A DNA stretch of 64,000 nucleotides. Origin: Haladaptatus sp. R4. GTDB taxonomy: Archaea; Halobacteriota; Halobacteria; Halobacteriales; Haladaptataceae. Positions 1 to 64,000 of this stretch are shown here, piece after piece. The stretch covers positions 806,001 to 870,000 of the forward strand of contig NZ_LWHG01000021.1 in assembly GCF_001625445.1 (NCBI RefSeq), written 5' to 3'. The notes under the pieces were generated by a model. The model was given only the letters and a program-made list of their open reading frames with translations, did no database searches and was not told where the DNA came from. Both the position numbers and the translations under genes were made by a program. Within the stretch, counting starts at the first letter, position 1, and every line of letters starts with the position of its first letter.

Positions 1-879
1 CAGGATGCGGTTGAACACGTACGACTGGGCGGCGTTGACGAGCAACCGCTGAAGGTTCGTCGGGAGCGATTCGAGCGCGTCCCGGAAATCCTCGGGGTCC
101 GTTCCGCCGTTTTCCACGAGTCGGTGAGCCATCGAGCGCTCGAACCCAAGTCGGTTCGGCAGGGCGTCGAGGACGGCGTCCCAATCGGGTGCGCGGTCTT
201 CGACGCGCTGACGGGCCTCGCGCGTGTCGTCGGGTTCCGTCTCGAACGGGTTGCCGACGTAGGCCATCACCGCGTCCTCCCACTCCTCGTGGACGACGTG
301 GAGGCCGACCTCGTGCGTGATGGGCCGCAGGCTTCCGAATCGCTGCTGTCCGAAGAAGTTGGGAACGGCGAGGGAATCCTCGCCTCCGGCGAACTCGCAC
401 AGTTGGTCGGCGATGTCGTCCGCGTTTTCGGGGCGGTCGGGGTCCGAAACCGTGATCTCGAACTCGTTGCCCACGAGGTCGCCGAACAGGAGTTCACGGC
501 CCGCTCGCCCGACGGGTTCCAGTTCGACGGCTCGCATCTCCGGGAGGTCCTCCGGATCGACTTTCCGGAGGCTGAACAGTTGGGTCGTCACCGCGCGCTT
601 GTCCTTCGTCCCGGCCCACGACACGCGCTCCCGGCTGATACCGAGCGCGCTGGACAGACTCCGGGCAAAATCGTTCGTATCCCACCCGTGCAGGGTCGCA
701 CGGACGACGAGATACGGGTACGACCCCGTATCGGAGTCCATCGGCTCCGCGTCGAACCGCTCGATTTCCCGCACCCGGAAATCCTCGTTCGTCTCGCGGA
801 GCGTTCCCCCCACGCCGTCCGCGTCGCTGACGTAATACTCCATGCCGACCACTCTCTCGATGGGATGTGCCTCGCGCAT
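1..879 (-). CDS. truD: tRNA pseudouridine(13) synthase TruD, 3' end outside window
   Basis: The complement strand from 879 runs open to the window edge, so the C-terminus is missing. The protein begins [20 protein letters not shown]. About 80 residues in it carries [12 protein letters not shown], the TruD signature that holds the catalytic Asp. TruD converts U13 (or the equivalent) in tRNA to pseudouridine. An ATG 36 bases further in (843) is possible, but the MREAHPIE start resembles haloarchaeal relatives as I remember them. It lies 37 bp after the stop of the DUF7344 gene on the same strand. pth2 is nearby, and these two tRNA-related genes are often close together in haloarchaea. Confidence 0.93.
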
Positions 880-916
880 TCGTCCGGAGGTTGTGCCCGA
901 ACGGAATTAAAAAACC

Positions 917-1276
917 CTACTCGACGATGCTGATGCGATCCGTCACCGAATCCATGGACTCACCGGGAAAGACGATTCCCGATTCGGTGTCGTACGTGAC
1001 GAGACCGGCGGCCGCGAGTTTCGGCAGATGGACGTGGTACAGCAAAATCTCCGCCTCGTCGGCGTCGTCGTCTGGAATTTCGGTGATGCTGGAATCCGCA
1101 TCCCACGCCGCGACGTGGTACGCGAGGTCACCGATTTCGGTCGGTGACGTCGCATCTGCGAGATACGAGAGGACGTATCGGCGGTAGGAACTGCTCAGCA
1201 CGTCGAACAGCACCTCTGCCGATAGTTCGGTTCGTTCTCTCGGCGATGTCTCGGTTTTCGTGTGTCTCTCCATCAT
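917..1276 (-). CDS. DUF7344-type winged-helix regulator
   Basis: A 119-residue soluble protein. The core, VFDVLSSSYRRYVLSYL then HVAAWDAD and YHVHLPKLAAAGLVTYD, is the pattern of haloarchaeal DUF7344 helix-turn-helix proteins, which resemble ArsR-type winged helices. Two adjacent ATGs (1276 and 1273) are possible starts. A perfect inverted repeat (1290-1308) lies 14 bp upstream and could be its own operator. Target genes cannot be read from the sequence. truD follows downstream on the same strand. Confidence 0.85.
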   Translation of the reverse strand: MMERHTKTETSPRERTELSAEVLFDVLSSSYRRYVLSYLADATSPTEIGDLAYHVAAWDADSSITEIPDDDADEAEILLYHVHLPKLAAAGLVTYDTESGIVFPGESMDSVTDRISIVE

Positions 1277-1289
1277 CAACCGTGTACTA

Positions 1290-1308
1290 GTACTTGGGGG
1301 ACAAGTAC
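1290..1308. promoter_or_regulatory. Inverted repeat upstream of DUF7344 gene
   Basis: GTACTTG (1290-1296) and CAAGTAC (1302-1308) form perfect 7-bp arms around a 5-bp spacer. The site ends 14 bp before the regulator's start codon, where a repressor would overlap the transcription start. Autoregulation is inferred. Confidence 0.45.
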
Positions 1309-1379
1309 GCGCTACCTACGTACGTTGGTTGAGTGAGAGTGGTTACCATACCGCAATATCGTGCATAGATGTCCGGAGT

Positions 1380-2975
1380 TCAGTCCGGAGATTCGTCGAA
1401 AAACGACGATGCGAGTTTCCGTTCGGCCTTTCGGAGATGTTGGTGGAGCGTCGCGGGTGCGATACCCATCGACTCGGCGATTTGTTCGGCCGTACTCTCG
1501 CGCGGCCAGTCGTAGTAGCCGGCCAGATACGCGGCTCGAAACGCCGAGCGCTGTCTCGTCGTCAACTCGGTCGAGAGCGCGTCCCTGAAATCCTGTTCGG
1601 AGCGTTCGGTTCGTTCGAGATCGTGTTTCGCGAGGAGTTCGGTGTCGGGATGCGAGGAGCGAATCGACGACATCAACGTCCGAATATCGGTTCCCTTCGG
1701 GACTTCCACGACGATATCTTCCCTCCCGTCGTGTGCGCGTGCCGTCTGCACCTTCGCGCTGGATTCGATGAAACTCTCGACCAGCGACGAGGAAACGGTC
1801 AGCACGAGCAGTCCCTCGTGGTCGTGCACCCAGACGATGCGTGCCTCGTCGATTTTCGGGACCGTCGTGGCGGTTTCGGCCACCCGTTCCGGCGATGCGT
1901 CTTCGACGCGAACGTAGTAGAGATAGCGACCGTCGGACGCCGGGACGGTGCCATCGAGGGTAAGCGTGCAGTCGATTCGGCGCGAGAGATCGACCAGCAG
2001 TGCTTCATCGTCCGTGACACGAAACGCCAGTTCCACGACCGGTCTGTCGGTCGCGAGGAGTTTCTTGCTCTCGGCGGCGTTGATGGCGAACCCGACGAGT
2101 TCGCCCAGTACATCGAACCCGGCGGCCTCGCGCTCGCTGAAAGCGTTCGCACGCGTCGCGTAGACGACCAACACCCCGTAGGTCGTCTCCCCGTACGAAA
2201 GCGGAACGGCGATTCCGGACCGAAGTCCCTGTTCCCTCCCTTCCTTTCGAAGGCGTTCGGTGAGGGCAGGGGTCTCGGAAAAATCACGGACGACGACGTG
2301 TCGTTCCGTCCGAAACGCCGTCGTCGCGGGTCGTTCCCAAACATTGTTCGTCGCTTCGACCTCGCCCACGAGTTCGTGGAACGCTCCATCGTCGCCAGCG
2401 TGTGCGCGGGAGATGATACTGTCCTCGACGATATCGTGTTCGCCGACCCACGCGAACCGATAGAGATCGGAATCGGCCAACCGGGAGCAGACCACCTCCT
2501 CGATTTCCTCGCGCGTCGCCGCGTCGACGAGTTCGTGGATGACCTCGCGGACGAGTTCGTTGATGCGGTTCAGCGTTTCCAGTTCGTCACGCTGCTGTCG
2601 GAGTTCACGCTCGCGTTTCCGTCGCTTGGAGAGGTTTCTGCCCGTTCCCGCGAATCCGGCGACCGTTCCATCCTCGGTCGTGATCCGCGTCGCGTTGAAC
2701 TCGTACGGGACGTGGTCGCCGTCCTTGGTCACGAGTGCGGACTGGCGCGTCTCCGCGCTCGTCCCCGACAACACCATGTCGATCGCCTCGGCGATCATCT
2801 CCGCGTCCGCTTCCGGGATGAAATCCAACGGAGCCATGCCCCGGAGTTCGTCGTCGTCGTAGTCGGTGACGGTCGTCAGTCGGTCGTTCCACTCGACGAG
2901 CCTGCCGTTTGCATCGAAAACGTAGAAAACGTCGGGGAGCGTGTCGAGAACGGCACGGACGGTCGATTTATCCAT
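1380..2975 (-). CDS. PAS-GAF-Bat HTH transcriptional regulator
   Basis: About 531 residues from the ATG at 2975. An in-frame extension to 3083 lacks the haloarchaeal acidic composition and is rejected. Order of domains: an N-terminal PAS domain (LPDVFYVFDANGRLVEWNDR, about residues 10-120), a short coiled linker rich in Arg/Glu, a GAF domain (about 150-310, ending near VVYATRANAFSEREAAGFD), the Bat-specific regulatory region, and a C-terminal HTH_10 domain (LTTRQRSAFRAAYLAGYYDWP, then the recognition helix near MGIAPATLHQHLRKAERK). This architecture is that of bacterio-opsin activator-like proteins: a soluble sensor feeding a DNA-binding domain. Ligand and targets are unknown. Confidence 0.92.
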   Translation of the reverse strand: MDKSTVRAVLDTLPDVFYVFDANGRLVEWNDRLTTVTDYDDDELRGMAPLDFIPEADAEMIAEAIDMVLSGTSAETRQSALVTKDGDHVPYEFNATRITTEDGTVAGFAGTGRNLSKRRKRERELRQQRDELETLNRINELVREVIHELVDAATREEIEEVVCSRLADSDLYRFAWVGEHDIVEDSIISRAHAGDDGAFHELVGEVEATNNVWERPATTAFRTERHVVVRDFSETPALTERLRKEGREQGLRSGIAVPLSYGETTYGVLVVYATRANAFSEREAAGFDVLGELVGFAINAAESKKLLATDRPVVELAFRVTDDEALLVDLSRRIDCTLTLDGTVPASDGRYLYYVRVEDASPERVAETATTVPKIDEARIVWVHDHEGLLVLTVSSSLVESFIESSAKVQTARAHDGREDIVVEVPKGTDIRTLMSSIRSSHPDTELLAKHDLERTERSEQDFRDALSTELTTRQRSAFRAAYLAGYYDWPRESTAEQIAESMGIAPATLHQHLRKAERKLASSFFDESPD

Positions 2976-3116
2976 CGGTATCGAACGGAATGGCCGCGAA
3001 GTCTCTGCCAACGTTGCGTTTGACAATGTGACACGTGGCAACAGAGTACATGCCCTAGCAGAGAGAAGCGACCGTGTCGGCAAAAGATTTCGGATTTGAT
3101 ATATTTCGGAGGGTTC

Positions 3117-3455
3117 TCAGAACAGCGAAAGGTCGCCGGTGACCTTGTCCACGAGGTCGTCGTCGGCGGGGCCGACGGCGAGGGCAGTGGCGGTACCGGG
3201 GTCGAGTTGCGTGTGTCCGGCGTCGCGGATGATAGCGTTCGGAAGTCCTTCCACCCGTGCTTTCTCCGCGAGACGGAACAGTTCCTCCTCGCTTCCCGCC
3301 TTCAGGACGACCTTCTTCTGACCCTCGCCCTTCCACCGTTTTCGTGCCCGGTCTCCGGTATCCTCGTACGCCGACAGCGACGCGTGAGCCACCTGCGCGG
3401 CGAGTTTTCCTTTCCCCATTCCGATGTCGGTGCGAGCGACGATGGCCTGTTTCAT
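3117..3455 (-). CDS. pth2: Peptidyl-tRNA hydrolase, archaeal type Pth2
   Basis: A 112-residue protein of the usual Pth2 length. The start [20 protein letters not shown], the segment [12 protein letters not shown], and the C-terminal part [17 protein letters not shown] then ALAVGPA are the conserved parts of the Pth2/UPF0099 family. It frees peptidyl-tRNAs released by stalled ribosomes by cleaving the ester bond. It is divergent from the Yip1 gene that starts at 3538; the 82-bp gap holds both promoters. Confidence 0.96.
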
Positions 3456-3537
3456 ACCTCTGGATGGTGGTGTGGCGAACTAAAGCGCTCCTACTCGATT
3501 CGAGAAAGCTTATTATACATGACAAATATGCGAATGT

Positions 3538-4260
3538 ATGCTTTCGGATGCCCTCTTTCGCCCCGACACGTTCTTCGAGGAACGAACGCCGCGACCGAGT
3601 CTGGGAAGCGCGTTCGCCGTCGTCCTCGTCGTCGCGCTTCTTTCGACGGCGATCTTCGGAGTTATTGGATGGTCGCTGAGCCAACGAATGACCGGGACGA
3701 CGCAGATAGACAACCCGAATCGCCCCGCCGACGTGTTCTGCAACGATGAGTTCTATCAGGACAATCCGGTGTCCGATGGCTGTTCACAACCGAAGACGAA
3801 AACCGTCGTCGTCGGCAACCTCCTCTGGAAGGAGTTCCAGAAGAAGGTCCCGCTCGTCTTCGTCGGTATCATCGTCGGATGGCCGCTAACCGCGGTCGGA
3901 CTGCACGTCACCTCCGCCCTCTTCGACGGCGAGGGGTCGTTTTCCAACACGCTGGCGGTCGCTGGATGGGGAATGCTGCCGTCGCTGGTGCAGGCGCTCG
4001 TCGGTCTCGGACTGTTCTACATCGCGCTCCGGCACGCCGACCTTTCGGGAAGCGACGTCGAACTCCTGACGGACCAACTCCAGTCGCTCATCGCGAAAGC
4101 CCGTGGAGGGACGCTACTCGTCTCCGCCCTCGGAGCGTTCTGGCAAGGTGTCGTCTGGACGTACGGGTTGAAACACGCCCGACGGCTCCCGACCGGTGAA
4201 GCGGCGGCGGCCGCCGGAATCGTCGCGGTTTTGCTGTTCGTTATGGGAGCGCTCGGCTAG
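3538..4260 (+). CDS. Yip1-family membrane protein
   Basis: 240 residues with about five hydrophobic segments: FAVVLVVALLSTAIFGVIGW near residue 30, one near 110, one near 140-165, one near 190 and one at the C-terminus. The first loop carries two cysteines (VFCNDEF and SDGCSQP). Layout and start (MLSDALFRPDTFFEERTPRPS) match haloarchaeal Yip1-domain proteins. A TATA-like ttattatac about 28 bp upstream supports the start. Function unknown. Confidence 0.82.
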   Translation: MLSDALFRPDTFFEERTPRPSLGSAFAVVLVVALLSTAIFGVIGWSLSQRMTGTTQIDNPNRPADVFCNDEFYQDNPVSDGCSQPKTKTVVVGNLLWKEFQKKVPLVFVGIIVGWPLTAVGLHVTSALFDGEGSFSNTLAVAGWGMLPSLVQALVGLGLFYIALRHADLSGSDVELLTDQLQSLIAKARGGTLLVSALGAFWQGVVWTYGLKHARRLPTGEAAAAAGIVAVLLFVMGALG

Positions 4261-4343
4261 TTCCGATTCGTGTCCCGAGAATCCCCCCGACGAACGCCCA
4301 TTGACCGGAGAGCCTTTAGGTACCCCTTCCCCTGTTTTCGACA

Positions 4344-4934
4344 ATGATACTCTCGGACGCGGACATTCACGAACGGCTCGAATCGGGGGAACTGGTCGTC
4401 GAACCGATAGACGAACCCGACCTCCAGATTCAACCGGCGAGCATCGACCTCCGACTCGGCGAGGAGTTCCTCGAATTCCAACGTACCAACATTCCCTGCA
4501 TCCATCCCGACAGCGAGGACGAGGTGGACAGTTACGTCACCGAAACCATCGTGGACGAGGGCGACGAGTTCATCCTTCATCCGGGCGATTTCGTCCTCGG
4601 AACGACGAAGGAGCGCGTCGAAATCCCGTCGGACCTGCTGGCACACGTCGAGGGACGCTCGTCGCTCGGGCGACTCGCGGTCGTCGTCCACGCCACTGCT
4701 GGCGTCGTGGACCCCGGCTATCGCGGCCAGATCACGCTCGAACTGTCGAACCTCGGCACCGCGCCGGTCGCGCTCAAGCCGGGAACCCGAATCTCCCAGC
4801 TCATCTTCACGGAACTCAAGAACCCCTCGGACCGACCCTACGGGTCCGAACGCGGCTCGAAATATCAGGACCAAGCCGGACCGCAGGCGTCCCGAATCGG
4901 CAGCGACCACGAGTTCGGCGGTGACCAACTGTGA
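4344..4934 (+). CDS. dcd: dCTP deaminase
   Basis: 196 residues, normal for archaeal Dcd. It deaminates dCTP to dUTP (some archaeal forms also act as dUTPase) for dTTP synthesis. Visible landmarks are [11 protein letters not shown] near the N-terminus and [20 protein letters not shown] with [12 protein letters not shown], which hold the conserved Ser/Arg and catalytic Glu of the trimeric dUTPase fold. Its stop overlaps the GTG start of thiR by 4 bp, so the two are likely translated together. Confidence 0.96.
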
Positions 4935-5830
4935 GGTTCGCGGAGGAAGTCGTCGTCGAGGAGTTCCTCCCGACGTTTCGGTCGATGCTCGCCGAGGACC
5001 TTCGGGAGCGCGGCCTGACCCAGAGCGAGGTCGCGGACGCCCTCGGCATCAGCCAGAGCGCGGTTTCGAAGTACGCGCACGGCGACGTGGCGGGAAACGA
5101 GCGGGTTCGAGAGGACGAACGGGTCGCCCGCCTCGTAGACGAAATCGGCGAGGGGTTGGCGACCGAGAGCATGAGCCAGTTACAGGCGCTCGTGGAGGTC
5201 GAAGTGCTCATCCGACGGCTTGAGGACCGCGACCTCATCGCACAGCTTCACGAGGAGGTGATGCCCGAACTGGCGGGGTACGGCGGCGACTTCAACGTTC
5301 ACGACCCGGACGACGAACTACGGGCGACCGAACGCGTCCTCTCGTCCATGCGCCGCGGCGTGCACATCGTGGAGGGAACGAGCGGCTTCACGTCGCTCAT
5401 TCCGGCGGTCGGGTCGAACCTCTGTGAATGTCTCCCCAACGCCGAGAGCATCGACGACGTGGCCGGGATTCCCGGTCGCATCTTCGACGTGAAGGGACGG
5501 GCGACGATTCCGGCCGACCCCGAGTTCGGCGTCAGCGGGCACGTCGCCTCCATCCTCCTCGCGGCCCGGAACGAGGGAGCGGACGTCCACGCCGCGCTCA
5601 ACATCAGGTACGCGCCCGAAATCGTGGAACGACTCGAATCGACCGGCCGTGCGACCGCCGAGTTCGACGCCGAGTACGACGACCTCGGCACGGCAATCGA
5701 GACGGCGCTCGACGGGACGCCGGACGCGACGGTGCTCTATCAGACCGGCGGCTACGGTATCGAGCCCATCGTCTACGTTCTCGGGGACTCCGCGGAAGAA
5801 GTGGCTGAAATCGCGCGGGAAATCGTTTAA
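4931..5830 (+). CDS. thiR: HTH-ThiN thiamine regulator, ThiR-like
   Basis: 299 residues from a GTG that overlaps the dcd stop. Residues about 15-60 form an XRE-type helix-turn-helix ([21 protein letters not shown]). A linker follows, and the C-terminal 170 residues are a ThiN domain ([20 protein letters not shown], then [19 protein letters not shown]). In archaea, ThiN fused to an HTH is the thiamine-responsive repressor ThiR; stand-alone or ThiD-fused ThiN is instead a thiamine phosphate synthase. The palindrome at the frameshifted thi4 start (9715-9738) in this same window is a natural target. Convergent with the next gene: the two stop codons overlap. Confidence 0.88.
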
Positions 5831-6189
5831 ACCGGAACCCGCTCGCTGCGCTGTACTTCGCGGACGATGTCGTCCGGTCGAACGTCCTCCCGCTCACGAC
5901 GGATGTCGTTGACGGTCTCCGCGAGCGAGAGAAGTGCCGAGACGGCACGGTCGCGCGTTGCGACGCGGCCGACCGGTCGAATCGTGGTGTATCTGTTTCC
6001 GATGCTGTCCTCCAGTTCGAGTTCCCATTCGTCCGCAATCGACGCTCTGACTGCCTTCACGGCGATATCTCCGTCCCGATGCTGGAGTTGGATCTCGTCG
6101 CCTCTGATGGGTGATCGCTCCCAATCAGCGGGAATCTCTCCGGAGTCAGACGGTGATTGCATGGTTTCGTTTTGTATTGTCCCGTTCAT
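5827..6189 (-). CDS. Haloarchaeal conserved hypothetical protein
   Basis: A 120-residue acidic soluble protein with a disordered N-terminus and a compact core (GDEIQLQHRDGDIAVKAVRAS, DEWELELEDSIGN), followed by an Arg/Asp-rich helix. I do not recognise a named family. Start could be 6189 or the internal ATG at 6162. Its TAA overlaps the thiR TAA in a TTTAAA sequence, a tail-to-tail arrangement. Confidence 0.7.
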   Translation of the reverse strand: MNGTIQNETMQSPSDSGEIPADWERSPIRGDEIQLQHRDGDIAVKAVRASIADEWELELEDSIGNRYTTIRPVGRVATRDRAVSALLSLAETVNDIRREREDVRPDDIVREVQRSERVPV

Positions 6190-6770
6190 TCTGTGTTTGT
6201 CCTGGTTGCTTGTGCGGGTCGTTTATGTCCGCGCGCCGAAGTGGCACACACAAAGTATATACCAATCCGGCATTACTCTCTATTTACCTCGGGTAGGGGT
6301 ACACGAGGTGACATTTTTCTTCGAACTACGCCTGTAGCTTCGGGTCCGGCCGACGTATCACTCGTTCGTGGTTTCGAAGTTTCGTTTCGTCGTGTCCGTC
6401 GTTCCGAGTGGACCCGTTATGTTTCGATGACGGATGGGGGCGCCTCGTAGTGTGTCCAATACTGTCTCCGAAACCGTCCCATCCTCCGAACAGTTGGCTT
6501 TGATGACAGTCCTCAATCACCGGAGTCTGTCATCGCGACTGTCACGTAGTATAAGTACGAACCTCGAATTACTTTAGCCCTGTGGACGTTTTCTGATCAG
6601 TCCGTATTCGGATCTATCCGTTCGATTGAATAGATTTGATACTTCGAATTTCCCAAACGAGATTAGTACGAATCACGCCTCGTCGGTCCTCGTGTCGAAT
6701 CACGTTCACACTTCCGGCGTTCGTGGTGACAGCCCGATTTCTTTTATCGGACTCCGTCGTACGACCATGC
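6190..6770. other. 580-bp intergenic stretch without a convincing gene
   Basis: Less GC-rich than its neighbours. Short open frames on both strands have compositions unlike haloarchaeal proteins. It holds one 8-bp perfect inverted repeat, GATGACAG (6502-6509) with CTGTCATC (6527-6534), and the promoter of the methyltransferase gene, with a TATA-like cttttatc at about 6741-6748. Confidence 0.55.
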
Positions 6771-7457
6771 ATGTCACGGCGTGGAACGACTGCCGCACAA
6801 CAGTTCTACGGACGGTGGGCGCAGTTATACGACCTCCTTGCAGTGGCGACGCCCGGCCTCTCCGAACTCCGAAGTCGAGTCGCCGACGAACTCCACCTCT
6901 CGCCCGGCGATACGGTGATCGAGATGGGCTGTGGGACCGGCGCGAACTTTCCCCATCTGCGGGAGCGCGTCGGCCCGGCAGGTCGCGTCGTCGGCGTCGA
7001 TTTCACGCGGGGGATGCTCGAACAGGCACGGGACAGAATCGACCGCGAAGGCTGGGAGAACGTCCACGTCGTGCAGGCCGACGCGGCGACGTCCTCGCCC
7101 CGCGAGGACGTCGACGCCGTCCTCGCCACGTTCGTCATCGGGATGCTCGGCGACCCGCACGGCACCGTCACCCGCTGGCTGGACGGAATCCGTCCCGACG
7201 GCCATCTCGCGCTCCTCGACGCCGGGCGGAGTTCACGGACCTACTCGTGGCCCGTGAATCTGGCTTTCAAGGGACTCGTTCTCGCCTCCACACCCGGCGA
7301 TATCAGCGCGTTCGAAAAACCGCCGTGGTACGTGCTGGACGAACGAATCGAGGAGTCGCGGCGGGCGCTGTCGGCGGGAGCAGTCGATGTTCAGGATAGC
7401 GAGCACGCGCTGGGCGTGGTGCGAATCACGGGTGGACGAGTGGCGGAGAGTCGATAG
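6771..7457 (+). CDS. Class I SAM-dependent methyltransferase
   Basis: 228 residues from the ATG at 6771; a longer in-frame extension reads through non-coding DNA. The SAM-binding motif I VIEMGCGTGANF lies near residue 47, with the acidic VVGVDFTRGML after it, and post-motif regions VQADAATSS and DAVLATFVIGML. The C-terminal part carries a hydrophobic stretch, as in UbiE-like and phospholipid methyltransferases. The substrate cannot be told. A TATA-like element about 27 bp upstream fits a leaderless mRNA. Confidence 0.88.
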   Translation: MSRRGTTAAQQFYGRWAQLYDLLAVATPGLSELRSRVADELHLSPGDTVIEMGCGTGANFPHLRERVGPAGRVVGVDFTRGMLEQARDRIDREGWENVHVVQADAATSSPREDVDAVLATFVIGMLGDPHGTVTRWLDGIRPDGHLALLDAGRSSRTYSWPVNLAFKGLVLASTPGDISAFEKPPWYVLDERIEESRRALSAGAVDVQDSEHALGVVRITGGRVAESR

Positions 7458-7639
7458 GGGTCGTCCACGACGGGGGTCGACCGTACGAATTCGCCCGCCT
7501 CGCAAAATAGTTGAATAGATGAACAACTGTTCAAATATTGTGTCGATTCTAAAATCGCGTCCGTAACGCGTGAATACGTCCCGGAATGACGCCGGTACCT
7601 GACGAACATTGGGTATCGTCCGACTATCGCATCCGACGG

Positions 7640-8536
7640 TCACTGTGTCGTTACTTCACACCCGTCCGCCGTCACGACGACGGTGTGCTCCGACTGGCTA
7701 ACCAATGCGCCTGATTTCTCTTTGAGAACCGGGTCAGCCCTGAGTACCCCTCGGTTCACGAGTCGTTTGACGGTTACATCGAGACCCGGAATATCGTACC
7801 ACCTCGTCGTGAACGGGAGACTTTGTCGGGTTTCGCGGAGGGTGTCGAGCAGTTCCCGGGCACGTCGGTCCCGCACCGGACGGTCGTCGTCGAGGCGGAA
7901 AATTCGTTCCTCGCTCCCCTCCGTTACGCGGCCGCGGCCGGTAGTGGCGAACGTTTCGACGGCCAAAACGTCACCCTCGGCGAGTTCGGTTCCTTCGTCA
8001 CTGCCGACGTTGGGGAGACTCGGGTCGGTGTGGGCCTCGTAGTGGCCGAGTCCGTGTCCGCTCAAGTTTACTATCGGACGAAATCCGGACTCCCGGATCG
8101 TTCGCTCTATAGCGTGGCCGACGGTACCGGTGTGAACCCCTGCTTCGATGCTGTCGAGCGCAGCATCGAGAGCGGCATCACTGGCAGCGACGAGGTCGCC
8201 GTGTTCTCCCGAGAGGTCGACCGTCACGGCGGCATCGGAGCACCAGCCATCGACGTGGACGCCCATATCGAGCGTGACGAGGTCCGCATCGCCAAACGTG
8301 CTGTCGTCGTCCGCTCCTAGAATCGCGTGGGACGCTTCCTCATCGATGTTGATGTTGACGGGGAACGCCGGTTCGCCGCCGAGTTCACGTATTCGCGTCT
8401 CAGCGTACTCCGCGATCTCTATGTGTTTGACCCCCGGTTCGATGCGACTCGTCGTTTCGTCGAACACCTGTGAGAGTACGCCACCAGATTTCTGCAAATT
8501 TGACCAATTTTCGTCCGATATTTCCCCGTATGCCAT
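7640..8536 (-). CDS. map: Methionine aminopeptidase, type II
   Basis: 298 residues starting MAYGEISDENWSNLQKSG; an upstream in-frame ATG (8569) is less likely. It removes the initiator Met from new proteins. The five metal ligands of the pita-bread fold are visible: two Asp in LDMGVHVDGWCSDAAV, His in GHGLGHYEAHT, Glu in VLAVETFATTG and Glu in SQSEHTVVV. The roughly 60-residue insert of type II enzymes is present before the last ligand. Confidence 0.95.
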   Translation of the reverse strand: MAYGEISDENWSNLQKSGGVLSQVFDETTSRIEPGVKHIEIAEYAETRIRELGGEPAFPVNINIDEEASHAILGADDDSTFGDADLVTLDMGVHVDGWCSDAAVTVDLSGEHGDLVAASDAALDAALDSIEAGVHTGTVGHAIERTIRESGFRPIVNLSGHGLGHYEAHTDPSLPNVGSDEGTELAEGDVLAVETFATTGRGRVTEGSEERIFRLDDDRPVRDRRARELLDTLRETRQSLPFTTRWYDIPGLDVTVKRLVNRGVLRADPVLKEKSGALVSQSEHTVVVTADGCEVTTQ

Positions 8537-8785
8537 GTCAGTACACACACGTTTGTACCATATATACATTTCTAGGAGTGGAAAAATTGAATATGGCGTA
8601 TTCGATCCCGAGTTCGATGGACGAATCCGGGGTCAGAGGGAATAGCATAGACACGCGTCGAACGGGAGCGAGTTTGCGAATGCGAATCGGCCAAGTGATG
8701 ATTCTCGCCGTGAAGACCGATATATCGAGAACAACGGTTTCGACCGGTCGCGTTCGAATAAACGGGTGACGTCGTTCGATTCGGT

Positions 8786-9713
8786 TCAGTCGTCAGCGGG
8801 TGACGGACTGCCCGTCATCTCCACCGTGCCGCCGACTTCCAACTCGTCCAGCGCGACCTGCGCGGAGCGCTTACCCGACAACAACATCGCGCCGAAGGTC
8901 GGTCCCATGCGGGTGAGTCCGTGAGTCGTCGCGGTGGCGAGACCCGTGGAAATCAACCCGTCGTGAACCTTCCCGGCGTGTTCGACGACTTCGTCCTCGC
9001 TCTTTGCGACCCACATGGAGTCGTGACCCGGCGAGTCGTGGCCGGGCGCGCCGTACTCGCCCTCTCCGGATTTGTCCATGCCGGTGTTGTGCTCCTGTGC
9101 GTGCTCCAGACCAGGCGCGTCGAGGACGCCGCGCTCTTGGAGTTTCGAGACGACCACCGCCTCGTGGCCCGTCGCGTCGATGACGAGGTCGGACTCCACC
9201 GCGATGGGGTCAACACAGGTGAGTTCGCGCGGGAGCGCGTGGACCGGCGTCCAGTTCATCACGATGCCGCCGACGCGGTGGCCTTCGCGGACGACCACGT
9301 CGGTGAACTCGGTCATGTTCTGCATTTTCACTCCGGCGGCGCAAGCCGACTCGATGAGCGCGGAACAGGCGTGCGGGCCGTTCGCGACGTAGAGACCCTC
9401 GGCCTCGTCCGACTCCTCGTATGGAACTCCGAGTTCGTCCAACACGTCCTGTGACGGGTCGCGAACCGTCACCTTGTTCATCAGGAACCCGCCGAGCCAA
9501 AAGCCCCCGCCGAGGTAGTTGTTCTTCTCCACGACCATCGTGTCCACGCCGCGCTCGGCGAGTTCCTTCGCCGCGACCAACCCGGACGGGCCCGCCGCCG
9601 ACGATGATGACCTCGGTGTCGGTGAACTCGGTGAACTCTTCGCTCCACGCGGTGCCGATTGCTCGTGTGACCTCCGCCTCGCTGACGTCCGCAAAGCCGT
9701 CGAATCCGTGCAT
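8786..9713 (-). pseudogene. thi4: Thiamine thiazole synthase Thi4, one frameshift
   Basis: Two frames together make one Thi4 of about 308 residues. The first starts [20 protein letters not shown] at 9713 and reaches the dinucleotide motif VIIVGGG. The second continues [13 protein letters not shown] to the normal C-terminus. One extra base in the GGGCCCG run at about 9585-9593 breaks the frame inside the Rossmann motif. Downstream, [11 protein letters not shown] keeps the cysteine at the position that donates sulfur in single-turnover Thi4 enzymes such as those of yeast and Haloferax volcanii. All other blocks look intact, so a sequencing indel is as likely as true loss. A 24-bp palindrome sits one base upstream of the start codon. 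Confidence 0.93.
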
Positions 9714-9714
9714 A

Positions 9715-9738
9715 CCACCTAGTGATATTACTAAGTGG
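9715..9738. promoter_or_regulatory. 24-bp palindrome at thi4 start, candidate ThiR operator
   Basis: The halves CCACCTAGTGAT and ATTACTAAGTGG pair at 10 of 12 positions; the two unpaired ones are C/A and G/T. The site abuts the thi4 start codon, where a bound repressor would block a leaderless promoter. A ThiR-like regulator is encoded at 4931-5830. ThiR as binder is inferred. Confidence 0.6.
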
Positions 9739-9919
9739 TTGAAAACCGTTTCCCTCTGTGAGTGACAGAAACAGAGCTGAGGAAGATGGCTGTGAACGAT
9801 CACAACGGGTACGCAGTGGTGTTACTGGAAATTCGAATACCCACGAACAAGGGGTCAGTCGTCGCGTTCGATTCACTGGCGTTGAGAAAATCGTCGGTCG
9901 ATCGTCGTTTAATCGTCGT

Positions 9920-11038
9920 TCAGTCGTACTGCGGCGCACGTCCGGACGGATCGCTCCCGTCCACGAGCGGCAGGGGAACTATCTCCGCGGCCACCTCGTC
10001 TCCATCGACGCGGACGGTCAGTTCCGAATCCATCCCCACGTCGTACTCCACCAGCGCCATCGCGGCGGGTCGGTCGAGGGACGGACTGTCGACGGCGCGG
10101 GTGACTTCGCCGACGGATTCGTCGCCGTCGAAGACCGCCGCGCCGCTTTCGGGGAGGGAGTCGGGGAACAGACCCGCCAGCCTGCGACTCGGTCGTCCGC
10201 GGTTTTCGACGCGCGAGACGACTTCCTGTCCGACGTAACAACCCTTCTCGAAGTCGAGCGCGTTCCGCAGGCCGAGCACGTTCGGGATTTCGCCCGCCAG
10301 TTCGTCTTCGAACAGCGGCGTTCCCGCTTCGAGCGTCAGGGTTTCCCACGTCGTCCGGCCGAAGGGAGCGGCGTTCATCCCGCGCGTGATCAGGGTGTCG
10401 AAGACGAGTTCGACGTTCGACCATTCCCTGTCCATCTCGTCGGTCGTCGTTCCGGTCGTACAGACGACTTCGTAGCCCTCCTCGCCCGTCGGCGCGTCGG
10501 TGCGGATGACCGTCACGCCCACGTCGGCCATCTTTCCCCTGTTGAACGAGAGGCGCTCGTCCGGCGTACTCACGTCGTTCAGCACGCTGGCGACCTTTTC
10601 GGTCGCGTAGGGACCGTGGACGCCGAAGATGGCGAACCGGTCGGTGGCGACGGATATCTCCACGTCCTCGATGAATATCTTCTCGCGCCACTGCTCGGCG
10701 AGCGGGGTCGCTTCGCCGGGCGGGAGAAAGAGCAGGAGTTGTTCGTCCGCACAGTAGACGTACATGTCGAGTTCGATTCGCCCCTGTGGGTCGAGCAGGA
10801 GGGCGTAGGTTCCCTGTCCGTCCTCGCGCGGAATCCGGTTCGAGACGACGTTGTCGACGTACTCTATCCGATCGTCGCCGGAGACCACGAGGACGCCGTA
10901 GGGCATCTCCGTGAGTCCGACGCCGTTCCTGACTGCACGGTGTGCCCGCTCGGGTCTGCCGTAGTCGCGCGGCACCCGGCGGTTGCCGACCGAACAGAAC
11001 GTCGCCCCGTGGTCTTCGTGTACGGTTTCGAGGCTCAT
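9920..11038 (-). CDS. YgfZ/GcvT-like folate-binding protein
   Basis: 372 residues of the aminomethyltransferase (GcvT T-protein) fold. The signature FEKGCYVGQEVVSR near residue 290 is the K-G-C-Y-x-G-Q-E motif of YgfZ/IBA57 proteins, which help assemble or repair Fe-S clusters using a folate. Many haloarchaeal copies are named aminomethyltransferase; the motif argues for YgfZ. The N-terminal region with RAHRAVRNGVGLTEMP resembles the GcvT N-terminus. No other glycine-cleavage genes are adjacent. Confidence 0.88.
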   Translation of the reverse strand: MSLETVHEDHGATFCSVGNRRVPRDYGRPERAHRAVRNGVGLTEMPYGVLVVSGDDRIEYVDNVVSNRIPREDGQGTYALLLDPQGRIELDMYVYCADEQLLLFLPPGEATPLAEQWREKIFIEDVEISVATDRFAIFGVHGPYATEKVASVLNDVSTPDERLSFNRGKMADVGVTVIRTDAPTGEEGYEVVCTTGTTTDEMDREWSNVELVFDTLITRGMNAAPFGRTTWETLTLEAGTPLFEDELAGEIPNVLGLRNALDFEKGCYVGQEVVSRVENRGRPSRRLAGLFPDSLPESGAAVFDGDESVGEVTRAVDSPSLDRPAAMALVEYDVGMDSELTVRVDGDEVAAEIVPLPLVDGSDPSGRAPQYD

Positions 11039-11138
11039 ACTCGTAGTCGGGTGCGCGGGGGAGTAAAAACGTCGGATGCGGAACGCTGGGTAGTGACTAC
11101 GACATGTGAAATCGAAAGCGGGGCACGGAACCGATTAC

Positions 11139-11176
11139 GGAGCACGAAGCCGAATCCGGAGCACGAAGCCGAATCC
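11139..11176. repeat. 19-bp intergenic tandem repeat, two copies
   Basis: The unit ggagcacgaagccgaatcc occurs twice head to tail (11139-11157, 11158-11176), with a weaker copy before it. It lies between the small winged-helix gene and the YgfZ-like gene. Confidence 0.85.
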
Positions 11177-11193
11177 GGAACGGTGGTCCGAAA

Positions 11194-11490
11194 CTACAGC
11201 GGCAGGCGTTCGATGATCTTGTCCACGAACGACGGTTCGTCGGGTTCCTCCTCGGGGTCCGGAACGACCTTCGTGTCCGGTTTGATGAGCGTCCGCCCGT
11301 TCCGCATCGTCGCTTCGATGAGACCGTCCCGTTTCAGGTTTGCGAGCGCGTCCTCCAACTCGTCGATACCCGCCTCGACGTGTGACCGCAGTTCGAAGAC
11401 CGTCATTCCGTCCTCGCTCCGGTCCACGAGGGCATCGAGTACTTGGACCTCGGTGTCCGGACGGCGCCGATACTCCCGCTTGGCCTTCAT
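11194..11490 (-). CDS. Small winged-helix DNA-binding protein
   Basis: 98 residues: a basic N-terminus (MKAKREYRRRPDTEVQVLDA), a winged-helix core (MTVFELRSHVEAGIDELEDA, NLKRDGLIEATMRNGRTLI) and an acidic tail ending in FVDKIIERLPL. It resembles a family of single-domain haloarchaeal proteins (DUF6432, from memory). It is probably a transcription factor; no target is visible. Confidence 0.75.
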   Translation of the reverse strand: MKAKREYRRRPDTEVQVLDALVDRSEDGMTVFELRSHVEAGIDELEDALANLKRDGLIEATMRNGRTLIKPDTKVVPDPEEEPDEPSFVDKIIERLPL

Positions 11491-11620
11491 ATCTATTTCT
11501 ATGTCACCCCGGTTTTTAGCCTTACCTCTCAGATAGGTTCAGCGGGCGGTCCCGTCCGGAGAAACGGGACTTCGACCGATCCGCATGCGAGGTGTTCGTC
11601 GAACCGATCGACGCAGTGAA

Positions 11621-13027
11621 CTACCGGTTCGTCCCGACCTTCTCGCTCGCGTCCCGAATCAGTCCGTCCAGAATCTCGGGGGTCGTCGGGTGGTACGCCC
11701 GGTCCGGGATATCGCGCACGTCCATCCCGCGCTCCACGACGACCTGCATCGTCTTCGCCATCACGTCGGCGTGGTAGTGGAGGCCCTGATAGCCGAGAAC
11801 GGTCCCGGCTTCGGCATCAACGACGAGCTTTGCCAACCCCCTCGACGCTTGCTTGGTCTTGAACACGCCGTCGTCCGACGCCTGCCGGGAGACGGCGACG
11901 TACTCCTTGCCCTCGGTCTCCGCCGCATCCTCCGAGAGGCCCACTCTGGCGAAGGGATACACGCCGACGCCGGAGAAGATGACGTGATGATGGACGTTCT
12001 CGTACGGTTCGAGGTCGTCGCCGCGAGCGTGTGCGAGGATGTTCTCGGCCGCTTTGAAGCCCTGTTCCTTGGCGACGTGGAGAATCGGCTCCTTGCCGTT
12101 CGCGTCCCCGACGACGAACGTCCGCGGGTCGTCGCGGGCCTGCATGGTCTCCTCGACCCATCCCTCGTCCGGTGACAGCGGGGTGTCCTCCAATCCGAGT
12201 CCGTCGAGGTTCGGCCTTCGTCCCGTGAAGAGGATCAGTTCGTCCGCATCGACGGGTTTCGTTTCGCCGCTTTGCTCGACGTGTAATCGAACCCCGTCGC
12301 CCGTGGACTCGACGCGCCGTTCCTCCGTCTCGGTCAGAATTTCGATGTCGAACTCCTCGCGGTACATGTCCAGGATTTCGTCTCCGAACGGCGCGTCGCC
12401 CTCGTCCAGCGGCCGCGGGTCGTGTTCGATCACGGTGAGGTCCATTCCGGCCGCCTCGCTGAGGTACGGCACGAGTTCGAGACCGGTGTAGCCGAACCCC
12501 ATCACGATTCCCGAGTCGGGGAACGCCGTCGCGTCCAGCACGTCCGCGCTGGTCATGTACTCCACTTCGTCCATCCCCGGGAGGTCGGGAACGTTTACTT
12601 TCGACCCCGTGGCGACGACGACGTAGTCCGCCTCGATTTCTCGATCACCGACTTCGACCGTATGGTCGTCGACGAACCGCGCGGTGTCGTGGATGAACTC
12701 CACGTTCTCCTCCTCCGCGAGGTCGTGCACCGCCGCGCGGCGATGCTCCGCGAAGCCCAAGACGTGGTCGTCCTTCAGGTCCACCACCGACTCCAAATCC
12801 ACCTCGGGCGTCCCCGAAAGCCGCGGGTCGTGGCGCGCCTGATACCGATGGGCCGCCGCCGACAGCACCTCCTTCGACGGCATGCAGCCGCGCAGAATGC
12901 ACAGCCCACCGCGGGGGTCGCCGTCGTCGATGAGCGTCAACCGGACGCTCGGGTCCTCGGCCAAGCTCTGTGCGACGGCGACCCCCGCGCTTCCATACGC
13001 CCCGACGATGACGACGTGCGTTGCCAT
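11621..13027 (-). CDS. FAD-dependent pyridine nucleotide-disulfide oxidoreductase
   Basis: 468 residues, the length and order of dihydrolipoamide dehydrogenase and mercuric reductase relatives. An FAD-binding Rossmann motif opens the protein (VVIVGAYGSAGVAVAQSL). The redox-active pair is in GGLCILRGCMPSK (C-x4-C). The NAD-binding motif is GIVMGFGYTGLEL, the second FAD motif TFVVGDANGKEPILHVA, and the dimerisation domain ends with YHPTTPEILDGLI, where the His before PT is the catalytic base. No 2-oxo-acid dehydrogenase genes are adjacent, so the natural substrate is open. Confidence 0.9.
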   Translation of the reverse strand: MATHVVIVGAYGSAGVAVAQSLAEDPSVRLTLIDDGDPRGGLCILRGCMPSKEVLSAAAHRYQARHDPRLSGTPEVDLESVVDLKDDHVLGFAEHRRAAVHDLAEEENVEFIHDTARFVDDHTVEVGDREIEADYVVVATGSKVNVPDLPGMDEVEYMTSADVLDATAFPDSGIVMGFGYTGLELVPYLSEAAGMDLTVIEHDPRPLDEGDAPFGDEILDMYREEFDIEILTETEERRVESTGDGVRLHVEQSGETKPVDADELILFTGRRPNLDGLGLEDTPLSPDEGWVEETMQARDDPRTFVVGDANGKEPILHVAKEQGFKAAENILAHARGDDLEPYENVHHHVIFSGVGVYPFARVGLSEDAAETEGKEYVAVSRQASDDGVFKTKQASRGLAKLVVDAEAGTVLGYQGLHYHADVMAKTMQVVVERGMDVRDIPDRAYHPTTPEILDGLIRDASEKVGTNR

Positions 13028-13213
13028 ACGGGTCGATTAGTCGTCGGGGAGGTTAGTGGTTTAGGCGAGGGAGAAAACGACTGGTTTCGGGAGACAACAT
13101 CGTCAGCCTGTTCGACCGGGGAGTTCCGTGTGATTCACGTCCTCAGGTGAAAATCTCAGCTCAAGCCGAGGGACCCGGTACAGAACCGCGAGGAGATCCT
13201 CAAGGGGAAGTCC

Positions 13214-14095
13214 CTATGGCTGGAGCGTCCGTGTCAGGACGCGAACCGCGATTACACCAAGTACGATGTCGAGGACACCGAGGATGACAACTGCGGGAAC
13301 GACAGTACTCCAGACCCCGTCGAAGCTGGAGAGAGTAATCGTACTTGAGACGTGCGGCCCGAGCATGAGGGCACGGGCGGCATCGGTCCCGTAGGTGAAG
13401 GGGTTGAACTTCGCGACGATCTGTACCCAGTCAGGGAGTGCGTCAAGCGGGAGGAACGCGCTGGAGAGGAACAGCATCGGGAACTGGAGCAGCATCATCG
13501 CTGTGGCGGTCCCTTCGCCGTCCCCGGTCGCGGCGGCGATAATGTTCGAGAGGGCCGCAAACCAGACCGCGAACACCATCGCGACGGCGATAATGCCGAG
13601 CGCGCCGAGGAAACCCGTGGCGACGTACGTTCCTACTGTGCCACCGTTGCCGAGCCACACGAGGACGTAGCCGAGCACGAGGATGATGAGCGTCTGCACG
13701 ACTATCTGTGCGACCTCCGCGAGCGTCTTCCCGAGGATGACCGCGCCTCGATGGATCGGTGAGGCGAAGATCTTATCGAGCATTCCGGTCTCCATGTCAT
13801 CGGTAAGGCCGACGCCGGAGTGACCAGCGGCGAAGAATGCGGATTGGATGACGATGGCCGGGATGAGATACGTGACGTAATCAACGTCCCCGCCGAGTGA
13901 CCCCGACCACGCGCTGCTGGTCGCCCCGCCGAACACCTGCGAGAACAGCACGAGGAAGACGACTGGCTGGAAGAGCGTGAAGATTAGGACCATCGGATCG
14001 CGCGACTTGATCACCAACCATCGTTTGAGGATTACCCAAGTATCGCTGAGGAAGCCGTTCCCCGGAGCGGAGAGTCCCTCGTTGATTGTGCTCAT
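13214..14095 (-). CDS. ABC-2 type exporter permease
   Basis: 293 residues with six membrane segments, starting MSTINEGLSAPGNGFLSDTW. The ABC-2 landmarks GMLDKIFASPIHRGAVILGK and the C-terminal DWVQIVAKFNPFTYGTDAAR match the DrrB/NodJ family of drug and lipid exporters. The preceding ATPase gene overlaps it by 4 bp, so they form one transporter. The pair is flanked by its own TetR gene, an easily transferred resistance cassette. Confidence 0.93.
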   Translation of the reverse strand: MSTINEGLSAPGNGFLSDTWVILKRWLVIKSRDPMVLIFTLFQPVVFLVLFSQVFGGATSSAWSGSLGGDVDYVTYLIPAIVIQSAFFAAGHSGVGLTDDMETGMLDKIFASPIHRGAVILGKTLAEVAQIVVQTLIILVLGYVLVWLGNGGTVGTYVATGFLGALGIIAVAMVFAVWFAALSNIIAAATGDGEGTATAMMLLQFPMLFLSSAFLPLDALPDWVQIVAKFNPFTYGTDAARALMLGPHVSSTITLSSFDGVWSTVVPAVVILGVLDIVLGVIAVRVLTRTLQP

Positions 14096-15117
14096 GGGCG
14101 CACCTCTGTCGCAGCGCTCTCAGCGGAAGTAGCCGTCTCCTCGGTGACACCGTCCTCGGCGTGTTCTCCGGTGATGGCGAGGAAGACATCGTCGAGGGTG
14201 GGCGAGCGGATGTCGAACCCGACCACGATGAACCCGGCGTCGCGGAGCGTGACCAGCAGGTCGGTGCCCTCACGCCGCGCGTTTGCGGCGGTGACACTGA
14301 TTCCGTCGGCGGCCGTCTCGACCGTCGCGTTATCGAGGATACCAGACTCTCGAACAACTTGGCGGGCACGCGCGAGCTCGTCGTCGCTGGTCTCCTCGAA
14401 GGTAACGTCAAGGATATCGCCGCCGACGCGCGATTTGAGCGCTTGCGGCGAGTCAGTTGCGACGATCTTCCCGTCCTGAATGACGGAGAGTCGGTCGCAG
14501 AGCTGGTCGGCTTCCTCCAAGTACTGCGTCGTGAGGAAGACCGTCGTTCCTCGCTCGTTTATCTCGCGGAAGTACTCCCAGAGGTCGATCCGGGCCTTCG
14601 GGTCGAGACCGGTGGTCGGTTCGTCGAGGAACACGAGCGAGGGGCGATGGACGAGCGCCGTCGCGATGTCGAGTCGCTTCTTCATCCCGCCGGAAAACTT
14701 CTCGGCCCCCTTGTCGGCGACATCGGCTAGATCGACGAGAGAGAGGAGTTCGTCCGCGCGCTCGTCGCGCTCGTTCTTCGGGACGCCGTATGCCTCACAC
14801 GCGAACCGAATGTTCTCGCGGGCGGTGAGGAGGGGATCTACGCTCGTCTCCTGGGCCATATAGCCGATCGACTTCCGGACCGCCCGCGACTCCGTCACGG
14901 TATCATGACCGTTGACCGTCACAGTCCCTGACGTCGGACGGAGCAGCGTCGTTAGCGTCTTGATCGTCGTCGTCTTCCCTGCTCCGTTCGGTCCGAGGAA
15001 TCCGAAGAATTCACCCTTCGGAATCCGGAGGTCGACGCCGCGGACCGCGTCCGTGCCGTCCGCGTACGTCACGTGGACACTGTCTGCCACCAAGGCATCG
15101 GTTTTGTTTCGTTCCAT
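14092..15117 (-). CDS. ABC exporter ATP-binding protein, DrrA-like
   Basis: 341 residues. Walker A is GPNGAGKTTTIKTL, the signature FSGGMKKRLDIA and Walker B SLVFLDEPTTGLDPKA. The C-terminal 90 residues, ending SPTLDDVFLAITGEH, are typical of daunorubicin-resistance ATPases (DrrA). With the overlapping permease it forms a drug exporter. Transcription starts next to the TetR gene, and nested inverted repeats lie in the 96-bp gap between them. Confidence 0.95.
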   Translation of the reverse strand: MERNKTDALVADSVHVTYADGTDAVRGVDLRIPKGEFFGFLGPNGAGKTTTIKTLTTLLRPTSGTVTVNGHDTVTESRAVRKSIGYMAQETSVDPLLTARENIRFACEAYGVPKNERDERADELLSLVDLADVADKGAEKFSGGMKKRLDIATALVHRPSLVFLDEPTTGLDPKARIDLWEYFREINERGTTVFLTTQYLEEADQLCDRLSVIQDGKIVATDSPQALKSRVGGDILDVTFEETSDDELARARQVVRESGILDNATVETAADGISVTAANARREGTDLLVTLRDAGFIVVGFDIRSPTLDDVFLAITGEHAEDGVTEETATSAESAATEVRP

Positions 15118-15124
15118 ACCTCAG

Positions 15125-15198
15125 CCATGAGCCTATGAATGTATATAGATTACGCTCATAGGTTCAAAACCATGAGCATAATCCTCATATATTCATAG
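15125..15198. promoter_or_regulatory. Nested inverted repeats in TetR/ABC divergent promoter
   Basis: Outer arms CTATGAAT (15133-15140) and ATTCATAG (15191-15198) are perfect and extend imperfectly inward. Inner arms GCTCATAGG (15154-15162) and CCATGAGC (15170-15177) face each other, and a third CCATGAGC lies at 15125-15132. Such sites between a TetR gene and its divergent exporter are typical operators. Confidence 0.6.
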
Positions 15199-15213
15199 CG
15201 TCGATGTCCGACC

Positions 15214-15828
15214 ATGCGAAATTTCACCGACGAGGAGCGAGATGAGATTCGGAGTGAACTCCTCGATACCGGACGCAAACTCCTCAGCGTGTACGGGTTC
15301 AAGAAGACGACGATTGGGGACATCACGGAGCCAGTCGGCATCGCCGAGGGGACGTTCTACCGGTTCTTCGACTCGAAGTCCGAGTTCTTCCTCGAACTAT
15401 TCCTCCGCGAGCACGATCGCCGCTTCGACCGCATCGAAGACGAACTCGAAGGAGTGACCGATCCAATAGAAGCGCTGGAACGGCTCTTCTCGACGTGGAC
15501 GCGCGAGGTCGAGGACGACCTCTTCTCCGAAGCCGACACGCACGATCTCATGAAGTCACATGACCGACGGTTCGACCAGGACGAATTGGATGCCGAGCAC
15601 GAGCGATCCGTCTCCCGGCTTCGGCCGATCCTCGACGCCCTCCGGGAACAGACGGGAGAGGGGTTCCACGATCTCACCGTCGATCAACTGTTCTATATCC
15701 TGGAAGCGCTCGAAGCGGTCGTCCACTTCACGGAACAGATCCACGATACGGACGCCGAGGCGTCGGATAGTTCAACCCTCTACGACCTCCTCATTCCCGC
15801 ACTCGCGAAAGGACTGACTGCCGACTGA
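15214..15828 (+). CDS. TetR/AcrR-family repressor of the ABC exporter
   Basis: 204 residues. The N-terminal HTH reads DTGRKLLSVYGFKKTTIGDI then GIAEGTFYRFFDSKSEFFLE, the TetR pattern; the remaining 150 residues form the ligand-binding helical domain. Divergent from the exporter operon with inverted repeats in between, so it probably represses the exporter and itself until a ligand binds. Ligand unknown. Confidence 0.93.
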   Translation: MRNFTDEERDEIRSELLDTGRKLLSVYGFKKTTIGDITEPVGIAEGTFYRFFDSKSEFFLELFLREHDRRFDRIEDELEGVTDPIEALERLFSTWTREVEDDLFSEADTHDLMKSHDRRFDQDELDAEHERSVSRLRPILDALREQTGEGFHDLTVDQLFYILEALEAVVHFTEQIHDTDAEASDSSTLYDLLIPALAKGLTAD

Positions 15829-15980
15829 CCAGCGGCCCCTGGTTTCAAAAAAAGAGGTACGACGGACCCTGCCGTCACCGTGGAAGCTGCGGCGTCAGTA
15901 GTAGCGGGGGACAGGTGAACCGAAGCGAGGAAACCGTCTTATTCAGAGTAGTTTAGTCAGTTCGATTTGAGATTCCGGAT

Positions 15981-16661
15981 ATGAATCTCTTTGGTCGGTT
16001 ACTGACGCTCGTAGAACCGAATTATCCGGATTGGTTCGTCAGAGAACAGGACCCCGAGCGGCTCGTATTCTTCAGCGATGCCGTTTTCGCCATTGCGATT
16101 ACACTCCTCGTGATCGATATCGGCGTCCCCGAAGTACCAGCCACGCAGCCAAACGCCGTGCTCGCCGAAGAACTGCTCGCGCTCTTGCCGCAGTTCGTGA
16201 GTTTCGGACTCAGTTTCCTTGCTATCGGGACGTTCTGGCTCACCCACCACCGCCTCTTCACGTACATCGAGAGCTGTTCCCGGCGGCTCCTCTCGCTGAA
16301 CTTGCTCTTCTTGCTGTTCGTCTCGCTCGTCCCGTTCTCGTCGGCGCTCCTCGGCCGCTATAGCGGCCGAAGACTGGTCGTCATCTGGTACGCATGCCAC
16401 ATGGCTATCGCGGGGATGATGCTGCTTGGAATTTGGTACTACACCACCGAGATCAAGGACCTCGTCCAACCGGCAATCGACACCCGGGCGGTCCAATACA
16501 TCGGTCGTCGAGTCGGGGCCGTCCCGATGGTGTTCATCGTCTCAATAGGAATCTCTTTCCTCAGTATCCGGCTCGCCGAATCCTCGTGGCTCCTCCTGAT
16601 CCCGATCCACCCTCTCATATCGTTGTCCGGATTCGATCACCCACGGAGGGAGCGGCAGTAA
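15981..16661 (+). CDS. TMEM175-like (DUF1211) membrane channel protein
   Basis: 226 residues, six membrane segments. The sequence RLVFFSDAVFAIAITLLVID near residue 27 is the R-x3-FSDAVFAIxxTLL signature of TMEM175 proteins, potassium-selective channels in bacteria, archaea and animal endosomes. One six-helix unit is present, as in the prokaryotic tetrameric channels. No operon partner is seen. Confidence 0.88.
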   Translation: MNLFGRLLTLVEPNYPDWFVREQDPERLVFFSDAVFAIAITLLVIDIGVPEVPATQPNAVLAEELLALLPQFVSFGLSFLAIGTFWLTHHRLFTYIESCSRRLLSLNLLFLLFVSLVPFSSALLGRYSGRRLVVIWYACHMAIAGMMLLGIWYYTTEIKDLVQPAIDTRAVQYIGRRVGAVPMVFIVSIGISFLSIRLAESSWLLLIPIHPLISLSGFDHPRRERQ

Positions 16662-16820
16662 CCTACCGAGTAGTCCCAACGATCGACAGAGGTGAGTAGA
16701 TTAGTCCGACTGAGGGCACATTTCACAGTAAAACAGAACAGGTGCAAAACGAGAACTCCGTCAACAACTCCGGTGATGGCCCGAAATACCGTTCAGCGAC
16801 GAATCCGTCCGTCTCGCTCG

Positions 16821-17772
16821 TTATCTCGAAATCTCCCGCCCTTCGGTGTCCATCACGTTCTCCACTTCCTCCCGCGTTACGACGGCCACGTCGCCCGGGA
16901 TGGTCCGTTTGAGCGCGGCGGTCGCAGCGCCGTATTCGAGCGCGGTCGGGACCGGTTCGCCCGCCAGCCTGCGGGCGAGGAACGCGCCGACGAAGGAGTC
17001 GCCGGTGCCGATGGGGTCCACGGTGTCGGTCTCGAACGAGGGCTGTTCGTGGATTTCGCCGTCGTGGAGCGCCAGCGCGCCGTTCGCTCCGAGGGTGACG
17101 ATGACGGTGTCGAAGTCCCACTCGTCGGCGAGGTCGCGGGCGATGTCCGCGGCGTCGCCCGACTGATCGAGGACGGTTCGGGCGTCGCGCTCGGCGGTGA
17201 CGAGCACGTCGATTCGGGGGAACAGTTCGGTGAGCGACGCGCGCGCCTCGGCGGGCGACCAGAGTTTCGAGCGGTAGTTCACGTCGAACGCGGTGGTCGT
17301 CCCGGCGTCCTGTGCTTCCGCGAGCACCTCGTCCACGGTGGATTCGAGCGTGTCGGACAGCGCGGGCGTGATGCCGCTGGTGTAGAACATGCTGGCATCC
17401 CGAATCCGGTCGAGCGGCACGTCGTCGGCGTCGCCGTCGTGACGGCGGCGTCGGCGCGGTCGTAAATGGCGTTGGTCCCGCGCGGTCGGTTCCGAACTCC
17501 AGATAGTACGTTCCCTGTCGGCCCTCGTCGCTCCACTCGATTTCGGTCTCGATGCCGTACTGGCGGAGTCCGGCGGCGACGCGGCGTCCGAGCGGCGAGT
17601 CGGGGAGTTTCGACGTCCACATCGTCTCCGCTCCGATGCGATGGGCGGCGATGGCGACGTTGCTCTCCGCACCTGCGGCACGGAGTTCGAGGGTGGACGT
17701 GCTCTCGATTCGTTCGCGGTCGGGTGGCGAGAGGCGCAACATGGTCTCGCCGAATGTCACGAGGTCGGTCAT
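16821..17772 (-). pseudogene. kdgK: 2-keto-3-deoxygluconate kinase KdgK, two frameshifts
   Basis: Three frames join into one PfkB-family kinase of about 317 residues. The first reads [17 protein letters not shown] to GTYYLEFGT, the second [17 protein letters not shown], the third [18 protein letters not shown] to the C-terminus with the catalytic [12 protein letters not shown]. One base seems missing near 17484-17488 and another near 17428-17434. KdgK phosphorylates 2-keto-3-deoxygluconate in the semi-phosphorylative Entner-Doudoroff route of haloarchaea. All motifs survive, so assembly error must be excluded before calling it dead. Confidence 0.9.
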
Positions 17773-17860
17773 ATTCCGGAGATGAACCTCGGAGCTCATA
17801 GTTTCCCCGATGCGGGGTCGAAAAACGAGTTCGTTTCAGCTACGTGTCGATTTCAGCGGT

Positions 17861-18676
17861 TCAGTTCCACGGCCCGAAGTCGGGGTCGACCTGCCGCTCC
17901 GTCTTGTCGATGTCGTCGATCTTTTCGATGTCCTCGTCGTCCAGTTCGAGGTCGAGGGCGGCGTAGTTGTCCTCGATGTGGTTTTCACTAGTTGCCTTCG
18001 GGATGGCGACGACGTTGTCCTTCGACGTGATCCACGCGAGGCTGACTTGCGCTTCGCTGACGCCGTGTTTCTCCGCAATCTCGGTCAGTTCGGGCACGTC
18101 GAACACCTTGCCACGGGCGAGCGGCGAGTACGCGACGAGCGTGATGTCGTTCTCCTGTGCGTACTCGACGAGTTCGTCCTGCGGCAGAAGCGGGTGCATC
18201 TCGACCTGATTCGCGTAGATGGGCGCGTCGAGGATTTCGGCCGCCTCGTCCAACTGCTCCGGTTGGAAGTTGCTCACGCCGACGTGTTCGATTTTGCCCT
18301 CGTCGTACAGTTCGTCGAACGCCGCGAGCGTCTCCTCGGGGTCGTACTCGCGGGCGGGCCAGTGGATGTAGAGCAGGTCCACGTAGTCCGTTCCGAGCTT
18401 TTTCAGACTCTCCTCGGTCGTTTCGAGCACGTCATCGTGTTCGAGGTTGTCGGCCCAAACCTTCGTGGCGAGGAAGAAGTCCTCGCGGTCCACCGACGAG
18501 TCGGTGATTCCCTGCCCGACGTGTTCCTCGTTGCCGTAGGCCTGGGCGGTATCGACGTGTTCGTAGCCCAAATCGAGGGCGTACTCGACGCTGTGTGCAC
18601 ACTCGTTGCCGTCCGTGTTCTCCCACGTCCCGATACCCAGTTTCGGAATTCCGTCGCTGTCGGCGTCGTATGTCAT
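17861..18676 (-). CDS. Aldo/keto reductase
   Basis: 271 residues from the ATG at 18676; a 65-residue upstream extension is non-coding in character. The catalytic tetrad is visible: Asp and Tyr in VDTAQAYGNEEH, Lys in FLATKVW and His in LLYIHWPA. AIPKATSENHIEDN is the NADP-binding end of the TIM barrel. It reduces carbonyls with NAD(P)H; the substrate is unknown. Divergent from npdG. Confidence 0.93.
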   Translation of the reverse strand: MTYDADSDGIPKLGIGTWENTDGNECAHSVEYALDLGYEHVDTAQAYGNEEHVGQGITDSSVDREDFFLATKVWADNLEHDDVLETTEESLKKLGTDYVDLLYIHWPAREYDPEETLAAFDELYDEGKIEHVGVSNFQPEQLDEAAEILDAPIYANQVEMHPLLPQDELVEYAQENDITLVAYSPLARGKVFDVPELTEIAEKHGVSEAQVSLAWITSKDNVVAIPKATSENHIEDNYAALDLELDDEDIEKIDDIDKTERQVDPDFGPWN

Positions 18677-18877
18677 CGTATATTCTGCAAAGGGTAGAAG
18701 GGAAAAAGCGGTTGTGGCGGCGGAAATTCTGTAGGGGTTCGTAACCCGGGGACGCAAAGGCGTTTCGGCCTCACCATCGTTCACGGACCGAGGGCGAAAC
18801 CGTGCGGGAGTTCGTCGGTTGCCCCCGATAAGTGCGGGTTTCGGAGAACTTAACCGCCCGCCGGAAGACACCCCTGT

Positions 18878-19546
18878 ATGCGAATCTCACTCTTGGGAGG
18901 AACCGGCGACATCGGACAGGCGCTCGCGCTTCGCTGGGCGTTCGACACCGACCACGAAATCGTGATCGGTTCGCGCGACCCCGCGAAAGCCCGCGCGAAG
19001 GCCGAAGAGTACGAAACCGAACTCGACAGCCTCGGCGTCTCGCGCTCCATCAACGGCTTCAAGAACGGCATGGCCGCCGAGCGCGGGGACATCGTCGTCC
19101 TCGCGGTCCCGCCGTTCCACATCCGCGACACGGTCGAATCCGTCGCCGACCGACTCGACGACGTGGACGTGCTCGTCACGCCCGCCGTCGGGATGAACCG
19201 CGACGACTCCGGCTTTCACTACAAGCCGCCGAAAGTCGGGAGCATCACGGAACTCGTCGCGGACACCGCACCCGACGGGATTCCGGTCGTCGGCGCGTTC
19301 CACGGCCTCTCGGCCGACAGGCTTGCCGACCTCGAACTCGACATCGAACAGGACACGCTGATCGTCGGCGACGACGAGGACGCAAAGGAGATGATTCGGC
19401 GACTCGCCGAGGAAATCGAGGGACTGAGAGCGCTCGACGCCGGTGGCATCGCGAACAGCGCGGAAGTCGAGAGCGTGACGCCGCTGCTCATCAACCTCGC
19501 GCTCGAAAACGAGGGGCTGCACGACGTCGGCATTCGGTTCGAATAG
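18878..19546 (+). CDS. npdG: NADPH:coenzyme F420 oxidoreductase
   Basis: 222 residues of normal length. The N-terminal Rossmann motif ISLLGGTGDIGQALALR binds NADP, and VIGSRDPAKARAKAEE holds the residues that choose the phosphate. VGAFHGLSADRLADL is a conserved F420-site block. It moves hydride between NADPH and F420, feeding F420-dependent enzymes such as the LLM-family reductase at 57.6-58.6 kb. Confidence 0.92.
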   Translation: MRISLLGGTGDIGQALALRWAFDTDHEIVIGSRDPAKARAKAEEYETELDSLGVSRSINGFKNGMAAERGDIVVLAVPPFHIRDTVESVADRLDDVDVLVTPAVGMNRDDSGFHYKPPKVGSITELVADTAPDGIPVVGAFHGLSADRLADLELDIEQDTLIVGDDEDAKEMIRRLAEEIEGLRALDAGGIANSAEVESVTPLLINLALENEGLHDVGIRFE

Positions 19547-19594
19547 CGTTCGCTGGTCGAGTTCGCACGCGACAAAAACTGATTTTCGACGGAC

Positions 19595-19864
19595 TTACGC
19601 GCCCGCTTCTTCGAGAACGCGCTCCAAGTCGTCGCGCTGGGTGACGCCGACGAAGCGTTCGACGACGCCCTCGTCGTCCTCGATGACGATGGTGGGAATC
19701 GAGCGAACCTGATACTCGTTGGCGATATCCTGATGCTCGTCCACGTCAACTTTCTCGAATTCGACGCTTTCGTCCCAGTCCTCCTCCAAGTCCTCAAGAA
19801 TCGGATCTTGCGTTTTGCACGGACCACACCAATCTGCGTAGAAGTCGAGTAATTTCACGGTCAT
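19595..19864 (-). CDS. trxA: Thioredoxin
   Basis: 89 residues with the active site FYADWCGPCKTQDPI and the cis-proline segment VRSIPTIVIED, a compact single thioredoxin domain. It reduces protein disulfides in the cytoplasm. Convergent with npdG; a partner reductase is not adjacent. Confidence 0.95.
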   Translation of the reverse strand: MTVKLLDFYADWCGPCKTQDPILEDLEEDWDESVEFEKVDVDEHQDIANEYQVRSIPTIVIEDDEGVVERFVGVTQRDDLERVLEEAGA

Positions 19865-19991
19865 GCGTTTCTGTTGTGAAGTTCACTCGCCGCGTGCATA
19901 AGGGTTTCTTCCGCAACCACCTCTGCCGCCAGTTGTCATCACCCAATCGTCAGCGAACCGCCGCCAGCAAGCCGCAGTCGGCGGACCGCCG

Positions 19992-20951
19992 TCACCGAAT
20001 TTTCGCCAGCCGTCGCTCCATTTCGCCCTTCGTCCAGTCGGCGAGTTCCTCCGTGTCCTCGTCGAGGAACGCGGCCCATTTGTCGAACACGCCGGTGTGG
20101 TCGAGAAATCGAACGACGTCGTATACCGGCCGTCGGTCCTCGATTCCGTCCGGGAGACCACCGGCCCGCTCCCGATAGCCGTCGTAGAACGCGGCAACGA
20201 CTTCCTCCGAACCGTCGGAGCGGAGCGATTCGATTTGCAGGTTTCGGGTCCGCTCCACGTCCCGAACCGGGTCGCCGACGTGTGCTATCTCCCAGTCGAG
20301 AAAGCCGATTCCGTCCTCGCACAAAAAGCAGTTCGGACGGGCGGGGTCGCCGTGGAGGAGCACGACGGGTGTGTCATCCAACAGTTCCCGATTCGATTCG
20401 ACGGCTTCGACAACCTCGTCGAAATAGTGATCGAAGCGGTCGGAGGACGCGATCTCGCGCATCTCGGTCATCCGTCCGACCAGCACGTCCGTCCACGGTT
20501 CCGTTTCGAGTTCGAGTCCGTCCTCGTCGCCACCGACGACGTGGCCGTGGTTCTCGAACCGGCAGGAGTGGACGGTCGCCAGGGCGATTCCGACCCGTCG
20601 AGCCAGTTCCGCCCGCTCGCTCACGCTCGCGTCCGACCACAGGCCGAGCAGGTTCTCCCCGTCCACCGGTGCCGTCACGAGGTACGGAACGTCTCCCGTC
20701 GTCTCGCTCGCCAGCACGTCCGGGACGGGGACGACGCGATTGGCACCGAGGTAGTCGATGACGCCCCGTTCGCGCGCGATTCGAGTTCCGTCAGCGTCGT
20801 TGGCCATCTTCAGATACACCCGTTCCCCGTCCAAAAATTCGATATCGACCGTCCGGTTCTGCTCGTTCCACGACGGGCCGGAGGGGTGTACCGCTTCCAC
20901 GTCCCGTCCGGAAAACGCGTCGCCGAGCGCCGACGCGATCTGTTCGTCCAT
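19992..20951 (-). CDS. APH-family small-molecule kinase
   Basis: 319 residues of the aminoglycoside/choline phosphotransferase fold. The Brenner motif VVLLHGDPARPNCFL gives the catalytic Asp and Asn, and IGFLDWEIAHVGDPVRD the metal-binding Asp. The nucleotide lobe has RVYLKMAND (Lys) near residue 45. In haloarchaea such genes are common and rarely antibiotic resistance; the substrate is unknown. Confidence 0.9.
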   Translation of the reverse strand: MDEQIASALGDAFSGRDVEAVHPSGPSWNEQNRTVDIEFLDGERVYLKMANDADGTRIARERGVIDYLGANRVVPVPDVLASETTGDVPYLVTAPVDGENLLGLWSDASVSERAELARRVGIALATVHSCRFENHGHVVGGDEDGLELETEPWTDVLVGRMTEMREIASSDRFDHYFDEVVEAVESNRELLDDTPVVLLHGDPARPNCFLCEDGIGFLDWEIAHVGDPVRDVERTRNLQIESLRSDGSEEVVAAFYDGYRERAGGLPDGIEDRRPVYDVVRFLDHTGVFDKWAAFLDEDTEELADWTKGEMERRLAKIR

Positions 20952-21103
20952 AAACGAACGTTTCCCGTATCCGATAAATGGATTAGGGGATGATGTGAAC
21001 GGGTGGCAACCCGTTCCCGCTTCGGTTTCACCCCGTCCCGTCCACGGCCGGAAAACGTTCTCGTTGCGAAAGGTTTACCCCGTCCGCTCCCGGAACCCAA
21101 CTT

Positions 21104-21268
21104 ATGAGCAGTGGTCAAAACTCCGGTGGGCTGATGTCCAGCGCCGGACTCGTTCGATATTTCGATGCCGAAGACCGGAACGCGATTCGAATCGACCCCA
21201 GATCGGTCGTCGCGTTCGGCGTCTTCTTCGGCGTCGCAATCTTGGTCCTGAACTACCTCGCGATATAA
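21104..21268 (+). CDS. secG: Preprotein translocase subunit Sec61-beta/SecG
   Basis: Only 54 residues: [20 protein letters not shown], an acidic turn, [12 protein letters not shown], and a single C-terminal membrane helix ending VLNYLAI. This is the archaeal Sec61-beta layout, with a Gly/Ser-rich cytosolic tail, the conserved AGLVRYF and P-x-x-V blocks and one helix. It is the small accessory subunit of the SecYE channel. pdxT follows 37 bp downstream. Confidence 0.95.
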
Positions 21269-21305
21269 CGAGGCCCTTTTCCCGACCTGCTTCGAAGAAT
21301 CGGCC

Positions 21306-21890
21306 ATGAGTCTCAACGCTGGCGTCATCGCCGTTCAAGGCGACGTGAGCGAACACGCCGACGCGATTCGACGGGCCGGAACCGCCCACGGGAAGTCCGT
21401 TTCCGTCACCGAAATCCGACAGTCCGGTATCGTCCCCGACTGTGACCTTCTCTGCATGCCGGGCGGCGAATCGACCGCTATCTCCCGACTCCTCCAATCG
21501 GAAGGAATCGCCCCCGAGATACAGGCCCACGTCGAGGCCGGGAAACCGATTCTCGCGACGTGTGCCGGTCTCATCGTCGCCGCCGAGGACGCCGGTGACG
21601 AGCGGGTCGAAAACCTCGGCCTACTCGACGTGAACGTCGAGCGAAACGCGTTCGGCCGCCAGAAGGACAGTTTCGAAGCGCCGCTCGACGTGACCGGACT
21701 CGACGACCCGTTCCCCGCCGTGTTCATCCGTGCGCCGCTCATCAGCGAGGTCGGGTCGGCGACCGTCCTCGCCGAGTGGGACGGACGACCGGTCGCGGTG
21801 CAGGACGGGCCGGTCGTCGGCACGTCGTTCCATCCGGAGTTGACGCCCGACGACCGAATTCACGAACTCGCGTTTTTCCGCGACGAGTAG
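21306..21890 (+). CDS. pdxT: Pyridoxal 5'-phosphate synthase glutaminase subunit PdxT
   Basis: 194 residues. Class I glutaminase landmarks: LLCMPGGESTAISRLL (oxyanion and substrate), ILATCAGLIVAAED with the catalytic Cys, and GTSFHPELTPDDR with the His-Glu pair. It supplies ammonia to PdxS, which builds PLP from pentose and triose phosphates; pdxS is not in the window. Confidence 0.96.
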   Translation: MSLNAGVIAVQGDVSEHADAIRRAGTAHGKSVSVTEIRQSGIVPDCDLLCMPGGESTAISRLLQSEGIAPEIQAHVEAGKPILATCAGLIVAAEDAGDERVENLGLLDVNVERNAFGRQKDSFEAPLDVTGLDDPFPAVFIRAPLISEVGSATVLAEWDGRPVAVQDGPVVGTSFHPELTPDDRIHELAFFRDE

Positions 21891-21943
21891 CGATTTTCGC
21901 CGACGGTAAGCAAGTTTTTGCCGCTGGGAACCTTCTGCTCCCC

Positions 21944-22396
21944 ATGGACGTTTCAATCGATGCAGTACGTGTCGCCCCGACGGGAGAGGGGCCGCTTCCA
22001 GTCGTCGTCCTCTCGCCCGACCACGGCGACGACGTGCTCCCGATTTTTATCCGATTCGAGGAGGGAATCAGCATCGCCCGTGGGATGGAAGCCGAGGACA
22101 TCGGGCGGCCACTGACGCACGACTTGCTCCTCGACGTGATGGAGGAACTCGGCGGACGCGTCGAACGCGTCGTCGTCACCGAACTGGACGACAACACCTA
22201 CATCGCCGACCTTCACATCCAGACGCCACGCGGCCACGAAGTCGTGGACGCCCGTCCCAGCGATTCGCTTGCGTTGGCCTCCCGCACCAACACGCCGATC
22301 GAAGTCGCCGACGAAGTGTTCGAACACGGACACCAAGAGCGAGCACAGTTCGACGACCTTCAAGACATTCGGGACGTAGCTCAAATCGGTCCATGA
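21944..22396 (+). CDS. Bifunctional nuclease (BFN, DUF151) family protein
   Basis: 150 residues from the ATG at 21944. The block LPIFIRFEEGISIARGMEAE, then RPLTHDLLLDVMEELGG and DARPSDSLALASRTNTPI, is the DUF151 domain seen in plant bifunctional nucleases and many archaea and bacteria. The true role in archaea is unclear. The stop overlaps the hisE start by 4 bp, so both share one transcript. Confidence 0.9.
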   Translation: MDVSIDAVRVAPTGEGPLPVVVLSPDHGDDVLPIFIRFEEGISIARGMEAEDIGRPLTHDLLLDVMEELGGRVERVVVTELDDNTYIADLHIQTPRGHEVVDARPSDSLALASRTNTPIEVADEVFEHGHQERAQFDDLQDIRDVAQIGP

Positions 22397-22677
22397 ACGA
22401 CACGCTGGACGACCTGTTCGAGGTCATCGAAGACAGAAAGGAAACGCTTCCGGAAGATTCCTACACCGCATCGCTATTCACCCACGAGAAGGGCGAAAAC
22501 GCCGTCCTCGAAAAGTTGGGCGAGGAGATGACGGAACTCATCCTCGCGGCCAAGGACGACGACCACGAGGAAATCGCCTACGAGGGATCGGACGTCATCT
22601 ACCACCTGCTCGTCCTGCTCTCGATGAAAGATATGGAACCGGCGGATTTGCGCGAAGAACTGGAAGCACGACGCTGA
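22393..22677 (+). CDS. hisE: Phosphoribosyl-ATP diphosphatase HisE
   Basis: 94 residues, a single MazG-like domain. KLGEEMTELILAAKDDD and IAYEGSDVIYHLLVLL carry the acidic metal-binding residues (E-x2-E and E-x2-D). It hydrolyses PR-ATP to PR-AMP in histidine synthesis. The N-terminal LFTHEKGENAVLEKLGEE is typical. Confidence 0.95.
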   Translation: MNDTLDDLFEVIEDRKETLPEDSYTASLFTHEKGENAVLEKLGEEMTELILAAKDDDHEEIAYEGSDVIYHLLVLLSMKDMEPADLREELEARR

Positions 22678-22746
22678 GCGGGTCGGGAAACAGAAGAACA
22701 GCGCGTTCGATTCTTGCGCGTGACTGGCGAAAACAACGAATCGGAT

Positions 22747-23277
22747 TTAGCTGACGAGTTCTTCTTCGCCACGTTCCACGATGACGCGGCACGGCGGCGA
22801 AATCTTGTTGTACGCACGGCGGAACGCGTCCTTCACGAGGGGTGCGTCGTCCACGGTACACCACGCGGTGAACACTCGATCGCCGTTGGCGATTCGTGCT
22901 GCCGTTCCGACCGGCTTACCGAACGCCTGTCGCATTCCGTCGGAAACACGGTCCGCACCCGCACCGGTCGCCTGCTTGTTCTCGCGCAGGACCTGGTGGG
23001 GGAACTTGCGGAGGATCATCTTGTAGCCGGTTTCGCCGATGTTCTTGAGAAGGAAGCGGTTCGCCGAAAGGCGGGAGGCTTCGAGTGCGCCGTGGCGAAT
23101 CTGGCACTCCTCTTCGACGATAAGCGAGATCTGAACTGGGTAGTCGTCCTCGTTGCTGTCCACTTCGCCCATCTTGTGCTGTGCGATCTTCGAACCCGGA
23201 ATTCCGGTGATGTATTCGCGTCGTGTGTACGAAGGCTTGTCGATGGCCCGGTACATCGAGGCAGGTTTGTCGGACAT
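22747..23277 (-). CDS. rpl10e: 50S ribosomal protein L10e (uL16 family)
   Basis: 176 residues starting [45 protein letters not shown]-like [10 protein letters not shown] and FHQVLRENK-like [18 protein letters not shown] are L10e/uL16 landmarks close to the peptidyl-transferase centre. Convergent with hisE. Confidence 0.97.
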
Positions 23278-23339
23278 GGTTACTACCGAATCTGTGGGTC
23301 AGGGCGTGAATAAACCCTTCGAAGCGCGTTCGCCGCTGG

Positions 23340-23948
23340 CTAGACGAAATCCCCGACGAAGCGGTCGGGAACGTACGCCAGCAGGTGGTCGGGAATCTGC
23401 CCGACCATCCATTCCGCGATTCGCACGAGAGGCTTGCGTAGAAGCGCGTAGACGCCCGAAATCAGGACTGCGGCGACCACGAGCGTTTGAATCGTTCCGT
23501 CGTAGAGCACGAGGCTGGGCAGTGCGACCGCGAATCCGAGCGCGAAGTCCTCCGGCGCACCGTCGTAGCGAATCCAGCGACGCGGGGAAATCCACTGACC
23601 GCGGAAGTGGTCGTACACCGCACGCTCGGACTGGCCGAGCCACGGCTTGAGTTCCAAGCCGCCGCCGAACGCGTCCGAAACGGAGTGCGCCGCCGCCGCG
23701 AGGAGGAAGAACCCGACGGCGAACGTCAACGCTGTCGGCACGACCGCTGCGATCGCCAGCGTTGCAACCGCCGCGATCGAGAAGTATACCGGGAAGTGCA
23801 GGGTCTTCCGGTGACCCGAGTACAGGTCCAAGTCCGGAAACACGCCGCCAGCGAATCCCGCGAGAACCGCGACCGGAGCCAACTCCGGCGCGACGAAGAG
23901 CGAGACGCTCCCGAGTAGCACGCCGACGAGGGCGTGGGTCGTTGCCAT
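23340..23948 (-). CDS. YdjM-type membrane metal-dependent hydrolase
   Basis: About 202 residues from MATTHALVGVLLGSVSLF. It is a multi-pass membrane protein with GGVFPDLDLYSGHRKTLHFP and AAAAHSVSDAFGGGLE; the His/Asp pattern (THA, PDLD, H-R-K-x-x-H, AHSVSD) is that of DUF457/YdjM proteins, predicted zinc-dependent hydrolases. The C-terminal tail is soluble. Substrate unknown. Divergent from the next gene. Confidence 0.87.
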   Translation of the reverse strand: MATTHALVGVLLGSVSLFVAPELAPVAVLAGFAGGVFPDLDLYSGHRKTLHFPVYFSIAAVATLAIAAVVPTALTFAVGFFLLAAAAHSVSDAFGGGLELKPWLGQSERAVYDHFRGQWISPRRWIRYDGAPEDFALGFAVALPSLVLYDGTIQTLVVAAVLISGVYALLRKPLVRIAEWMVGQIPDHLLAYVPDRFVGDFV

Positions 23949-24076
23949 CATGAGTAACATCGATAGGCAATGTTTGCATAAACACCTGTCGGCCTGTTGT
24001 ATGGTATCACGAAGCATATTTACGGGAGACGAACGGATAGCCAGCGTTTACTGCCCACGTCACCTATCGAGCAACG

Positions 24077-24694
24077 ATGGAGATCGATCTCTCCTCGTAT
24101 CGCCTCGTCCGATTCCTGCAGTTCGCCATCGCCAGCGTCGCGTTCGTCGGCCTCGTGACGCGGAATGTCGGGGTGCTGATAAACGGGAGCTTCGCGCTCG
24201 GGGTGACGTTCCTCCCCGGCGTGCTGAAGCGGGACTACCGCCTCTCGCTCAGTCCGACGCTGACGCTGTGGATCACCGTCGCCGTCTTCCTCCACGCCAT
24301 CGGCATGCTCGGGTTATACGACGAGGTCTGGTGGTGGGACCACCTCACGCACCTGCTCTCGGCGACGCTCGTCGCTGGCGTCGGCTACGCGACTGCACGG
24401 GCCTTCGACGAACACTCCGACGCCGTCTACTTCCCGCCGCGATTCATGTTCGTCTACGCCCTCCTGTTCACGCTCGCCGCCGGTGTGATCTGGGAAGTGC
24501 TGGAGTTCACGGCGCGAGCGAGCGCCGGATTCATCGGCGTGAAACCCGTCCTCATCCAGTACGGCCTGAGCGACACCATCCTCGACCTGATTTTCGACGC
24601 CGCGGGGGCGGTGCTGGTCGCGCTGTTCGGCACCACCTTGCTCGCCGAAACCGTCGAGACGCTGCTCGCGCGGCTATCGAGGGAAAGGGATTGA
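24077..24694 (+). CDS. YjdF/DUF2238-like membrane protein
   Basis: 205 residues with six membrane spans. WWWDHLTHLLSATLVAG, AAGVIWEVLEF and YGLSDTILDLIFDAAGA are the conserved polar-in-membrane motifs of YjdF/DUF2238 proteins (D-x-x-x-H, W-E-x-x-E, D-x-x-x-D). Function unknown. Confidence 0.82.
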   Translation: MEIDLSSYRLVRFLQFAIASVAFVGLVTRNVGVLINGSFALGVTFLPGVLKRDYRLSLSPTLTLWITVAVFLHAIGMLGLYDEVWWWDHLTHLLSATLVAGVGYATARAFDEHSDAVYFPPRFMFVYALLFTLAAGVIWEVLEFTARASAGFIGVKPVLIQYGLSDTILDLIFDAAGAVLVALFGTTLLAETVETLLARLSRERD

Positions 24695-24748
24695 AATCGA
24701 ACGGGCCGGTTTCGTGGAGTGAACGCGTTCAGTTCGGGGCCCGCGTTT

Positions 24749-24808
24749 TCCAACCGTCGCTTTCCCTCTCCAACCGTTGCTTTCCCTTTCCAAACGCCGC
24801 TCTCCCAC
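24749..24808. repeat. 20-bp tandem repeat, three copies
   Basis: Three head-to-tail imperfect copies of tccaaccgtcgctttccctc (24749-24768, 24769-24788, 24789-24808) fill the gap between two convergent genes. Confidence 0.85.
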
Positions 24809-24876
24809 CTGACGGTAGAATTCCCGTTCACATCGAAAATCCACAATCGGGGTGATTTCACGGCGAAGAAGGGGTA

Positions 24877-25590
24877 TCAGTCCCGCGAGTAGTCCCATCC
24901 GGTCACGTCGCTCGGCAGGATTTCGCCGTTGATGTGCCACGTCCGAGGACGATAGGCGATGACGAATATTCCCGCGTAGAAGGCCACGACGAGACCGGTG
25001 ACGACCGTACCGGGAACCATTTCGATCGCCGCCGAGTGGGGCCACTTCGCCGACGGCGTGTAGGCCGTCAACTGGAACACCCACGCGAGGAGCAGAATGC
25101 AAAACAACGGGGCGTACACCCGACGCAGTCGGTGGGCCAGCGCCTCCTCCAGGGACACCTTCATTTTCGGTTTCCGGTAGTCCTCGCTCAGCTTTTGCCG
25201 CCAGTCCTCATCCACCACGCCTTTCGAGTCGTCGAGCGCCAACGCGAAGACGTTCTGCTGGAGCATGCGGACCCGAGACCGCCAGATGTCGTAGGCGCGG
25301 TACCTGCGGGCCTCGATGAGCAGGAAGATGCTCACCGTGATGATAGCGAGGAGGACGATGTAATGGGGATTGGTCCGGTTCGAAAACGCCCACGTCAGGA
25401 TGGCCGCCATCAACGTTATCGCCCAATTGCTCGTCCGGTCGAGGCGCTCGCGCCAGAACTTCATGCGGTGGATTTCTCCACGATACATGTGTGCGAGCGC
25501 CGAACTCGGACCCATGTTCTCCTCGAACAATCCCGCTCCGATCTCTGTACCACTGTTGTTCGATGGTTCGTCTGATTCGTTGGTTGTCAT
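24877..25590 (-). CDS. DUF2270 membrane protein
   Basis: 237 residues from MTTNESDEPSNNSG; a 35-residue upstream extension is rejected as non-acidic. The SSALAHMYRGEIHRMKFWRE block, the hydrophobic pair near 60-95, EARRYRAYDIWRSRVRMLQQ and the late pair of helices match DUF2270, a predicted integral membrane family of haloarchaea. Function unknown. Tandem repeats lie in its upstream region. Confidence 0.88.
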   Translation of the reverse strand: MTTNESDEPSNNSGTEIGAGLFEENMGPSSALAHMYRGEIHRMKFWRERLDRTSNWAITLMAAILTWAFSNRTNPHYIVLLAIITVSIFLLIEARRYRAYDIWRSRVRMLQQNVFALALDDSKGVVDEDWRQKLSEDYRKPKMKVSLEEALAHRLRRVYAPLFCILLLAWVFQLTAYTPSAKWPHSAAIEMVPGTVVTGLVVAFYAGIFVIAYRPRTWHINGEILPSDVTGWDYSRD

Positions 25591-25660
25591 GGGTCGATGA
25601 CGTAGCTCGCCGTTTCTACGATAGGGTGAATATTGTGCTGTATAGTGAAAACCGTGGCGG

Positions 25661-25727
25661 TTTGATGCGCAAAAACGGTCGGGTTTGATGCGCAAAAACG
25701 GTCGGGTTTGATGTGCAAACGGTCGGG
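25661..25727. repeat. 23-bp tandem repeat, about three copies
   Basis: tttgatgcgcaaaaacggtc plus ggg occurs exactly twice (25661-25683, 25684-25706), then once with a substitution and two bases lost (25707-25727). It lies between cspA and the DUF2270 gene, upstream of the latter. Confidence 0.88.
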
Positions 25728-25828
25728 CTATTCGACGGGTGAATCACACACGAACCGGTCGCGTCGCTAGCCGTTCTGTGTGCAGAAAATATGGATGTTA
25801 CAGTAGTGCTCGCAAAAGTGTCGCCCGA

Positions 25829-26023
25829 TTACAGACGGGTGACGTTCTTCGCTCGGGGGCCTTTCGGGGCCTGTTCGATATCGAATTCGATTTCCTGTCC
25901 CTCTTCGAGGTCAGCGCCACCCACGTCCTCCATGTGGAAGAAAACGTCGTCGTCCGCGTCGTCCGTCGAGATGAAACCGTAGCCGCCAGTGTCGTTGAAG
26001 AAATCAACTTTGCCTTTCGCCAT
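25829..26023 (-). CDS. cspA: Cold-shock domain protein
   Basis: 64 residues from MAKGKVDFFNDTGGYGFIST. It is one cold-shock domain with both RNA-binding motifs: GGYGFIST (RNP1-like) and DVFFHMEDV (RNP2-like). It is an RNA chaperone. Acidic composition is typical of haloarchaeal copies. Longer upstream starts are rejected because the reading becomes basic and low in complexity. Confidence 0.96.
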   Translation of the reverse strand: MAKGKVDFFNDTGGYGFISTDDADDDVFFHMEDVGGADLEEGQEIEFDIEQAPKGPRAKNVTRL

Positions 26024-26090
26024 TGCTATTGTATGGAGTGGTGCCCCATAGATAATACTTCCGAGAGTGGTGTTACCACGAACAACGGCG

Positions 26091-26216
26091 TTATTCGCCG
26101 AGCCATCGCGCGACCGCACCCGCGATGAGAACGAGCGCACCGGCGATGAACGTCCCGGGGATCGGGAGGAAGAACAGTACGACTCCGAGGGCGAGAACTG
26201 GTGTGGATAGTCTCAT
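26091..26216 (-). CDS. 41-residue single-span membrane peptide
   Basis: MRLSTPVLALGVVLFFLPIP opens the frame, followed by a second hydrophobic half rich in Gly/Ala/Ile and the end ARWLGE. The codons have haloarchaeal G/C-ending bias, the stop is TAA and the ATG is preceded by the DUF2182 gene on the same strand. It resembles tiny conserved haloarchaeal membrane proteins. Function unknown. Confidence 0.65.
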   Translation of the reverse strand: MRLSTPVLALGVVLFFLPIPGTFIAGALVLIAGAVARWLGE

Positions 26217-26276
26217 GACAGAGGGTTCGAGCGGACCATGGTTACGGTTTGTGGGCGAATATGCAAGCCCGAGTCG

Positions 26277-27065
26277 TCACATCGCTCCCACGATCACCAC
26301 ACCGATTCCACCGAGACCGGACAACACGCCGATGCCCTTGGCCAGTCGTTCCCCGCCGGGTGCCAGTATTTCGGCCGAGATCAGCACGGTGAGGGCGGCC
26401 ATCCAAAGCAGGTTCATCGACCCGACGACGATCATGAGCGCCATCAACGCCCAGCAACAGCCGATGCTGTCGAGTGCCAGTCGCCACCCCGACCGAACCG
26501 CGTTCGGAATCCCACTCGTTCCACCCGCAAAATCGCGCTCGGGTGAACGACAGTGATCCAAGTGGTGGCGCTTGAGCGAGGTGAGTTGATAGGCCGATAG
26601 CAACAACAACGTGACTGCCAGGAGGAGCGTCCAGTTTCCGGGTGTGAGGGTGGCGATGGGAATCACCAGGGCGACGCCGAGCGGCACCAAACCGGTGAGA
26701 ACCCAGACGAACGTGTACGTGGCCATCGTGGCGACGACGGCTGTCTTCCTCCGGCCGCTCGTCGTGTCCCGATTTGCCTCGTAGTACGCCCGAAACGCGT
26801 TTGCTGACGACGGGTACATCATCGCCGTTATCATCGCCCCCCACACGAGCAGGTAGAGACCGACGCCGAGGAGTCCGCCCGACAGGGCCATGGCCTCCGG
26901 CATCCCCGGTGCCGACATCCGCATGACCATGTCTGCCCCGGGCATGGGAACGCTACGGGTCACGAGAAGGAGCCACGCGAGCGCTGCGAGTCCGTACGTG
27001 AACAGGACGACCGGATGTCGCTGCCGGGCGAGGAACGCCCGCACTGGACGGAAGATGTGCATCAT
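26277..27065 (-). CDS. DUF2182 membrane metal-binding protein
   Basis: 262 residues, about seven spans. GAMITAMMYPSSANAFRAYY near residue 77 (W-x-x-M-x-x-AMM-P) and GWRLALDSIGCCWALMALMI (G-x-x-x-G-x-x-CCW-x-LM) are the DUF2182 signatures, annotated as predicted metal-binding membrane protein because of the Met/Cys clusters. Two adjacent ATGs at the start. No known transport role. Confidence 0.9.
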   Translation of the reverse strand: MMHIFRPVRAFLARQRHPVVLFTYGLAALAWLLLVTRSVPMPGADMVMRMSAPGMPEAMALSGGLLGVGLYLLVWGAMITAMMYPSSANAFRAYYEANRDTTSGRRKTAVVATMATYTFVWVLTGLVPLGVALVIPIATLTPGNWTLLLAVTLLLLSAYQLTSLKRHHLDHCRSPERDFAGGTSGIPNAVRSGWRLALDSIGCCWALMALMIVVGSMNLLWMAALTVLISAEILAPGGERLAKGIGVLSGLGGIGVVIVGAM

Positions 27066-27138
27066 GAGTCCCCCCGGTTTTCGAGGGAACTACGGTCGCA
27101 ACGGGTAAAAGAGTCTCCGACGACGGCATCGCGACCGT

Positions 27139-28590
27139 TCAGTCGTCGGCATACGTCGCTTCCGGTCGGAAGTTTCGACTGATGACCTTCCACCGACCGG
27201 TCGAGAACCGGTGATAGTTGAGCACCGCGGGAACCGTCGTTTCGGCGATGTACGACAGATACAGTCCGGCGATTCCGATCGCCGGTATCGTCGCACCGAG
27301 ATACGCCGCCGGAATCGAACAGAGGAACATCCCGGCCGCTTGGGCGAAGAAGGGCCAGCGGGTGTCACCGCTGGCGTCAAGCGGACCGGCAACCGCACCG
27401 TTGACACCCTGCGCCAGAATGGCGAAACAGGAGACGTACACGAGCGAAACCGCCGTCGATACCGACGGATCACCTGGGTCGGAGACGAACAGAAGCACGA
27501 TGGGTTTGGCGAACGCGAACACGATGGCGGCCGCGACGAAGTACGTGGCTACCGAGAAGAGGACGACGTCGCGGGCGTACGTCTCGGCGGTTCGTTCGTT
27601 CCCGACCCCGAGTTCCTGCCCGACGAGGCTGCTCGATGCCAGCCCGAATCCCCATCCGGGCGTGTTCATCAGACCCCAAATCCGTCGACTGATCACGTAG
27701 GCGGCGGCGACGCTCGGACCGAACAGGTTCACGATGGCCAGCATCGGGAATTTGGCGACCGTCCACACCATGTTCCGACCGACGACCGGAAGGCCGATGT
27801 GGACCAACTGCCGAAACGTTTCCACGTCGAGATACGTTCCGAAGGGGTCCACCTTCACGGGGAGGTCACCCATTCCCGGAAGGCGACCGGCGACGACGCC
27901 GACGACGAACGCGACTGTCACGACGATGTTCGAGAGGAGGGTCCCCCACGCCGCACCGGCGACACCCCATCCGAACCCGAAGACGAAGACGGCGCTCAGA
28001 ACGATGTTGCTCACGGCACCGCCCGCACGGATCACCATCGGGGTCCACGCGTCGTCGGCACCGATGTAGATCCGACTCGCGACGAGGTTGAGCGACGCGA
28101 GTGGGACACCCACCGAGATGATGTGAAGATACGTCGTGCCCAATCGGACGATGGCCGGTTTGTCGGTGATCAACGAGATGAGTTCCGAGGAAAACAACCA
28201 GAAGACGGCCGCGACGGGGAGAGAAACCAACAAGACGAGCGCCGCGCTCGACCGAATCGCTTGGCCCATTTCCTCGTACGCTCCCGCCCCGTAGCGCTGT
28301 GAAACGAGTGCGATCGTTCCGCCCGCGAATCCCCCGCCGAGCGAGAACGCCATCCCCCAGAACGGCGAAGCGAAGCCGACACCAGCGATGGCCGCGGGAC
28401 CGATAGCGATGCCGACGAACGCCACGTCGACGGCGTTTTTCGACATGCGAGCGATACCGGTAACGATACGGGGCCACGCCAGATCCGTCGTTCGCCGCAC
28501 GTTTTTCGGTTCGACGAGGCCGAGACGGGAGAGCGAGAGACCGATGCCGAGAATGATCAATCGAGCCGGGTTCGGGAAACGGGAGTCCAC
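27139..28590 (-). CDS. MATE-family efflux transporter
   Basis: About 483 residues with 12 spans. The start is probably the GTG at 28590 (MDSRFPNPARLIILGIGLSL), since the ATG at 28665 adds an unlike extension. The first half has the MATE hallmark AIAGVGFASPFWGM and GGTIALVSQRYGAG; the second half repeats it (SLVGQELGVGNERTAE). It exports cationic drugs or metabolites by Na+ or H+ antiport. Confidence 0.92.
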   Translation of the reverse strand: MDSRFPNPARLIILGIGLSLSRLGLVEPKNVRRTTDLAWPRIVTGIARMSKNAVDVAFVGIAIGPAAIAGVGFASPFWGMAFSLGGGFAGGTIALVSQRYGAGAYEEMGQAIRSSAALVLLVSLPVAAVFWLFSSELISLITDKPAIVRLGTTYLHIISVGVPLASLNLVASRIYIGADDAWTPMVIRAGGAVSNIVLSAVFVFGFGWGVAGAAWGTLLSNIVVTVAFVVGVVAGRLPGMGDLPVKVDPFGTYLDVETFRQLVHIGLPVVGRNMVWTVAKFPMLAIVNLFGPSVAAAYVISRRIWGLMNTPGWGFGLASSSLVGQELGVGNERTAETYARDVVLFSVATYFVAAAIVFAFAKPIVLLFVSDPGDPSVSTAVSLVYVSCFAILAQGVNGAVAGPLDASGDTRWPFFAQAAGMFLCSIPAAYLGATIPAIGIAGLYLSYIAETTVPAVLNYHRFSTGRWKVISRNFRPEATYADD

Positions 28591-28678
28591 AGAGGGTGTT
28601 TCGAATCGAAAGTAAAAGTTCCTTTCAAATGCGGTAAGAAAGAGGGGTGTTCGACGGTCGTTCACAGCAACAACCGAA

Positions 28679-28720
28679 TACGATAGTTCACTCCTTGAGT
28701 ACGATAGTTCACTCCTTGAG
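28679..28720. repeat. 21-bp tandem duplication over a gene end
   Basis: tacgatagttcactccttga plus g occurs twice head to tail (28679-28699, 28700-28720). The second copy holds the last codons and stop of the HalOD1 gene. Confidence 0.85.
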
Positions 28721-29011
28721 GGAGATGACCACGCGCGACCCGTCGTGTACTTCGACCCGGTATCCGACGTAGTCGAACGAAACGTACGATACCGAATTCG
28801 ACGAGGTTACCCGTTCGAGAGCATCCCCATCGACGGCAGAGTACAGCGGTTCGAGATCAGCTATATCGACGTTTTCCAACGCAGTGATTGCTGATACCAC
28901 GGCTTCGCAGACGGACTCGTTGGCGTCGATGGTGCGTTCGTAGTCGCGTTGTTTCGATATCTCGGTCGAATCGGAAGGTATCTCGGTTGGTGACTCTTTC
29001 ATGGTTCTCAC
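28709..29011 (-). CDS. HalOD1 output-domain protein
   Basis: 100 residues: an acidic N-terminus then a compact domain (ESVCEAVVSAITALENVDIADLEP as its first part, ending in VSFDYVGYRVEVHDGSRVVI). This is the haloarchaeal HalOD1 output domain, found alone or after receiver domains. Start at 29011 or the ATG at 29002. Molecular role unknown. Confidence 0.85.
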   Translation of the reverse strand: MRTMKESPTEIPSDSTEISKQRDYERTIDANESVCEAVVSAITALENVDIADLEPLYSAVDGDALERVTSSNSVSYVSFDYVGYRVEVHDGSRVVISLKE

Positions 29012-29218
29012 TTATCGTTCATCAGCGAGTCGAGCATCGAGACGAATTCGTTCGATTCCCAACTCGTCCTGCAGTATAGACACCTATGGTCCCCCACGGG
29101 ATTAAAACGGACCCACAGTTTCGGAACCCGAAATCGGGTGACAACGTGGCTCGTAACGCCGAGGAATTGACGAACGGTACAGCTGACATTTTTATCCCGC
29201 GGGACCGTACTTTCGTCC

Positions 29219-29584
29219 GTGAGTAAGGAGTGGGGGCCGGACGACATCTTCGACGTTCTCGCCAGCGAGACCGCGAGGGACATCCTCCTCTTGAGCAGTT
29301 CGACAGCCATGTCCGCAGGGCAACTCGCTCGGGAGTGTGATGCGTCGAAGCCGACCGTCTATCGGCGGATAAACAAACTTCAGGAGTACGACCTCCTCGA
29401 ACAGCGGATGGTCATCGACAATGGGGGAAACCACTACAACACCTACCGGACGAACATGGACCGTATCTGCTTCGACATCCGCGGTGACGAGTTCGTCGTC
29501 ACTATCCGGTTCGAGGAGGACCTCATCGACCGGTTCGTTTCCGCGTGGACCAAGCTTGGACAGTCGGAGACGGGGGACAACTGA
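29219..29584 (+). CDS. ArsR-like winged-helix regulator
   Basis: 121 residues from a GTG. DDIFDVLASETARDILLLSS and SAGQLARECDASKPTVYRRI show the helix-turn-helix, followed by the wing (YDLLEQRMVIDNGGNHYNTY). It is about 30 bp downstream of a TATA-like tttttatc. The membrane-protein gene 33 bp downstream is likely co-transcribed; such regulator plus small membrane protein pairs recur in haloarchaea. Confidence 0.88.
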   Translation: MSKEWGPDDIFDVLASETARDILLLSSSTAMSAGQLARECDASKPTVYRRINKLQEYDLLEQRMVIDNGGNHYNTYRTNMDRICFDIRGDEFVVTIRFEEDLIDRFVSAWTKLGQSETGDN

Positions 29585-29617
29585 CATGCGTTCCGCCCGA
29601 TCCAGAGGAAGGTACTC

Positions 29618-29923
29618 ATGGTGAACGGAACGATATTTTGGGCGTTCGTCCTGACGAACGTGTTCGTCTTCCTCATCGGCACCATACTCGCGTATCTGAG
29701 TTACAGAGCATCCCAACGGGTGGGAGGAGGGTCGTTCCGATACGCGGTACTCGGATTCGGTCTCATCGCGTTCGGCTCGTTGATCGACCTCGTTTACGAA
29801 CTGCTCGTAAAGCGGACACAGGAACTCGACGCGACCGAAATACTCGCCCTTCACACGAGCGAGTCGGCACTCGTCGGCCTGGGCCTCGTGTTCCTGTTTT
29901 ACTCGCTGGTCGGCACCAGATGA
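29618..29923 (+). CDS. Small three-span membrane protein, DUF7521-like
   Basis: 101 residues: helix 1 FWAFVLTNVFVFLIGTILAY, a basic loop, helix 2 AVLGFGLIAFGSLIDLVYEL and helix 3 ALVGLGLVFLFYSLVG. The layout is that of haloarchaeal DUF7521 (from memory). Paired with the upstream regulator; function unknown. Confidence 0.8.
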   Translation: MVNGTIFWAFVLTNVFVFLIGTILAYLSYRASQRVGGGSFRYAVLGFGLIAFGSLIDLVYELLVKRTQELDATEILALHTSESALVGLGLVFLFYSLVGTR

Positions 29924-29955
29924 CCCCATTTCGTCGTCGAACGAATCACGTGCCG

Positions 29956-30480
29956 TCAGTCCACGATCGAGAGCGCCATGAAGTTCCAGTCGTCCCGGAT
30001 TTCCGCCGGAGTCTGGGATTTCCCGTACGGTTCGGTGAACTCGAACCCGAGGTCGCGATACAACGACTGGGCGCGCTCGTGGTACGGGGCCACACCCAAC
30101 CGGAGCGTCTCGAAGCCGTCCGAAACCGCTTCCACCAATACTTCGTCCACGAGTCTCCGACCGATTCCCTGACCCCGGTCGGCCGGTTTCACGTAGAGTC
30201 GTTTCACCTCCCCGGTCGTCTCGTCCAATCGCTTCAGTTGCACCGATCCGACGATTCGGCCGTCGTCCAGCGCCAGAAAGAGCGGTTCGGTCAGCGTCGT
30301 CGATTCGAGTCGCCCGATGTCGTCGGCCACGAGCCGTTCGGCGTCGGCACCGAAATCATCATCGTCGAACCACTCCCTCCCCTGTTCGTCCGCGCTGGCG
30401 AAGTAGTCCAAAAGCAGTTCGCGCAACTCGTCTTCGTATCCATCGATATTCGTTCTGGTGAGGGATACCCCAGAGTCCAT
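29956..30480 (-). CDS. GNAT-family N-acetyltransferase
   Basis: 174 residues from MDSGVSLTRTNIDGYEDELR. The acetyl-CoA motif A is VKRLYVKPADRGQGIGRRLV (R-x-x-G-x-G/A), and motif B is LGVAPYHERAQSLYRDLGFE. Acceptor substrate unknown. A longer upstream frame to 30600 is not protein-like. Confidence 0.92.
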   Translation of the reverse strand: MDSGVSLTRTNIDGYEDELRELLLDYFASADEQGREWFDDDDFGADAERLVADDIGRLESTTLTEPLFLALDDGRIVGSVQLKRLDETTGEVKRLYVKPADRGQGIGRRLVDEVLVEAVSDGFETLRLGVAPYHERAQSLYRDLGFEFTEPYGKSQTPAEIRDDWNFMALSIVD

Positions 30481-30747
30481 ACACGATAATTGACCCGCAT
30501 CGAGCAAAAAACGGTAGCTTCGAACTGTGGTCGAGGAAGATACCTTCCGAAGCCACGGAAACACAGTTGTCCAAAGATGGATAGATGGCTCGGAGGCCAA
30601 TTATCTCCGAGCAAGTCAGTCGCCGGGTATGAACGACGTGACATTCGTCGGTTCGTAGGAGATATGGCTAGAATCAGTAATTTAGAATGACAATATGATG
30701 ACTGTCCGCTTCAACAATATTATACGGAGCCGTACTATACGAGAGTC

Positions 30748-31980
30748 ATGGATCAAAATCTGCTGTTTATCTGTATCGATTGCCTCCGGCGAGATTTCCT
30801 CTCGGAAAACCATAGTGACACGCCATTTATCGATTCATTGCTCGACAGAGGGACGATATACACTGAACTGTTCTCGACGGCGACGACGACGACACCATCG
30901 GTCGCAAGCATATTGACGGGGACGTACTCCGAATACAACGGTGTCAACTCTCTGAGACAGTGCGGCCTCGATCCCGAGGTATCCACGTTAGCCGAACTGT
31001 TCGGCGATGCTGGTTTTGAGACTGCTGCAATGGCCACCGGACCGTTAGTCGAAGAAACAGGGATACAACGCGGCTTCGACCACTTCTGGTACCGAGACAA
31101 GGACGAACTTCTCACTAACGACTGGCACGAAACGGCTGTGGAGAATCTCGAATCTCTGTCCGAACCGTTTGCACTCTACCTTCATCTCTGGGAAATTCAT
31201 ACTCCGATCGATGTGCCGGAACAATTCGACGAGCCAACCTATGGTGATACACCGTATGCACGAATGCTCAGTGCGCTTGACCGAGCGCTGGAATCGTTCG
31301 TCAATGAGATACCCGATGATACGCTCATCGTTCTCCACGGCGACCACGGTGAATCTCTTACCAGTCGAACCACCGCGACCCAAACCGCCTTGAAGAGACT
31401 CCGCGATACGGCGCGATATGAACGAGGCATCGACACACGACGGTTGGAACGGCACATCAACAGATTCATGGACCGGTTTGCCCCCGATTTCCGCGACCAC
31501 TACCTCGAAGGAGGGCATGGAGAAACGGTTCTCGATTTTATGTCCAACGTTCCGCTTGTGCTCGTCGGATCCGACGTAGAGAGTGCAACTGTGGACACAC
31601 AATGTCGACAAATCGACGTACTCCCGACGCTGCTAGACTACTTCGGGATCGAATCGTCACCTTCACTCATCGGTGAATCCTTACTGCCAGCAGATTCCAT
31701 ACAGGACCGACCAGCATACATTCGAGCCTGCGGTGCGAGTCTCCGAGGGGAGGCGAACTGGCAGCGTGGGGTCAGATACGACGGTTACAAATACGTCGAA
31801 TATCCCAATCGAGACTGGGAATCGGAACTCTATCATTTCGAATCCGACCCGAAAGAGCTCCGATTGGTCGATAACAAGGCCAAGTGCGACGAACTGAAAT
31901 CCGACTTCCCAAGCCAAGAGTTGAGACAAGTTGATGACATCGACATTCACGACCGGCTAGCTGACCTTGGATACCTCTAA
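30748..31980 (+). CDS. Sulfatase-fold hydrolase or transferase with Thr at nucleophile site
   Basis: 410 residues of the alkaline-phosphatase superfamily. Metal-binding blocks are FICIDCLRRDF near residue 10, VLHGDHGESLTS in the middle and GGHGETVLDFMSNVPLV. The nucleophile region TTTTPSVASILTGTY (about 46-60) has Thr48 where sulfatases have Cys or Ser, and Val52 where they have Arg. Formylglycine cannot form, so it is more like phosphotransferases of the LtaS/EptA type or Thr-based haloarchaeal relatives. The gene is visibly AT-richer than its neighbours, which suggests transfer, and it sits next to the tRNA-Phe debris. Confidence 0.85.
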   Translation: MDQNLLFICIDCLRRDFLSENHSDTPFIDSLLDRGTIYTELFSTATTTTPSVASILTGTYSEYNGVNSLRQCGLDPEVSTLAELFGDAGFETAAMATGPLVEETGIQRGFDHFWYRDKDELLTNDWHETAVENLESLSEPFALYLHLWEIHTPIDVPEQFDEPTYGDTPYARMLSALDRALESFVNEIPDDTLIVLHGDHGESLTSRTTATQTALKRLRDTARYERGIDTRRLERHINRFMDRFAPDFRDHYLEGGHGETVLDFMSNVPLVLVGSDVESATVDTQCRQIDVLPTLLDYFGIESSPSLIGESLLPADSIQDRPAYIRACGASLRGEANWQRGVRYDGYKYVEYPNRDWESELYHFESDPKELRLVDNKAKCDELKSDFPSQELRQVDDIDIHDRLADLGYL

Positions 31981-32191
31981 TATACGCACCAACTATCGAC
32001 CAGCCGCTACCAAATCCGGGAATTCCTTCGGGAGGTTCCATACTACTGTCCCACTACGAAACCCGAGAAATATCTCATCGATTGATACTACATCCAGAAA
32101 AACCAGACGTGCTCGCTTCGCTGCGCGCGACTGGTAGGATTCAAATCCGCTCGGATGCAGATTTTCCGCTCACGATTCAGTCGCTTCGCTC

Positions 32192-32365
32192 CTTCACATT
32201 GTTCGCAGAAAAATGCCGCCTCTCGGAGTTGAACCTCCGGCGAGCAAAGCTCGCCGTGCCCCCACTCGCTCGGGAAGACAAACCGCGTCTTCCCTGCCCT
32301 CGTTCGCTTCGCTCACGAGGACTCCGCTCGCGGGGACGGGAACAGCTCGATCTTCAGTCGAGTGC
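32192..32365 (-). repeat. Broken tRNA-Phe copy A
   Basis: 30 bp (32192-32221) ending in the acceptor complement tgccgcct are identical to 32505-32534, the 3' end of the real tRNA and its flank. About 100 unrelated bases follow, then 32337-32364 copies the anticodon-arm part (cgggaacagctcgatcttca and on). It is a tRNA-Phe relic split by an insert. Confidence 0.75.
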
Positions 32366-32399
32366 GGTAGCTCGAATGGAAATCGTGTGAAAGAACTAT

Positions 32400-32423
32400 G
32401 CCGCCTCCCGGATTTGAACCGGA
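32400..32423 (-). repeat. tRNA-Phe 3'-end copy B
   Basis: 24 bp repeat the 3' end of tRNA-Phe up to the T-loop (tgccgcctcccggatttgaa then ccgg). The T-stem here has the CCGG that the complete gene lacks. It looks like an attachment-site remnant. Confidence 0.7.
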
Positions 32424-32526
32424 GCAAGACAGTCCTGCTCGTTCGCTCCGCTCACTGCGCGCTGTGACTTGCAGGGTTCAAACCGGTCGTGAGCATTTTC
32501 ACTGCTTCACATTGTTCGCAGAAAAA

Positions 32527-32599
32527 TGCCGCCTCCCGGATTTGAACGGGAACAGCTCGATCTTCAGTCGAGTGCTCTCCCAGTCTGAGCTAAGGCGGC
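32527..32599 (-). tRNA. tRNA-Phe (GAA), T-stem lacks one base
   Basis: On the complement strand: acceptor GCCGCCT pairs with AGGCGGC, discriminator A, D-arm GCTC/GAGC, anticodon arm CTCGA-CTGAAGA-TCGAG with anticodon GAA. The variable loop is CTGTT and the T-loop TTCAAAT. The 5' side of the T-stem reads CCCG against CCGGG, one G short of a perfect CCCGG/CCGGG stem. CCA is not encoded; a T-run follows. Either a sequencing deletion in a G pair or an odd tRNA. Confidence 0.93.
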
Positions 32600-32734
32600 T
32601 CATTCTGGAAAAGGCGGATGGTACAAAAAAGGATTTCGAAATCCGCCGGAGGGAAGACGAATCGACCAGAATCCCTCACACCTGCATCGGCAGGCGACAC
32701 AAGCCATTTACGCACTGTCGTGGTAGATACTGTC

Positions 32735-32851
32735 ATGGGAGAACGGGCCTGCTATCTGGAGTTTTGTCCGGCATGCGACGCGCAGGTGACGATTGTTGAT
32801 GATAAATGTCCCGATTGTGGAAATTCACTTTCAAATTCTGAGCCGGATTAG
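32735..32851 (+). CDS. 38-residue zinc-ribbon micro-protein
   Basis: From ATG 32735: MGERACYLEFCPACDAQVTI, then a turn and CPDCGNS. Two CPxC knuckles make a rubredoxin-like zinc ribbon. Haloarchaea encode many such zinc-finger micro-proteins, some shown to affect swarming or biofilm in Haloferax; this one's role is unknown. Confidence 0.75.
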   Translation: MGERACYLEFCPACDAQVTIVDDKCPDCGNSLSNSEPD

Positions 32852-32977
32852 ACGAGGTGATGGCAGAAAACACCCAATCTTGTTCGAAGATGTAATACTT
32901 AGGAGGATAGAAAGCGGAGAAACGCGCAGTTGGGAGAAAACTTATACCAATACGGTACTGCAATTCGACATACCCAC

Positions 32978-33115
32978 ATGGTGCAAGAGAACACCAAGAA
33001 ATGGGACGACTGCCTGGAACGCGAAATCGACGGCGGGGTCGAATTATACGACCCCGAGAACGATAACGCGTGGATATGGTCCGACTTCGGCGTCGACCTC
33101 TCATGGGAAGCCTAG
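32978..33115 (+). CDS. 45-residue haloarchaeal protein, DUF7331-like
   Basis: From ATG 32978: MVQENTKKWDDCLEREIDGG, then VELYDPENDNAWIWSDFGVD and a short tail. The G-V-x-LYD-x-EN-x-x-AWI-x-SD pattern matches a small haloarchaeal family (DUF7331, from memory). A longer start at 32930 is less likely. A TATA-like cttata lies about 35 bp upstream. Function unknown. Confidence 0.7.
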   Translation: MVQENTKKWDDCLEREIDGGVELYDPENDNAWIWSDFGVDLSWEA

Positions 33116-33406
33116 CGCACGCCCGAGGAGGCCGATTTACAGGCCGACTGCTGTCCAACTGACGTACAAGCGAGTGCCCTGCCCCCTCTTTTCTGTCTCT
33201 ACTCTCGGTGCTCTCCTGCGATCCATTCCCACCCGATGCAACCGTTCCATCCACGGATACCCCATTCGTTATTTTTTCCCGACTTGTAGTAGCACAACAA
33301 GATAAAGTATATAATCCATTGCTTACTGTGAATATGCAAACAGGACTGCACGTCCGAGAATGTGTCTCCAACCAACTCTCGCGTCACCAGTCCCGCCCTC
33401 TTTCCC

Positions 33407-34525
33407 ATGCACGTTTTATCATTCGAACGCGAAACGCTCGACTCCTCCACGCTCGGCGTTTCGGGATTCCTGCTCTTGGGCCTCTTCGAAACGTTCGGTC
33501 GGTATTTTCGAATCCTCTACGGCGAACAGCAACCCCACATCGACGTTCGGTGTTGCTGGCGGCCGCTTGCGAACGCCGTGCTCGCCGGGAAACCGATTTA
33601 CGTCCGACCGGCCGTAGACAACAAACCGCCGCTGTTCGAACTGCTCAACGTCACGGTCGCATCGACGGGGCAGTACTTGCTGGTCTTTTTCCTCCTGATC
33701 GGTATCGTCAACGGCGTTTCGGCGATCCTCCTCTGGCGAATCTGTGCCGACCGAGGCGCTCCCCGCGTCGGACTCATCGCCGGACTGTTGTTCCTGACGA
33801 GCGTTCCAGCCACCGGTGGCACGGTGATAAACGTGCGCTCGTTTGCGATCGCTGGCATCCTCCTCTCGCTGTGGGTCGAACACCCGCTCGCACGCGGTGC
33901 CACGATCGCAGCGGCGGGACTGTTCTCCCAGCATGCGGTGTTCGCCATCCCGGCACTCGTGTACGACCGTCTCCGATATCTCGACCGGGATTCGAGTCTC
34001 CAATGGCTCGTCCGATTCGTCGCCGGTGGGGTCGCCGTCCTCGTCGTCTCGTTCGGGTTCGTGTACGTCGTCTGGGGAGCACAATCCTTCCACGGTGCGC
34101 TCTACTGGTCGTTCGGTGCCGCGGAGAAGTACACGACGAACCCCGTCGTTCCGTCGATTATCGGCGATACACGCCGATGGATGGCGGCGCTGTATCACGG
34201 CGTCATCAAGCACCTGTTTCTCATCGTCCCCGCGACGATCATCGTCCACTTGGCCGCGACCGAACGCGGTTCGAACCGGGTGATCCGTTCGACCAACGCC
34301 CCCCTCGTGACGACGACGTTCCTCGCACTTTCGATGTCGATTCCGTTGCTCGTCCGGGCGTACCGCGCCTACTGGCTGTACCCGCTCCCCTTCCTCGCGC
34401 TGTTGGCGAGCATCGGCTATCAGCAGTTCTTCACGGTTGGAAGGAGTGAACTCCCGCCGACAGGGAAAATCACTCCCGAAAAGCGTCGCCACGCCGAGAC
34501 CGAGCGCCATCGTACCCGCGAGTAA
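33407..34525 (+). CDS. Polytopic membrane protein, GT39/mannosyltransferase-like
   Basis: 372 residues and about nine hydrophobic segments. The first loop holds YFRILYGEQQPHIDVRCCWR and LANAVLAGKPIYVRPAVDNK, which resembles the D-x-x-x-Y...G-x-P...D-x-K-P-P loop of Dol-P-linked glycosyltransferases (here VDNKPPLFE). It probably moves a sugar from a lipid carrier; acceptor unknown. A strong TATA-like tatataat at 33307-33315 is 90 bp upstream; an in-frame GTG at 33362 is another start. Confidence 0.75.
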   Translation: MHVLSFERETLDSSTLGVSGFLLLGLFETFGRYFRILYGEQQPHIDVRCCWRPLANAVLAGKPIYVRPAVDNKPPLFELLNVTVASTGQYLLVFFLLIGIVNGVSAILLWRICADRGAPRVGLIAGLLFLTSVPATGGTVINVRSFAIAGILLSLWVEHPLARGATIAAAGLFSQHAVFAIPALVYDRLRYLDRDSSLQWLVRFVAGGVAVLVVSFGFVYVVWGAQSFHGALYWSFGAAEKYTTNPVVPSIIGDTRRWMAALYHGVIKHLFLIVPATIIVHLAATERGSNRVIRSTNAPLVTTTFLALSMSIPLLVRAYRAYWLYPLPFLALLASIGYQQFFTVGRSELPPTGKITPEKRRHAETERHRTRE

Positions 34526-34557
34526 CTCTCGGTTCCCGCGGCCCGTGTTCGGTCGAA

Positions 34558-34959
34558 CTATTCGTTCCCTTCGTATTCGTCGTCGGTGACGTGTTCCATC
34601 CACGTAACGACCTCTCCGTCGAGTTCCTCCTGAATCGCGATGTGCGTCATCGCCTTGTCCGGTGACGCCCCGTGCCAGTGCTTCTCGCCCGGCGGGAACC
34701 AGACGACGTCGCCCGCGCGAACCTGCTCGATCGGGCCATCCTCGCGCTGAACGAGACCGCATCCGCTCGTGATGACGAGTCGCTGCCCCAGCGGATGGGT
34801 GTGCCACGCGGTCCGCGCGCCAGGTTCGAAGGTAACGCTCGCCGCCGCTGCGCGGGCGTCGTCCTGCGGGTCGAACAGGGGATCGATTCGAGTGTCCCCC
34901 GTGAAGTATTCATCCGGGCCTTCGGCAGACGGTAGTGAACGGCTGTCTGTGATTTCCAT
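34558..34959 (-). CDS. Cupin-domain protein
   Basis: 133 residues, one cupin barrel. Motif 1 is [16 protein letters not shown] (two His, Gln instead of Glu nearby) and motif 2 is [16 protein letters not shown]. It resembles metal-binding cupins of the carboxymuconolactone/hydroxynitrile-lyase type; the reaction is unknown. Its promoter shares a 28-bp element with the SDR gene at 35.5-36.2 kb. Confidence 0.88.
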
Positions 34960-35005
34960 GTCTGATACCCAGTCTTGCTTTGGGTAGCATTTAACTTGGA
35001 ATTGG

Positions 35006-35033
35006 TGCTATCCGAAAAGCCCCTTTAAGTATT
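35006..35033 (-). promoter_or_regulatory. Promoter element shared with SDR gene (cupin copy)
   Basis: Read toward the cupin gene: TACTTAAAGG then CTTTTCGGATAGCA. The SDR gene has TATTTAAATG then CTTTCTGAATAGCA at nearly the same spacing. The TTAAA part is the TATA box; GRATAGCA follows about 15 bp downstream. Confidence 0.5.
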
Positions 35034-35057
35034 GACCGCCGTAAAGTCCGATCTGGC

Positions 35058-35453
35058 TCACTCGCCTTCCGAACTCGTGCCCCGATAGAAAAACCCGGCA
35101 CCGAGGACGGTAACGACGCTCACTGCGACGAGCGGAGCGACGTACCCGCCGGTCACGCGATCGAGTACACTGACGGCGAGTGGACCGAGGAAAGCCGACT
35201 GAGCTATCGAGATATTGAGCAAGCCGACAGTCGCGGTCGCATTCTCAGGTCCGAAGCGGGTGAGGATGATCGGCGACCACAGCGAAGCGAGAGGTCCGAG
35301 ACTGGCACCGAGACCAACGAGCACCACGTAGATCATCGTATTTGAGTGGACAAATGGGAGCGCGAAAACGAATACAGCCGCGAGAACTACACTCGTTATA
35401 AACGTCCGACGCCGACCGACACGGTCACCGACGAGCCCGCCGCCGATTCGCAA
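35058..35453 (-). pseudogene. MFS transporter, C-terminal remnant
   Basis: 131 residues starting RIGGGLVGDRVGRRRTFITS, which is the loop after the eighth helix of a major-facilitator transporter, followed by four helices and a short tail. Helices 1-7 are absent. The matching frame begins only a few codons after the SDR stop codon, and the only start is a TTG. A deletion probably joined the SDR gene to this remainder. Confidence 0.85.
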
Positions 35454-35461
35454 AGATCGAA

Positions 35462-36226
35462 TTACGGTTGAACCTGGTCGAGCGGTCGAATCAGAACTTC
35501 GTTGATATCGACGCGCTCCGGTTGTGTGACGACGAACGTGATCGTCCGAGCGATGTCCTCGGGTGCGAGTGCTTCCATCGACCCGACGTGCTCCTTGACC
35601 CCCGCCTGGACCTCGTCGTCGGGGATGTGTTCGAGGAGTTCGGTGTCGACCGCGCCCGGTTCGATCGTGGCGACGTGGATTCCGGCCTCGGCGACGTCGA
35701 GACGGAGCGAGTCACCGAACATCTTGACGCCAGCCTTCGTCGCGTTGTAGTGGGAACTGTTCGGCTGAAGGAATCGACCGACGACGGAGGAGAGGTTGAC
35801 GATGTGCCCGCTCTCCTGTTCCAGCATCGTCGGAACGACGGCGTGCGTGAGTTTGATGAGCCCGCTGAGGTTCACGTCGATCGTCGTCTGAAGCGTTTCA
35901 CGGTCCGCCTGTGCGATGTGTGCGAGCGGCATGAGACCGGCGTTGTTCACGAGGATATCGATGCGACCGTACTCGTCGAGGGTGGCCTCGACTACGTTGT
36001 CGATGTCGTCGTCTTCCGTAATATCGGTTGCAACGACGAGCGCTTGGCCGCCATCGCTCTCGATTTGGTCTGCGAGTTCCGTGAGTTCGTCTTCCCGTCG
36101 GGCCGCGAGCACGACGCTCGCTCCTCGGGAAGCGAGTGATTTAGCGGTTGCACCTCCGATTCCGGACGATGCCCCGGTGACGATTGCGACCTGTCCGTCC
36201 AACTCCGAACCGAATTCTGTCGACAT
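35462..36226 (-). CDS. Short-chain dehydrogenase/reductase
   Basis: 254 residues from ATG 36226. The cofactor motif is VAIVTGASSGIGGATAKSLA, with AARRED suggesting NADP use. Catalytic residues: NNAG, Ser in VNLSSVVG and YNATK (Y-x3-K). It resembles YdfG-type serine/oxoacid dehydrogenases, but the substrate cannot be told. Carries the same promoter element as the cupin gene and lies just downstream of a Bat-type regulator. Confidence 0.93.
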   Translation of the reverse strand: MSTEFGSELDGQVAIVTGASSGIGGATAKSLASRGASVVLAARREDELTELADQIESDGGQALVVATDITEDDDIDNVVEATLDEYGRIDILVNNAGLMPLAHIAQADRETLQTTIDVNLSGLIKLTHAVVPTMLEQESGHIVNLSSVVGRFLQPNSSHYNATKAGVKMFGDSLRLDVAEAGIHVATIEPGAVDTELLEHIPDDEVQAGVKEHVGSMEALAPEDIARTITFVVTQPERVDINEVLIRPLDQVQP

Positions 36227-36262
36227 CAAATGAAGAAAGGCACGTCGTGGATTTCGGAGTTA

Positions 36263-36290
36263 TGCTATTCAGAAAGGGCATTTAAATACC
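36263..36290 (-). promoter_or_regulatory. Promoter element shared with cupin gene (SDR copy)
   Basis: Toward the SDR gene: TATTTAAATG then CTTTCTGAATAGCA, 37 bp upstream of the ATG. See the cupin copy at 35006-35033. Confidence 0.5.
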
Positions 36291-36357
36291 TCCGCTGTTG
36301 AGCCCGATTCTGCGAATAGTAACGATACCAACGACGAGAGGGTGTGTGAGTGTGATT

Positions 36358-37035
36358 CTATTTGGAGAGGGCGTCTATCTGCGGCTGTGAACCGAGCGCC
36401 GAGGTGAGGAGTTGACGCTCGGCGCGACGGAGCAGGCTCGACATCGAGGGTTGTGAGATTCCCATCTCCTCGGCGAGTTCCTCGGTGCTGACCTGGCGCG
36501 GGGCTTCGTAATACCCCCGACCAATCGCCAACTGGAGTGCCTCTTCTTGCCGCTCGGTCAGCCCGTACTCGGACGACTCGTCATCCTCGGGGGGATTCTG
36601 GGAGATTGAGATCAGTTCGACCTCGATTCCATACTCTTCACAACGGGTTCGCATCCCGTTGAACGCATTGTAGTTCTGAAAGAGCTTCTCTTCGTACCAC
36701 CCGTCGGGCATGACGACCGTCGGTTCGACTTGGCTCGCAGTGAACCGTTCGGGAGCGAACGCATCCGAGACGACGTCCTCCAGTTCGATGGTGAGTTGAT
36801 AGACGTCCTTGCCGCTCGCACGTCCGAGTGGAGTCGTCTCTACGACCTCGTCGAAAGCCAAAAGCTCGTCTTCGGAGACGTCGTCGTTCGGATCGAGATA
36901 GACGACGAATACGCGAGCGGTTCGTTCCCGACAAAGCCCGTGAACGCACTCGACTTGGTTCGAGGGAATCGATTCGGCGAGATCAACGAGCGGAAGCGAG
37001 GGCGAACGGATAACGAATTCCGTGGTGATTGTCAT
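36358..37035 (-). CDS. Bat-type HTH_10 regulator
   Basis: 225 residues from MTITTEFVIRSPSLPLVDLA. The N-terminal two-thirds is the Bat-associated domain (LTIELEDVVSDAFAPERF, VVMPDGWYEEKLF). The C-terminal HTH_10 domain reads LTERQEEALQLAIGRGYYEA then EELAEEMGISQPSMSSLLRR. It is a good candidate to control the adjacent SDR and the cupin gene. Confidence 0.92.
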   Translation of the reverse strand: MTITTEFVIRSPSLPLVDLAESIPSNQVECVHGLCRERTARVFVVYLDPNDDVSEDELLAFDEVVETTPLGRASGKDVYQLTIELEDVVSDAFAPERFTASQVEPTVVMPDGWYEEKLFQNYNAFNGMRTRCEEYGIEVELISISQNPPEDDESSEYGLTERQEEALQLAIGRGYYEAPRQVSTEELAEEMGISQPSMSSLLRRAERQLLTSALGSQPQIDALSK

Positions 37036-37150
37036 GAGGGATGGGTATGCTCTCTCCGAGGTTAACCCTCTGGATTTTTTGTTCGACGACGACCGACAAC
37101 GTGAGAACGGACGATTTCTCGGTCCATTCCCGATAAGACCAGAGTTTGGC

Positions 37151-38332
37151 TCAATAGGTCTGCGGTGGCCGTTCGAGAATATCGAAGATCTCCTTCGCAC
37201 GATACTCCTTGTTCCGCGCTTTTCCAGTTACTTCTTCGAGAACACCCTCCTCCTCCAAGGCAGCAATCGAACGGGACGCCGTCGATGGCTCGACGTCGAA
37301 CAGTTTCGTGACGGTCTTAGTCGTGAGGTACGGCTGCTCGAAGAGCGTGCAGGCGAGTTGGTTCTTCGTGTACGCGAGGCCGCCGTACTCGTCCTCGTAT
37401 CGCCGCCGCAGCTCGTCCAGTGCGAGCGTACGGGTGACGGATTCTTCGGCTTGCTTGGCGATTCCTTCGATGAAGAACGAGAGCCACGCCTCCCAGTCGC
37501 CGTCCGTCCGCACGGCGGTCATCCGGTCGACGTAGGCAGGCTTGTTTCGGTTGAAGTACTCGCTCAGGTAGAGATTCGGCCGCTGGAGGTAGTCGTGATC
37601 GTACAGTTGGAGCGTGATGAGGAGACGTCCGAGTCGACCGTTTCCGTCACCGTAGGGATGGATCGTTTCGAACTGATAGTGGAAGAGCGCGATGTCGATG
37701 AGCGGGTGGTAGACACCGCCCGTCCGATAGTACGTCATCAGGGCGTCCATGAGACCCTCGACGACGGCGGGAACTGCCGGGAGGAAATCCCCGAGGTGAT
37801 TCGGGTGGGTCTTGTACGCTCCGATGGTATTGGTGTCGACGCGGTCGTCAGGCACACCGGTGAGGAGCGTTTCGTGAAGTGCGTGCAGCAGGTCAACGCT
37901 AAGCATCTCTCCGTCGTCGATGGCCTGGATGCCGTCTTTAACGGCTTGTTCGTAGTTCAGCACCTCACGCGTATCCTTCGTATCGGCAGTCGGTGTTCCT
38001 GAGCTGAGCGCAGTGGCGTCGGTCGTGTCGTCCAGCGCGCGTGTTTCGAGACTGTAGAGGGCGTTGTAGTCGATGTCCGCTCCCTCGATTTCGGCGGACT
38101 CCATCGCCTCCTTTCGAAGGAGGGAGGTATAGAGGACGGGTGGGAAATCAAGTTCACGGCTGATGCCACTGAGTTGGCCGAGCCAGAACGTCGCGTCCGC
38201 GAGCGTCTCGTAGAACTCCTCGTCGAGTTCCAGCTCCCGTGACGGTGGAAGTGGGTCGGGCTTGTAATAGGATTCTCGTCCGTACGAAACGAGCGTCCCC
38301 GGAGCGTTATCTACTAACTGACTCCCTTCCAT
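37151..38332 (-). CDS. Fic-family protein with self-inhibitory helix
   Basis: 393 residues. The Fic core is ETIHPYGDGNGRLGRLL (HPFx[D/E]GNGRxxR, with catalytic His). Near residue 78, MESAEIEGADID fits the [S/T]xxxE[G/N] inhibitory motif placed before the core, as in class II Fic proteins. The C-terminal 90 residues form a winged helix. Fic enzymes transfer AMP to proteins; this one may regulate its own or another target. It lies with two toxin-antitoxin pairs. Confidence 0.92.
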   Translation of the reverse strand: MEGSQLVDNAPGTLVSYGRESYYKPDPLPPSRELELDEEFYETLADATFWLGQLSGISRELDFPPVLYTSLLRKEAMESAEIEGADIDYNALYSLETRALDDTTDATALSSGTPTADTKDTREVLNYEQAVKDGIQAIDDGEMLSVDLLHALHETLLTGVPDDRVDTNTIGAYKTHPNHLGDFLPAVPAVVEGLMDALMTYYRTGGVYHPLIDIALFHYQFETIHPYGDGNGRLGRLLITLQLYDHDYLQRPNLYLSEYFNRNKPAYVDRMTAVRTDGDWEAWLSFFIEGIAKQAEESVTRTLALDELRRRYEDEYGGLAYTKNQLACTLFEQPYLTTKTVTKLFDVEPSTASRSIAALEEEGVLEEVTGKARNKEYRAKEIFDILERPPQTY

Positions 38333-38488
38333 GCACGTATCATCTCTTATATCCCACTATGCATGAATCTATCTTTCCCAAATGCAATTAGTGGGTGTTC
38401 AAGGAGGTAATCTTGCAATAGGTTCTGCTATTCGAAGACAGCCATTACCGACGATGCAATTTCGAGAGCGAGCCAAACGACGGCGTTT

Positions 38489-38926
38489 TCAGACGCCGTG
38501 ATTCCGGAACCGAAACACATCGACATCGAGCGGAAGCTCCTCAAAATCGTCGTCTGCACCAGCGACGAGCGTCGCATCCCGTTCGTGGGCCAGCGCAACT
38601 GCGTTGGCGTCGGCAAGCGAGATGTGGCCGTCGGCTTTCACCTCGCCGGTGAGTCGCCAGTCAGTGCGCTCGATTGCTAACCCACGACGTTCGAGGGCGC
38701 GAATATCACGATCCGCCGTGCGGAGCGAGGTGGTGGTCGGTGTATCGTCGTCGGTGCCCTCGAAGCGCGCAACGAGGTAGAACACCTCGCTGGCGTTCGC
38801 CTCGGTGAGGTAGCCTTCGGCGTCGGTTTCGACATCGCTGAGCAAGTTGGCGACGACAGCGTGTCCGGGTTCGTCGTAGAGAAACGCGATAATCGCCTCG
38901 GTGTCGAAGACGTACGCGTCGCTCAT
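38489..38926 (-). CDS. vapC: PIN-domain toxin VapC
   Basis: 145 residues. PIN acidic residues: Asp in YVFDTEAIIAF, Glu in EANASEVFYLV, Asp in ISLADANAVALA and the terminal Asp pair in VAGADDDFEEL. VapC toxins cut tRNA or rRNA. Its start overlaps the vapB stop by 4 bp, the normal order for this pair. Confidence 0.93.
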   Translation of the reverse strand: MSDAYVFDTEAIIAFLYDEPGHAVVANLLSDVETDAEGYLTEANASEVFYLVARFEGTDDDTPTTTSLRTADRDIRALERRGLAIERTDWRLTGEVKADGHISLADANAVALAHERDATLVAGADDDFEELPLDVDVFRFRNHGV

Positions 38927-39231
38927 GCGTCGTTATCCGCGTCTTCGGATGGTCGAAGGCGCTCGACACGGTCTTCCTCCCGGCGTCGTTCTTCGTCCTT
39001 TTGCTCACGGACCTTCTCCAGTACTTCGCCGGGTTCGTGTTCACCAGCGTGGATACCGTGGAGTTCGTCGAACGATGGAATGGGTTCGATGATGATACGT
39101 TCGCCCTCTTCGTAGACGAACACTTCCCCGGGTGTTTCGATACCGAATTTCTCGCGGAGCGCTTTCGGAATCGTCGCTTGACCCTTCTGCGACACGCGTA
39201 CAACTTCTGGGTCCCGAGTACTACTTGCCAT
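38923..39231 (-). CDS. vapB: AbrB-type antitoxin VapB
   Basis: 102 residues. N-terminal swapped-hairpin AbrB domain: VVRVSQKGQATIPKALREKF and GEVFVYEEGERIIIEP. The Glu/Arg-rich C-terminal tail would bind and block VapC. It usually also represses its own operon. Confidence 0.92.
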   Translation of the reverse strand: MASSTRDPEVVRVSQKGQATIPKALREKFGIETPGEVFVYEEGERIIIEPIPSFDELHGIHAGEHEPGEVLEKVREQKDEERRREEDRVERLRPSEDADNDA

Positions 39232-39410
39232 ACTCAGTTGTACCTATGCGGTCGAATCCTACTAACAGTGCCGGTCGGTCGAAGAACACAGCAACATCTG
39301 TGGCAATTGCCAGCAACTTGTGATAACAGCTTCTGGCCTGCCACTGTCACGAATGCCGTCATTCTGCTGTTGCTTGGTTTTTATATGCTGTGAGTTCGTA
39401 CTGTTCTCCG

Positions 39411-39893
39411 ATGAGAACCGTCGAAACGGCTGCCATCAATGACTCCCTCCCGATTGACCGGATTCAATCGGTTCTCCGAGAGCATTCGGTGCGCTTCGCC
39501 GCCCTCTTCGGTTCGCACGCGACAGGAACGCCGCATTCAGAGAGCGATATCGACATCGCAGTCGAACTGGAGACGACCCAGCGGGACGATCCCGCATACA
39601 ACGAGGCATTTTTCGGTTTGAGTGCCGACCTGAGTGACACGCTCGAAACTGACGACGTGGATTTGGTGGACGTTCACGTGCTCTCACCGGCGGTCGCGGA
39701 AGCCGTCTTCGAACACGGGGTGTTGCTCGTCGGCGACCAAACACACGCCGCCGAGCTTCGCAACCAGGTGGCAGATTCGAAGTCCGAAGAGCTGTCACCG
39801 CGTGATCGGTTCAATACCGCGCTTGCCAAAATCGACGAGCATCTCGGTGGTACTGCTGTTACTGCGACCGATGGGCCGAGGGACGACGGATGA
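39411..39893 (+). CDS. mntA: MNT-type nucleotidyltransferase antitoxin MntA
   Basis: 160 residues from ATG 39411. FAALFGSHATGTPHSESDID gives the GSx10DxD catalytic motif of minimal nucleotidyltransferases. With hepT downstream (4-bp overlap) it forms a HEPN-MNT (type VII) module in which MntA AMPylates and silences the toxin. The C-terminus has a polar tail longer than usual. Confidence 0.92.
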   Translation: MRTVETAAINDSLPIDRIQSVLREHSVRFAALFGSHATGTPHSESDIDIAVELETTQRDDPAYNEAFFGLSADLSDTLETDDVDLVDVHVLSPAVAEAVFEHGVLLVGDQTHAAELRNQVADSKSEELSPRDRFNTALAKIDEHLGGTAVTATDGPRDDG

Positions 39894-40348
39894 CTTCCGA
39901 TGAATTTCCGGCGGATAGTCTCAGTCGAATTTTGACTGCTGTCGAGACTATCGAGGAAAGCCTCGGCGTACTCGCTCGTAAACAGCGAATGAGCCGAGAG
40001 GCGTACAAGGTGGACTCGGATACCCGCGATATCGTCGAGCGGCGGTTCGTGAAGATGACCGAAGCGTCGATCGATATCGGTGAAGAAATCGTCAAATACG
40101 AACGGAGACACCCCCCGGCAAGCAATCCCGAATCAATGCGATCGCTCGGTGAGATTAGCGTACTTTCGTCTTCGACAGCCGAACAGATGGCACAAGGTGC
40201 CCGATTCCGGAACGTTCTTTCCCATACGTATGGTCGAATTATCGACCACGACACTGTTTACAATGCGTTGCAGGATCTCGAACGCTATCGATCGTTCGTC
40301 ATTGAAGTGCGAGACTACCTCGATTCCATTGGGGCGCTCAATAACTAA
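39890..40348 (+). CDS. hepT: HEPN toxin HepT
   Basis: 152 residues, mainly helical. RFRNVLSHTYGRI holds the R-x4-H-x-Y motif: Arg and His form the RNase site and the Tyr is the one that MntA-type enzymes AMPylate. Other family parts: SRILTAVETIEESL at the start and VKMTEASIDIGEEIV. An RNA-cutting toxin. Confidence 0.92.
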   Translation: MTSDEFPADSLSRILTAVETIEESLGVLARKQRMSREAYKVDSDTRDIVERRFVKMTEASIDIGEEIVKYERRHPPASNPESMRSLGEISVLSSSTAEQMAQGARFRNVLSHTYGRIIDHDTVYNALQDLERYRSFVIEVRDYLDSIGALNN

Positions 40349-40385
40349 AACGGCAACAGAGTAGCCTATCGATGAATTCTGATTC

Positions 40386-40502
40386 TTAGTAGTGTTCTCC
40401 CAGTTCCTCTTCGATAACAATGAGGCCCCTCCTCAATGACTCGAAATCTACAATATCTGGTTCGCTTATTCGTCGCACCGTTTCGTCTTCATTTGTTCGT
40501 CC
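40386..40502 (-). pseudogene. C-terminal fragment of an unknown protein
   Basis: A 38-residue frame without an ATG, beginning near RTNEDETVRRISEPDIVDFE and ending EEELGEHY. Its composition is that of a normal haloarchaeal protein. A stop lies just upstream in frame (40503-40505). Most likely a gene tail left by a deletion. Confidence 0.4.
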
Positions 40503-40703
40503 CTAGTAAGTCGCGCAATCGGCGATTGATTACCTTCTACCACACCGTCGGCCCGCAGTGAAGGCAAGACAGAAGCGACCCGAGGAGATCGAGTGGTTGA
40601 ACTCCGAAGTGGCTGAAACTAGTCTCCGAGTCCAAAAGTAGAAAATAACGGATAGAAGCCCTGTAGGGTACAAATCCGTTGGCTCAAAAGCGTGCAGAAT
40701 GTG

Positions 40704-40726
40704 GATGGGTTCGGGCGGATTCGAAC
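40704..40726 (-). repeat. Copy of tRNA-Val 3' end
   Basis: 23 bp identical to 40824-40846 at the 3' end of tRNA-Val, 120 bp away in the same direction. It covers the acceptor 3' strand, the T-stem and part of the T-loop, like an attachment-site duplicate. Confidence 0.8.
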
Positions 40727-40825
40727 TACGCCCAGACATGCTCACTACGTTGCGCGTGCCCGGTCTACTTCCAATCGCCCTCACGAACGAATTTACTCGT
40801 CACGTCCGTTCCTCGCAAAATTCGA

Positions 40826-40899
40826 TGGGTTCGGGCGGATTCGAACCACCGACCTCGGCCTTGTAAGGGCCGCGTCATAACCAACTAGACCACGAACCC
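40826..40899 (-). tRNA. tRNA-Val (TAC)
   Basis: Complement strand, 74 nt. Acceptor GGGTTCG pairs with CGAACCC, discriminator A. Anticodon arm CGGCC-CTTACAA-GGCCG with anticodon TAC reads GTA/GTG. T-arm GGTGG-TTCGAAT-CCGCC. All stems pair. No encoded CCA. Its 3' end is duplicated 120 bp away. Confidence 0.96.
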
Positions 40900-40984
40900 G
40901 TATCCCGAAAAAATCGCTCCGGGGGAATAACTGTTACTTTCTCGGTTTCGTAACGACTACCACCGTCGCTAGCAATCCGCAACT

Positions 40985-41254
40985 ATGGACGACTCGCTCT
41001 CGGCCCTCGACGAGCAGGACGGTTGGAAAGTGGACGGGTTCGCCGCACGAGTACACTACCGCGGCGCGGACGAGTTCTACAGCATCGAATACTATCAGCC
41101 CAGCGAATGCGTCATCTACTGGAAGGTGAAAGGGGACGGCGACGTGGCGGTGCCCGTCGGGCGCGGAACGGTCCCCGGGCCGCTCCGCGAACGAGTCCGA
41201 ATGGATCTGGACGAGGCGGGCATCGACCCCGATATCGAAAGCCGAAAGCTCTGA
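40985..41254 (+). CDS. Small haloarchaeal conserved protein
   Basis: 89 residues, acidic, with WKVDGFAARVHYRGADEFYS, IYWKVKGDGDVAVPVGR and an arginine-rich helix. Probably one small alpha/beta domain. I do not recognise a named family with certainty. Located between tRNA-Val and the ABC exporter. Confidence 0.75.
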   Translation: MDDSLSALDEQDGWKVDGFAARVHYRGADEFYSIEYYQPSECVIYWKVKGDGDVAVPVGRGTVPGPLRERVRMDLDEAGIDPDIESRKL

Positions 41255-41424
41255 GAGTTTCTGTTCTCCCGAGGCGAACGATAGCAAACGATCAGTCGCG
41301 GATGAACCGTCCCGAACCCTTATTCGGTAACCGGCCGCAATCTACCACGGCCCGTTGACCGGTCCAAACGGTGTTTCGGTTCGTAGGAAACTCTTATCAA
41401 TCCAGTGTCCCTTCAGATAGAATA

Positions 41425-43377
41425 ATGAGCACACACACGGACGAAGACGACCCGTTCGAAGAACAGCGGGAGAACGCCGACAATCCGATGCGGCGTCTGT
41501 TCTTCGAATACGGGGGCGAAAACCGGTTCGCCTTCGTCGTCGGAGTCCTCTCCAGTCTCTTCGCTCGGATTCTCAACCTCCTGCCCCCGATAATACTGGG
41601 CGTCGCCCTCGATTCACTTATCGAGAAGGATAAACCGATTCCCTACTCGAAGGCCTTGGCTGGACAGGTTCCCTTTCTCTCCATTGATACGGCACGGCAA
41701 ATAATTCCCGCGACGACACAGGGCCAATTCTGGTTCTCAGTTGTCATCATAGCCATCGCGTTCGGAGTGGGGGCGATGTTCCACTGGGGACGAAACTGGG
41801 GTTGGAACTCGTTCGCCCAGAACATCCAGCATTCGGTTCGAACCGACACGTACGACAAGATGCAGCGGTTGGACATGGAGTTCTTCTCGGATAAGCAGAC
41901 GGGAGAGATGATGTCCATCCTCTCGAACGACGTGAATCGTCTGGAGCGCTTCCTGAACGACGGGATGAACTCCGCGTTCCGCCTGGGCGTGATGGTCGTC
42001 GCCATCGCGGCTATCCTCTTCACCATCAACTGGCAACTCGCGTTCGTCGCACTCGTTCCCGTACCGCTCATCGCGCTGTTCACCTACAAGTTCATCCAGA
42101 TCATCCAGCCGAAGTACGCCGACGTGCGCTCCTCGGTCGGACAGGTCAACTCCCGACTGGAGAACAACCTCGGCGGGATTCAGGTCATCAAGACGAGCAA
42201 CACGGAGACCTTCGAATCCGACCGCGTCGAAGACGTGTCGAGCGACTACTTCGGCGCGAACTGGGACGCCATCATCACCCGGATCAAGTTCTTCCCGGCG
42301 CTCCAAATCCTCTCGGGACTCGGCTTCGCCTTGACGTTCATCGTCGGCGGTCTGTGGGTGTTCAACGGCGAAGCGCCGTGGTTCTTCTCGGGAGACCTAG
42401 ACCCCGGTCAGTTCGTCACCTTCATGCTGCTCACCCAGCGGTTCATCTGGCCGATGGCGCAGTTCGGGTCCATCATCAACATGTACCAACGCGCCTACGC
42501 GTCCAGTGCTCGCATTTTCGGGTTGATGGACGAACCGAGTCGGATTCAGGAGGACCCCGACGCGGAGGACCTCGCCGTCGGAGAGGGAGAAGTCGTCTAC
42601 GACGACGTGACGTTCGGCTACGACGACGAGACCATCGTGGAGGATATCTCGTTCGAAGTCGAGGGTGGGGACACGCTCGCCCTCGTCGGCCCCACGGGAG
42701 CCGGAAAATCGACCGTCCTCAAACTCCTCTTGCGGATGTACGACGTGGACGAGGGAGCCATTCGCATCGACGGAACCGACATCCGCGACGTGAGCCTTCC
42801 GAGCATCCGTCGGAACATCGGCTACGTCAGCCAGAACACGTTCCTGTTCTACGGAACGGTCAAGGAGAACATCGAATACGGGACGTTCGACGCGAGCGAC
42901 GAGGATATCGTAGAAGCCGCGAAAGCCGCCGAAGCACACGAGTTCATCAGCGGCCTCCCCGACGGCTACGACACCAAAGTCGGCGAGCGCGGCGTGAAAC
43001 TCTCCGGCGGGCAACGTCAGCGTATCTCCATCGCCCGTGCCATCCTGAAGGACCCTGAAATCCTCATTCTGGACGAGGCGACCAGCGACGTGGACACCGA
43101 GACGGAGATGCTCATCCAGCGCAGCCTCGACAAACTCACCGAGGACCGCACCACCTTCGCCATCGCCCACCGTCTCTCGACGATCAAGGACGCGGACAAG
43201 ATCGTCGTCCTCGAAGGCGGCAAAATCGTCGAGCGGGGACGACACGACGACCTCATCGGCAACGACGGTCTCTACGCCCACCTCTGGGGCGTGCAGGCCG
43301 GGGAGATCGACGAACTCCCACAGGAGTTCATCGACCGCGCCGCCCGCAGAACCGCACGTACCGACGCCGACGACTGA
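41425..43377 (+). CDS. ABC multidrug/lipid exporter, fused MsbA-like half-transporter
   Basis: 650 residues from ATG 41425. The N-terminal 330 residues hold six spans, opening with ENRFAFVVGVLSSLFARILN. The ATPase half has VGPTGAGKSTVLKLLLRMY (Walker A), VKLSGGQRQRISIARAIL (signature) and EILILDEATSDVDTETE (Walker B), then the H-loop AIAHRLSTIKDAD. Works as a dimer. No substrate can be inferred. Confidence 0.95.
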   Translation: MSTHTDEDDPFEEQRENADNPMRRLFFEYGGENRFAFVVGVLSSLFARILNLLPPIILGVALDSLIEKDKPIPYSKALAGQVPFLSIDTARQIIPATTQGQFWFSVVIIAIAFGVGAMFHWGRNWGWNSFAQNIQHSVRTDTYDKMQRLDMEFFSDKQTGEMMSILSNDVNRLERFLNDGMNSAFRLGVMVVAIAAILFTINWQLAFVALVPVPLIALFTYKFIQIIQPKYADVRSSVGQVNSRLENNLGGIQVIKTSNTETFESDRVEDVSSDYFGANWDAIITRIKFFPALQILSGLGFALTFIVGGLWVFNGEAPWFFSGDLDPGQFVTFMLLTQRFIWPMAQFGSIINMYQRAYASSARIFGLMDEPSRIQEDPDAEDLAVGEGEVVYDDVTFGYDDETIVEDISFEVEGGDTLALVGPTGAGKSTVLKLLLRMYDVDEGAIRIDGTDIRDVSLPSIRRNIGYVSQNTFLFYGTVKENIEYGTFDASDEDIVEAAKAAEAHEFISGLPDGYDTKVGERGVKLSGGQRQRISIARAILKDPEILILDEATSDVDTETEMLIQRSLDKLTEDRTTFAIAHRLSTIKDADKIVVLEGGKIVERGRHDDLIGNDGLYAHLWGVQAGEIDELPQEFIDRAARRTARTDADD

Positions 43378-43397
43378 GAGCGCCACATCCGCCCTGC

Positions 43398-43445
43398 TGC
43401 TGTCCGTTCCTACTGCCGTCCGTTCCTACTGCCGTCCGTGCCGAT
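43398..43445. repeat. 16-bp tandem repeat, nearly three copies
   Basis: Units close to tgccgtccgttcctac at 43398-43413, 43414-43429 and 43430-43445. It spans the last codons and stop of the Arg/Glu-rich gene. Confidence 0.8.
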
Positions 43446-44055
43446 ACCGCTTTCCGCCTTTCTCGACCGCGAGGTCCCGCTGCCGGGAGAGCGCCACGTC
43501 CGCCCGTCGTTCGTATCGCCGGATCTCCTCGTCCCGTCGTCGACGTCGTGCTTTCGCTAGCTCGCGCTGTCGTCTCCAATTCGGGTCACGGGGACCGCCG
43601 TACTTCGGCACGTCCCCCGTGTTCGATTCCCGCCCCGTGTCGTCCCGACTGGATTCGGGCACTGCACCGGCGTCGTCTTCGTCCCGTTCCCGTCGCTCCC
43701 GCGCTTCGTGCATTTCCCGCCGTTCGCGTAGTTCCCGTTCCCGCCGTTCTCGTGCGCCCATCTCCGTTTCCTCGGGTTCGCCTTCCGGAACCCTGTTTTC
43801 GTATCGCCCTCGGTACGACGGTCGTTCCGCCGGTCGTTCGTACTCCCTGTCGGCGCGTCGGTCGGCGTCGGATCGGGAGGGTCCGTCGGGTGGATGCGGT
43901 GGCGTCGGTTGCTCCGGATGCGGTTCGTGCTCGTTCGTGTCCGCCTCTGCGTTCGGCGCGTCGTGTTCCTCACCTCGTTCGGATTCGCTCCCGGATTCGG
44001 ATTCGTCCCCCGGAATTCGTTCCTCGGGGTCGTCCGTGTTCTCGTGAGACACCAT
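43426..44055 (-). CDS. Low-complexity charged protein, unknown
   Basis: 209 residues: an acidic Glu/Asp/Ser/Pro-rich N-terminal half, then a long charged helix rich in R-E-R-R-E repeats and a basic end (RRADVALSRQRDLAVEKGGK). Probably disordered plus coiled. G/C-ending codons support it as real, and no better gene lies opposite. Function unknown. Confidence 0.65.
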   Translation of the reverse strand: MVSHENTDDPEERIPGDESESGSESERGEEHDAPNAEADTNEHEPHPEQPTPPHPPDGPSRSDADRRADREYERPAERPSYRGRYENRVPEGEPEETEMGARERRERELRERREMHEARERRERDEDDAGAVPESSRDDTGRESNTGDVPKYGGPRDPNWRRQRELAKARRRRRDEEIRRYERRADVALSRQRDLAVEKGGKRYRHGRQ

Positions 44056-44155
44056 CCGGAGAATCTACTCGAAAATCGTGAATAAACCGGCGTGACCGTT
44101 CAGATGGTTCGGGTGGTTCGGGTGGTCGTTTCGAATCGGGTAACGCGGGGTTTCC

Positions 44156-45001
44156 TCACCCCCGTGGCGATGCCGTACTCGTCGCCGGAGGGGTCTCCAA
44201 AAATTCGACGCCGTATTCGGCCAACCATGCGAGCGTTGTCCGCACTGCGGCCGGGTCGGCGACGCGATAGCTCGCGACCGTCGGCGGTTCGTGTCCGACT
44301 TTGACGCCGAGTCCCGACTCGGGCAGGACGTCGAACGCGTCCTCGTCGGTTCGGTCGTCGCCGACGTACAGCGGCAACCACGTCTCCGCGTTCGGAACGC
44401 GGCGGTCGTACAACCACCGAATGGCTCGGCCCTTGTGCCACTCGACGTCGGGGCGCAATTCGATGACCTGCTTTCCGGTCGTGACACGGACGTCCTCGAC
44501 ACCGCGAACGGCATCGCGCACGAAGTCACGAACTTCGGGGACTCGGTCGTCGTCGGCGAGTCGGTAGTGAACCGACGCGGTGACACCCTTGTCCTCGACG
44601 AACGCACCGTCGACCGTGTCGAGTCTGGAATCGAGGGTGGAGCAGAGACGGGCGATATCGTCGGCCGCGTCCTCGGCGACAGAGTGAGTACGGCGTTCGC
44701 CATCGGAGAAGAGTTCCAAGCCGTGATTCCCGGCGTAGGAGATACCGTCGACGTCGACCCGTTCTCGGAGGTCGTCCAGCCCCCGACCGCTGACGATACC
44801 GACCTCGACGTCCGGAGTATCCCGAAGGGTCTCTATCACGACACGCGTCGCCGGTGGAAGCGTCACCTCGTCGGGGTGGTCCTCGATCGGTGCGAGCGAT
44901 CCGTCGAAGTCGAACATGGCGAGCATTCCGTCGGCATCCCGCAATCGCGTGACCAGCGCATAGAGGTGGTGCCGAAGCGGATCAGGTACGTCGTCGTTCA
45001 T
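44156..45001 (-). CDS. otsB: Trehalose-6-phosphate phosphatase
   Basis: 281 residues of the HAD family. Motif I AMFDFDGSLAPIEDHPDEV (nucleophile Asp), motif II VGIVSGRGLDDLRER, cap-domain contacts VHYRLADDD and motif IV YVGDDRTDEDAFDVL. It removes phosphate from trehalose-6-phosphate made by OtsA. Overlaps otsA by 4 bp. Trehalose is a compatible solute suited to low-salt stress. Confidence 0.95.
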   Translation of the reverse strand: MNDDVPDPLRHHLYALVTRLRDADGMLAMFDFDGSLAPIEDHPDEVTLPPATRVVIETLRDTPDVEVGIVSGRGLDDLRERVDVDGISYAGNHGLELFSDGERRTHSVAEDAADDIARLCSTLDSRLDTVDGAFVEDKGVTASVHYRLADDDRVPEVRDFVRDAVRGVEDVRVTTGKQVIELRPDVEWHKGRAIRWLYDRRVPNAETWLPLYVGDDRTDEDAFDVLPESGLGVKVGHEPPTVASYRVADPAAVRTTLAWLAEYGVEFLETPPATSTASPRG

Positions 45002-46500
45002 CGTCCTCGTGGTGACTCCGCTGCGATTTCACGACCGCGACGAATCGCTTCGATAGTCCTGAACTGAGCGTTCATCCATGCGTATACATCGTTCGATCGC
45101 ACTTGTTTTTTGAGGCCATACATCCTGCGTTCACGATCCGCTTGGGGAAGCGAAAGTGCTTCCTCGATAGCGTCGGCGAACCCTTTGGTGTCGTGTGGAT
45201 GTACCGATACCGCCTCGTCGCCGAGTTCCCCGTTCGCTCCCGCCAACTCGCTCAGCAGGAGGACACCCGGTTCCCCCACCTGCGAGGCGATGAACTCCTT
45301 CGCCACGAGGTTCATGCCGTCCCGGCGAGGGGTGACGATGCCGAGGTCGGCTTCACGGTAGAGCGCCGCGAGGCCTTCCTTCGGGAGGTGCTCATTCAGG
45401 TAGACGATGGGTGACCAATCGTCGGTACCGAAGCGGTCGTCGATACGCTCGATTTCCGACTCGACGTGACCCTGTAGCTCCCGATACGCACCGATTTGAC
45501 TCCGACTCTCGGACGCTTTCTGGACGTAGGTGAACTCGCCACGCCATTCGGGGTGTCGCTCCCAGAAGCGCTCCAACGCCGAGAGTCGTTCGGGAATCCC
45601 CTTGGTGTAGTCGAGGCGTTCGACGCCGATGGCGAGCGTGTCGCCGACGGCGTACTCCTCGCGGAACTCGTTCCAAAACGCGGTCGCCTCCGTGGACTCG
45701 GCGAGTTCCTCTCTCTCGACTGCATCGATACCGAGCGGGAAGGGTCGGACGAACGTCCGTCTTCCATCGTAGACGACGCTCCGGGTCGCCCTATCGACCC
45801 GGATGTCGGGAAGCATCGCGGCACAATCGAGGAAGTTCTGGCAGTAGCGCTCCGTGTGGAAGCCGAGGAGGTCGTTTGCGAGCAAGCCATCGAGCAGTTG
45901 CTCGTACTGTGGACACGTTTGGAAGACGTCCCACGACGGCCACGTGATGTGCCAGAACTGCATGCAGAACGTATCGGGACGTTCCTCGCGGACGTGCCGG
46001 GGAGCCAACCCGAGATGGTAATCCTGAAACCAGATCACGGAATCGGTGTCCGTCTCGTCGATGATGGCGTCAGCGAAGGCGCGGTTCGCCTGCTGGTAGT
46101 GGTTCCAGAACCCTTCCTCGGCGTTCATCTTCTCCGGGTCGATGTGACAGATAGGCCAGAGAACTTGGTTGCTGTAGCCGTAGTAGTAGCCCTCGACCTG
46201 TTCATCGGAAAGCGGGACGCGCCGAATCTCGTAGGCCGGAGACTCCGGCGGAACGCTGACGCGTCCGTCCGCGTCGGCCACGTCGAAGTCCGCGTCGCCG
46301 CTCCCCCAGGCGACCCACGTTCCGCCAGCGGATTGCATCATGGGGTCGAGTGCCGACGTGAGACCGCCCGCCGGGCGGTTGACGACGATGTCCCCGTCCT
46401 CACGTTCGTGGCTGTACGGTTGGCGATTCGATGCGACGACCAGTTTTTGGTCCCCCAAGTGCGAGGAAACGGTTTCGGCAGCGGACCGTTCCCCTGTCAT
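44998..46500 (-). CDS. otsA: Trehalose-6-phosphate synthase
   Basis: 500 residues of GT20. N-terminal VVASNRQPYSHEREDGD, NRPAGGLTSALDPM, then VIWFQDYHLGLAPRHVRE, ERLDYTKGIPERLSALERF and TPRRDGMNLVAKEFIASQ carry the UDP-glucose and glucose-6-phosphate contacts. Joins these two into trehalose-6-phosphate. A CACCCG/CGGGTG inverted repeat lies just upstream of the start. Confidence 0.96.
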   Translation of the reverse strand: MTGERSAAETVSSHLGDQKLVVASNRQPYSHEREDGDIVVNRPAGGLTSALDPMMQSAGGTWVAWGSGDADFDVADADGRVSVPPESPAYEIRRVPLSDEQVEGYYYGYSNQVLWPICHIDPEKMNAEEGFWNHYQQANRAFADAIIDETDTDSVIWFQDYHLGLAPRHVREERPDTFCMQFWHITWPSWDVFQTCPQYEQLLDGLLANDLLGFHTERYCQNFLDCAAMLPDIRVDRATRSVVYDGRRTFVRPFPLGIDAVEREELAESTEATAFWNEFREEYAVGDTLAIGVERLDYTKGIPERLSALERFWERHPEWRGEFTYVQKASESRSQIGAYRELQGHVESEIERIDDRFGTDDWSPIVYLNEHLPKEGLAALYREADLGIVTPRRDGMNLVAKEFIASQVGEPGVLLLSELAGANGELGDEAVSVHPHDTKGFADAIEEALSLPQADRERRMYGLKKQVRSNDVYAWMNAQFRTIEAIRRGREIAAESPRGR

Positions 46501-46505
46501 GATTT

Positions 46506-46523
46506 CACCCGTCGTCGCGGGTG
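46506..46523. promoter_or_regulatory. Inverted repeat upstream of otsA
   Basis: CACCCG (46506-46511) and CGGGTG (46518-46523) around a 6-bp spacer, 5 bp upstream of the otsA ATG. It could be an operator or a 5' hairpin. A short repeat, so weak support. Confidence 0.3.
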
Positions 46524-46711
46524 GAATTTCCGGTCGAGACCTGCACGTCTGTATTCGTTCATCAGTTGTCGGTGGGTCGTGACTGCGACGAATAAGCCAG
46601 TCGTCCGTTCATCCGGATTCGACGTGAAAAACGGTAGTAACAGGCGATTACGACTCCCGTAACCGAGACCTGATCATCGGAAACTACTGCTTGTTCGGCT
46701 CCCGTGAGACC

Positions 46712-47026
46712 TCAGAACGACTCTTGGTCCGGGTCTTGTTCCGTCGTTTCCGCCCCGCCCGCGCCACGGTCGGAGTAGCGTTGACGACCCACTGCGTCGC
46801 TATCGGCCATGTTCAATATCGATTGTCGGACGTCATCCGCGGACTCGTACGTCTCGTCGAGCGGACCGATAACCTCTTCGAACGTTTCGGACCCCCTCGG
46901 ATACTCTATTTCGTACTCGCCGTATTCCGAGACGAGTTCGTCCACGTCCGCGGGATAGTCGTGGTCGTCGAGTTTCTCGCTCAGTTCCCCCAGTTCGATA
47001 CCTTGCTCACGCTCTCGGTCGGACAT
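46712..47026 (-). CDS. DUF5789 family protein
   Basis: 104 residues, strongly acidic. The centre, LDDHDYPADVDELVSEYGEY then EIEYPRGSETFEEVIGPLDE, and a helix with the SADDVRQSILNM block match DUF5789. Small, soluble and haloarchaea-specific; function unknown. Confidence 0.85.
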   Translation of the reverse strand: MSDREREQGIELGELSEKLDDHDYPADVDELVSEYGEYEIEYPRGSETFEEVIGPLDETYESADDVRQSILNMADSDAVGRQRYSDRGAGGAETTEQDPDQESF

Positions 47027-47116
47027 GAAAAGAACGACATCGGTGAGTTAGTAAGTCCTTCTGGCCCCGATTCCTGATCCGGCGGCTACAAGACGACTCC
47101 CGTACACGGATTCGGT

Positions 47117-47854
47117 ATGCATCTCTCCGACGCGACGTGGACCGACGCCGACGGCGTGGACACCGACCTCGCGCTCCTCCCCGTCGGAAGCACCGAACAA
47201 CACGGCCCGCACGCACCGCTCGGCACCGACTGGTTGAACGCCGAAGCGGTTGCGAACGCGGGCGCGGAGGCGTACGACGGCGAAGTGGTCGTCGCCCCCC
47301 CGATCCCCGTCGGCGTGAGCGAGGAACACCGACAGTTCACGGGGACGCTCTGGGTGTCGGAGGATACCTTCCGCCAATACGTCCGCGAAACGGTCGCCAG
47401 CCTCGCCCATCACGGCTGGGACCGCGTGGTCATCGTCAACGGACACGGCGGCAACGTGGCCGCGCTCCGTGAAGTCGCCGGAACGATCACCCGCCACGAC
47501 GAGGCCTACGCCGTCCCGTTCACGTGGTTCGAAGCCGTCGGCGATCACCGGAGCGACATGGGCCACGCCGGACCGCTCGAAACCGCGTTCCTCCGTCACA
47601 CCCGCCCTGAACTCGTCCACGAGGACAGGATCGAAGAGGCACGCGAGGGTGCCAGCGACGGCTGGGGCGAATGGGTGTCCTACACCAATCTCGCCTTCGA
47701 CAGCGCGGAGTTCACGGAAAACGGCGTCGTCGGCGACCCGGAGGCAGGCGACGAGGAGCGCGGCGAAGAACTGTTGGAACTGGCGACGCGGTCGCTCGTG
47801 AAGCTTCTCACGGCGGTCGAATCACGCGACGTGCACCGCCCCGAGCACGAGTAG
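47117..47854 (+). CDS. Creatininase-family amidohydrolase (ArfB-like)
   Basis: 245 residues. Metal sites: LPVGSTEQHGPHAPLGTDW (Glu, His, Asp), IVNGHGGNVAALREVA and MGHAGPLETAFLRH. The family includes creatininase and the archaeal formamide hydrolase ArfB of F420/riboflavin synthesis, which would suit an F420-making organism, but that role is an inference. Confidence 0.9.
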   Translation: MHLSDATWTDADGVDTDLALLPVGSTEQHGPHAPLGTDWLNAEAVANAGAEAYDGEVVVAPPIPVGVSEEHRQFTGTLWVSEDTFRQYVRETVASLAHHGWDRVVIVNGHGGNVAALREVAGTITRHDEAYAVPFTWFEAVGDHRSDMGHAGPLETAFLRHTRPELVHEDRIEEAREGASDGWGEWVSYTNLAFDSAEFTENGVVGDPEAGDEERGEELLELATRSLVKLLTAVESRDVHRPEHE

Positions 47855-47862
47855 TTTTCTCC

Positions 47863-48351
<489 letters not shown>

Positions 48352-48408
48352 GTCACTTGATTAGACGGGATCGCATTTAAAAGATAACCCGAAACCGGAA
48401 GTGAAACG

Positions 48409-48483
48409 CCAGGTTTTACGACGGTCGAAAGCCAGCGGGCGGCCAATTTGGCCGCCCGCTGGCCGTCTCCCTGTAAAACCTGG
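48409..48483. other. Nested 75-bp perfect stem-loop
   Basis: Outer arms CCAGGTTTTAC (48409-48419) and GTAAAACCTGG (48473-48483) pair perfectly. Inside, GCCAGCGGGCGGCCA (48431-48445) and TGGCCGCCCGCTGGC (48449-48463) pair perfectly around the loop att. Together one long folded structure in a non-coding gap: a transcript hairpin, a terminator of unusual size or a small inverted-repeat element. Confidence 0.8.
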
Positions 48484-48509
48484 ACCAAAAGCACTCCTCC
48501 TTCATTTCG

Positions 48510-48584
48510 CTGGCTGACTCGCAGTGTGAGTCAGCCAGTTCCATTCAGTCGTCGGCCCGCTCGCTCCTTCGTCGCTCGCGGGCC
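48510..48584. other. Two further hairpins next to the nested stem-loop
   Basis: CTGGCTGACTC (48510-48520) pairs with GAGTCAGCCAG (48528-48538), loop 7 nt. GGCCCGC (48554-48560) pairs with GCGGGCC (48578-48584). With the nested structure they fill the gap between mptD and the DUF5790 gene. Confidence 0.7.
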
Positions 48585-48610
48585 AACAGGGCGGAAATCG
48601 ATTTTTCTTC

Positions 48611-48952
48611 TCACTTCTCCCGAACCGACTCGATTTTCATCAGCGGGTAGCCGTCCTCCATTTCCATCCGGGTCACGACTTCGGTGTCCTCGTGGTCGAT
48701 GATGATTTCGACTTCGAGGTATTTACCCGTTAATTCAGTATAGCCGTGGTCGATTTCGTCCGCGAGTTTCTCGGTCAGGATGTCCACTTCGACCGATTCG
48801 CAGAACGGCTGATTCTCGATGCTCTCCTCGATTGCGCGTTCGAGGCTGTCGGCGCTGTCGGGGCTGACCGGCGTTCCGGCGAACTGGTGATAGAGCGCGC
48901 CGAACTTGATTCCCGCTTCGAAACAGGCCGCGTCTCGGGTCGTCGGTTCCAT
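48611..48952 (-). CDS. mptD: Archaeal dihydroneopterin aldolase, MptD family
   Basis: 113 residues from ATG 48952: MEPTTRDAACFEAGIKFGAL, QFAGTPVSPDSADSLERAIE and YTELTGKYLEVEIII. Length and sequence match the archaeal aldolase MptD, unrelated to bacterial FolB, which makes 6-hydroxymethyl-dihydropterin for pterin cofactors. Divergent from aIF2-beta. Confidence 0.85.
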   Translation of the reverse strand: MEPTTRDAACFEAGIKFGALYHQFAGTPVSPDSADSLERAIEESIENQPFCESVEVDILTEKLADEIDHGYTELTGKYLEVEIIIDHEDTEVVTRMEMEDGYPLMKIESVREK

Positions 48953-49036
48953 ACCTCGGGAGAGGCGTTGGGGGTTAAAGTTCGTGATGACATGGAACAC
49001 GGAGCACATTTACGTGTTCACCTCTCACCAAAACAC

Positions 49037-49645
49037 ATGGATTACAGTTCTGCACTCGACAGAGGCATGGACGCCGTTCCGGAGTTGGAGACGAGCGACG
49101 AGCGATTCAGCTATCCGGACCCGGCCGTACAGAAGGACGGGTCGTTCACACGACTGACCAATTTGGACGACATCGCCGACGCGCTTTCGCGTGATGGCGA
49201 GCACGTCCATAGTTCCGTTCAGCGCGAACTCGGAACCAGCGGGAAGTACGAGGACGGACAGGCTCGCTACAGCGGGTCCTTCTCGGTATCCGACTTCGAA
49301 ACCGCGCTGGACGAGTACGTCGAGGAGTTCGTCATCTGTTCGGAGTGTGGCCTTCCGGACACCCGTCTCGTGCGCGAGAACCGCAACCTCATGCTCCGCT
49401 GTGACGCCTGTGGTGCGTTCCGTCCCGTCACGAAACGAAGCACGACGAACCGAACCCAACAGCGCGATGCCGTCGAGGAGGGTCGAACCTACGAGGTCAA
49501 GATCACCGGCACCGGACGCAAGGGCGACGGCGTCGCCGAACGCGGCAAGTACACGATTTTCGTTCCGGGCGCACAGAAGGGCGACGAGGTGCAGGTGTAC
49601 ATCGAGAACGTCAACGGGAATCTCGCGTTCGCCCGTCTCGCGTAG
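49037..49645 (+). CDS. Translation initiation factor aIF2 beta with TRAM domain
   Basis: 202 residues from ATG 49037. The core has IADALSRDGEHVHSSVQREL and the zinc ribbon VICSECGLPDTRLVRENRNL followed by CDACGAF. The last 60 residues are a TRAM domain (EEGRTYEVKITGTGRKGDGV), a fusion common in haloarchaea. It binds the initiator tRNA complex with the alpha and gamma subunits. Confidence 0.95.
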   Translation: MDYSSALDRGMDAVPELETSDERFSYPDPAVQKDGSFTRLTNLDDIADALSRDGEHVHSSVQRELGTSGKYEDGQARYSGSFSVSDFETALDEYVEEFVICSECGLPDTRLVRENRNLMLRCDACGAFRPVTKRSTTNRTQQRDAVEEGRTYEVKITGTGRKGDGVAERGKYTIFVPGAQKGDEVQVYIENVNGNLAFARLA

Positions 49646-49730
49646 GAAGATCTATCGCGGCACGAACGGTCCCAGTCTCGCGCCGCAAAATCGCATGGTT
49701 CTTATCGAGGTTGTGCCTCTAGCCGACTGA

Positions 49731-50474
49731 ATGGACGATCCCGTTCTGCTCACGGGTTCCGAGGGCCGCGTCGGGACGGCGATTCTCGGCGACCTCGAAT
49801 CGAAATACGAGTGGCGATTGCTCGACAGGGAACCGCCAGCGGCGGAACCGTCTGACGAGTTTTTCGTCGCCGATATCACCGACTACGATGCCGTTTACGA
49901 GGCAGTGGACGGTGCGGGGGCGATTATCCACCTCGCCGGGGACCCCCGTCCGGAAGCGCCGTGGAACAGCGTGCTCGGCAACAACATCGACGGGACACAC
50001 ACCGTCCTCCAAGCGGCGGTGGACGCTGGCGTCGATAAGTTCGTGTTCGCCTCCTCGAACCACGCCGTCGGTGCCTACGAGACGGAGGAGCGTACCCCCG
50101 ACCTCTATCGGACACACGACGAGTTCCGACTGGACGGCACCGAACTTCCCCGTCCGAGCAACCTCTACGGCGTCAGCAAGGCCGCCGGGGAAACGCTCGG
50201 TCGATACTACCACGACGAGTTCGACATCAGCGTGGCCTGTGTCCGAATCGGTAATCTGACCGAAGGCCACCCGCCGATAGATTACGAACGCGGGCAAGCG
50301 ATGTGGCTTTCCTACCGCGACTGTGCCCACCTGTTCGACTGCTGTCTGTCGGCCGATTACGGCTACGAAATCGTCTACGGCATCTCGGACAACGACCGGA
50401 AGTACTACTCCATCGACCGAGCGCGCGAGGTCCTCGGCTACGACCCGCAGGATAACTCCGCACACCACGACTGA
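49731..50474 (+). CDS. azf: NAD-dependent glucose-6-phosphate dehydrogenase, Azf-like
   Basis: 247 residues, extended SDR. LLTGSEGRVGTAILGDLE binds NAD, the catalytic triad is in FASSNHAVGAY and LYGVSKAAGETLGRYYHDEF (Y-x3-K), and VYGISDNDRKYYSIDRAREV closes it. It closely resembles the Haloferax archaeal zwischenferment Azf as I remember it, the first enzyme of the oxidative pentose phosphate route. Uronate dehydrogenase is the alternative. Confidence 0.8.
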   Translation: MDDPVLLTGSEGRVGTAILGDLESKYEWRLLDREPPAAEPSDEFFVADITDYDAVYEAVDGAGAIIHLAGDPRPEAPWNSVLGNNIDGTHTVLQAAVDAGVDKFVFASSNHAVGAYETEERTPDLYRTHDEFRLDGTELPRPSNLYGVSKAAGETLGRYYHDEFDISVACVRIGNLTEGHPPIDYERGQAMWLSYRDCAHLFDCCLSADYGYEIVYGISDNDRKYYSIDRAREVLGYDPQDNSAHHD

Positions 50475-50520
50475 CGGGGTATCAGTTCGATTTTAACGAC
50501 ACGCTCCCTCAGTGACGACC

Positions 50521-51072
50521 ATGACCGACGACTGGCGCGACCACGACTGGCCGGTACTCGAATCGAAAGCCGAGTACGAAACCGGGTGGTACACCGGCGG
50601 CTACGACCTCGTGGAACAACCCGACGGGACGACGAAGAAGTACTACTGGGCCGACCTTCCACCCGCGGTCGTCATCCTCGCAATCGAAGACGGGCAAGTA
50701 GTTTTCGTCGAGCAGTACCGCCCCGTCATCGGGGAGACTTGTTTGGAGTGCCCTGCTGGAATCGTGGAGGACGGCGAATCCTACACGGCCGCCGCGGGAC
50801 GCGAACTCCGCGAGGAAACCGGCTTCGAGGCCGCCGGTCTCTCGTTGCTCGAAACGTTCTGGGTCGCCACGGGTGCGCTTCGCCACGAGCGAGGCATCGT
50901 CTTCGCCGAGGGACTGACCCCGACGGAGCGTGATCTGGACGACAACGAATTCCTCTCGGTGCGAACGGTTCCGGTCGAGGATGCGCTGGCCGCCGCCCGC
51001 GAGGACCCGGCCAACGACGCGACCATCGAGGCGCTCCTGCTCGCCGAAACGGACGGCCTGCTCGATCAATGA
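50521..51072 (+). CDS. Nudix hydrolase, ADP-ribose pyrophosphatase type
   Basis: 183 residues from ATG 50521 (GTG at 50512 also in frame). The Nudix box runs GIVEDGESYTAAAGRELREE then TGF (GX5EX7REUXEEXGU). FVEQYRPVIGETCLECPAG before it is typical of ADP-sugar hydrolases. Overlaps a second, similar Nudix gene by 4 bp. Confidence 0.93.
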   Translation: MTDDWRDHDWPVLESKAEYETGWYTGGYDLVEQPDGTTKKYYWADLPPAVVILAIEDGQVVFVEQYRPVIGETCLECPAGIVEDGESYTAAAGRELREETGFEAAGLSLLETFWVATGALRHERGIVFAEGLTPTERDLDDNEFLSVRTVPVEDALAAAREDPANDATIEALLLAETDGLLDQ

Positions 51073-51587
51073 ACTGGAAACTCCACGCGCGACGCGGGGT
51101 GTCGCTTCTCGGCCACGCGGTCGGATACGACACCCTCGAACGACCGGACGGAAAGACGGTTCGAAGCTGCTGGTTCGACCCGCCGGACGCCGTGGCCATC
51201 GTCGCCCGAACCGGCGACGAACTCGTCCTCATCGAGGAGTACCGACCGCGACTCGGTGAGCGAGTACTCTCCTGTCCCGCCGGGCGGATGGAACCCGGCG
51301 AATCCTACGAGAGCGCCGCGAAACGGGAACTGTACGAGGAAACCGGCTATCGAGCGGGTGACGTCGAACTGCTCGAAACGTACTACCCGTCGGCGGGCAT
51401 GCGAAAACAGCGGGCCGTCGTCTTCGCCTCGGATCTGATGGCGGGCGACCAGCACCTCGAATCCGACGAGTTCATCGACGTTCGGACGGTACCCGTCTCG
51501 GACGCCATCGACGCGGTCCGAACCGGTCCGACCTGCGGGTGGGGATTGCCGCCGCTCCTGCTCGCCCGCGAGGAAGGGTTGATTTAG
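51069..51587 (+). CDS. Second Nudix hydrolase of a tandem pair
   Basis: 172 residues. Nudix box GRMEPGESYESAAKRELYEE then TGY. The flanks IEEYRPRLGERVLSCPAG and YYPSAGMRKQRAVVFAS parallel the first copy, so the pair arose by duplication. Both boxes look intact. Substrates may differ. Confidence 0.93.
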   Translation: MNWKLHARRGVSLLGHAVGYDTLERPDGKTVRSCWFDPPDAVAIVARTGDELVLIEEYRPRLGERVLSCPAGRMEPGESYESAAKRELYEETGYRAGDVELLETYYPSAGMRKQRAVVFASDLMAGDQHLESDEFIDVRTVPVSDAIDAVRTGPTCGWGLPPLLLAREEGLI

Positions 51588-51635
51588 ATACCCCGACCGG
51601 GTCGCTTATTCGGCCCGCTCCCATATCCCCCGTCG

Positions 51636-51989
51636 ATGGACGGCGAAATCTCTACCGAAGACGTTCACGACCTTATCGAGTCCGAGGAGGACGTTCGTAT
51701 CGTCGATATCCGACCGGAACCGCAGTTCGACGGCGGTCACATTCCGGGAAGCGAAAACATCCCGTTCCACATGCTTCCCCGCCGAGTCAGCGAACTGAAC
51801 GATGCCGACCGCGTCGTCACCGTCTGCCCGCTCGGAAAATCGAGCGTCCAGGCCGCCCGACTCATCGGCTCCTACGAGGGCGTCTCCGGAGACGTGCCGG
51901 TCGAGAGCATGGCCGGTGGGCTGACCGACTGGGAGTACGAACTCGAATCGTCAGACAGCACCGAACGGGAACAGGACGCCCCGTTCTGA
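51636..51989 (+). CDS. Rhodanese-domain protein
   Basis: 117 residues, one rhodanese domain. VRIVDIRPEPQFDGGHIPGS, and the active-site loop VTVCPLGKSSVQAA with its Cys. It carries sulfane sulfur as a persulfide. The tail is acidic and disordered. Confidence 0.92.
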   Translation: MDGEISTEDVHDLIESEEDVRIVDIRPEPQFDGGHIPGSENIPFHMLPRRVSELNDADRVVTVCPLGKSSVQAARLIGSYEGVSGDVPVESMAGGLTDWEYELESSDSTEREQDAPF

Positions 51990-52073
51990 GCTTCGTTGCG
52001 GAGGGCTGTCGCTCGCGTTCGAAGACTGCGAAAAATGGGTGTAGTATGGTGATATCCGACCAACAGGCGCTCG

Positions 52074-52391
<318 letters not shown>

Positions 52392-52432
52392 CTATTAAAC
52401 ATTGTCGGGTATGTTGCCATATCGAACGGTCG

Positions 52433-54679
52433 TTACCCGCTCGTCCCGTCCGGCGTGGACCCGCGAACGATCTCGTTTACGAGAGATACCGCTTCATCTG
52501 CATTCTCGCGTGTCACCTCGCCCGCGTACTGTGCCCGTTCGTACAGCGATCCGACACGTCGTGCCCGCTCGTCGATGCCGACGTGCGAGAGCGAGGCGAG
52601 ATACTCGCGCGGCGTCTCGCCCGGGCGACGTTTGCGATGCTTGCGTGATAGATAGTACTCCAGCCTGTCGAACGCGCGCTCGACGTCGGTTCCGGGGTCC
52701 TCACGCGGTTGCCAGCGCATCCACACGGTTCGGTACGCCCACTCGATGAGACCCATCCGTCGTGCCGTGAGCAACAACCCGACGAACAACAAGCCGCCGT
52801 AGAGCGACTGTGATTTCGAAGGTAGTTCGATGGGGATACCACCGCCGCCGCCCCCGAGGGCGCTCGCGTTCGTCGTTGTCGTCGTTGTCGTCGTCGGTCC
52901 ACTGGTGCCGAGTTTATCGCCGACGTTGCCACGGCCGTTCGGACCGGTGGAGACGTTCGACCCATTCTCCGGGCTACTCGTCGTGGTCGTGGTGGTCGTC
53001 GTGTCGGATGTCGTGGTGGTGGTCGTCGTCTCCGGCGTCCACGTTCCGTTCTGGCTTCCCTCCGTATCGACGCCCGATTTGCCGTTCTGCCGTGCCTCGT
53101 CCACGATTTGCTGTTCGGCGTTCGAGCGCTGTGTGGACGGGGTCGGGTCGAAACGAACCCACCCGGTGTCCGGGAAGTACACCTCGACCCACGCGTGCGA
53201 GTCGAGACCGCGGACGACCCACGTGTCCTCGTCCGTCCGCTGTCCCTCCGTGTAGCCCGTGACGAACCGTGCGGGAATTCCCTGTGTCCGGAGCATGGCG
53301 GTCATCGCCGTCGCGTAGTAGACACAGTAGCCCTTTTCCATATCGAAGACGAACGAGTCGGCGATGTTGCCGTCTGGCCGCTTCACGTGGAGCGAGTATT
53401 CCTTGTTCTCCTCCAACCACTGTTCGATGGCGGTGGCTTTCTGATACGGCGTTTTCGCGTCGGCGGTTATCTCGTCGGTTTTCGTCGTCAACCGCTGTGG
53501 CGTACTGCCGGGGAGGCGGGTGTACTGGTCCTCGATATCGCTCGGATACGCCGTACCGGCCTTGTTCAGACCGGACGGGGACGCCGACGGAACTTCGCTG
53601 ACGACGCTGTACGAACTGCCGTTCGTCAACGGTTGCGTCGGCGAGAGGCTCCCAGCGCTGCTGATTCGCGTGTTCGATTGCTGTTGTGAGCCGATGACTT
53701 TGATGGGCTTCCACGCTGCTGGCATCGCGTCCACCTGATTCGTCTCGACGGTGAACGTCTGTCGCACCGTGTAGGACTGACCGAGCGACGACTGCGAGTG
53801 ATAGGATTGGCTCTTCCCGGTCCGTATCCAGTCGTTTCCGGTGTACCGGTCGTAGGATGCGACCTTCCAGTAACTCCCGTGGTTCGCCGTCACGGTGTAC
53901 TGCACCTTCGGCGAGAGTTCGATACTCCCCTGAATCGAAAGTTGTGCGCTGTTGCTGATGAGACCGCCGCTACCGCCCGAGCCACCACCGCTCTGACTGG
54001 GGAGAATCGGACTCGCTCGACCGCCGGGGACGACGCTCATCGTGGCGGACAGCAGTACCATCACGATGAGCGCGACGACCAGCACGTCTATCTGTCCGAC
54101 GGTCCCGCCGTAGCGAGCCATCGTCCCGAAGGCGACGATGCCGAGTGCGCCGAGCATCCCGATGAGCGTCACGAACGACCCGGCGTCGCCCGTGAGGACG
54201 AAGAATCCGAGTGCCGCGCCACCTGCCGCAGCGGCGAGCATGTATCGCCGTCGGAAGACGAGATACCACGGGACGAACACGGTTGCCGGTGCGACGCCCA
54301 ACGCCCACGTTCCGACCTTTCGCATCTCCAGAATCGATAGGCCGGTCAACAGGGCAATGTTGTCGGCGGCGATGTGACCCGTCTGAGAGAAGACGTCCAC
54401 CCCTCCCGGAATCGTCGTGTAGTAGCCGAACATCCCGCCAGCGAGCAATAGCGCGCCGATGCCACAGGCGACCCATTCGGGGACGACCCGGGCCAGGAGC
54501 GTCGCGCCGATGAAGGCACCAGCCACGAGCAGAAGCAGGGTATCCGTATCCCCCGCGATGTTCGTGATGTCGTAGAGGACCTTCAGCGACGACCCGATGA
54601 GAACCGCCGTCGAAGCGATGGCGAGGCCCTGATACGGAATCGTCACGTCGCCGATAGCGAAACCGCGTGCCGTGCTCAC
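52433..54679 (-). CDS. TgpA-like membrane transglutaminase (DUF3488/DUF4129)
   Basis: 748 residues. The first 215 have about six spans (DUF3488); a long extracellular region follows, with the transglutaminase core about 430-530: GYCVYYATAMTAMLRTQGIP (Cys), GLDSHAWVEVYFPDTGWV (His) and RFDPTPS (Asp). Then a Thr/Ser linker near TTTTTTSDTTTTTTTTSS, one more span and a cytosolic DUF4129-like end (REYLASLSHVGIDERAR). It ends the operon moxR-DUF58-tgpA; likely acts on surface proteins. Confidence 0.93.
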   Translation of the reverse strand: MSTARGFAIGDVTIPYQGLAIASTAVLIGSSLKVLYDITNIAGDTDTLLLLVAGAFIGATLLARVVPEWVACGIGALLLAGGMFGYYTTIPGGVDVFSQTGHIAADNIALLTGLSILEMRKVGTWALGVAPATVFVPWYLVFRRRYMLAAAAGGAALGFFVLTGDAGSFVTLIGMLGALGIVAFGTMARYGGTVGQIDVLVVALIVMVLLSATMSVVPGGRASPILPSQSGGGSGGSGGLISNSAQLSIQGSIELSPKVQYTVTANHGSYWKVASYDRYTGNDWIRTGKSQSYHSQSSLGQSYTVRQTFTVETNQVDAMPAAWKPIKVIGSQQQSNTRISSAGSLSPTQPLTNGSSYSVVSEVPSASPSGLNKAGTAYPSDIEDQYTRLPGSTPQRLTTKTDEITADAKTPYQKATAIEQWLEENKEYSLHVKRPDGNIADSFVFDMEKGYCVYYATAMTAMLRTQGIPARFVTGYTEGQRTDEDTWVVRGLDSHAWVEVYFPDTGWVRFDPTPSTQRSNAEQQIVDEARQNGKSGVDTEGSQNGTWTPETTTTTTTSDTTTTTTTTSSPENGSNVSTGPNGRGNVGDKLGTSGPTTTTTTTTNASALGGGGGGIPIELPSKSQSLYGGLLFVGLLLTARRMGLIEWAYRTVWMRWQPREDPGTDVERAFDRLEYYLSRKHRKRRPGETPREYLASLSHVGIDERARRVGSLYERAQYAGEVTRENADEAVSLVNEIVRGSTPDGTSG

Positions 54680-55701
54680 GGCTTCTCACCTCCGTCGGCC
54701 CGCACCCCGTCGAGGGCGCTCGTCCGTCCCCGTCGCGACGTGAATTCGTCGAACGACATGGTGTCACGGCCCCACCGAATCGTCACGTCCCGTTGGTCGG
54801 TCAGTCCGCGAACGAGCAGGTCCGCGTGCGCTCGCTCGCGTTCGTGCACCTGTCCGCTCTCCATGTGTGCGAGGACGGTGAGAATCCGCGTTCGCTGGTC
54901 GGTACTACCATCGGGTCCGACGTGACCGTCGGGCGTGGTCACCCCGACGGAGACCCCGATATCGAGCAGGGCCGCCGCGATACTCGCCGTCGCGTCCGCG
55001 ACGGCATCGACACGACCCGCGTTCGCCTCCGCCACGATCCGTATCTGTTGACTCTCCTCCTGCGGTTCGAACTGCCGAACGAACATCTCCCCGACCGGCC
55101 GCTTCGCGCTCGACTTCCAGTGGATGTCCCGAAGCGGATCACCCGCCTGGTACTCTCGCAGTTGGTCGAACTCGCGTCGTGCCGCGTTCGTGTGACTGTC
55201 TTCGAGCGCGCGTGCGGTCGTCACGCCGTCGACCGGTTCTACCCGGGGGAAGACGAGAATGGACTCCCGGATCTGATGGGTGAACGTCCGCTCGAACAGG
55301 CCGAACACGTCTTCGGCCACGACTCGCACCGGGCCGATAGCCTGCTCGCCACGCTTCGTGAGGCGGACGTCGAACTCGACCGCCGTCTCGCCGATGCTGG
55401 TCTCGATGGGGCCGCCATCGTACTCCAGTCCGTCGGCGAGTTCCAGATCGACGGTTCCCGCGAACGGGTCCGGCGCGTCGAAATCGAGCGTTATCGTCAC
55501 CGCTTCCTCCCGGGACCCGACGTTCGGCGCGGACACGTCGAGTTGTGGGCGTTTCGTCCGCTTCAACTGGATGAAGCCGACGAGTATCGCCACGAGAAGC
55601 GGGGCGACCACGGCGTTCAGCGACCGAGCGCCGAACGAGGCGGCCAGCGCGAATCCGGCGACACTGACGGTGATGAACACCCATGCACGTCGCGTCAGCA
55701 T
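54676..55701 (-). CDS. DUF58 membrane-anchored protein
   Basis: 341 residues. Two N-terminal spans (VFITVSVAGFALAASFGARS and a second near 30-50), then a beta region and the DUF58 signature YQAGDPLRDIHWKSSAKRPV near 190. The C-terminal part has the vWA-like fold of the family. It overlaps the transglutaminase gene by 4 bp; moxR ends 2 bp upstream. Confidence 0.93.
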   Translation of the reverse strand: MLTRRAWVFITVSVAGFALAASFGARSLNAVVAPLLVAILVGFIQLKRTKRPQLDVSAPNVGSREEAVTITLDFDAPDPFAGTVDLELADGLEYDGGPIETSIGETAVEFDVRLTKRGEQAIGPVRVVAEDVFGLFERTFTHQIRESILVFPRVEPVDGVTTARALEDSHTNAARREFDQLREYQAGDPLRDIHWKSSAKRPVGEMFVRQFEPQEESQQIRIVAEANAGRVDAVADATASIAAALLDIGVSVGVTTPDGHVGPDGSTDQRTRILTVLAHMESGQVHERERAHADLLVRGLTDQRDVTIRWGRDTMSFDEFTSRRGRTSALDGVRADGGEKP

Positions 55702-55702
55702 C

Positions 55703-56701
55703 TCACTCCACCGGGACGTTGTCGAGGGCGTTCCGAATCATCGTCCGCCCTTCTTCACCGCCCATGACGCCCGTGTCACCCCGTACGCGGTGGGAGAGCA
55801 CGACTTCGGCTTCCGTCTTCACGTCGTCCGGGATGACGTACTCCCGACTGTCGAGAACGGCCCGCGCTTGGGCCGCACGGAGCAGCGAAATCGACCCTCG
55901 GGGGCTGACACCGAGTTGGCAGTGGTCGCGGGTGTAGTTCGCGAGTCGGGTGACGTACTCTCGGACCGGCTTTTTCACCGTTACCTTCGTGATCGTCGCC
56001 CTCGCCCGTCGGATGTCGCTCGCGCTGGCGACGGGGTCGAGTCGGCGAATCGGATGTTCGCCGACGACGCGCCGGAGGACTTCCGATTCGTCCTGCGGAT
56101 TGGGGTAGCCGAGCGAGAGCTTCTTCATGAAACGGTCGATCTCGGCGACCGGGAGTTCGTACGTCCGGTCCTGTTCGATGGCGTTCTGCGTCGCGATGAC
56201 CGTGAACGGGTTGGGAACGTCGTGGGTCTTCCCGTCGATGGTCACCTGCTCTTCCTCCATCGCTTCCAACAGGGCGGATTGGGTCTTCGGCGGTGCGCGA
56301 TTGATCTCGTCGGCGAGGACGACGTTGCCGAAGATCGGGCCGGGTTGGAACTCGAACTCGTTCGTTTTCTGGTTGAAAATGTTGACGCCGGTCACGTCCG
56401 AGGGGAGGAGGTCGGGCGTGAACTGCACGCGTTTGAACGAACAGTCGATGGAGCGCGCCAACGACCGGGCGAGCATCGTCTTGCCGACGCCGGGAACGTC
56501 TTCGAGAAGGAGGTGGCCGCGCGCGAGGATCGTCGTCAAAATATGCTCGGCGGCGTCGTGTTGCCCGACGATAACGTGTTCGATGTTGTCGATGATACGT
56601 CCTGACAGGTCCGCCGCGTCCTGTACCGAGAGAGGGTCCGCGAACTCGTTGGTCGGCCGCTCTACGGGGGTCTGCTCTGGATCTTTGTTAGCTTCCTTCA
56701 T
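55703..56701 (-). CDS. MoxR-family AAA+ ATPase
   Basis: 332 residues from ATG 56701; the longer in-frame extension lacks coding character. HLLLEDVPGVGKTMLARSLA is Walker A, VVLADEINRAPPKTQSALLE Walker B, then sensor 1 FTVIATQNAIEQDRTYELP. MoxR ATPases act as chaperones that ready metal or surface-linked protein complexes, usually with DUF58 and vWA proteins, as here. Confidence 0.95.
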   Translation of the reverse strand: MKEANKDPEQTPVERPTNEFADPLSVQDAADLSGRIIDNIEHVIVGQHDAAEHILTTILARGHLLLEDVPGVGKTMLARSLARSIDCSFKRVQFTPDLLPSDVTGVNIFNQKTNEFEFQPGPIFGNVVLADEINRAPPKTQSALLEAMEEEQVTIDGKTHDVPNPFTVIATQNAIEQDRTYELPVAEIDRFMKKLSLGYPNPQDESEVLRRVVGEHPIRRLDPVASASDIRRARATITKVTVKKPVREYVTRLANYTRDHCQLGVSPRGSISLLRAAQARAVLDSREYVIPDDVKTEAEVVLSHRVRGDTGVMGGEEGRTMIRNALDNVPVE

Positions 56702-56982
56702 GCTATGAATGCGCGATTGGTCGAAACGGGTCCTTTTGGGAAGTGGGGACGCTAGGGGGGCGTCTCCCTCGTTACGCGTACTATCGGAGCGTACCTTTGT
56801 AACTTTTGTCGCTACGCCAAGAGGTGTCCAGGTTACCCTTGAATACTTTGTGCATTGATGTTTCAAGGAGCTCAACGGAAGAGATCGATTTTATTCGATC
56901 CATCATGTTTCCGAAATTGCTGTGTTCGGAGAGAAGAGAGGTCGCTAGTTGACCGGACGATATCCAGAAGTTCCACTGCTGC

Positions 56983-57342
56983 TCACCATTCCTTGCAGTC
57001 GGCACAGACCATCCCGTCCTCGTCGCGCCAGCGTTTCTCGACGCTGGACCCACAACACGCACAGTCCGCGCCGTCAGGCGTCCAATCGTACGTCGCTCTG
57101 GCGGGTTCGACGTCGTCGGAGTCCAGTTCGGATACGTCCTCGTCGGTTCCGTCGGTCTCGTCGGTTCCGTCGGTTCCGTCGGTTCTGTCGGTTTCGACCG
57201 GTTCTCCTTCGGATCGCTCTTCAGTTACCGGTTCGTCGTCCACCTGCTCCCCCTCTCTCGATTCGTCCGTGATCCGCTCGTCCGGTTCGTCCGGGTCGTC
57301 CGTTGTCCCTGCGAACTCCGAGAGCGACGTATCCTTCGGCAC
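56983..57342 (-). CDS. Small acidic protein with C-terminal zinc ribbon
   Basis: 119 residues from a GTG at 57342 (reads MPKDTSLSEFAGTTDD). A disordered Asp/Glu/Thr part with a (TDG/TDE) repeat, then YDWTPDGADCACCGSSVEKR and DGMVCADCKEW. Two C-x2-C knuckles form a treble-clef or ribbon. The family recurs in haloarchaea (DUF7573, from memory). Function unknown. Confidence 0.82.
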   Translation of the reverse strand: MPKDTSLSEFAGTTDDPDEPDERITDESREGEQVDDEPVTEERSEGEPVETDRTDGTDGTDETDGTDEDVSELDSDDVEPARATYDWTPDGADCACCGSSVEKRWRDEDGMVCADCKEW

Positions 57343-57414
57343 GGTCCCGCCTACGAAGCCCCAAGCCGTAAGCGTGACGGAGCAACCAAGTACCCCCGGT
57401 ACGCAGTGGCACGT

Positions 57415-57621
57415 ATGGCAGGACTCATCTCGAACATCAGCGAACTGATTCGCCTGTTCGGCGACGTCGCAACGGCATCGGCAAACCCCATCCCCGCGAT
57501 TTTGCTCCTGTTCGGGGCGATCTTCGTCGGCTTCTCCGTCCTTCTGGGGATTTACCTCGTCATCGGCGCGATAGGCGGCGTGATCACCGCCGATTCGCCC
57601 GGTCAAGCGCCGCCGCAGTGA
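57415..57621 (+). CDS. Small two-span membrane protein
   Basis: 68 residues from ATG 57415 (GTG at 57406 in frame). Two hydrophobic segments: PAILLLFGAIFVGFSVLLGI and a following IVIGAIGG-like stretch. The 3' end overlaps the LLM-reductase 3' end by 38 bp on the other strand. Conserved in haloarchaea to my memory; function unknown. Confidence 0.75.
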   Translation: MAGLISNISELIRLFGDVATASANPIPAILLLFGAIFVGFSVLLGIYLVIGAIGGVITADSPGQAPPQ

Positions 57622-58564
57622 GCGATATCGCTTCTTTTCGATCCGGACCGAGCGGCGACCCGGCGACGAAACTGTCGGTGTAGTCGAGCACGGCGGCAAT
57701 TCTGTCAGCCACGGCTTCGGGTTCCCCGGCGATACAGAAGGCGTCTATCATCGCGGGCGTGACGGCGTCGAACGCCGCCGAAAAATTCCCCGCGCCGATC
57801 TTCTCGCCGATTTCGGACGCCAACTCGCCGTCGATTCCGTGTCTGTCGAGCACCGGCCCTGCCGCACCGCCCGCGATGAACGCCACTGGTGGGCGGGCCG
57901 CTTCGCGCGCCGCTTCGCCGTCTTCGGCCACGCTCACGCAGGCGTACGCCGCGAAGTCGAACTCACCCCGCTCGTCGGGGCGTTCGTCCAACCCTTCCGC
58001 GATGCGCTCGCTCGCCCACTCGAAATCCCGCGGGTGCGAGGCGTTGACCAGCGCGCCGTCGGCGTGTTTTGCGCTCATCCGGAGCATGTGCGGTCCCTGC
58101 GCGCCGACGTACGCAGGAATCTCCCCTGCGTCGTAGTTCAGTCCGGCGTCCCGCGCGGTGAACGTCCCCTCGTGGGTCACGCGCTCGCCCGCCCAGAGTC
58201 GCTTCGAGACCTTCATCGTCTCCAGCACGCGACGAAGCGGTCGGTCGCGGTCGATACCGAGGTTCCGGAGCGTGGAGCGGTCGCCCGCGCCGACGCCGAA
58301 CACAGCCCGGCCGTCGCTCGCTTCGTCCAGCGTTGCGGTACGTGAAGCGAGCGTGACGGGATGGCTCTCGTACGGGTTGACGACGCCCGGTCCGAGGCGG
58401 ATGTCCTCGGTGGCGTCGGCGATCCGCGAGAGGACCGTGAAGGGGTCGCGGTTGTTGTAGTGACTGCTGGCGAACAGCGTGTCGAACCCCGCATTCTCCG
58501 CCGTCTCGCCGAGTTCGACCAGTTCGGAAATCGGGTCTTCGGGTGTGATCTCAATCGCCCGCAA
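57584..58564 (-). CDS. F420-dependent LLM-family reductase, Mer-like
   Basis: 326 residues from a TTG at 58564 (reads MRAIEITPEDPISELVELGE). TIM barrel of luciferase-like F420 enzymes; FDTLFASSHYNNRDPFTVLS, RLGPGVVNPYESHPV and FGVGAGDRSTLRNLGIDRDR are close to methylenetetrahydromethanopterin reductase (Mer). In haloarchaea, which lack methanogenesis, Mer-like proteins may serve folate metabolism. Overlaps cofE by 14 bp. Confidence 0.88.
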   Translation of the reverse strand: MRAIEITPEDPISELVELGETAENAGFDTLFASSHYNNRDPFTVLSRIADATEDIRLGPGVVNPYESHPVTLASRTATLDEASDGRAVFGVGAGDRSTLRNLGIDRDRPLRRVLETMKVSKRLWAGERVTHEGTFTARDAGLNYDAGEIPAYVGAQGPHMLRMSAKHADGALVNASHPRDFEWASERIAEGLDERPDERGEFDFAAYACVSVAEDGEAAREAARPPVAFIAGGAAGPVLDRHGIDGELASEIGEKIGAGNFSAAFDAVTPAMIDAFCIAGEPEAVADRIAAVLDYTDSFVAGSPLGPDRKEAISLTAAALDRANRR

Positions 58565-59312
58565 ATTCCCACCTCCGGAGCGCCTGCCGGACGAAATCGC
58601 CATCGACCGACCGGAACAGGTTGTCGCTTCCGCCGTGGTCGCCGAACTCCCAATCGCGGACGACGACGACTGGGAGGCCGTCGTCGCCCTCGCCGCTGAC
58701 GAGGTTGGCCGCCGAGGCGAGTTCGTCCACGACGGATTCCACCGTCACTTCGAGTTCGTGGCCGTCCCTGTCGTGTTCACCCCGCCAGTCGCGACTCGCC
58801 GAAATGCCGTCCCAACCGATGGCGACGCCGCGCTGGCCGTGTCGGAACGGTCGCCCGCAGGTGTCGGTGACGACGACGGGCACGTCGACCGGGAGGCCGG
58901 AGCGAATCCGGGCGGCGCTCTCGTTCGGTCGCTTCGGGAGCAACAACAGGTCGGCATCGCCCGTGTTCGAACGGTCGATGCCCGCGTTCACGCCGATGTG
59001 GCCGAACCGCGTCGAGGTGAGCAGGAACGGCGCTTCCATGATGAGTTCGGTGCTCTCCTCGATGACGGCCTGTGCGAACCGTGGGTCCTTCTCCTCGCCG
59101 GAGAGTTCGGAGAGGCGACCGGCGATTTCCTCCGCCCGAGGACTCGTCGGGAAGTCGTCCATGGTCGCCGTTCGTCCTTCGGCTTTCGAGACGATGGTGC
59201 TCGCGACCAACAACACGTCGCCGGGTTCGAGGTCGACTCGCTCCGCGACGAGCGCGGCGATGTCGTCGCCGGGTTCGACCTCGGGAATCCCCGGAACTGC
59301 GAAAACGTTCAT
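58551..59312 (-). CDS. cofE: Coenzyme F420-0:L-glutamate ligase
   Basis: 253 residues from ATG 59312. VLLVASTIVSKAEGRTATMD, VVVTDTCGRPFRHGQRGVAI and DELASAANLVSGEGDDGLPV are CofE blocks that bind GTP and the divalent metals. It adds the glutamate tail to F420-0. Just upstream of the F420-using reductase. Confidence 0.95.
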   Translation of the reverse strand: MNVFAVPGIPEVEPGDDIAALVAERVDLEPGDVLLVASTIVSKAEGRTATMDDFPTSPRAEEIAGRLSELSGEEKDPRFAQAVIEESTELIMEAPFLLTSTRFGHIGVNAGIDRSNTGDADLLLLPKRPNESAARIRSGLPVDVPVVVTDTCGRPFRHGQRGVAIGWDGISASRDWRGEHDRDGHELEVTVESVVDELASAANLVSGEGDDGLPVVVVRDWEFGDHGGSDNLFRSVDGDFVRQALRRWEFAGD

Positions 59313-59365
59313 GCCCGGTCGTTGGTGCGCGCCGATAAAAACCCGCCCGGAAGGCGCAAAACCGG

Positions 59366-59875
59366 TCAACTTTCGTATCGTTGTACCGAGCAGGCACCGC
59401 CTTCGACCGTCGCGACGAACATCGTCGCCGTGTCCGCCGGGACGGCACCCGTCGCACTCCCCGGATTCAGCAGGCGAACGCCATCGACCTCCTCGTCCAT
59501 CGGTCGGTGGGTGTGCCCGGCGACACCGACGACGGACGAATCGAGGTTGCCGTCAACCGCCTCGCGAACGATTCGTGCGACCCGGGATTCGTACCCGCGT
59601 TTCGGGCCGGTCCCGTGCGTGACGACGAACGTGACGCCGCCGATGTCGAGGGTCGTTACGTCGGGTAGTCGAAGCGATTTCGGGTCGGTGTTTCCCCCCA
59701 CGGCAGTGTAGTTCCCGTCCGTCAGTTCGTGTATCGACGCCAGCGCGTCGGCCGAATCGAAGTCCCCCGCGTGAATCGTGTGGTCCGCCCGAAGGATTCG
59801 GGTTCGTACCCAGTCAGGGATTCGATTCGCACGCGACGGGATGTGCGTGTCGCTGATGATGGCGACCCGGAGCAT
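59366..59875 (-). CDS. YfcE-type metallophosphoesterase
   Basis: 169 residues. Metal motifs: AIISDTHIPSRA (D-x-H), IHAGDFDSADAL (GD), VGGNTDPKSL (GN-x-D), VVTHGTG and GVAGHTHRPM (GH-x-H). Single-domain MJ0936/YfcE phosphodiesterase. Ends 54 bp upstream of cofE on the same strand. Natural substrate unknown. Confidence 0.94.
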   Translation of the reverse strand: MLRVAIISDTHIPSRANRIPDWVRTRILRADHTIHAGDFDSADALASIHELTDGNYTAVGGNTDPKSLRLPDVTTLDIGGVTFVVTHGTGPKRGYESRVARIVREAVDGNLDSSVVGVAGHTHRPMDEEVDGVRLLNPGSATGAVPADTATMFVATVEGGACSVQRYES

Positions 59876-59955
59876 GCCTCTTCGTTCGCGGTGCTGGTAG
59901 AAAAACGTTAGAGCGGCGTCGGAACGCTTTAGTTCTCGCTTTCGAACGTATTAGT

Positions 59956-61083
59956 ATGGGCGGCCGTTCGTCCCGACGAAACTTTCTGGGTGCTATCGGC
60001 CTCGGTTTGTCGGTGGTGAGTGCTGGCTGTAACACGCTCGAAGCGCAACCGGATCGGCAACGGCCGAACTGGTCCGTCGAACTCGACGGGATGCCAGCGC
60101 GGGCTAGATCCATCGCCGATCACGGCCTCGTTCTGGCGACGACGCTCACCCCGGACGGCGAACTCGGCCACCTTCGATTTTCGGGCGACTACGAACGACT
60201 CGCCGACCTGTCGAGAATCACCACCGCCCCCGTCGTTTACGACGACCGGGCGTTCGTCGAATCCGATGGAACCATCCGCTCCATTCCGCTCGACGGCGGC
60301 GACCCGGTGCAGATTCACAGCGGTTACTTGTCACTCGGTCGCTACGAACCGGTCGTCTCGGGGTCGCGGTTGTTCGGCATCGGCTACAACGACGAATTCG
60401 AGAAATACACCGTCTTCGCCATCGATTTGGAGGCCGAACGGGTCCGGTGGATTCGTCCGTTCGGCAGCATGCAAGCGTCGATAGCCACCGACGGCGATCA
60501 CGTTTTCGCCGCATCCCCTTCGGGCATCGTCAGAGCCTACTCGGCGAACGACGGTGCGACGATTTGGAAGACCCACGTCGGAGGCGATGCGCGATTGACG
60601 TACCACGACGGGACGGTGTTCGTCGCGACCGACAGGGGATTGGTCGCACTCGACTCGACGGACGGAACACATCTCTGGCTCGCCGAGAGCCACTGGATCG
60701 CCTCCGTGAACGGCGTCCCCGCGGTCGCCGACTCGACCGTTTACACCCTCCTCACCCTCTACTCGACCCACCACCGGAACATGTTCGCAACCGAGACGTA
60801 TCTCGTCGCCTATCACGCGTCCGGTGCGGAGCGCTGGCGCACCCGCGTCAACTACGGAACCCCCCTCACCGTCACCGAGGACGCCATCGGCGTCGAGACC
60901 GTGGATGAAGTCGAAACCGATCGCGGAAAAAGGGAACTCCGAAAATATCTCTCCGTCTTTGCCACCGGCGGTAAACGACTCGCCAAATACGATCTCCCCG
61001 ACCGGTCCACCATGCGGCCCCTCATCCGCGACAATTCGGTGATCGCCGGATACGGCAAGACCGTCGCCTCCTACGAACGGTAG
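59956..61083 (+). CDS. Tat-exported lipoprotein with PQQ-like beta-propeller
   Basis: 375 residues. The signal MGGRSSRRNFLGAIGLGLSV has twin arginines and the lipobox VVSAGC, so it is exported folded by Tat and kept on the outer face by a lipid. The rest is repeats such as GDHVFAASPSGIVRAYSAND and DGTVFVATDRGLVALDSTDG, blades of a PQQ-dehydrogenase-like propeller. No catalytic residues for PQQ are evident, so binding or scaffolding is likely. Confidence 0.9.
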   Translation: MGGRSSRRNFLGAIGLGLSVVSAGCNTLEAQPDRQRPNWSVELDGMPARARSIADHGLVLATTLTPDGELGHLRFSGDYERLADLSRITTAPVVYDDRAFVESDGTIRSIPLDGGDPVQIHSGYLSLGRYEPVVSGSRLFGIGYNDEFEKYTVFAIDLEAERVRWIRPFGSMQASIATDGDHVFAASPSGIVRAYSANDGATIWKTHVGGDARLTYHDGTVFVATDRGLVALDSTDGTHLWLAESHWIASVNGVPAVADSTVYTLLTLYSTHHRNMFATETYLVAYHASGAERWRTRVNYGTPLTVTEDAIGVETVDEVETDRGKRELRKYLSVFATGGKRLAKYDLPDRSTMRPLIRDNSVIAGYGKTVASYER

Positions 61084-61221
61084 GACGGAGACGTGATTGT
61101 GATTGTTCCGTAATCGTAGCGACCGAGAAACGAGTCCCGAAGACTCCTCGCTATCGCTCGTCATCCCTAGTTTCGTACCGAAACCCATTCATTGATAATC
61201 GGTGACACCAAACATCCGACG

Positions 61222-62730
61222 ATGGCAACTGAAGCCACCACAGAATCCACGTACGAGGAGTTTCTCGGGGAAGTAAAGCGAATTTCGAACGTCCAGAACG
61301 CCGCTGGAATTCTCGGCTGGGACCAAGAAGTCGTGATGCCCGAAGGTGGCACACCCGCCCGGTCACAACAGCGCTCGGCGCTGTCCGCGATTTCGCACGA
61401 ACTGTTGACCGACGACGAGATGGGGGAGATGCTCGACACACTCGAATCGGAGGACTTGGACGACGAGCAGGCCGCCGTCGTCCGCGAGGTTCGGCGGGAG
61501 TACGAACGGGCGACCCGCGTCCCCGGCGAACTGGTCGAGGAGATTTCGCGCACCACGTCCGAAGCCCTACCGAAGTGGAAACAAGCGCGCGAGGAGGACG
61601 ACTTCTCGATTTTCGCGCCGACGCTCGAAAAACTGGTCGAACTGGAGCGCGAGTACGCCGAGCACATCGACCCGGACAAGGACCCCTACGAGGTGCTGTT
61701 CGAGGAGTACGAACCCTACCTCGGCATCGACACGGCCGAGGAGACGCTGGAGCAACTCCGCGACGAACTCGTCCCGCTCATCGACGCCGTGCGCGAGAGC
61801 GACGTGGAACTCGCCACGCCGTTCCAGGGCACCTACGACGCCGAAATTCAGGAAGAGCTCTCGCGCGACGTGCTCGACACGCTCGGCTACGACTGGAACC
61901 GCGGCCGTCTCGACACCGCGCCGCACCCGTTCTCCAGCGGAACGCAGTTCGACGCCCGCGTGACGACGCGCTTCGACGAGAGCGACCCGCTCGGCGCGCT
62001 GATGAGCACGGTCCACGAGTTCGGCCACGCAACCTACACGCAGGGACTGCCTGACGACCAGTACGGCACGCCGCTCGGTCAGGCGCGCGACCTGACGGTC
62101 CACGAATCCCAGTCCCGCGTCTGGGAGAACAACGTCGGCCGGTCGCGTGCGTTCTGGGAGAACTTCCTCCCGCTCGTCAAGGAGCGCTTCTCCGACGCGG
62201 AGGACGTCTCCGTCGAGGAAATCTACGAGGCCGCGAACCGCGTCCACGAGGACAACCTCATCCGCGTCGAGGCGGACGAACTGACCTACCACATGCACAT
62301 CGTGGTACGCTTCGAAATCGAGAAGCAACTCATCCGCGGCGAAATAGAGGTTGACGAAGTGCCCGAACTCTGGAACGACAAGTACGAGGAGTACCTCGGC
62401 ATCCGCCCCGACACCGACGCCGAGGGGTGCCTACAGGACATCCACTGGAGCCACGGCAGTTTCGGCTACTTCCCGACCTACTCGCTCGGAAGCGTCCTCG
62501 CCGCGCAACTGTACGCGAAAGCCGACGAGGACATCGACGACCTCGACGACCAGATTCGAGCGGGCGAGTTCGACGATTTCCACGACTGGCTGACCACCAA
62601 CATCCACCAGTACGGGTGTCTGTACACCACCGACGACCTCATCGAACACGCGACCGGCGAGAGCTTCACCGCCGACTACTTCCTCGACTACGTGAACGAG
62701 AAGTACGGCGCGCTGTACGACCTGGAATAG
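61222..62730 (+). CDS. M32 metallocarboxypeptidase
   Basis: 502 residues from ATG 61222. STVHEFGHATYTQGLPDDQY has the HExxH-type site of M32 (here HEFGH), with the third ligand Glu in TVHESQSRVWEN. AAGILGWDQEVVMPEGGTPA near the start and HWSHGSFGYFPTYSLGS later are standard for the family. It trims C-terminal residues from peptides. Confidence 0.95.
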   Translation: MATEATTESTYEEFLGEVKRISNVQNAAGILGWDQEVVMPEGGTPARSQQRSALSAISHELLTDDEMGEMLDTLESEDLDDEQAAVVREVRREYERATRVPGELVEEISRTTSEALPKWKQAREEDDFSIFAPTLEKLVELEREYAEHIDPDKDPYEVLFEEYEPYLGIDTAEETLEQLRDELVPLIDAVRESDVELATPFQGTYDAEIQEELSRDVLDTLGYDWNRGRLDTAPHPFSSGTQFDARVTTRFDESDPLGALMSTVHEFGHATYTQGLPDDQYGTPLGQARDLTVHESQSRVWENNVGRSRAFWENFLPLVKERFSDAEDVSVEEIYEAANRVHEDNLIRVEADELTYHMHIVVRFEIEKQLIRGEIEVDEVPELWNDKYEEYLGIRPDTDAEGCLQDIHWSHGSFGYFPTYSLGSVLAAQLYAKADEDIDDLDDQIRAGEFDDFHDWLTTNIHQYGCLYTTDDLIEHATGESFTADYFLDYVNEKYGALYDLE

Positions 62731-62757
62731 ACGCCAATTCGTTTTCGATTTTTCCGT

Positions 62758-63395
62758 TCACGACTCCGCCGACGCGGCCGAATACTCGTGCACGAGTCTC
62801 GACTCCGCCCGATGGAGCACCCCGCTCACGGTCGATTTCGACACGTCGAGCAGTTCCGCCAGCCGCGTTATCGAACAGCGTCGTGGCATCTCGTAGTACC
62901 CCTCCTCCACGGCGAGGTCCACGATTTCCGCCTGGCGCTCGGTGAGCAATCCGCTCGAATCGCCCGTCGTCCGAACGGCGACGATTTCGACGGTGGCACC
63001 CATCCCCTCCAGCGCCCGTTTCAGTTCGACGACCCGCTCCCGCGTTTCCGTGACGGTCACGTCCACGGACCCGTTCCGGACCGTCACCGGATATACTCCG
63101 GCATCGTCCCGGTGTCGCGGAAGATGTCGTACGTCTCGTGCGACGTGGCCTCGTTCCGGAACACGGTCTTTCCGTCGCCGTGCATGACGACCCGAAACGA
63201 GTCGATGGAGGGGTCGCGTTCCGCGCTCTCCCGCAGGACGTCCACCGGGACGCCGGTCGTTTCCACGAGCGCACTCGCACGCTCGTCGCCGCCGATACCG
63301 GAGAGGATGCGGAATTCCGCGGTGTCGTATTCGCGCGATATCTTTCCGATCCATAGCCGCTCGGGCACGGTCACGCGAAATCGAATGGAGGCCAT
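62758..63395 (-). pseudogene. Bat-type HTH_10 regulator, one frameshift
   Basis: Two frames together make one protein of about 212 residues. The first reads MASIRFRVTVPERLWIGKIS (start 63395) to TGTMPEY; the second continues YPVTVRNGSVDVTVTETRER to the HTH_10 domain LTERQAEIVDLAVEEGYYEM with DVSKSTVSGVLHRAESRLVH. The break is near 63089-63096 in the tatat of the coding strand: one base lost or two gained. Everything else is intact. Confidence 0.9.
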
Positions 63396-63536
63396 CGGCT
63401 CTCCTTCCGCACCCGATATAAATAAGGCTACATGTGACCGTCTATGTACTCGGAGCCGACGACCCAACCACCATTCGACGAATGACACACGACAATCGCC
63501 GTTCCAGCGGTCGATTTTCCATCCTACTCACTACCG

Positions 63537-64000
63537 ATGATTCGCGTTGACAGCCTCGATTTCGCGTACCCGAACGCCGAGAACGACACGCTTCGTGACC
63601 TCTCTTTCGCGGTCGATTCGGGCGAGATATTCGGCTTCCTCGGTCCCAGCGGGGCGGGAAAGAGCACGACCCAGAAAATCCTCACCGGACTGCTGGACGA
63701 CTACCGCGGGTCCGTCCGCGTGTTCGACCGGGAGGTCCGCGACTGGGACGGTACCTACTACGACCGAATCGGGGTTTCGGCCGAATCCCCCAACCAGTAT
63801 CCCAAACTCACCGGCCGCGAGAACCTCGAACTGTTCGCGTCGCTCCACCGGACCGAAACGAGGGATATCGAGGAACTGTTCTCGCTCGTCGGGCTTGCGG
63901 ACGCCATCGACCGGCGCGTGGGCACCTATTCGAAGGGGATGGCGATGCGTCTCAACTTCATCCGCGCACTCCTGCACGACCCCGAACTCGTCTTTCTGGA
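63537..64000 (+). CDS. ABC transporter ATP-binding protein, 3' end outside window
   Basis: From MIRVDSLDFAYPNAENDTLR the frame stays open to the window edge. GFLGPSGAGKSTTQKILTGL is Walker A, and GTYSKGMAMRLNFIRALLHD has the signature, leading into Walker B (PELVFL). It resembles ABC-2 exporter ATPases; a permease is expected beyond the window. Divergent from the frameshifted Bat gene. Confidence 0.92.
   Translation, partial: MIRVDSLDFAYPNAENDTLRDLSFAVDSGEIFGFLGPSGAGKSTTQKILTGLLDDYRGSVRVFDREVRDWDGTYYDRIGVSAESPNQYPKLTGRENLELFASLHRTETRDIEELFSLVGLADAIDRRVGTYSKGMAMRLNFIRALLHDPELVFL

Follow-up and report, generated by a model that had tools for sequence, protein, structure and literature searches.

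Within the window (the whole 64-kb stretch of DNA analysed here), a series of stem-loops occupies the gap between two genes of the minus strand. On one side lies a DUF5790 gene (47863..48351; PF19103 in Pfam), which in this genus has the element on its upstream side. On the other lies an mptD-type dihydroneopterin aldolase gene (48611..48952; PF04038 in Pfam), whose transcripts would enter the element from the side of the third hairpin. A conserved, promoter-like region upstream of the DUF5790 gene (48375..48406, minus strand; ATTTAAAAGATAACCCGAAACCGGAAGTGAAA on the plus strand) abuts the element. All features of the element are given for the plus strand unless stated. The first hairpin (hp1, 48409..48483), which is the core palindromic hairpin of the family described below, is closed by a perfect 11-bp outer stem (48409-48419/48473-48483). 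This is followed by an asymmetric junction (48420-48430/48464-48472) and an inner palindrome with 16-nt arms and a 1-nt spacer (48431-48446/48448-48463), equivalent to 15 bp (48431-48445/48449-48463) with a usable 3-nt loop. The second hairpin (hp2, 48510..48538) has a perfect 11-bp stem (48510-48520/48528-48538) and a 7-nt loop, its 14-nt arms being 93% matched, and the terminal hairpin (hp3, 48554..48584) has the 7-bp stem GGCCCGC/GCGGGCC (48554-48560/48578-48584). All four arm pairs listed in an earlier sequence-only reading of this DNA are present. These stem-loops are real and far exceed what chance would produce: the 16-nt-arm palindrome is alone in the window among perfect hairpins with arms of at least 14 nt (loop of at most 10 nt), and simulated first-order Markov sequence gives an expectation of 0.1 per window for arms of at least 12. 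RNA folding gave z-scores of -7.9 (whole gap) and -8.3 (core), and 0 of 200 shuffles were equally stable. The sole other perfect hairpin in the window with arms of at least 12 bp (12 bp, 3-nt loop) lies at 7087-7113.

The outer stem of hp1 carries short T-tracts on both strands. TTTT in the 5' arm (48414..48417) is a candidate termination signal for rightward transcription, and AAAA in the 3' arm (48475..48478), which is TTTT on the minus strand, is a candidate signal for leftward transcription. The unpaired ACCAAAAGC that follows hp1 (48484..48492) is near-invariant among copies and reads GCTTTTGGT on the minus strand, giving a second T-tract there. The linker CCATTCAGTCGTCGGCCC (48541..48558) is also common to other copies (e.g., L009, L010 and L013), while hp2 is variable, other copies carrying different hairpins in its place, and many copies have GGAAAATCnnnGATTTTCC instead of the hp3 sequence. 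Such conserved unpaired linkers between hairpins can be detected by comparing copies and are invisible from a single copy.

The block is one copy of a dispersed, order-wide haloarchaeal family with hundreds of copies across salt-loving archaea. A DNA search of the 4.9-Mb genome that contains the window returned strongly similar copies sharing the junctions and differing in their stems. A short-motif search combined with a covariance model (R1), built from 13 copies, brought the number to about 28 in this genome. The window hp1, itself among those 13 copies, scored 80.9 bits against R1 (E 7.6e-14, own genome). Copies elsewhere, for which the sequence-only reading had proposed a search, occur well beyond this genome: R1 matched 33 of 40 relatives, representing 12 of 19 genera, and many of these genomes carry tens of copies. 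When sampling was widened across the order and the filters were made stricter, 79 of 146 genomes, from 30 of 56 genera, had matches. A phylum-wide draw gave, outside the order, one weak match each in only three small genomes. No Rfam family was found at the gathering threshold in 20 copy-bearing loci, nor near threshold in the window region, and a distant blastn search of a plasmid collection returned no match, the variable stems limiting its sensitivity. The family is apparently undescribed: no description of it was found in the literature, incompletely covered, on haloarchaeal palindromic or intergenic repeats, terminators, PATE and MITE repeats, intergenic RNAs and REP/RAYT systems.

Comparison of the copies defined a common anatomy, consisting in order of CCA-CC-TTTT, a freely exchanged palindromic stem, AAAA-TC-TGG, the unpaired ACCAAAAGC, a variable hairpin, GGCCCG and a terminal hairpin. 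The three closing pairs are CCA/TGG and also GCA/TGC, GAA/TTC or CGA/TCG; inside them come a two-base mismatch, the TTTT/AAAA pairing, one to three more pairs and a short asymmetric junction, after which the palindromic stem can have any sequence. The palindromes are perfect, with tiny loops, and some copies (L188, L189, L194) contain two extra hairpins within the main one. The copies are strand-asymmetric, the conserved flank being on one side only. The length of the A-run in the unpaired segment grows with that of the T-run in the arm (rho 0.42, the copies not being independent).

We then considered where the copies lie relative to genes. Of 224 distinct cores, 129 start between -2 and +20 nt from a sense stop codon, mostly between -2 and +4. 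A further 58 precede a divergent start codon by about 10-67 nt, most of them by about 37-48 nt. These counts are approximate, since they rest on crude acidic-ORF gene calls. Divergent as well as convergent gene borders are occupied, and several copies directly follow apparent tRNA 3' ends, as judged by eye. The position persists with orthologous genes: among orthologous 3' ends, model matches lay at the stop codon for 21 of 30 PAPS-reductase loci and 17 of 30 phoU loci, against a background of only some tens of copies per genome. The loci extend to another genus and to a different family, and their stems are unrelated even though the element is retained. At several orthologous loci the stop-codon bases themselves are used in the closing stem (e.g., TGAAC...GTTCA). 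At one phoU 3' end (L264, genome G007), the last phoU codons and the 5' part of the element are duplicated in tandem.

A family that has T-tracts on both strands, lies precisely at gene edges, stays with orthologous genes and exchanges its stems freely is most simply read as a terminator and insulator acting in both directions. We estimate at about one half the probability that the block is a two-way T-tract terminator/insulator, belonging to a dispersed family whose stems are swapped among copies. Each copy offers a palindrome with a short T-tract on each strand and an unpaired AAAA just after it, followed by one or two more hairpins. RNA polymerase arriving from either side would meet T-tracts beside a stable palindrome and halt, which would keep the transcript of one gene out of the neighbouring gene or its promoter. 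At this locus, leftward read-through from mptD into the DUF5790 promoter would be blocked, as would rightward transcription from the DUF5790 side. Copies in a genome would trade stems, possibly through gene conversion, and in this way sequence would turn over without loss of shape or position. The family itself, its anatomy, its covariation, its placement and its persistence beside orthologous genes rest on direct observation, whereas termination and insulation, and the part of gene conversion in stem exchange, are inferred. As expected of a candidate terminator, T-tracts can be read on both strands, with a near-invariant T4-A4 and the second minus-strand tract in ACCAAAAGC, and most cores lie at 3' ends or between transcription units (the 129 at stops and the 58 upstream of divergent starts).

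In Haloferax volcanii, termination in vivo was seen with both kinds of signal: 95% of transcripts stopped at a T-stretch with C at its end (T5C) and 59% at the tested hairpin (PMC7237163). The termination sites of that species resemble the present family in having a T-run next to C (TTTTNC), hairpins near 3' ends and intergenic positions. In the available part of that study, however, they are presented as isolated motifs, and no dispersed, covarying, stop-codon-locked family is described. Four observations argue against a terminator. Most copies have no more than T4, a shorter tract than the T5C assayed in Haloferax; some are situated between divergent genes, with no obvious need for termination; T-runs after genes are not enriched in the window (6 of 39, with 8 for the A-run control), so that T-tract termination does not show up there as a general rule; and the arm T-tract precedes the main stem in both directions, unlike the arrangement of a bacterial intrinsic terminator.

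The family could instead be a non-autonomous mobile element resembling MITEs or small mobile repeats, its hairpins serving as recognition ends and its bias to gene borders arising from the loss of other insertions. We consider this unlikely on the whole. The element is multicopy, its orientation varies, inward-facing pairs are common, and its presence at the DUF5790 site differs between genomes. In two of the facing pairs (L223 and L233, genome G017), 0.4-1 kb apart, the cores are identical, which suggests local conversion or an inverted-repeat element. Furthermore, 5 of 228 copies (L075, L076 and L084 in the own genome, L187 and L206 in two relatives) lie between direct repeats of 27-77 bp that consist of the 3' end of the adjacent gene: one repeat stops a few bases short of the element, and the other comes after its last hairpin. 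Such a layout suggests that the gene end was duplicated on insertion or through template switching. Against mobility, the exact position is kept at orthologous stop codons across genera with unrelated stems, a pattern that recent insertion does not give. The Y1 (RAYT) transposase PF01797 was found in control genomes but not in the own genome, which is about 96% complete; no autonomous relative was seen; the plasmid search, of limited sensitivity, was negative; and the copies covary rather than being near-identical. Persistence at orthologous stop codons thus speaks against a currently mobile repeat, although the element may have been mobile in the past. The small inverted-repeat element offered by the sequence-only reading is borne out as regards its multicopy nature.

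Known repeats were compared on the same features. REP/RAYT palindromes are likewise dispersed and extragenic, with some facing pairs and compensatory stem changes (PMC2817692). The present family differs from them in lacking a GTAG/GTGG-type head (its head is CCACCTTTT-like), in being far larger and composite, in having stems that are not near-identical within a genome and in the lack of a Y1 transposase in its own genome. None of the REP/RAYT features examined (cognate transposase, head type and near-identical copies) was found. The nearest haloarchaeal repeats are the PATE, SMR and MITE repeats of Haloquadratum, which are also transposase-free, palindromic and multicopy (PMC3119063). PATEs resemble IS605 ends and are without target duplications (PMC3119063); the comparison with such IS605-derived elements covered the Y1 transposase, which had no match in the own genome. 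MITE-like facing pairs are present in our family, with flanking direct repeats, in the form of gene ends, in just the five copies above. Unlike these Haloquadratum repeats (PMC3119063), the family persists at orthologous gene borders and exchanges its stems. The intergenic repeats of virus HF1 were rejected as relatives, being AT-rich promoter repeats.

The pairing within the element could instead reflect selection on one RNA strand. Covariation between the arms, which the sequence-only reading had named as something to look for, is strong. In 107 distinct aligned copies, standard pairs fill 94.2% of pair cells, the alignment being fitted to the model in a way that favours structure. In the same model-fitted alignment, 421 cells are changed on both sides, with a shuffled mean of 120, and the covariation score is 0.488 vs 0.128 for shuffled copies and at most 0.070 with slid partners. 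Whereas the pairs next to them change freely from one type to another, the four T-A pairs stay almost constant, so this part of the stem is constrained in sequence as well as in pairing. Selection on one RNA strand should leave isolated G·U pairs greatly outnumbering A·C in stems. Counting as isolated those mismatches with two flanking Watson-Crick pairs on each side, we found 33 G·U vs 36 A·C in the 224 distinct cores, 21 vs 21 in sense copies at stop codons and 9 vs 12 in antisense upstream copies. A smaller first pass had given 14 G·U vs 6 A·C in the sense class, an excess that was gone with more copies, and no strand-specific asymmetry in wobble pairs was found by orientation class in the 224 cores. 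For rough comparison, 27 of 417 bracketed pairs were G·U in 19 tRNAs taken from the fetched loci, although the ARAGORN brackets may omit A·C by design.

The equal rarity of G·U and A·C points to strand-symmetric pairing, which would follow if the DNA itself or both strands are what counts, and away from selection on one RNA. It looks as though the palindrome acts as DNA, the hairpin is used from both strands, or stems are replaced as blocks instead of one base at a time. A one-strand structured RNA, such as a 3' UTR element stabilising mRNA, directing 3'-end processing or binding a protein, would fit the sense-strand position right at stop codons (129 of 224 cores), the strong compensatory change and the conservation of the unpaired ACCAAAAGC. 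The mismatch counts, the 58 antisense copies upstream of genes and the lack of an Rfam family weaken this part of the sequence-only reading and make it distinctly improbable. The family is a warning that covariation alone is no ground for calling an element a structured RNA. Stem turnover without wobble intermediates, the presence of the same stem at several sites in a genome and the identical cores of facing pairs suggest exchange between copies, and gene conversion is perhaps the mechanism.

The strand symmetry of the pairing, the perfect palindromes with tiny loops and the occupation of divergent as well as convergent borders would also suit a DNA-structure site, that is, a palindrome that forms a cruciform or binds a protein and serves DNA topology, the nucleoid or recombination at gene borders rather than termination as such. 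The invariant part of the stem is, however, exactly the T-tracts, the copies are strand-asymmetric with a conserved one-sided flank, and no known haloarchaeal protein of such a kind can be named, so that we give this reading only a slim chance. A replication or recombination site, as the sequence-only reading had also offered, found no support here.

The terminator/insulator proposed above need not belong to mptD. Among genus members, a ATTTAAAA...CCGAAACnGnAAGTGAAA block upstream of DUF5790 is conserved, and the element directly follows this upstream region in five genomes (G000, G003, G004, G006, G008), with a stem type that varies between species. Two others (G005, G007) have a degenerate element at this site, and in G002 unrelated AT-rich sequence stands in its place. 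It was absent from the DUF5790 site in the genomes of other genera examined and from three DUF5790 loci of a scan of named organisms. In several relatives (L122, L124, L126, L127), the element and mptD are separated by a gene judged RibD-like by eye, which places the element at the DUF5790 border. In the window's genus the element is thus tied to the DUF5790 promoter and not to mptD. The RibD-like gene is missing from the corresponding position in the window (48585-48611), and mptD now reads straight into the element in this lineage. An extended terminator private to mptD, for which that arrangement speaks, is contradicted by this synteny and by mptD orthologues of other genera that were without the element, and is hardly credible. 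The termination region for mptD suggested earlier was probably right in kind, as to termination, and wrong in being specific to mptD. An apparent remnant of the RibD-like gene was seen in L126.

A bolder and less probable reading is that haloarchaea of this order share a punctuation system whose marks at gene borders are DNA palindromes rather than RNA folds. Position would be inherited with the gene for a very long time, and stems would be swapped again and again among the dispersed copies. This possibility would imply a dedicated factor recognising the palindrome and T-tracts, and a process of copy exchange that is also able to duplicate gene ends. Archaeal termination is usually described in terms of T-runs and a factor. 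An element that is conserved, acts from two sides and is fixed at stop codons and promoters would form a separate terminator/insulator class that can be tested. With tens of natural variants in each genome, and with orthologous sites that have or lack the element, such a class would lend itself to direct comparison. The family is also a clear case of wholesale sequence replacement while shape and position are conserved.

Two smaller repeats were noticed beside the copies. A recurring module, GGAAGA(C/G)...(G/C)TCTTCCGTGCTCTCGTTCGCTTCGCTCACGAGAAC, is inserted in the hp2 region of L238, L243, L059 and others, in genomes of different families. In the window's own genus, a degenerate tandem repeat of about 25 bp, of the GGTGGTTGTCTCACCGGCCGTTTCG type and elsewhere CTAGCGGTTGTGTCG..., lies 3' of the element (L193:2223-2300 and the tails of many copies).
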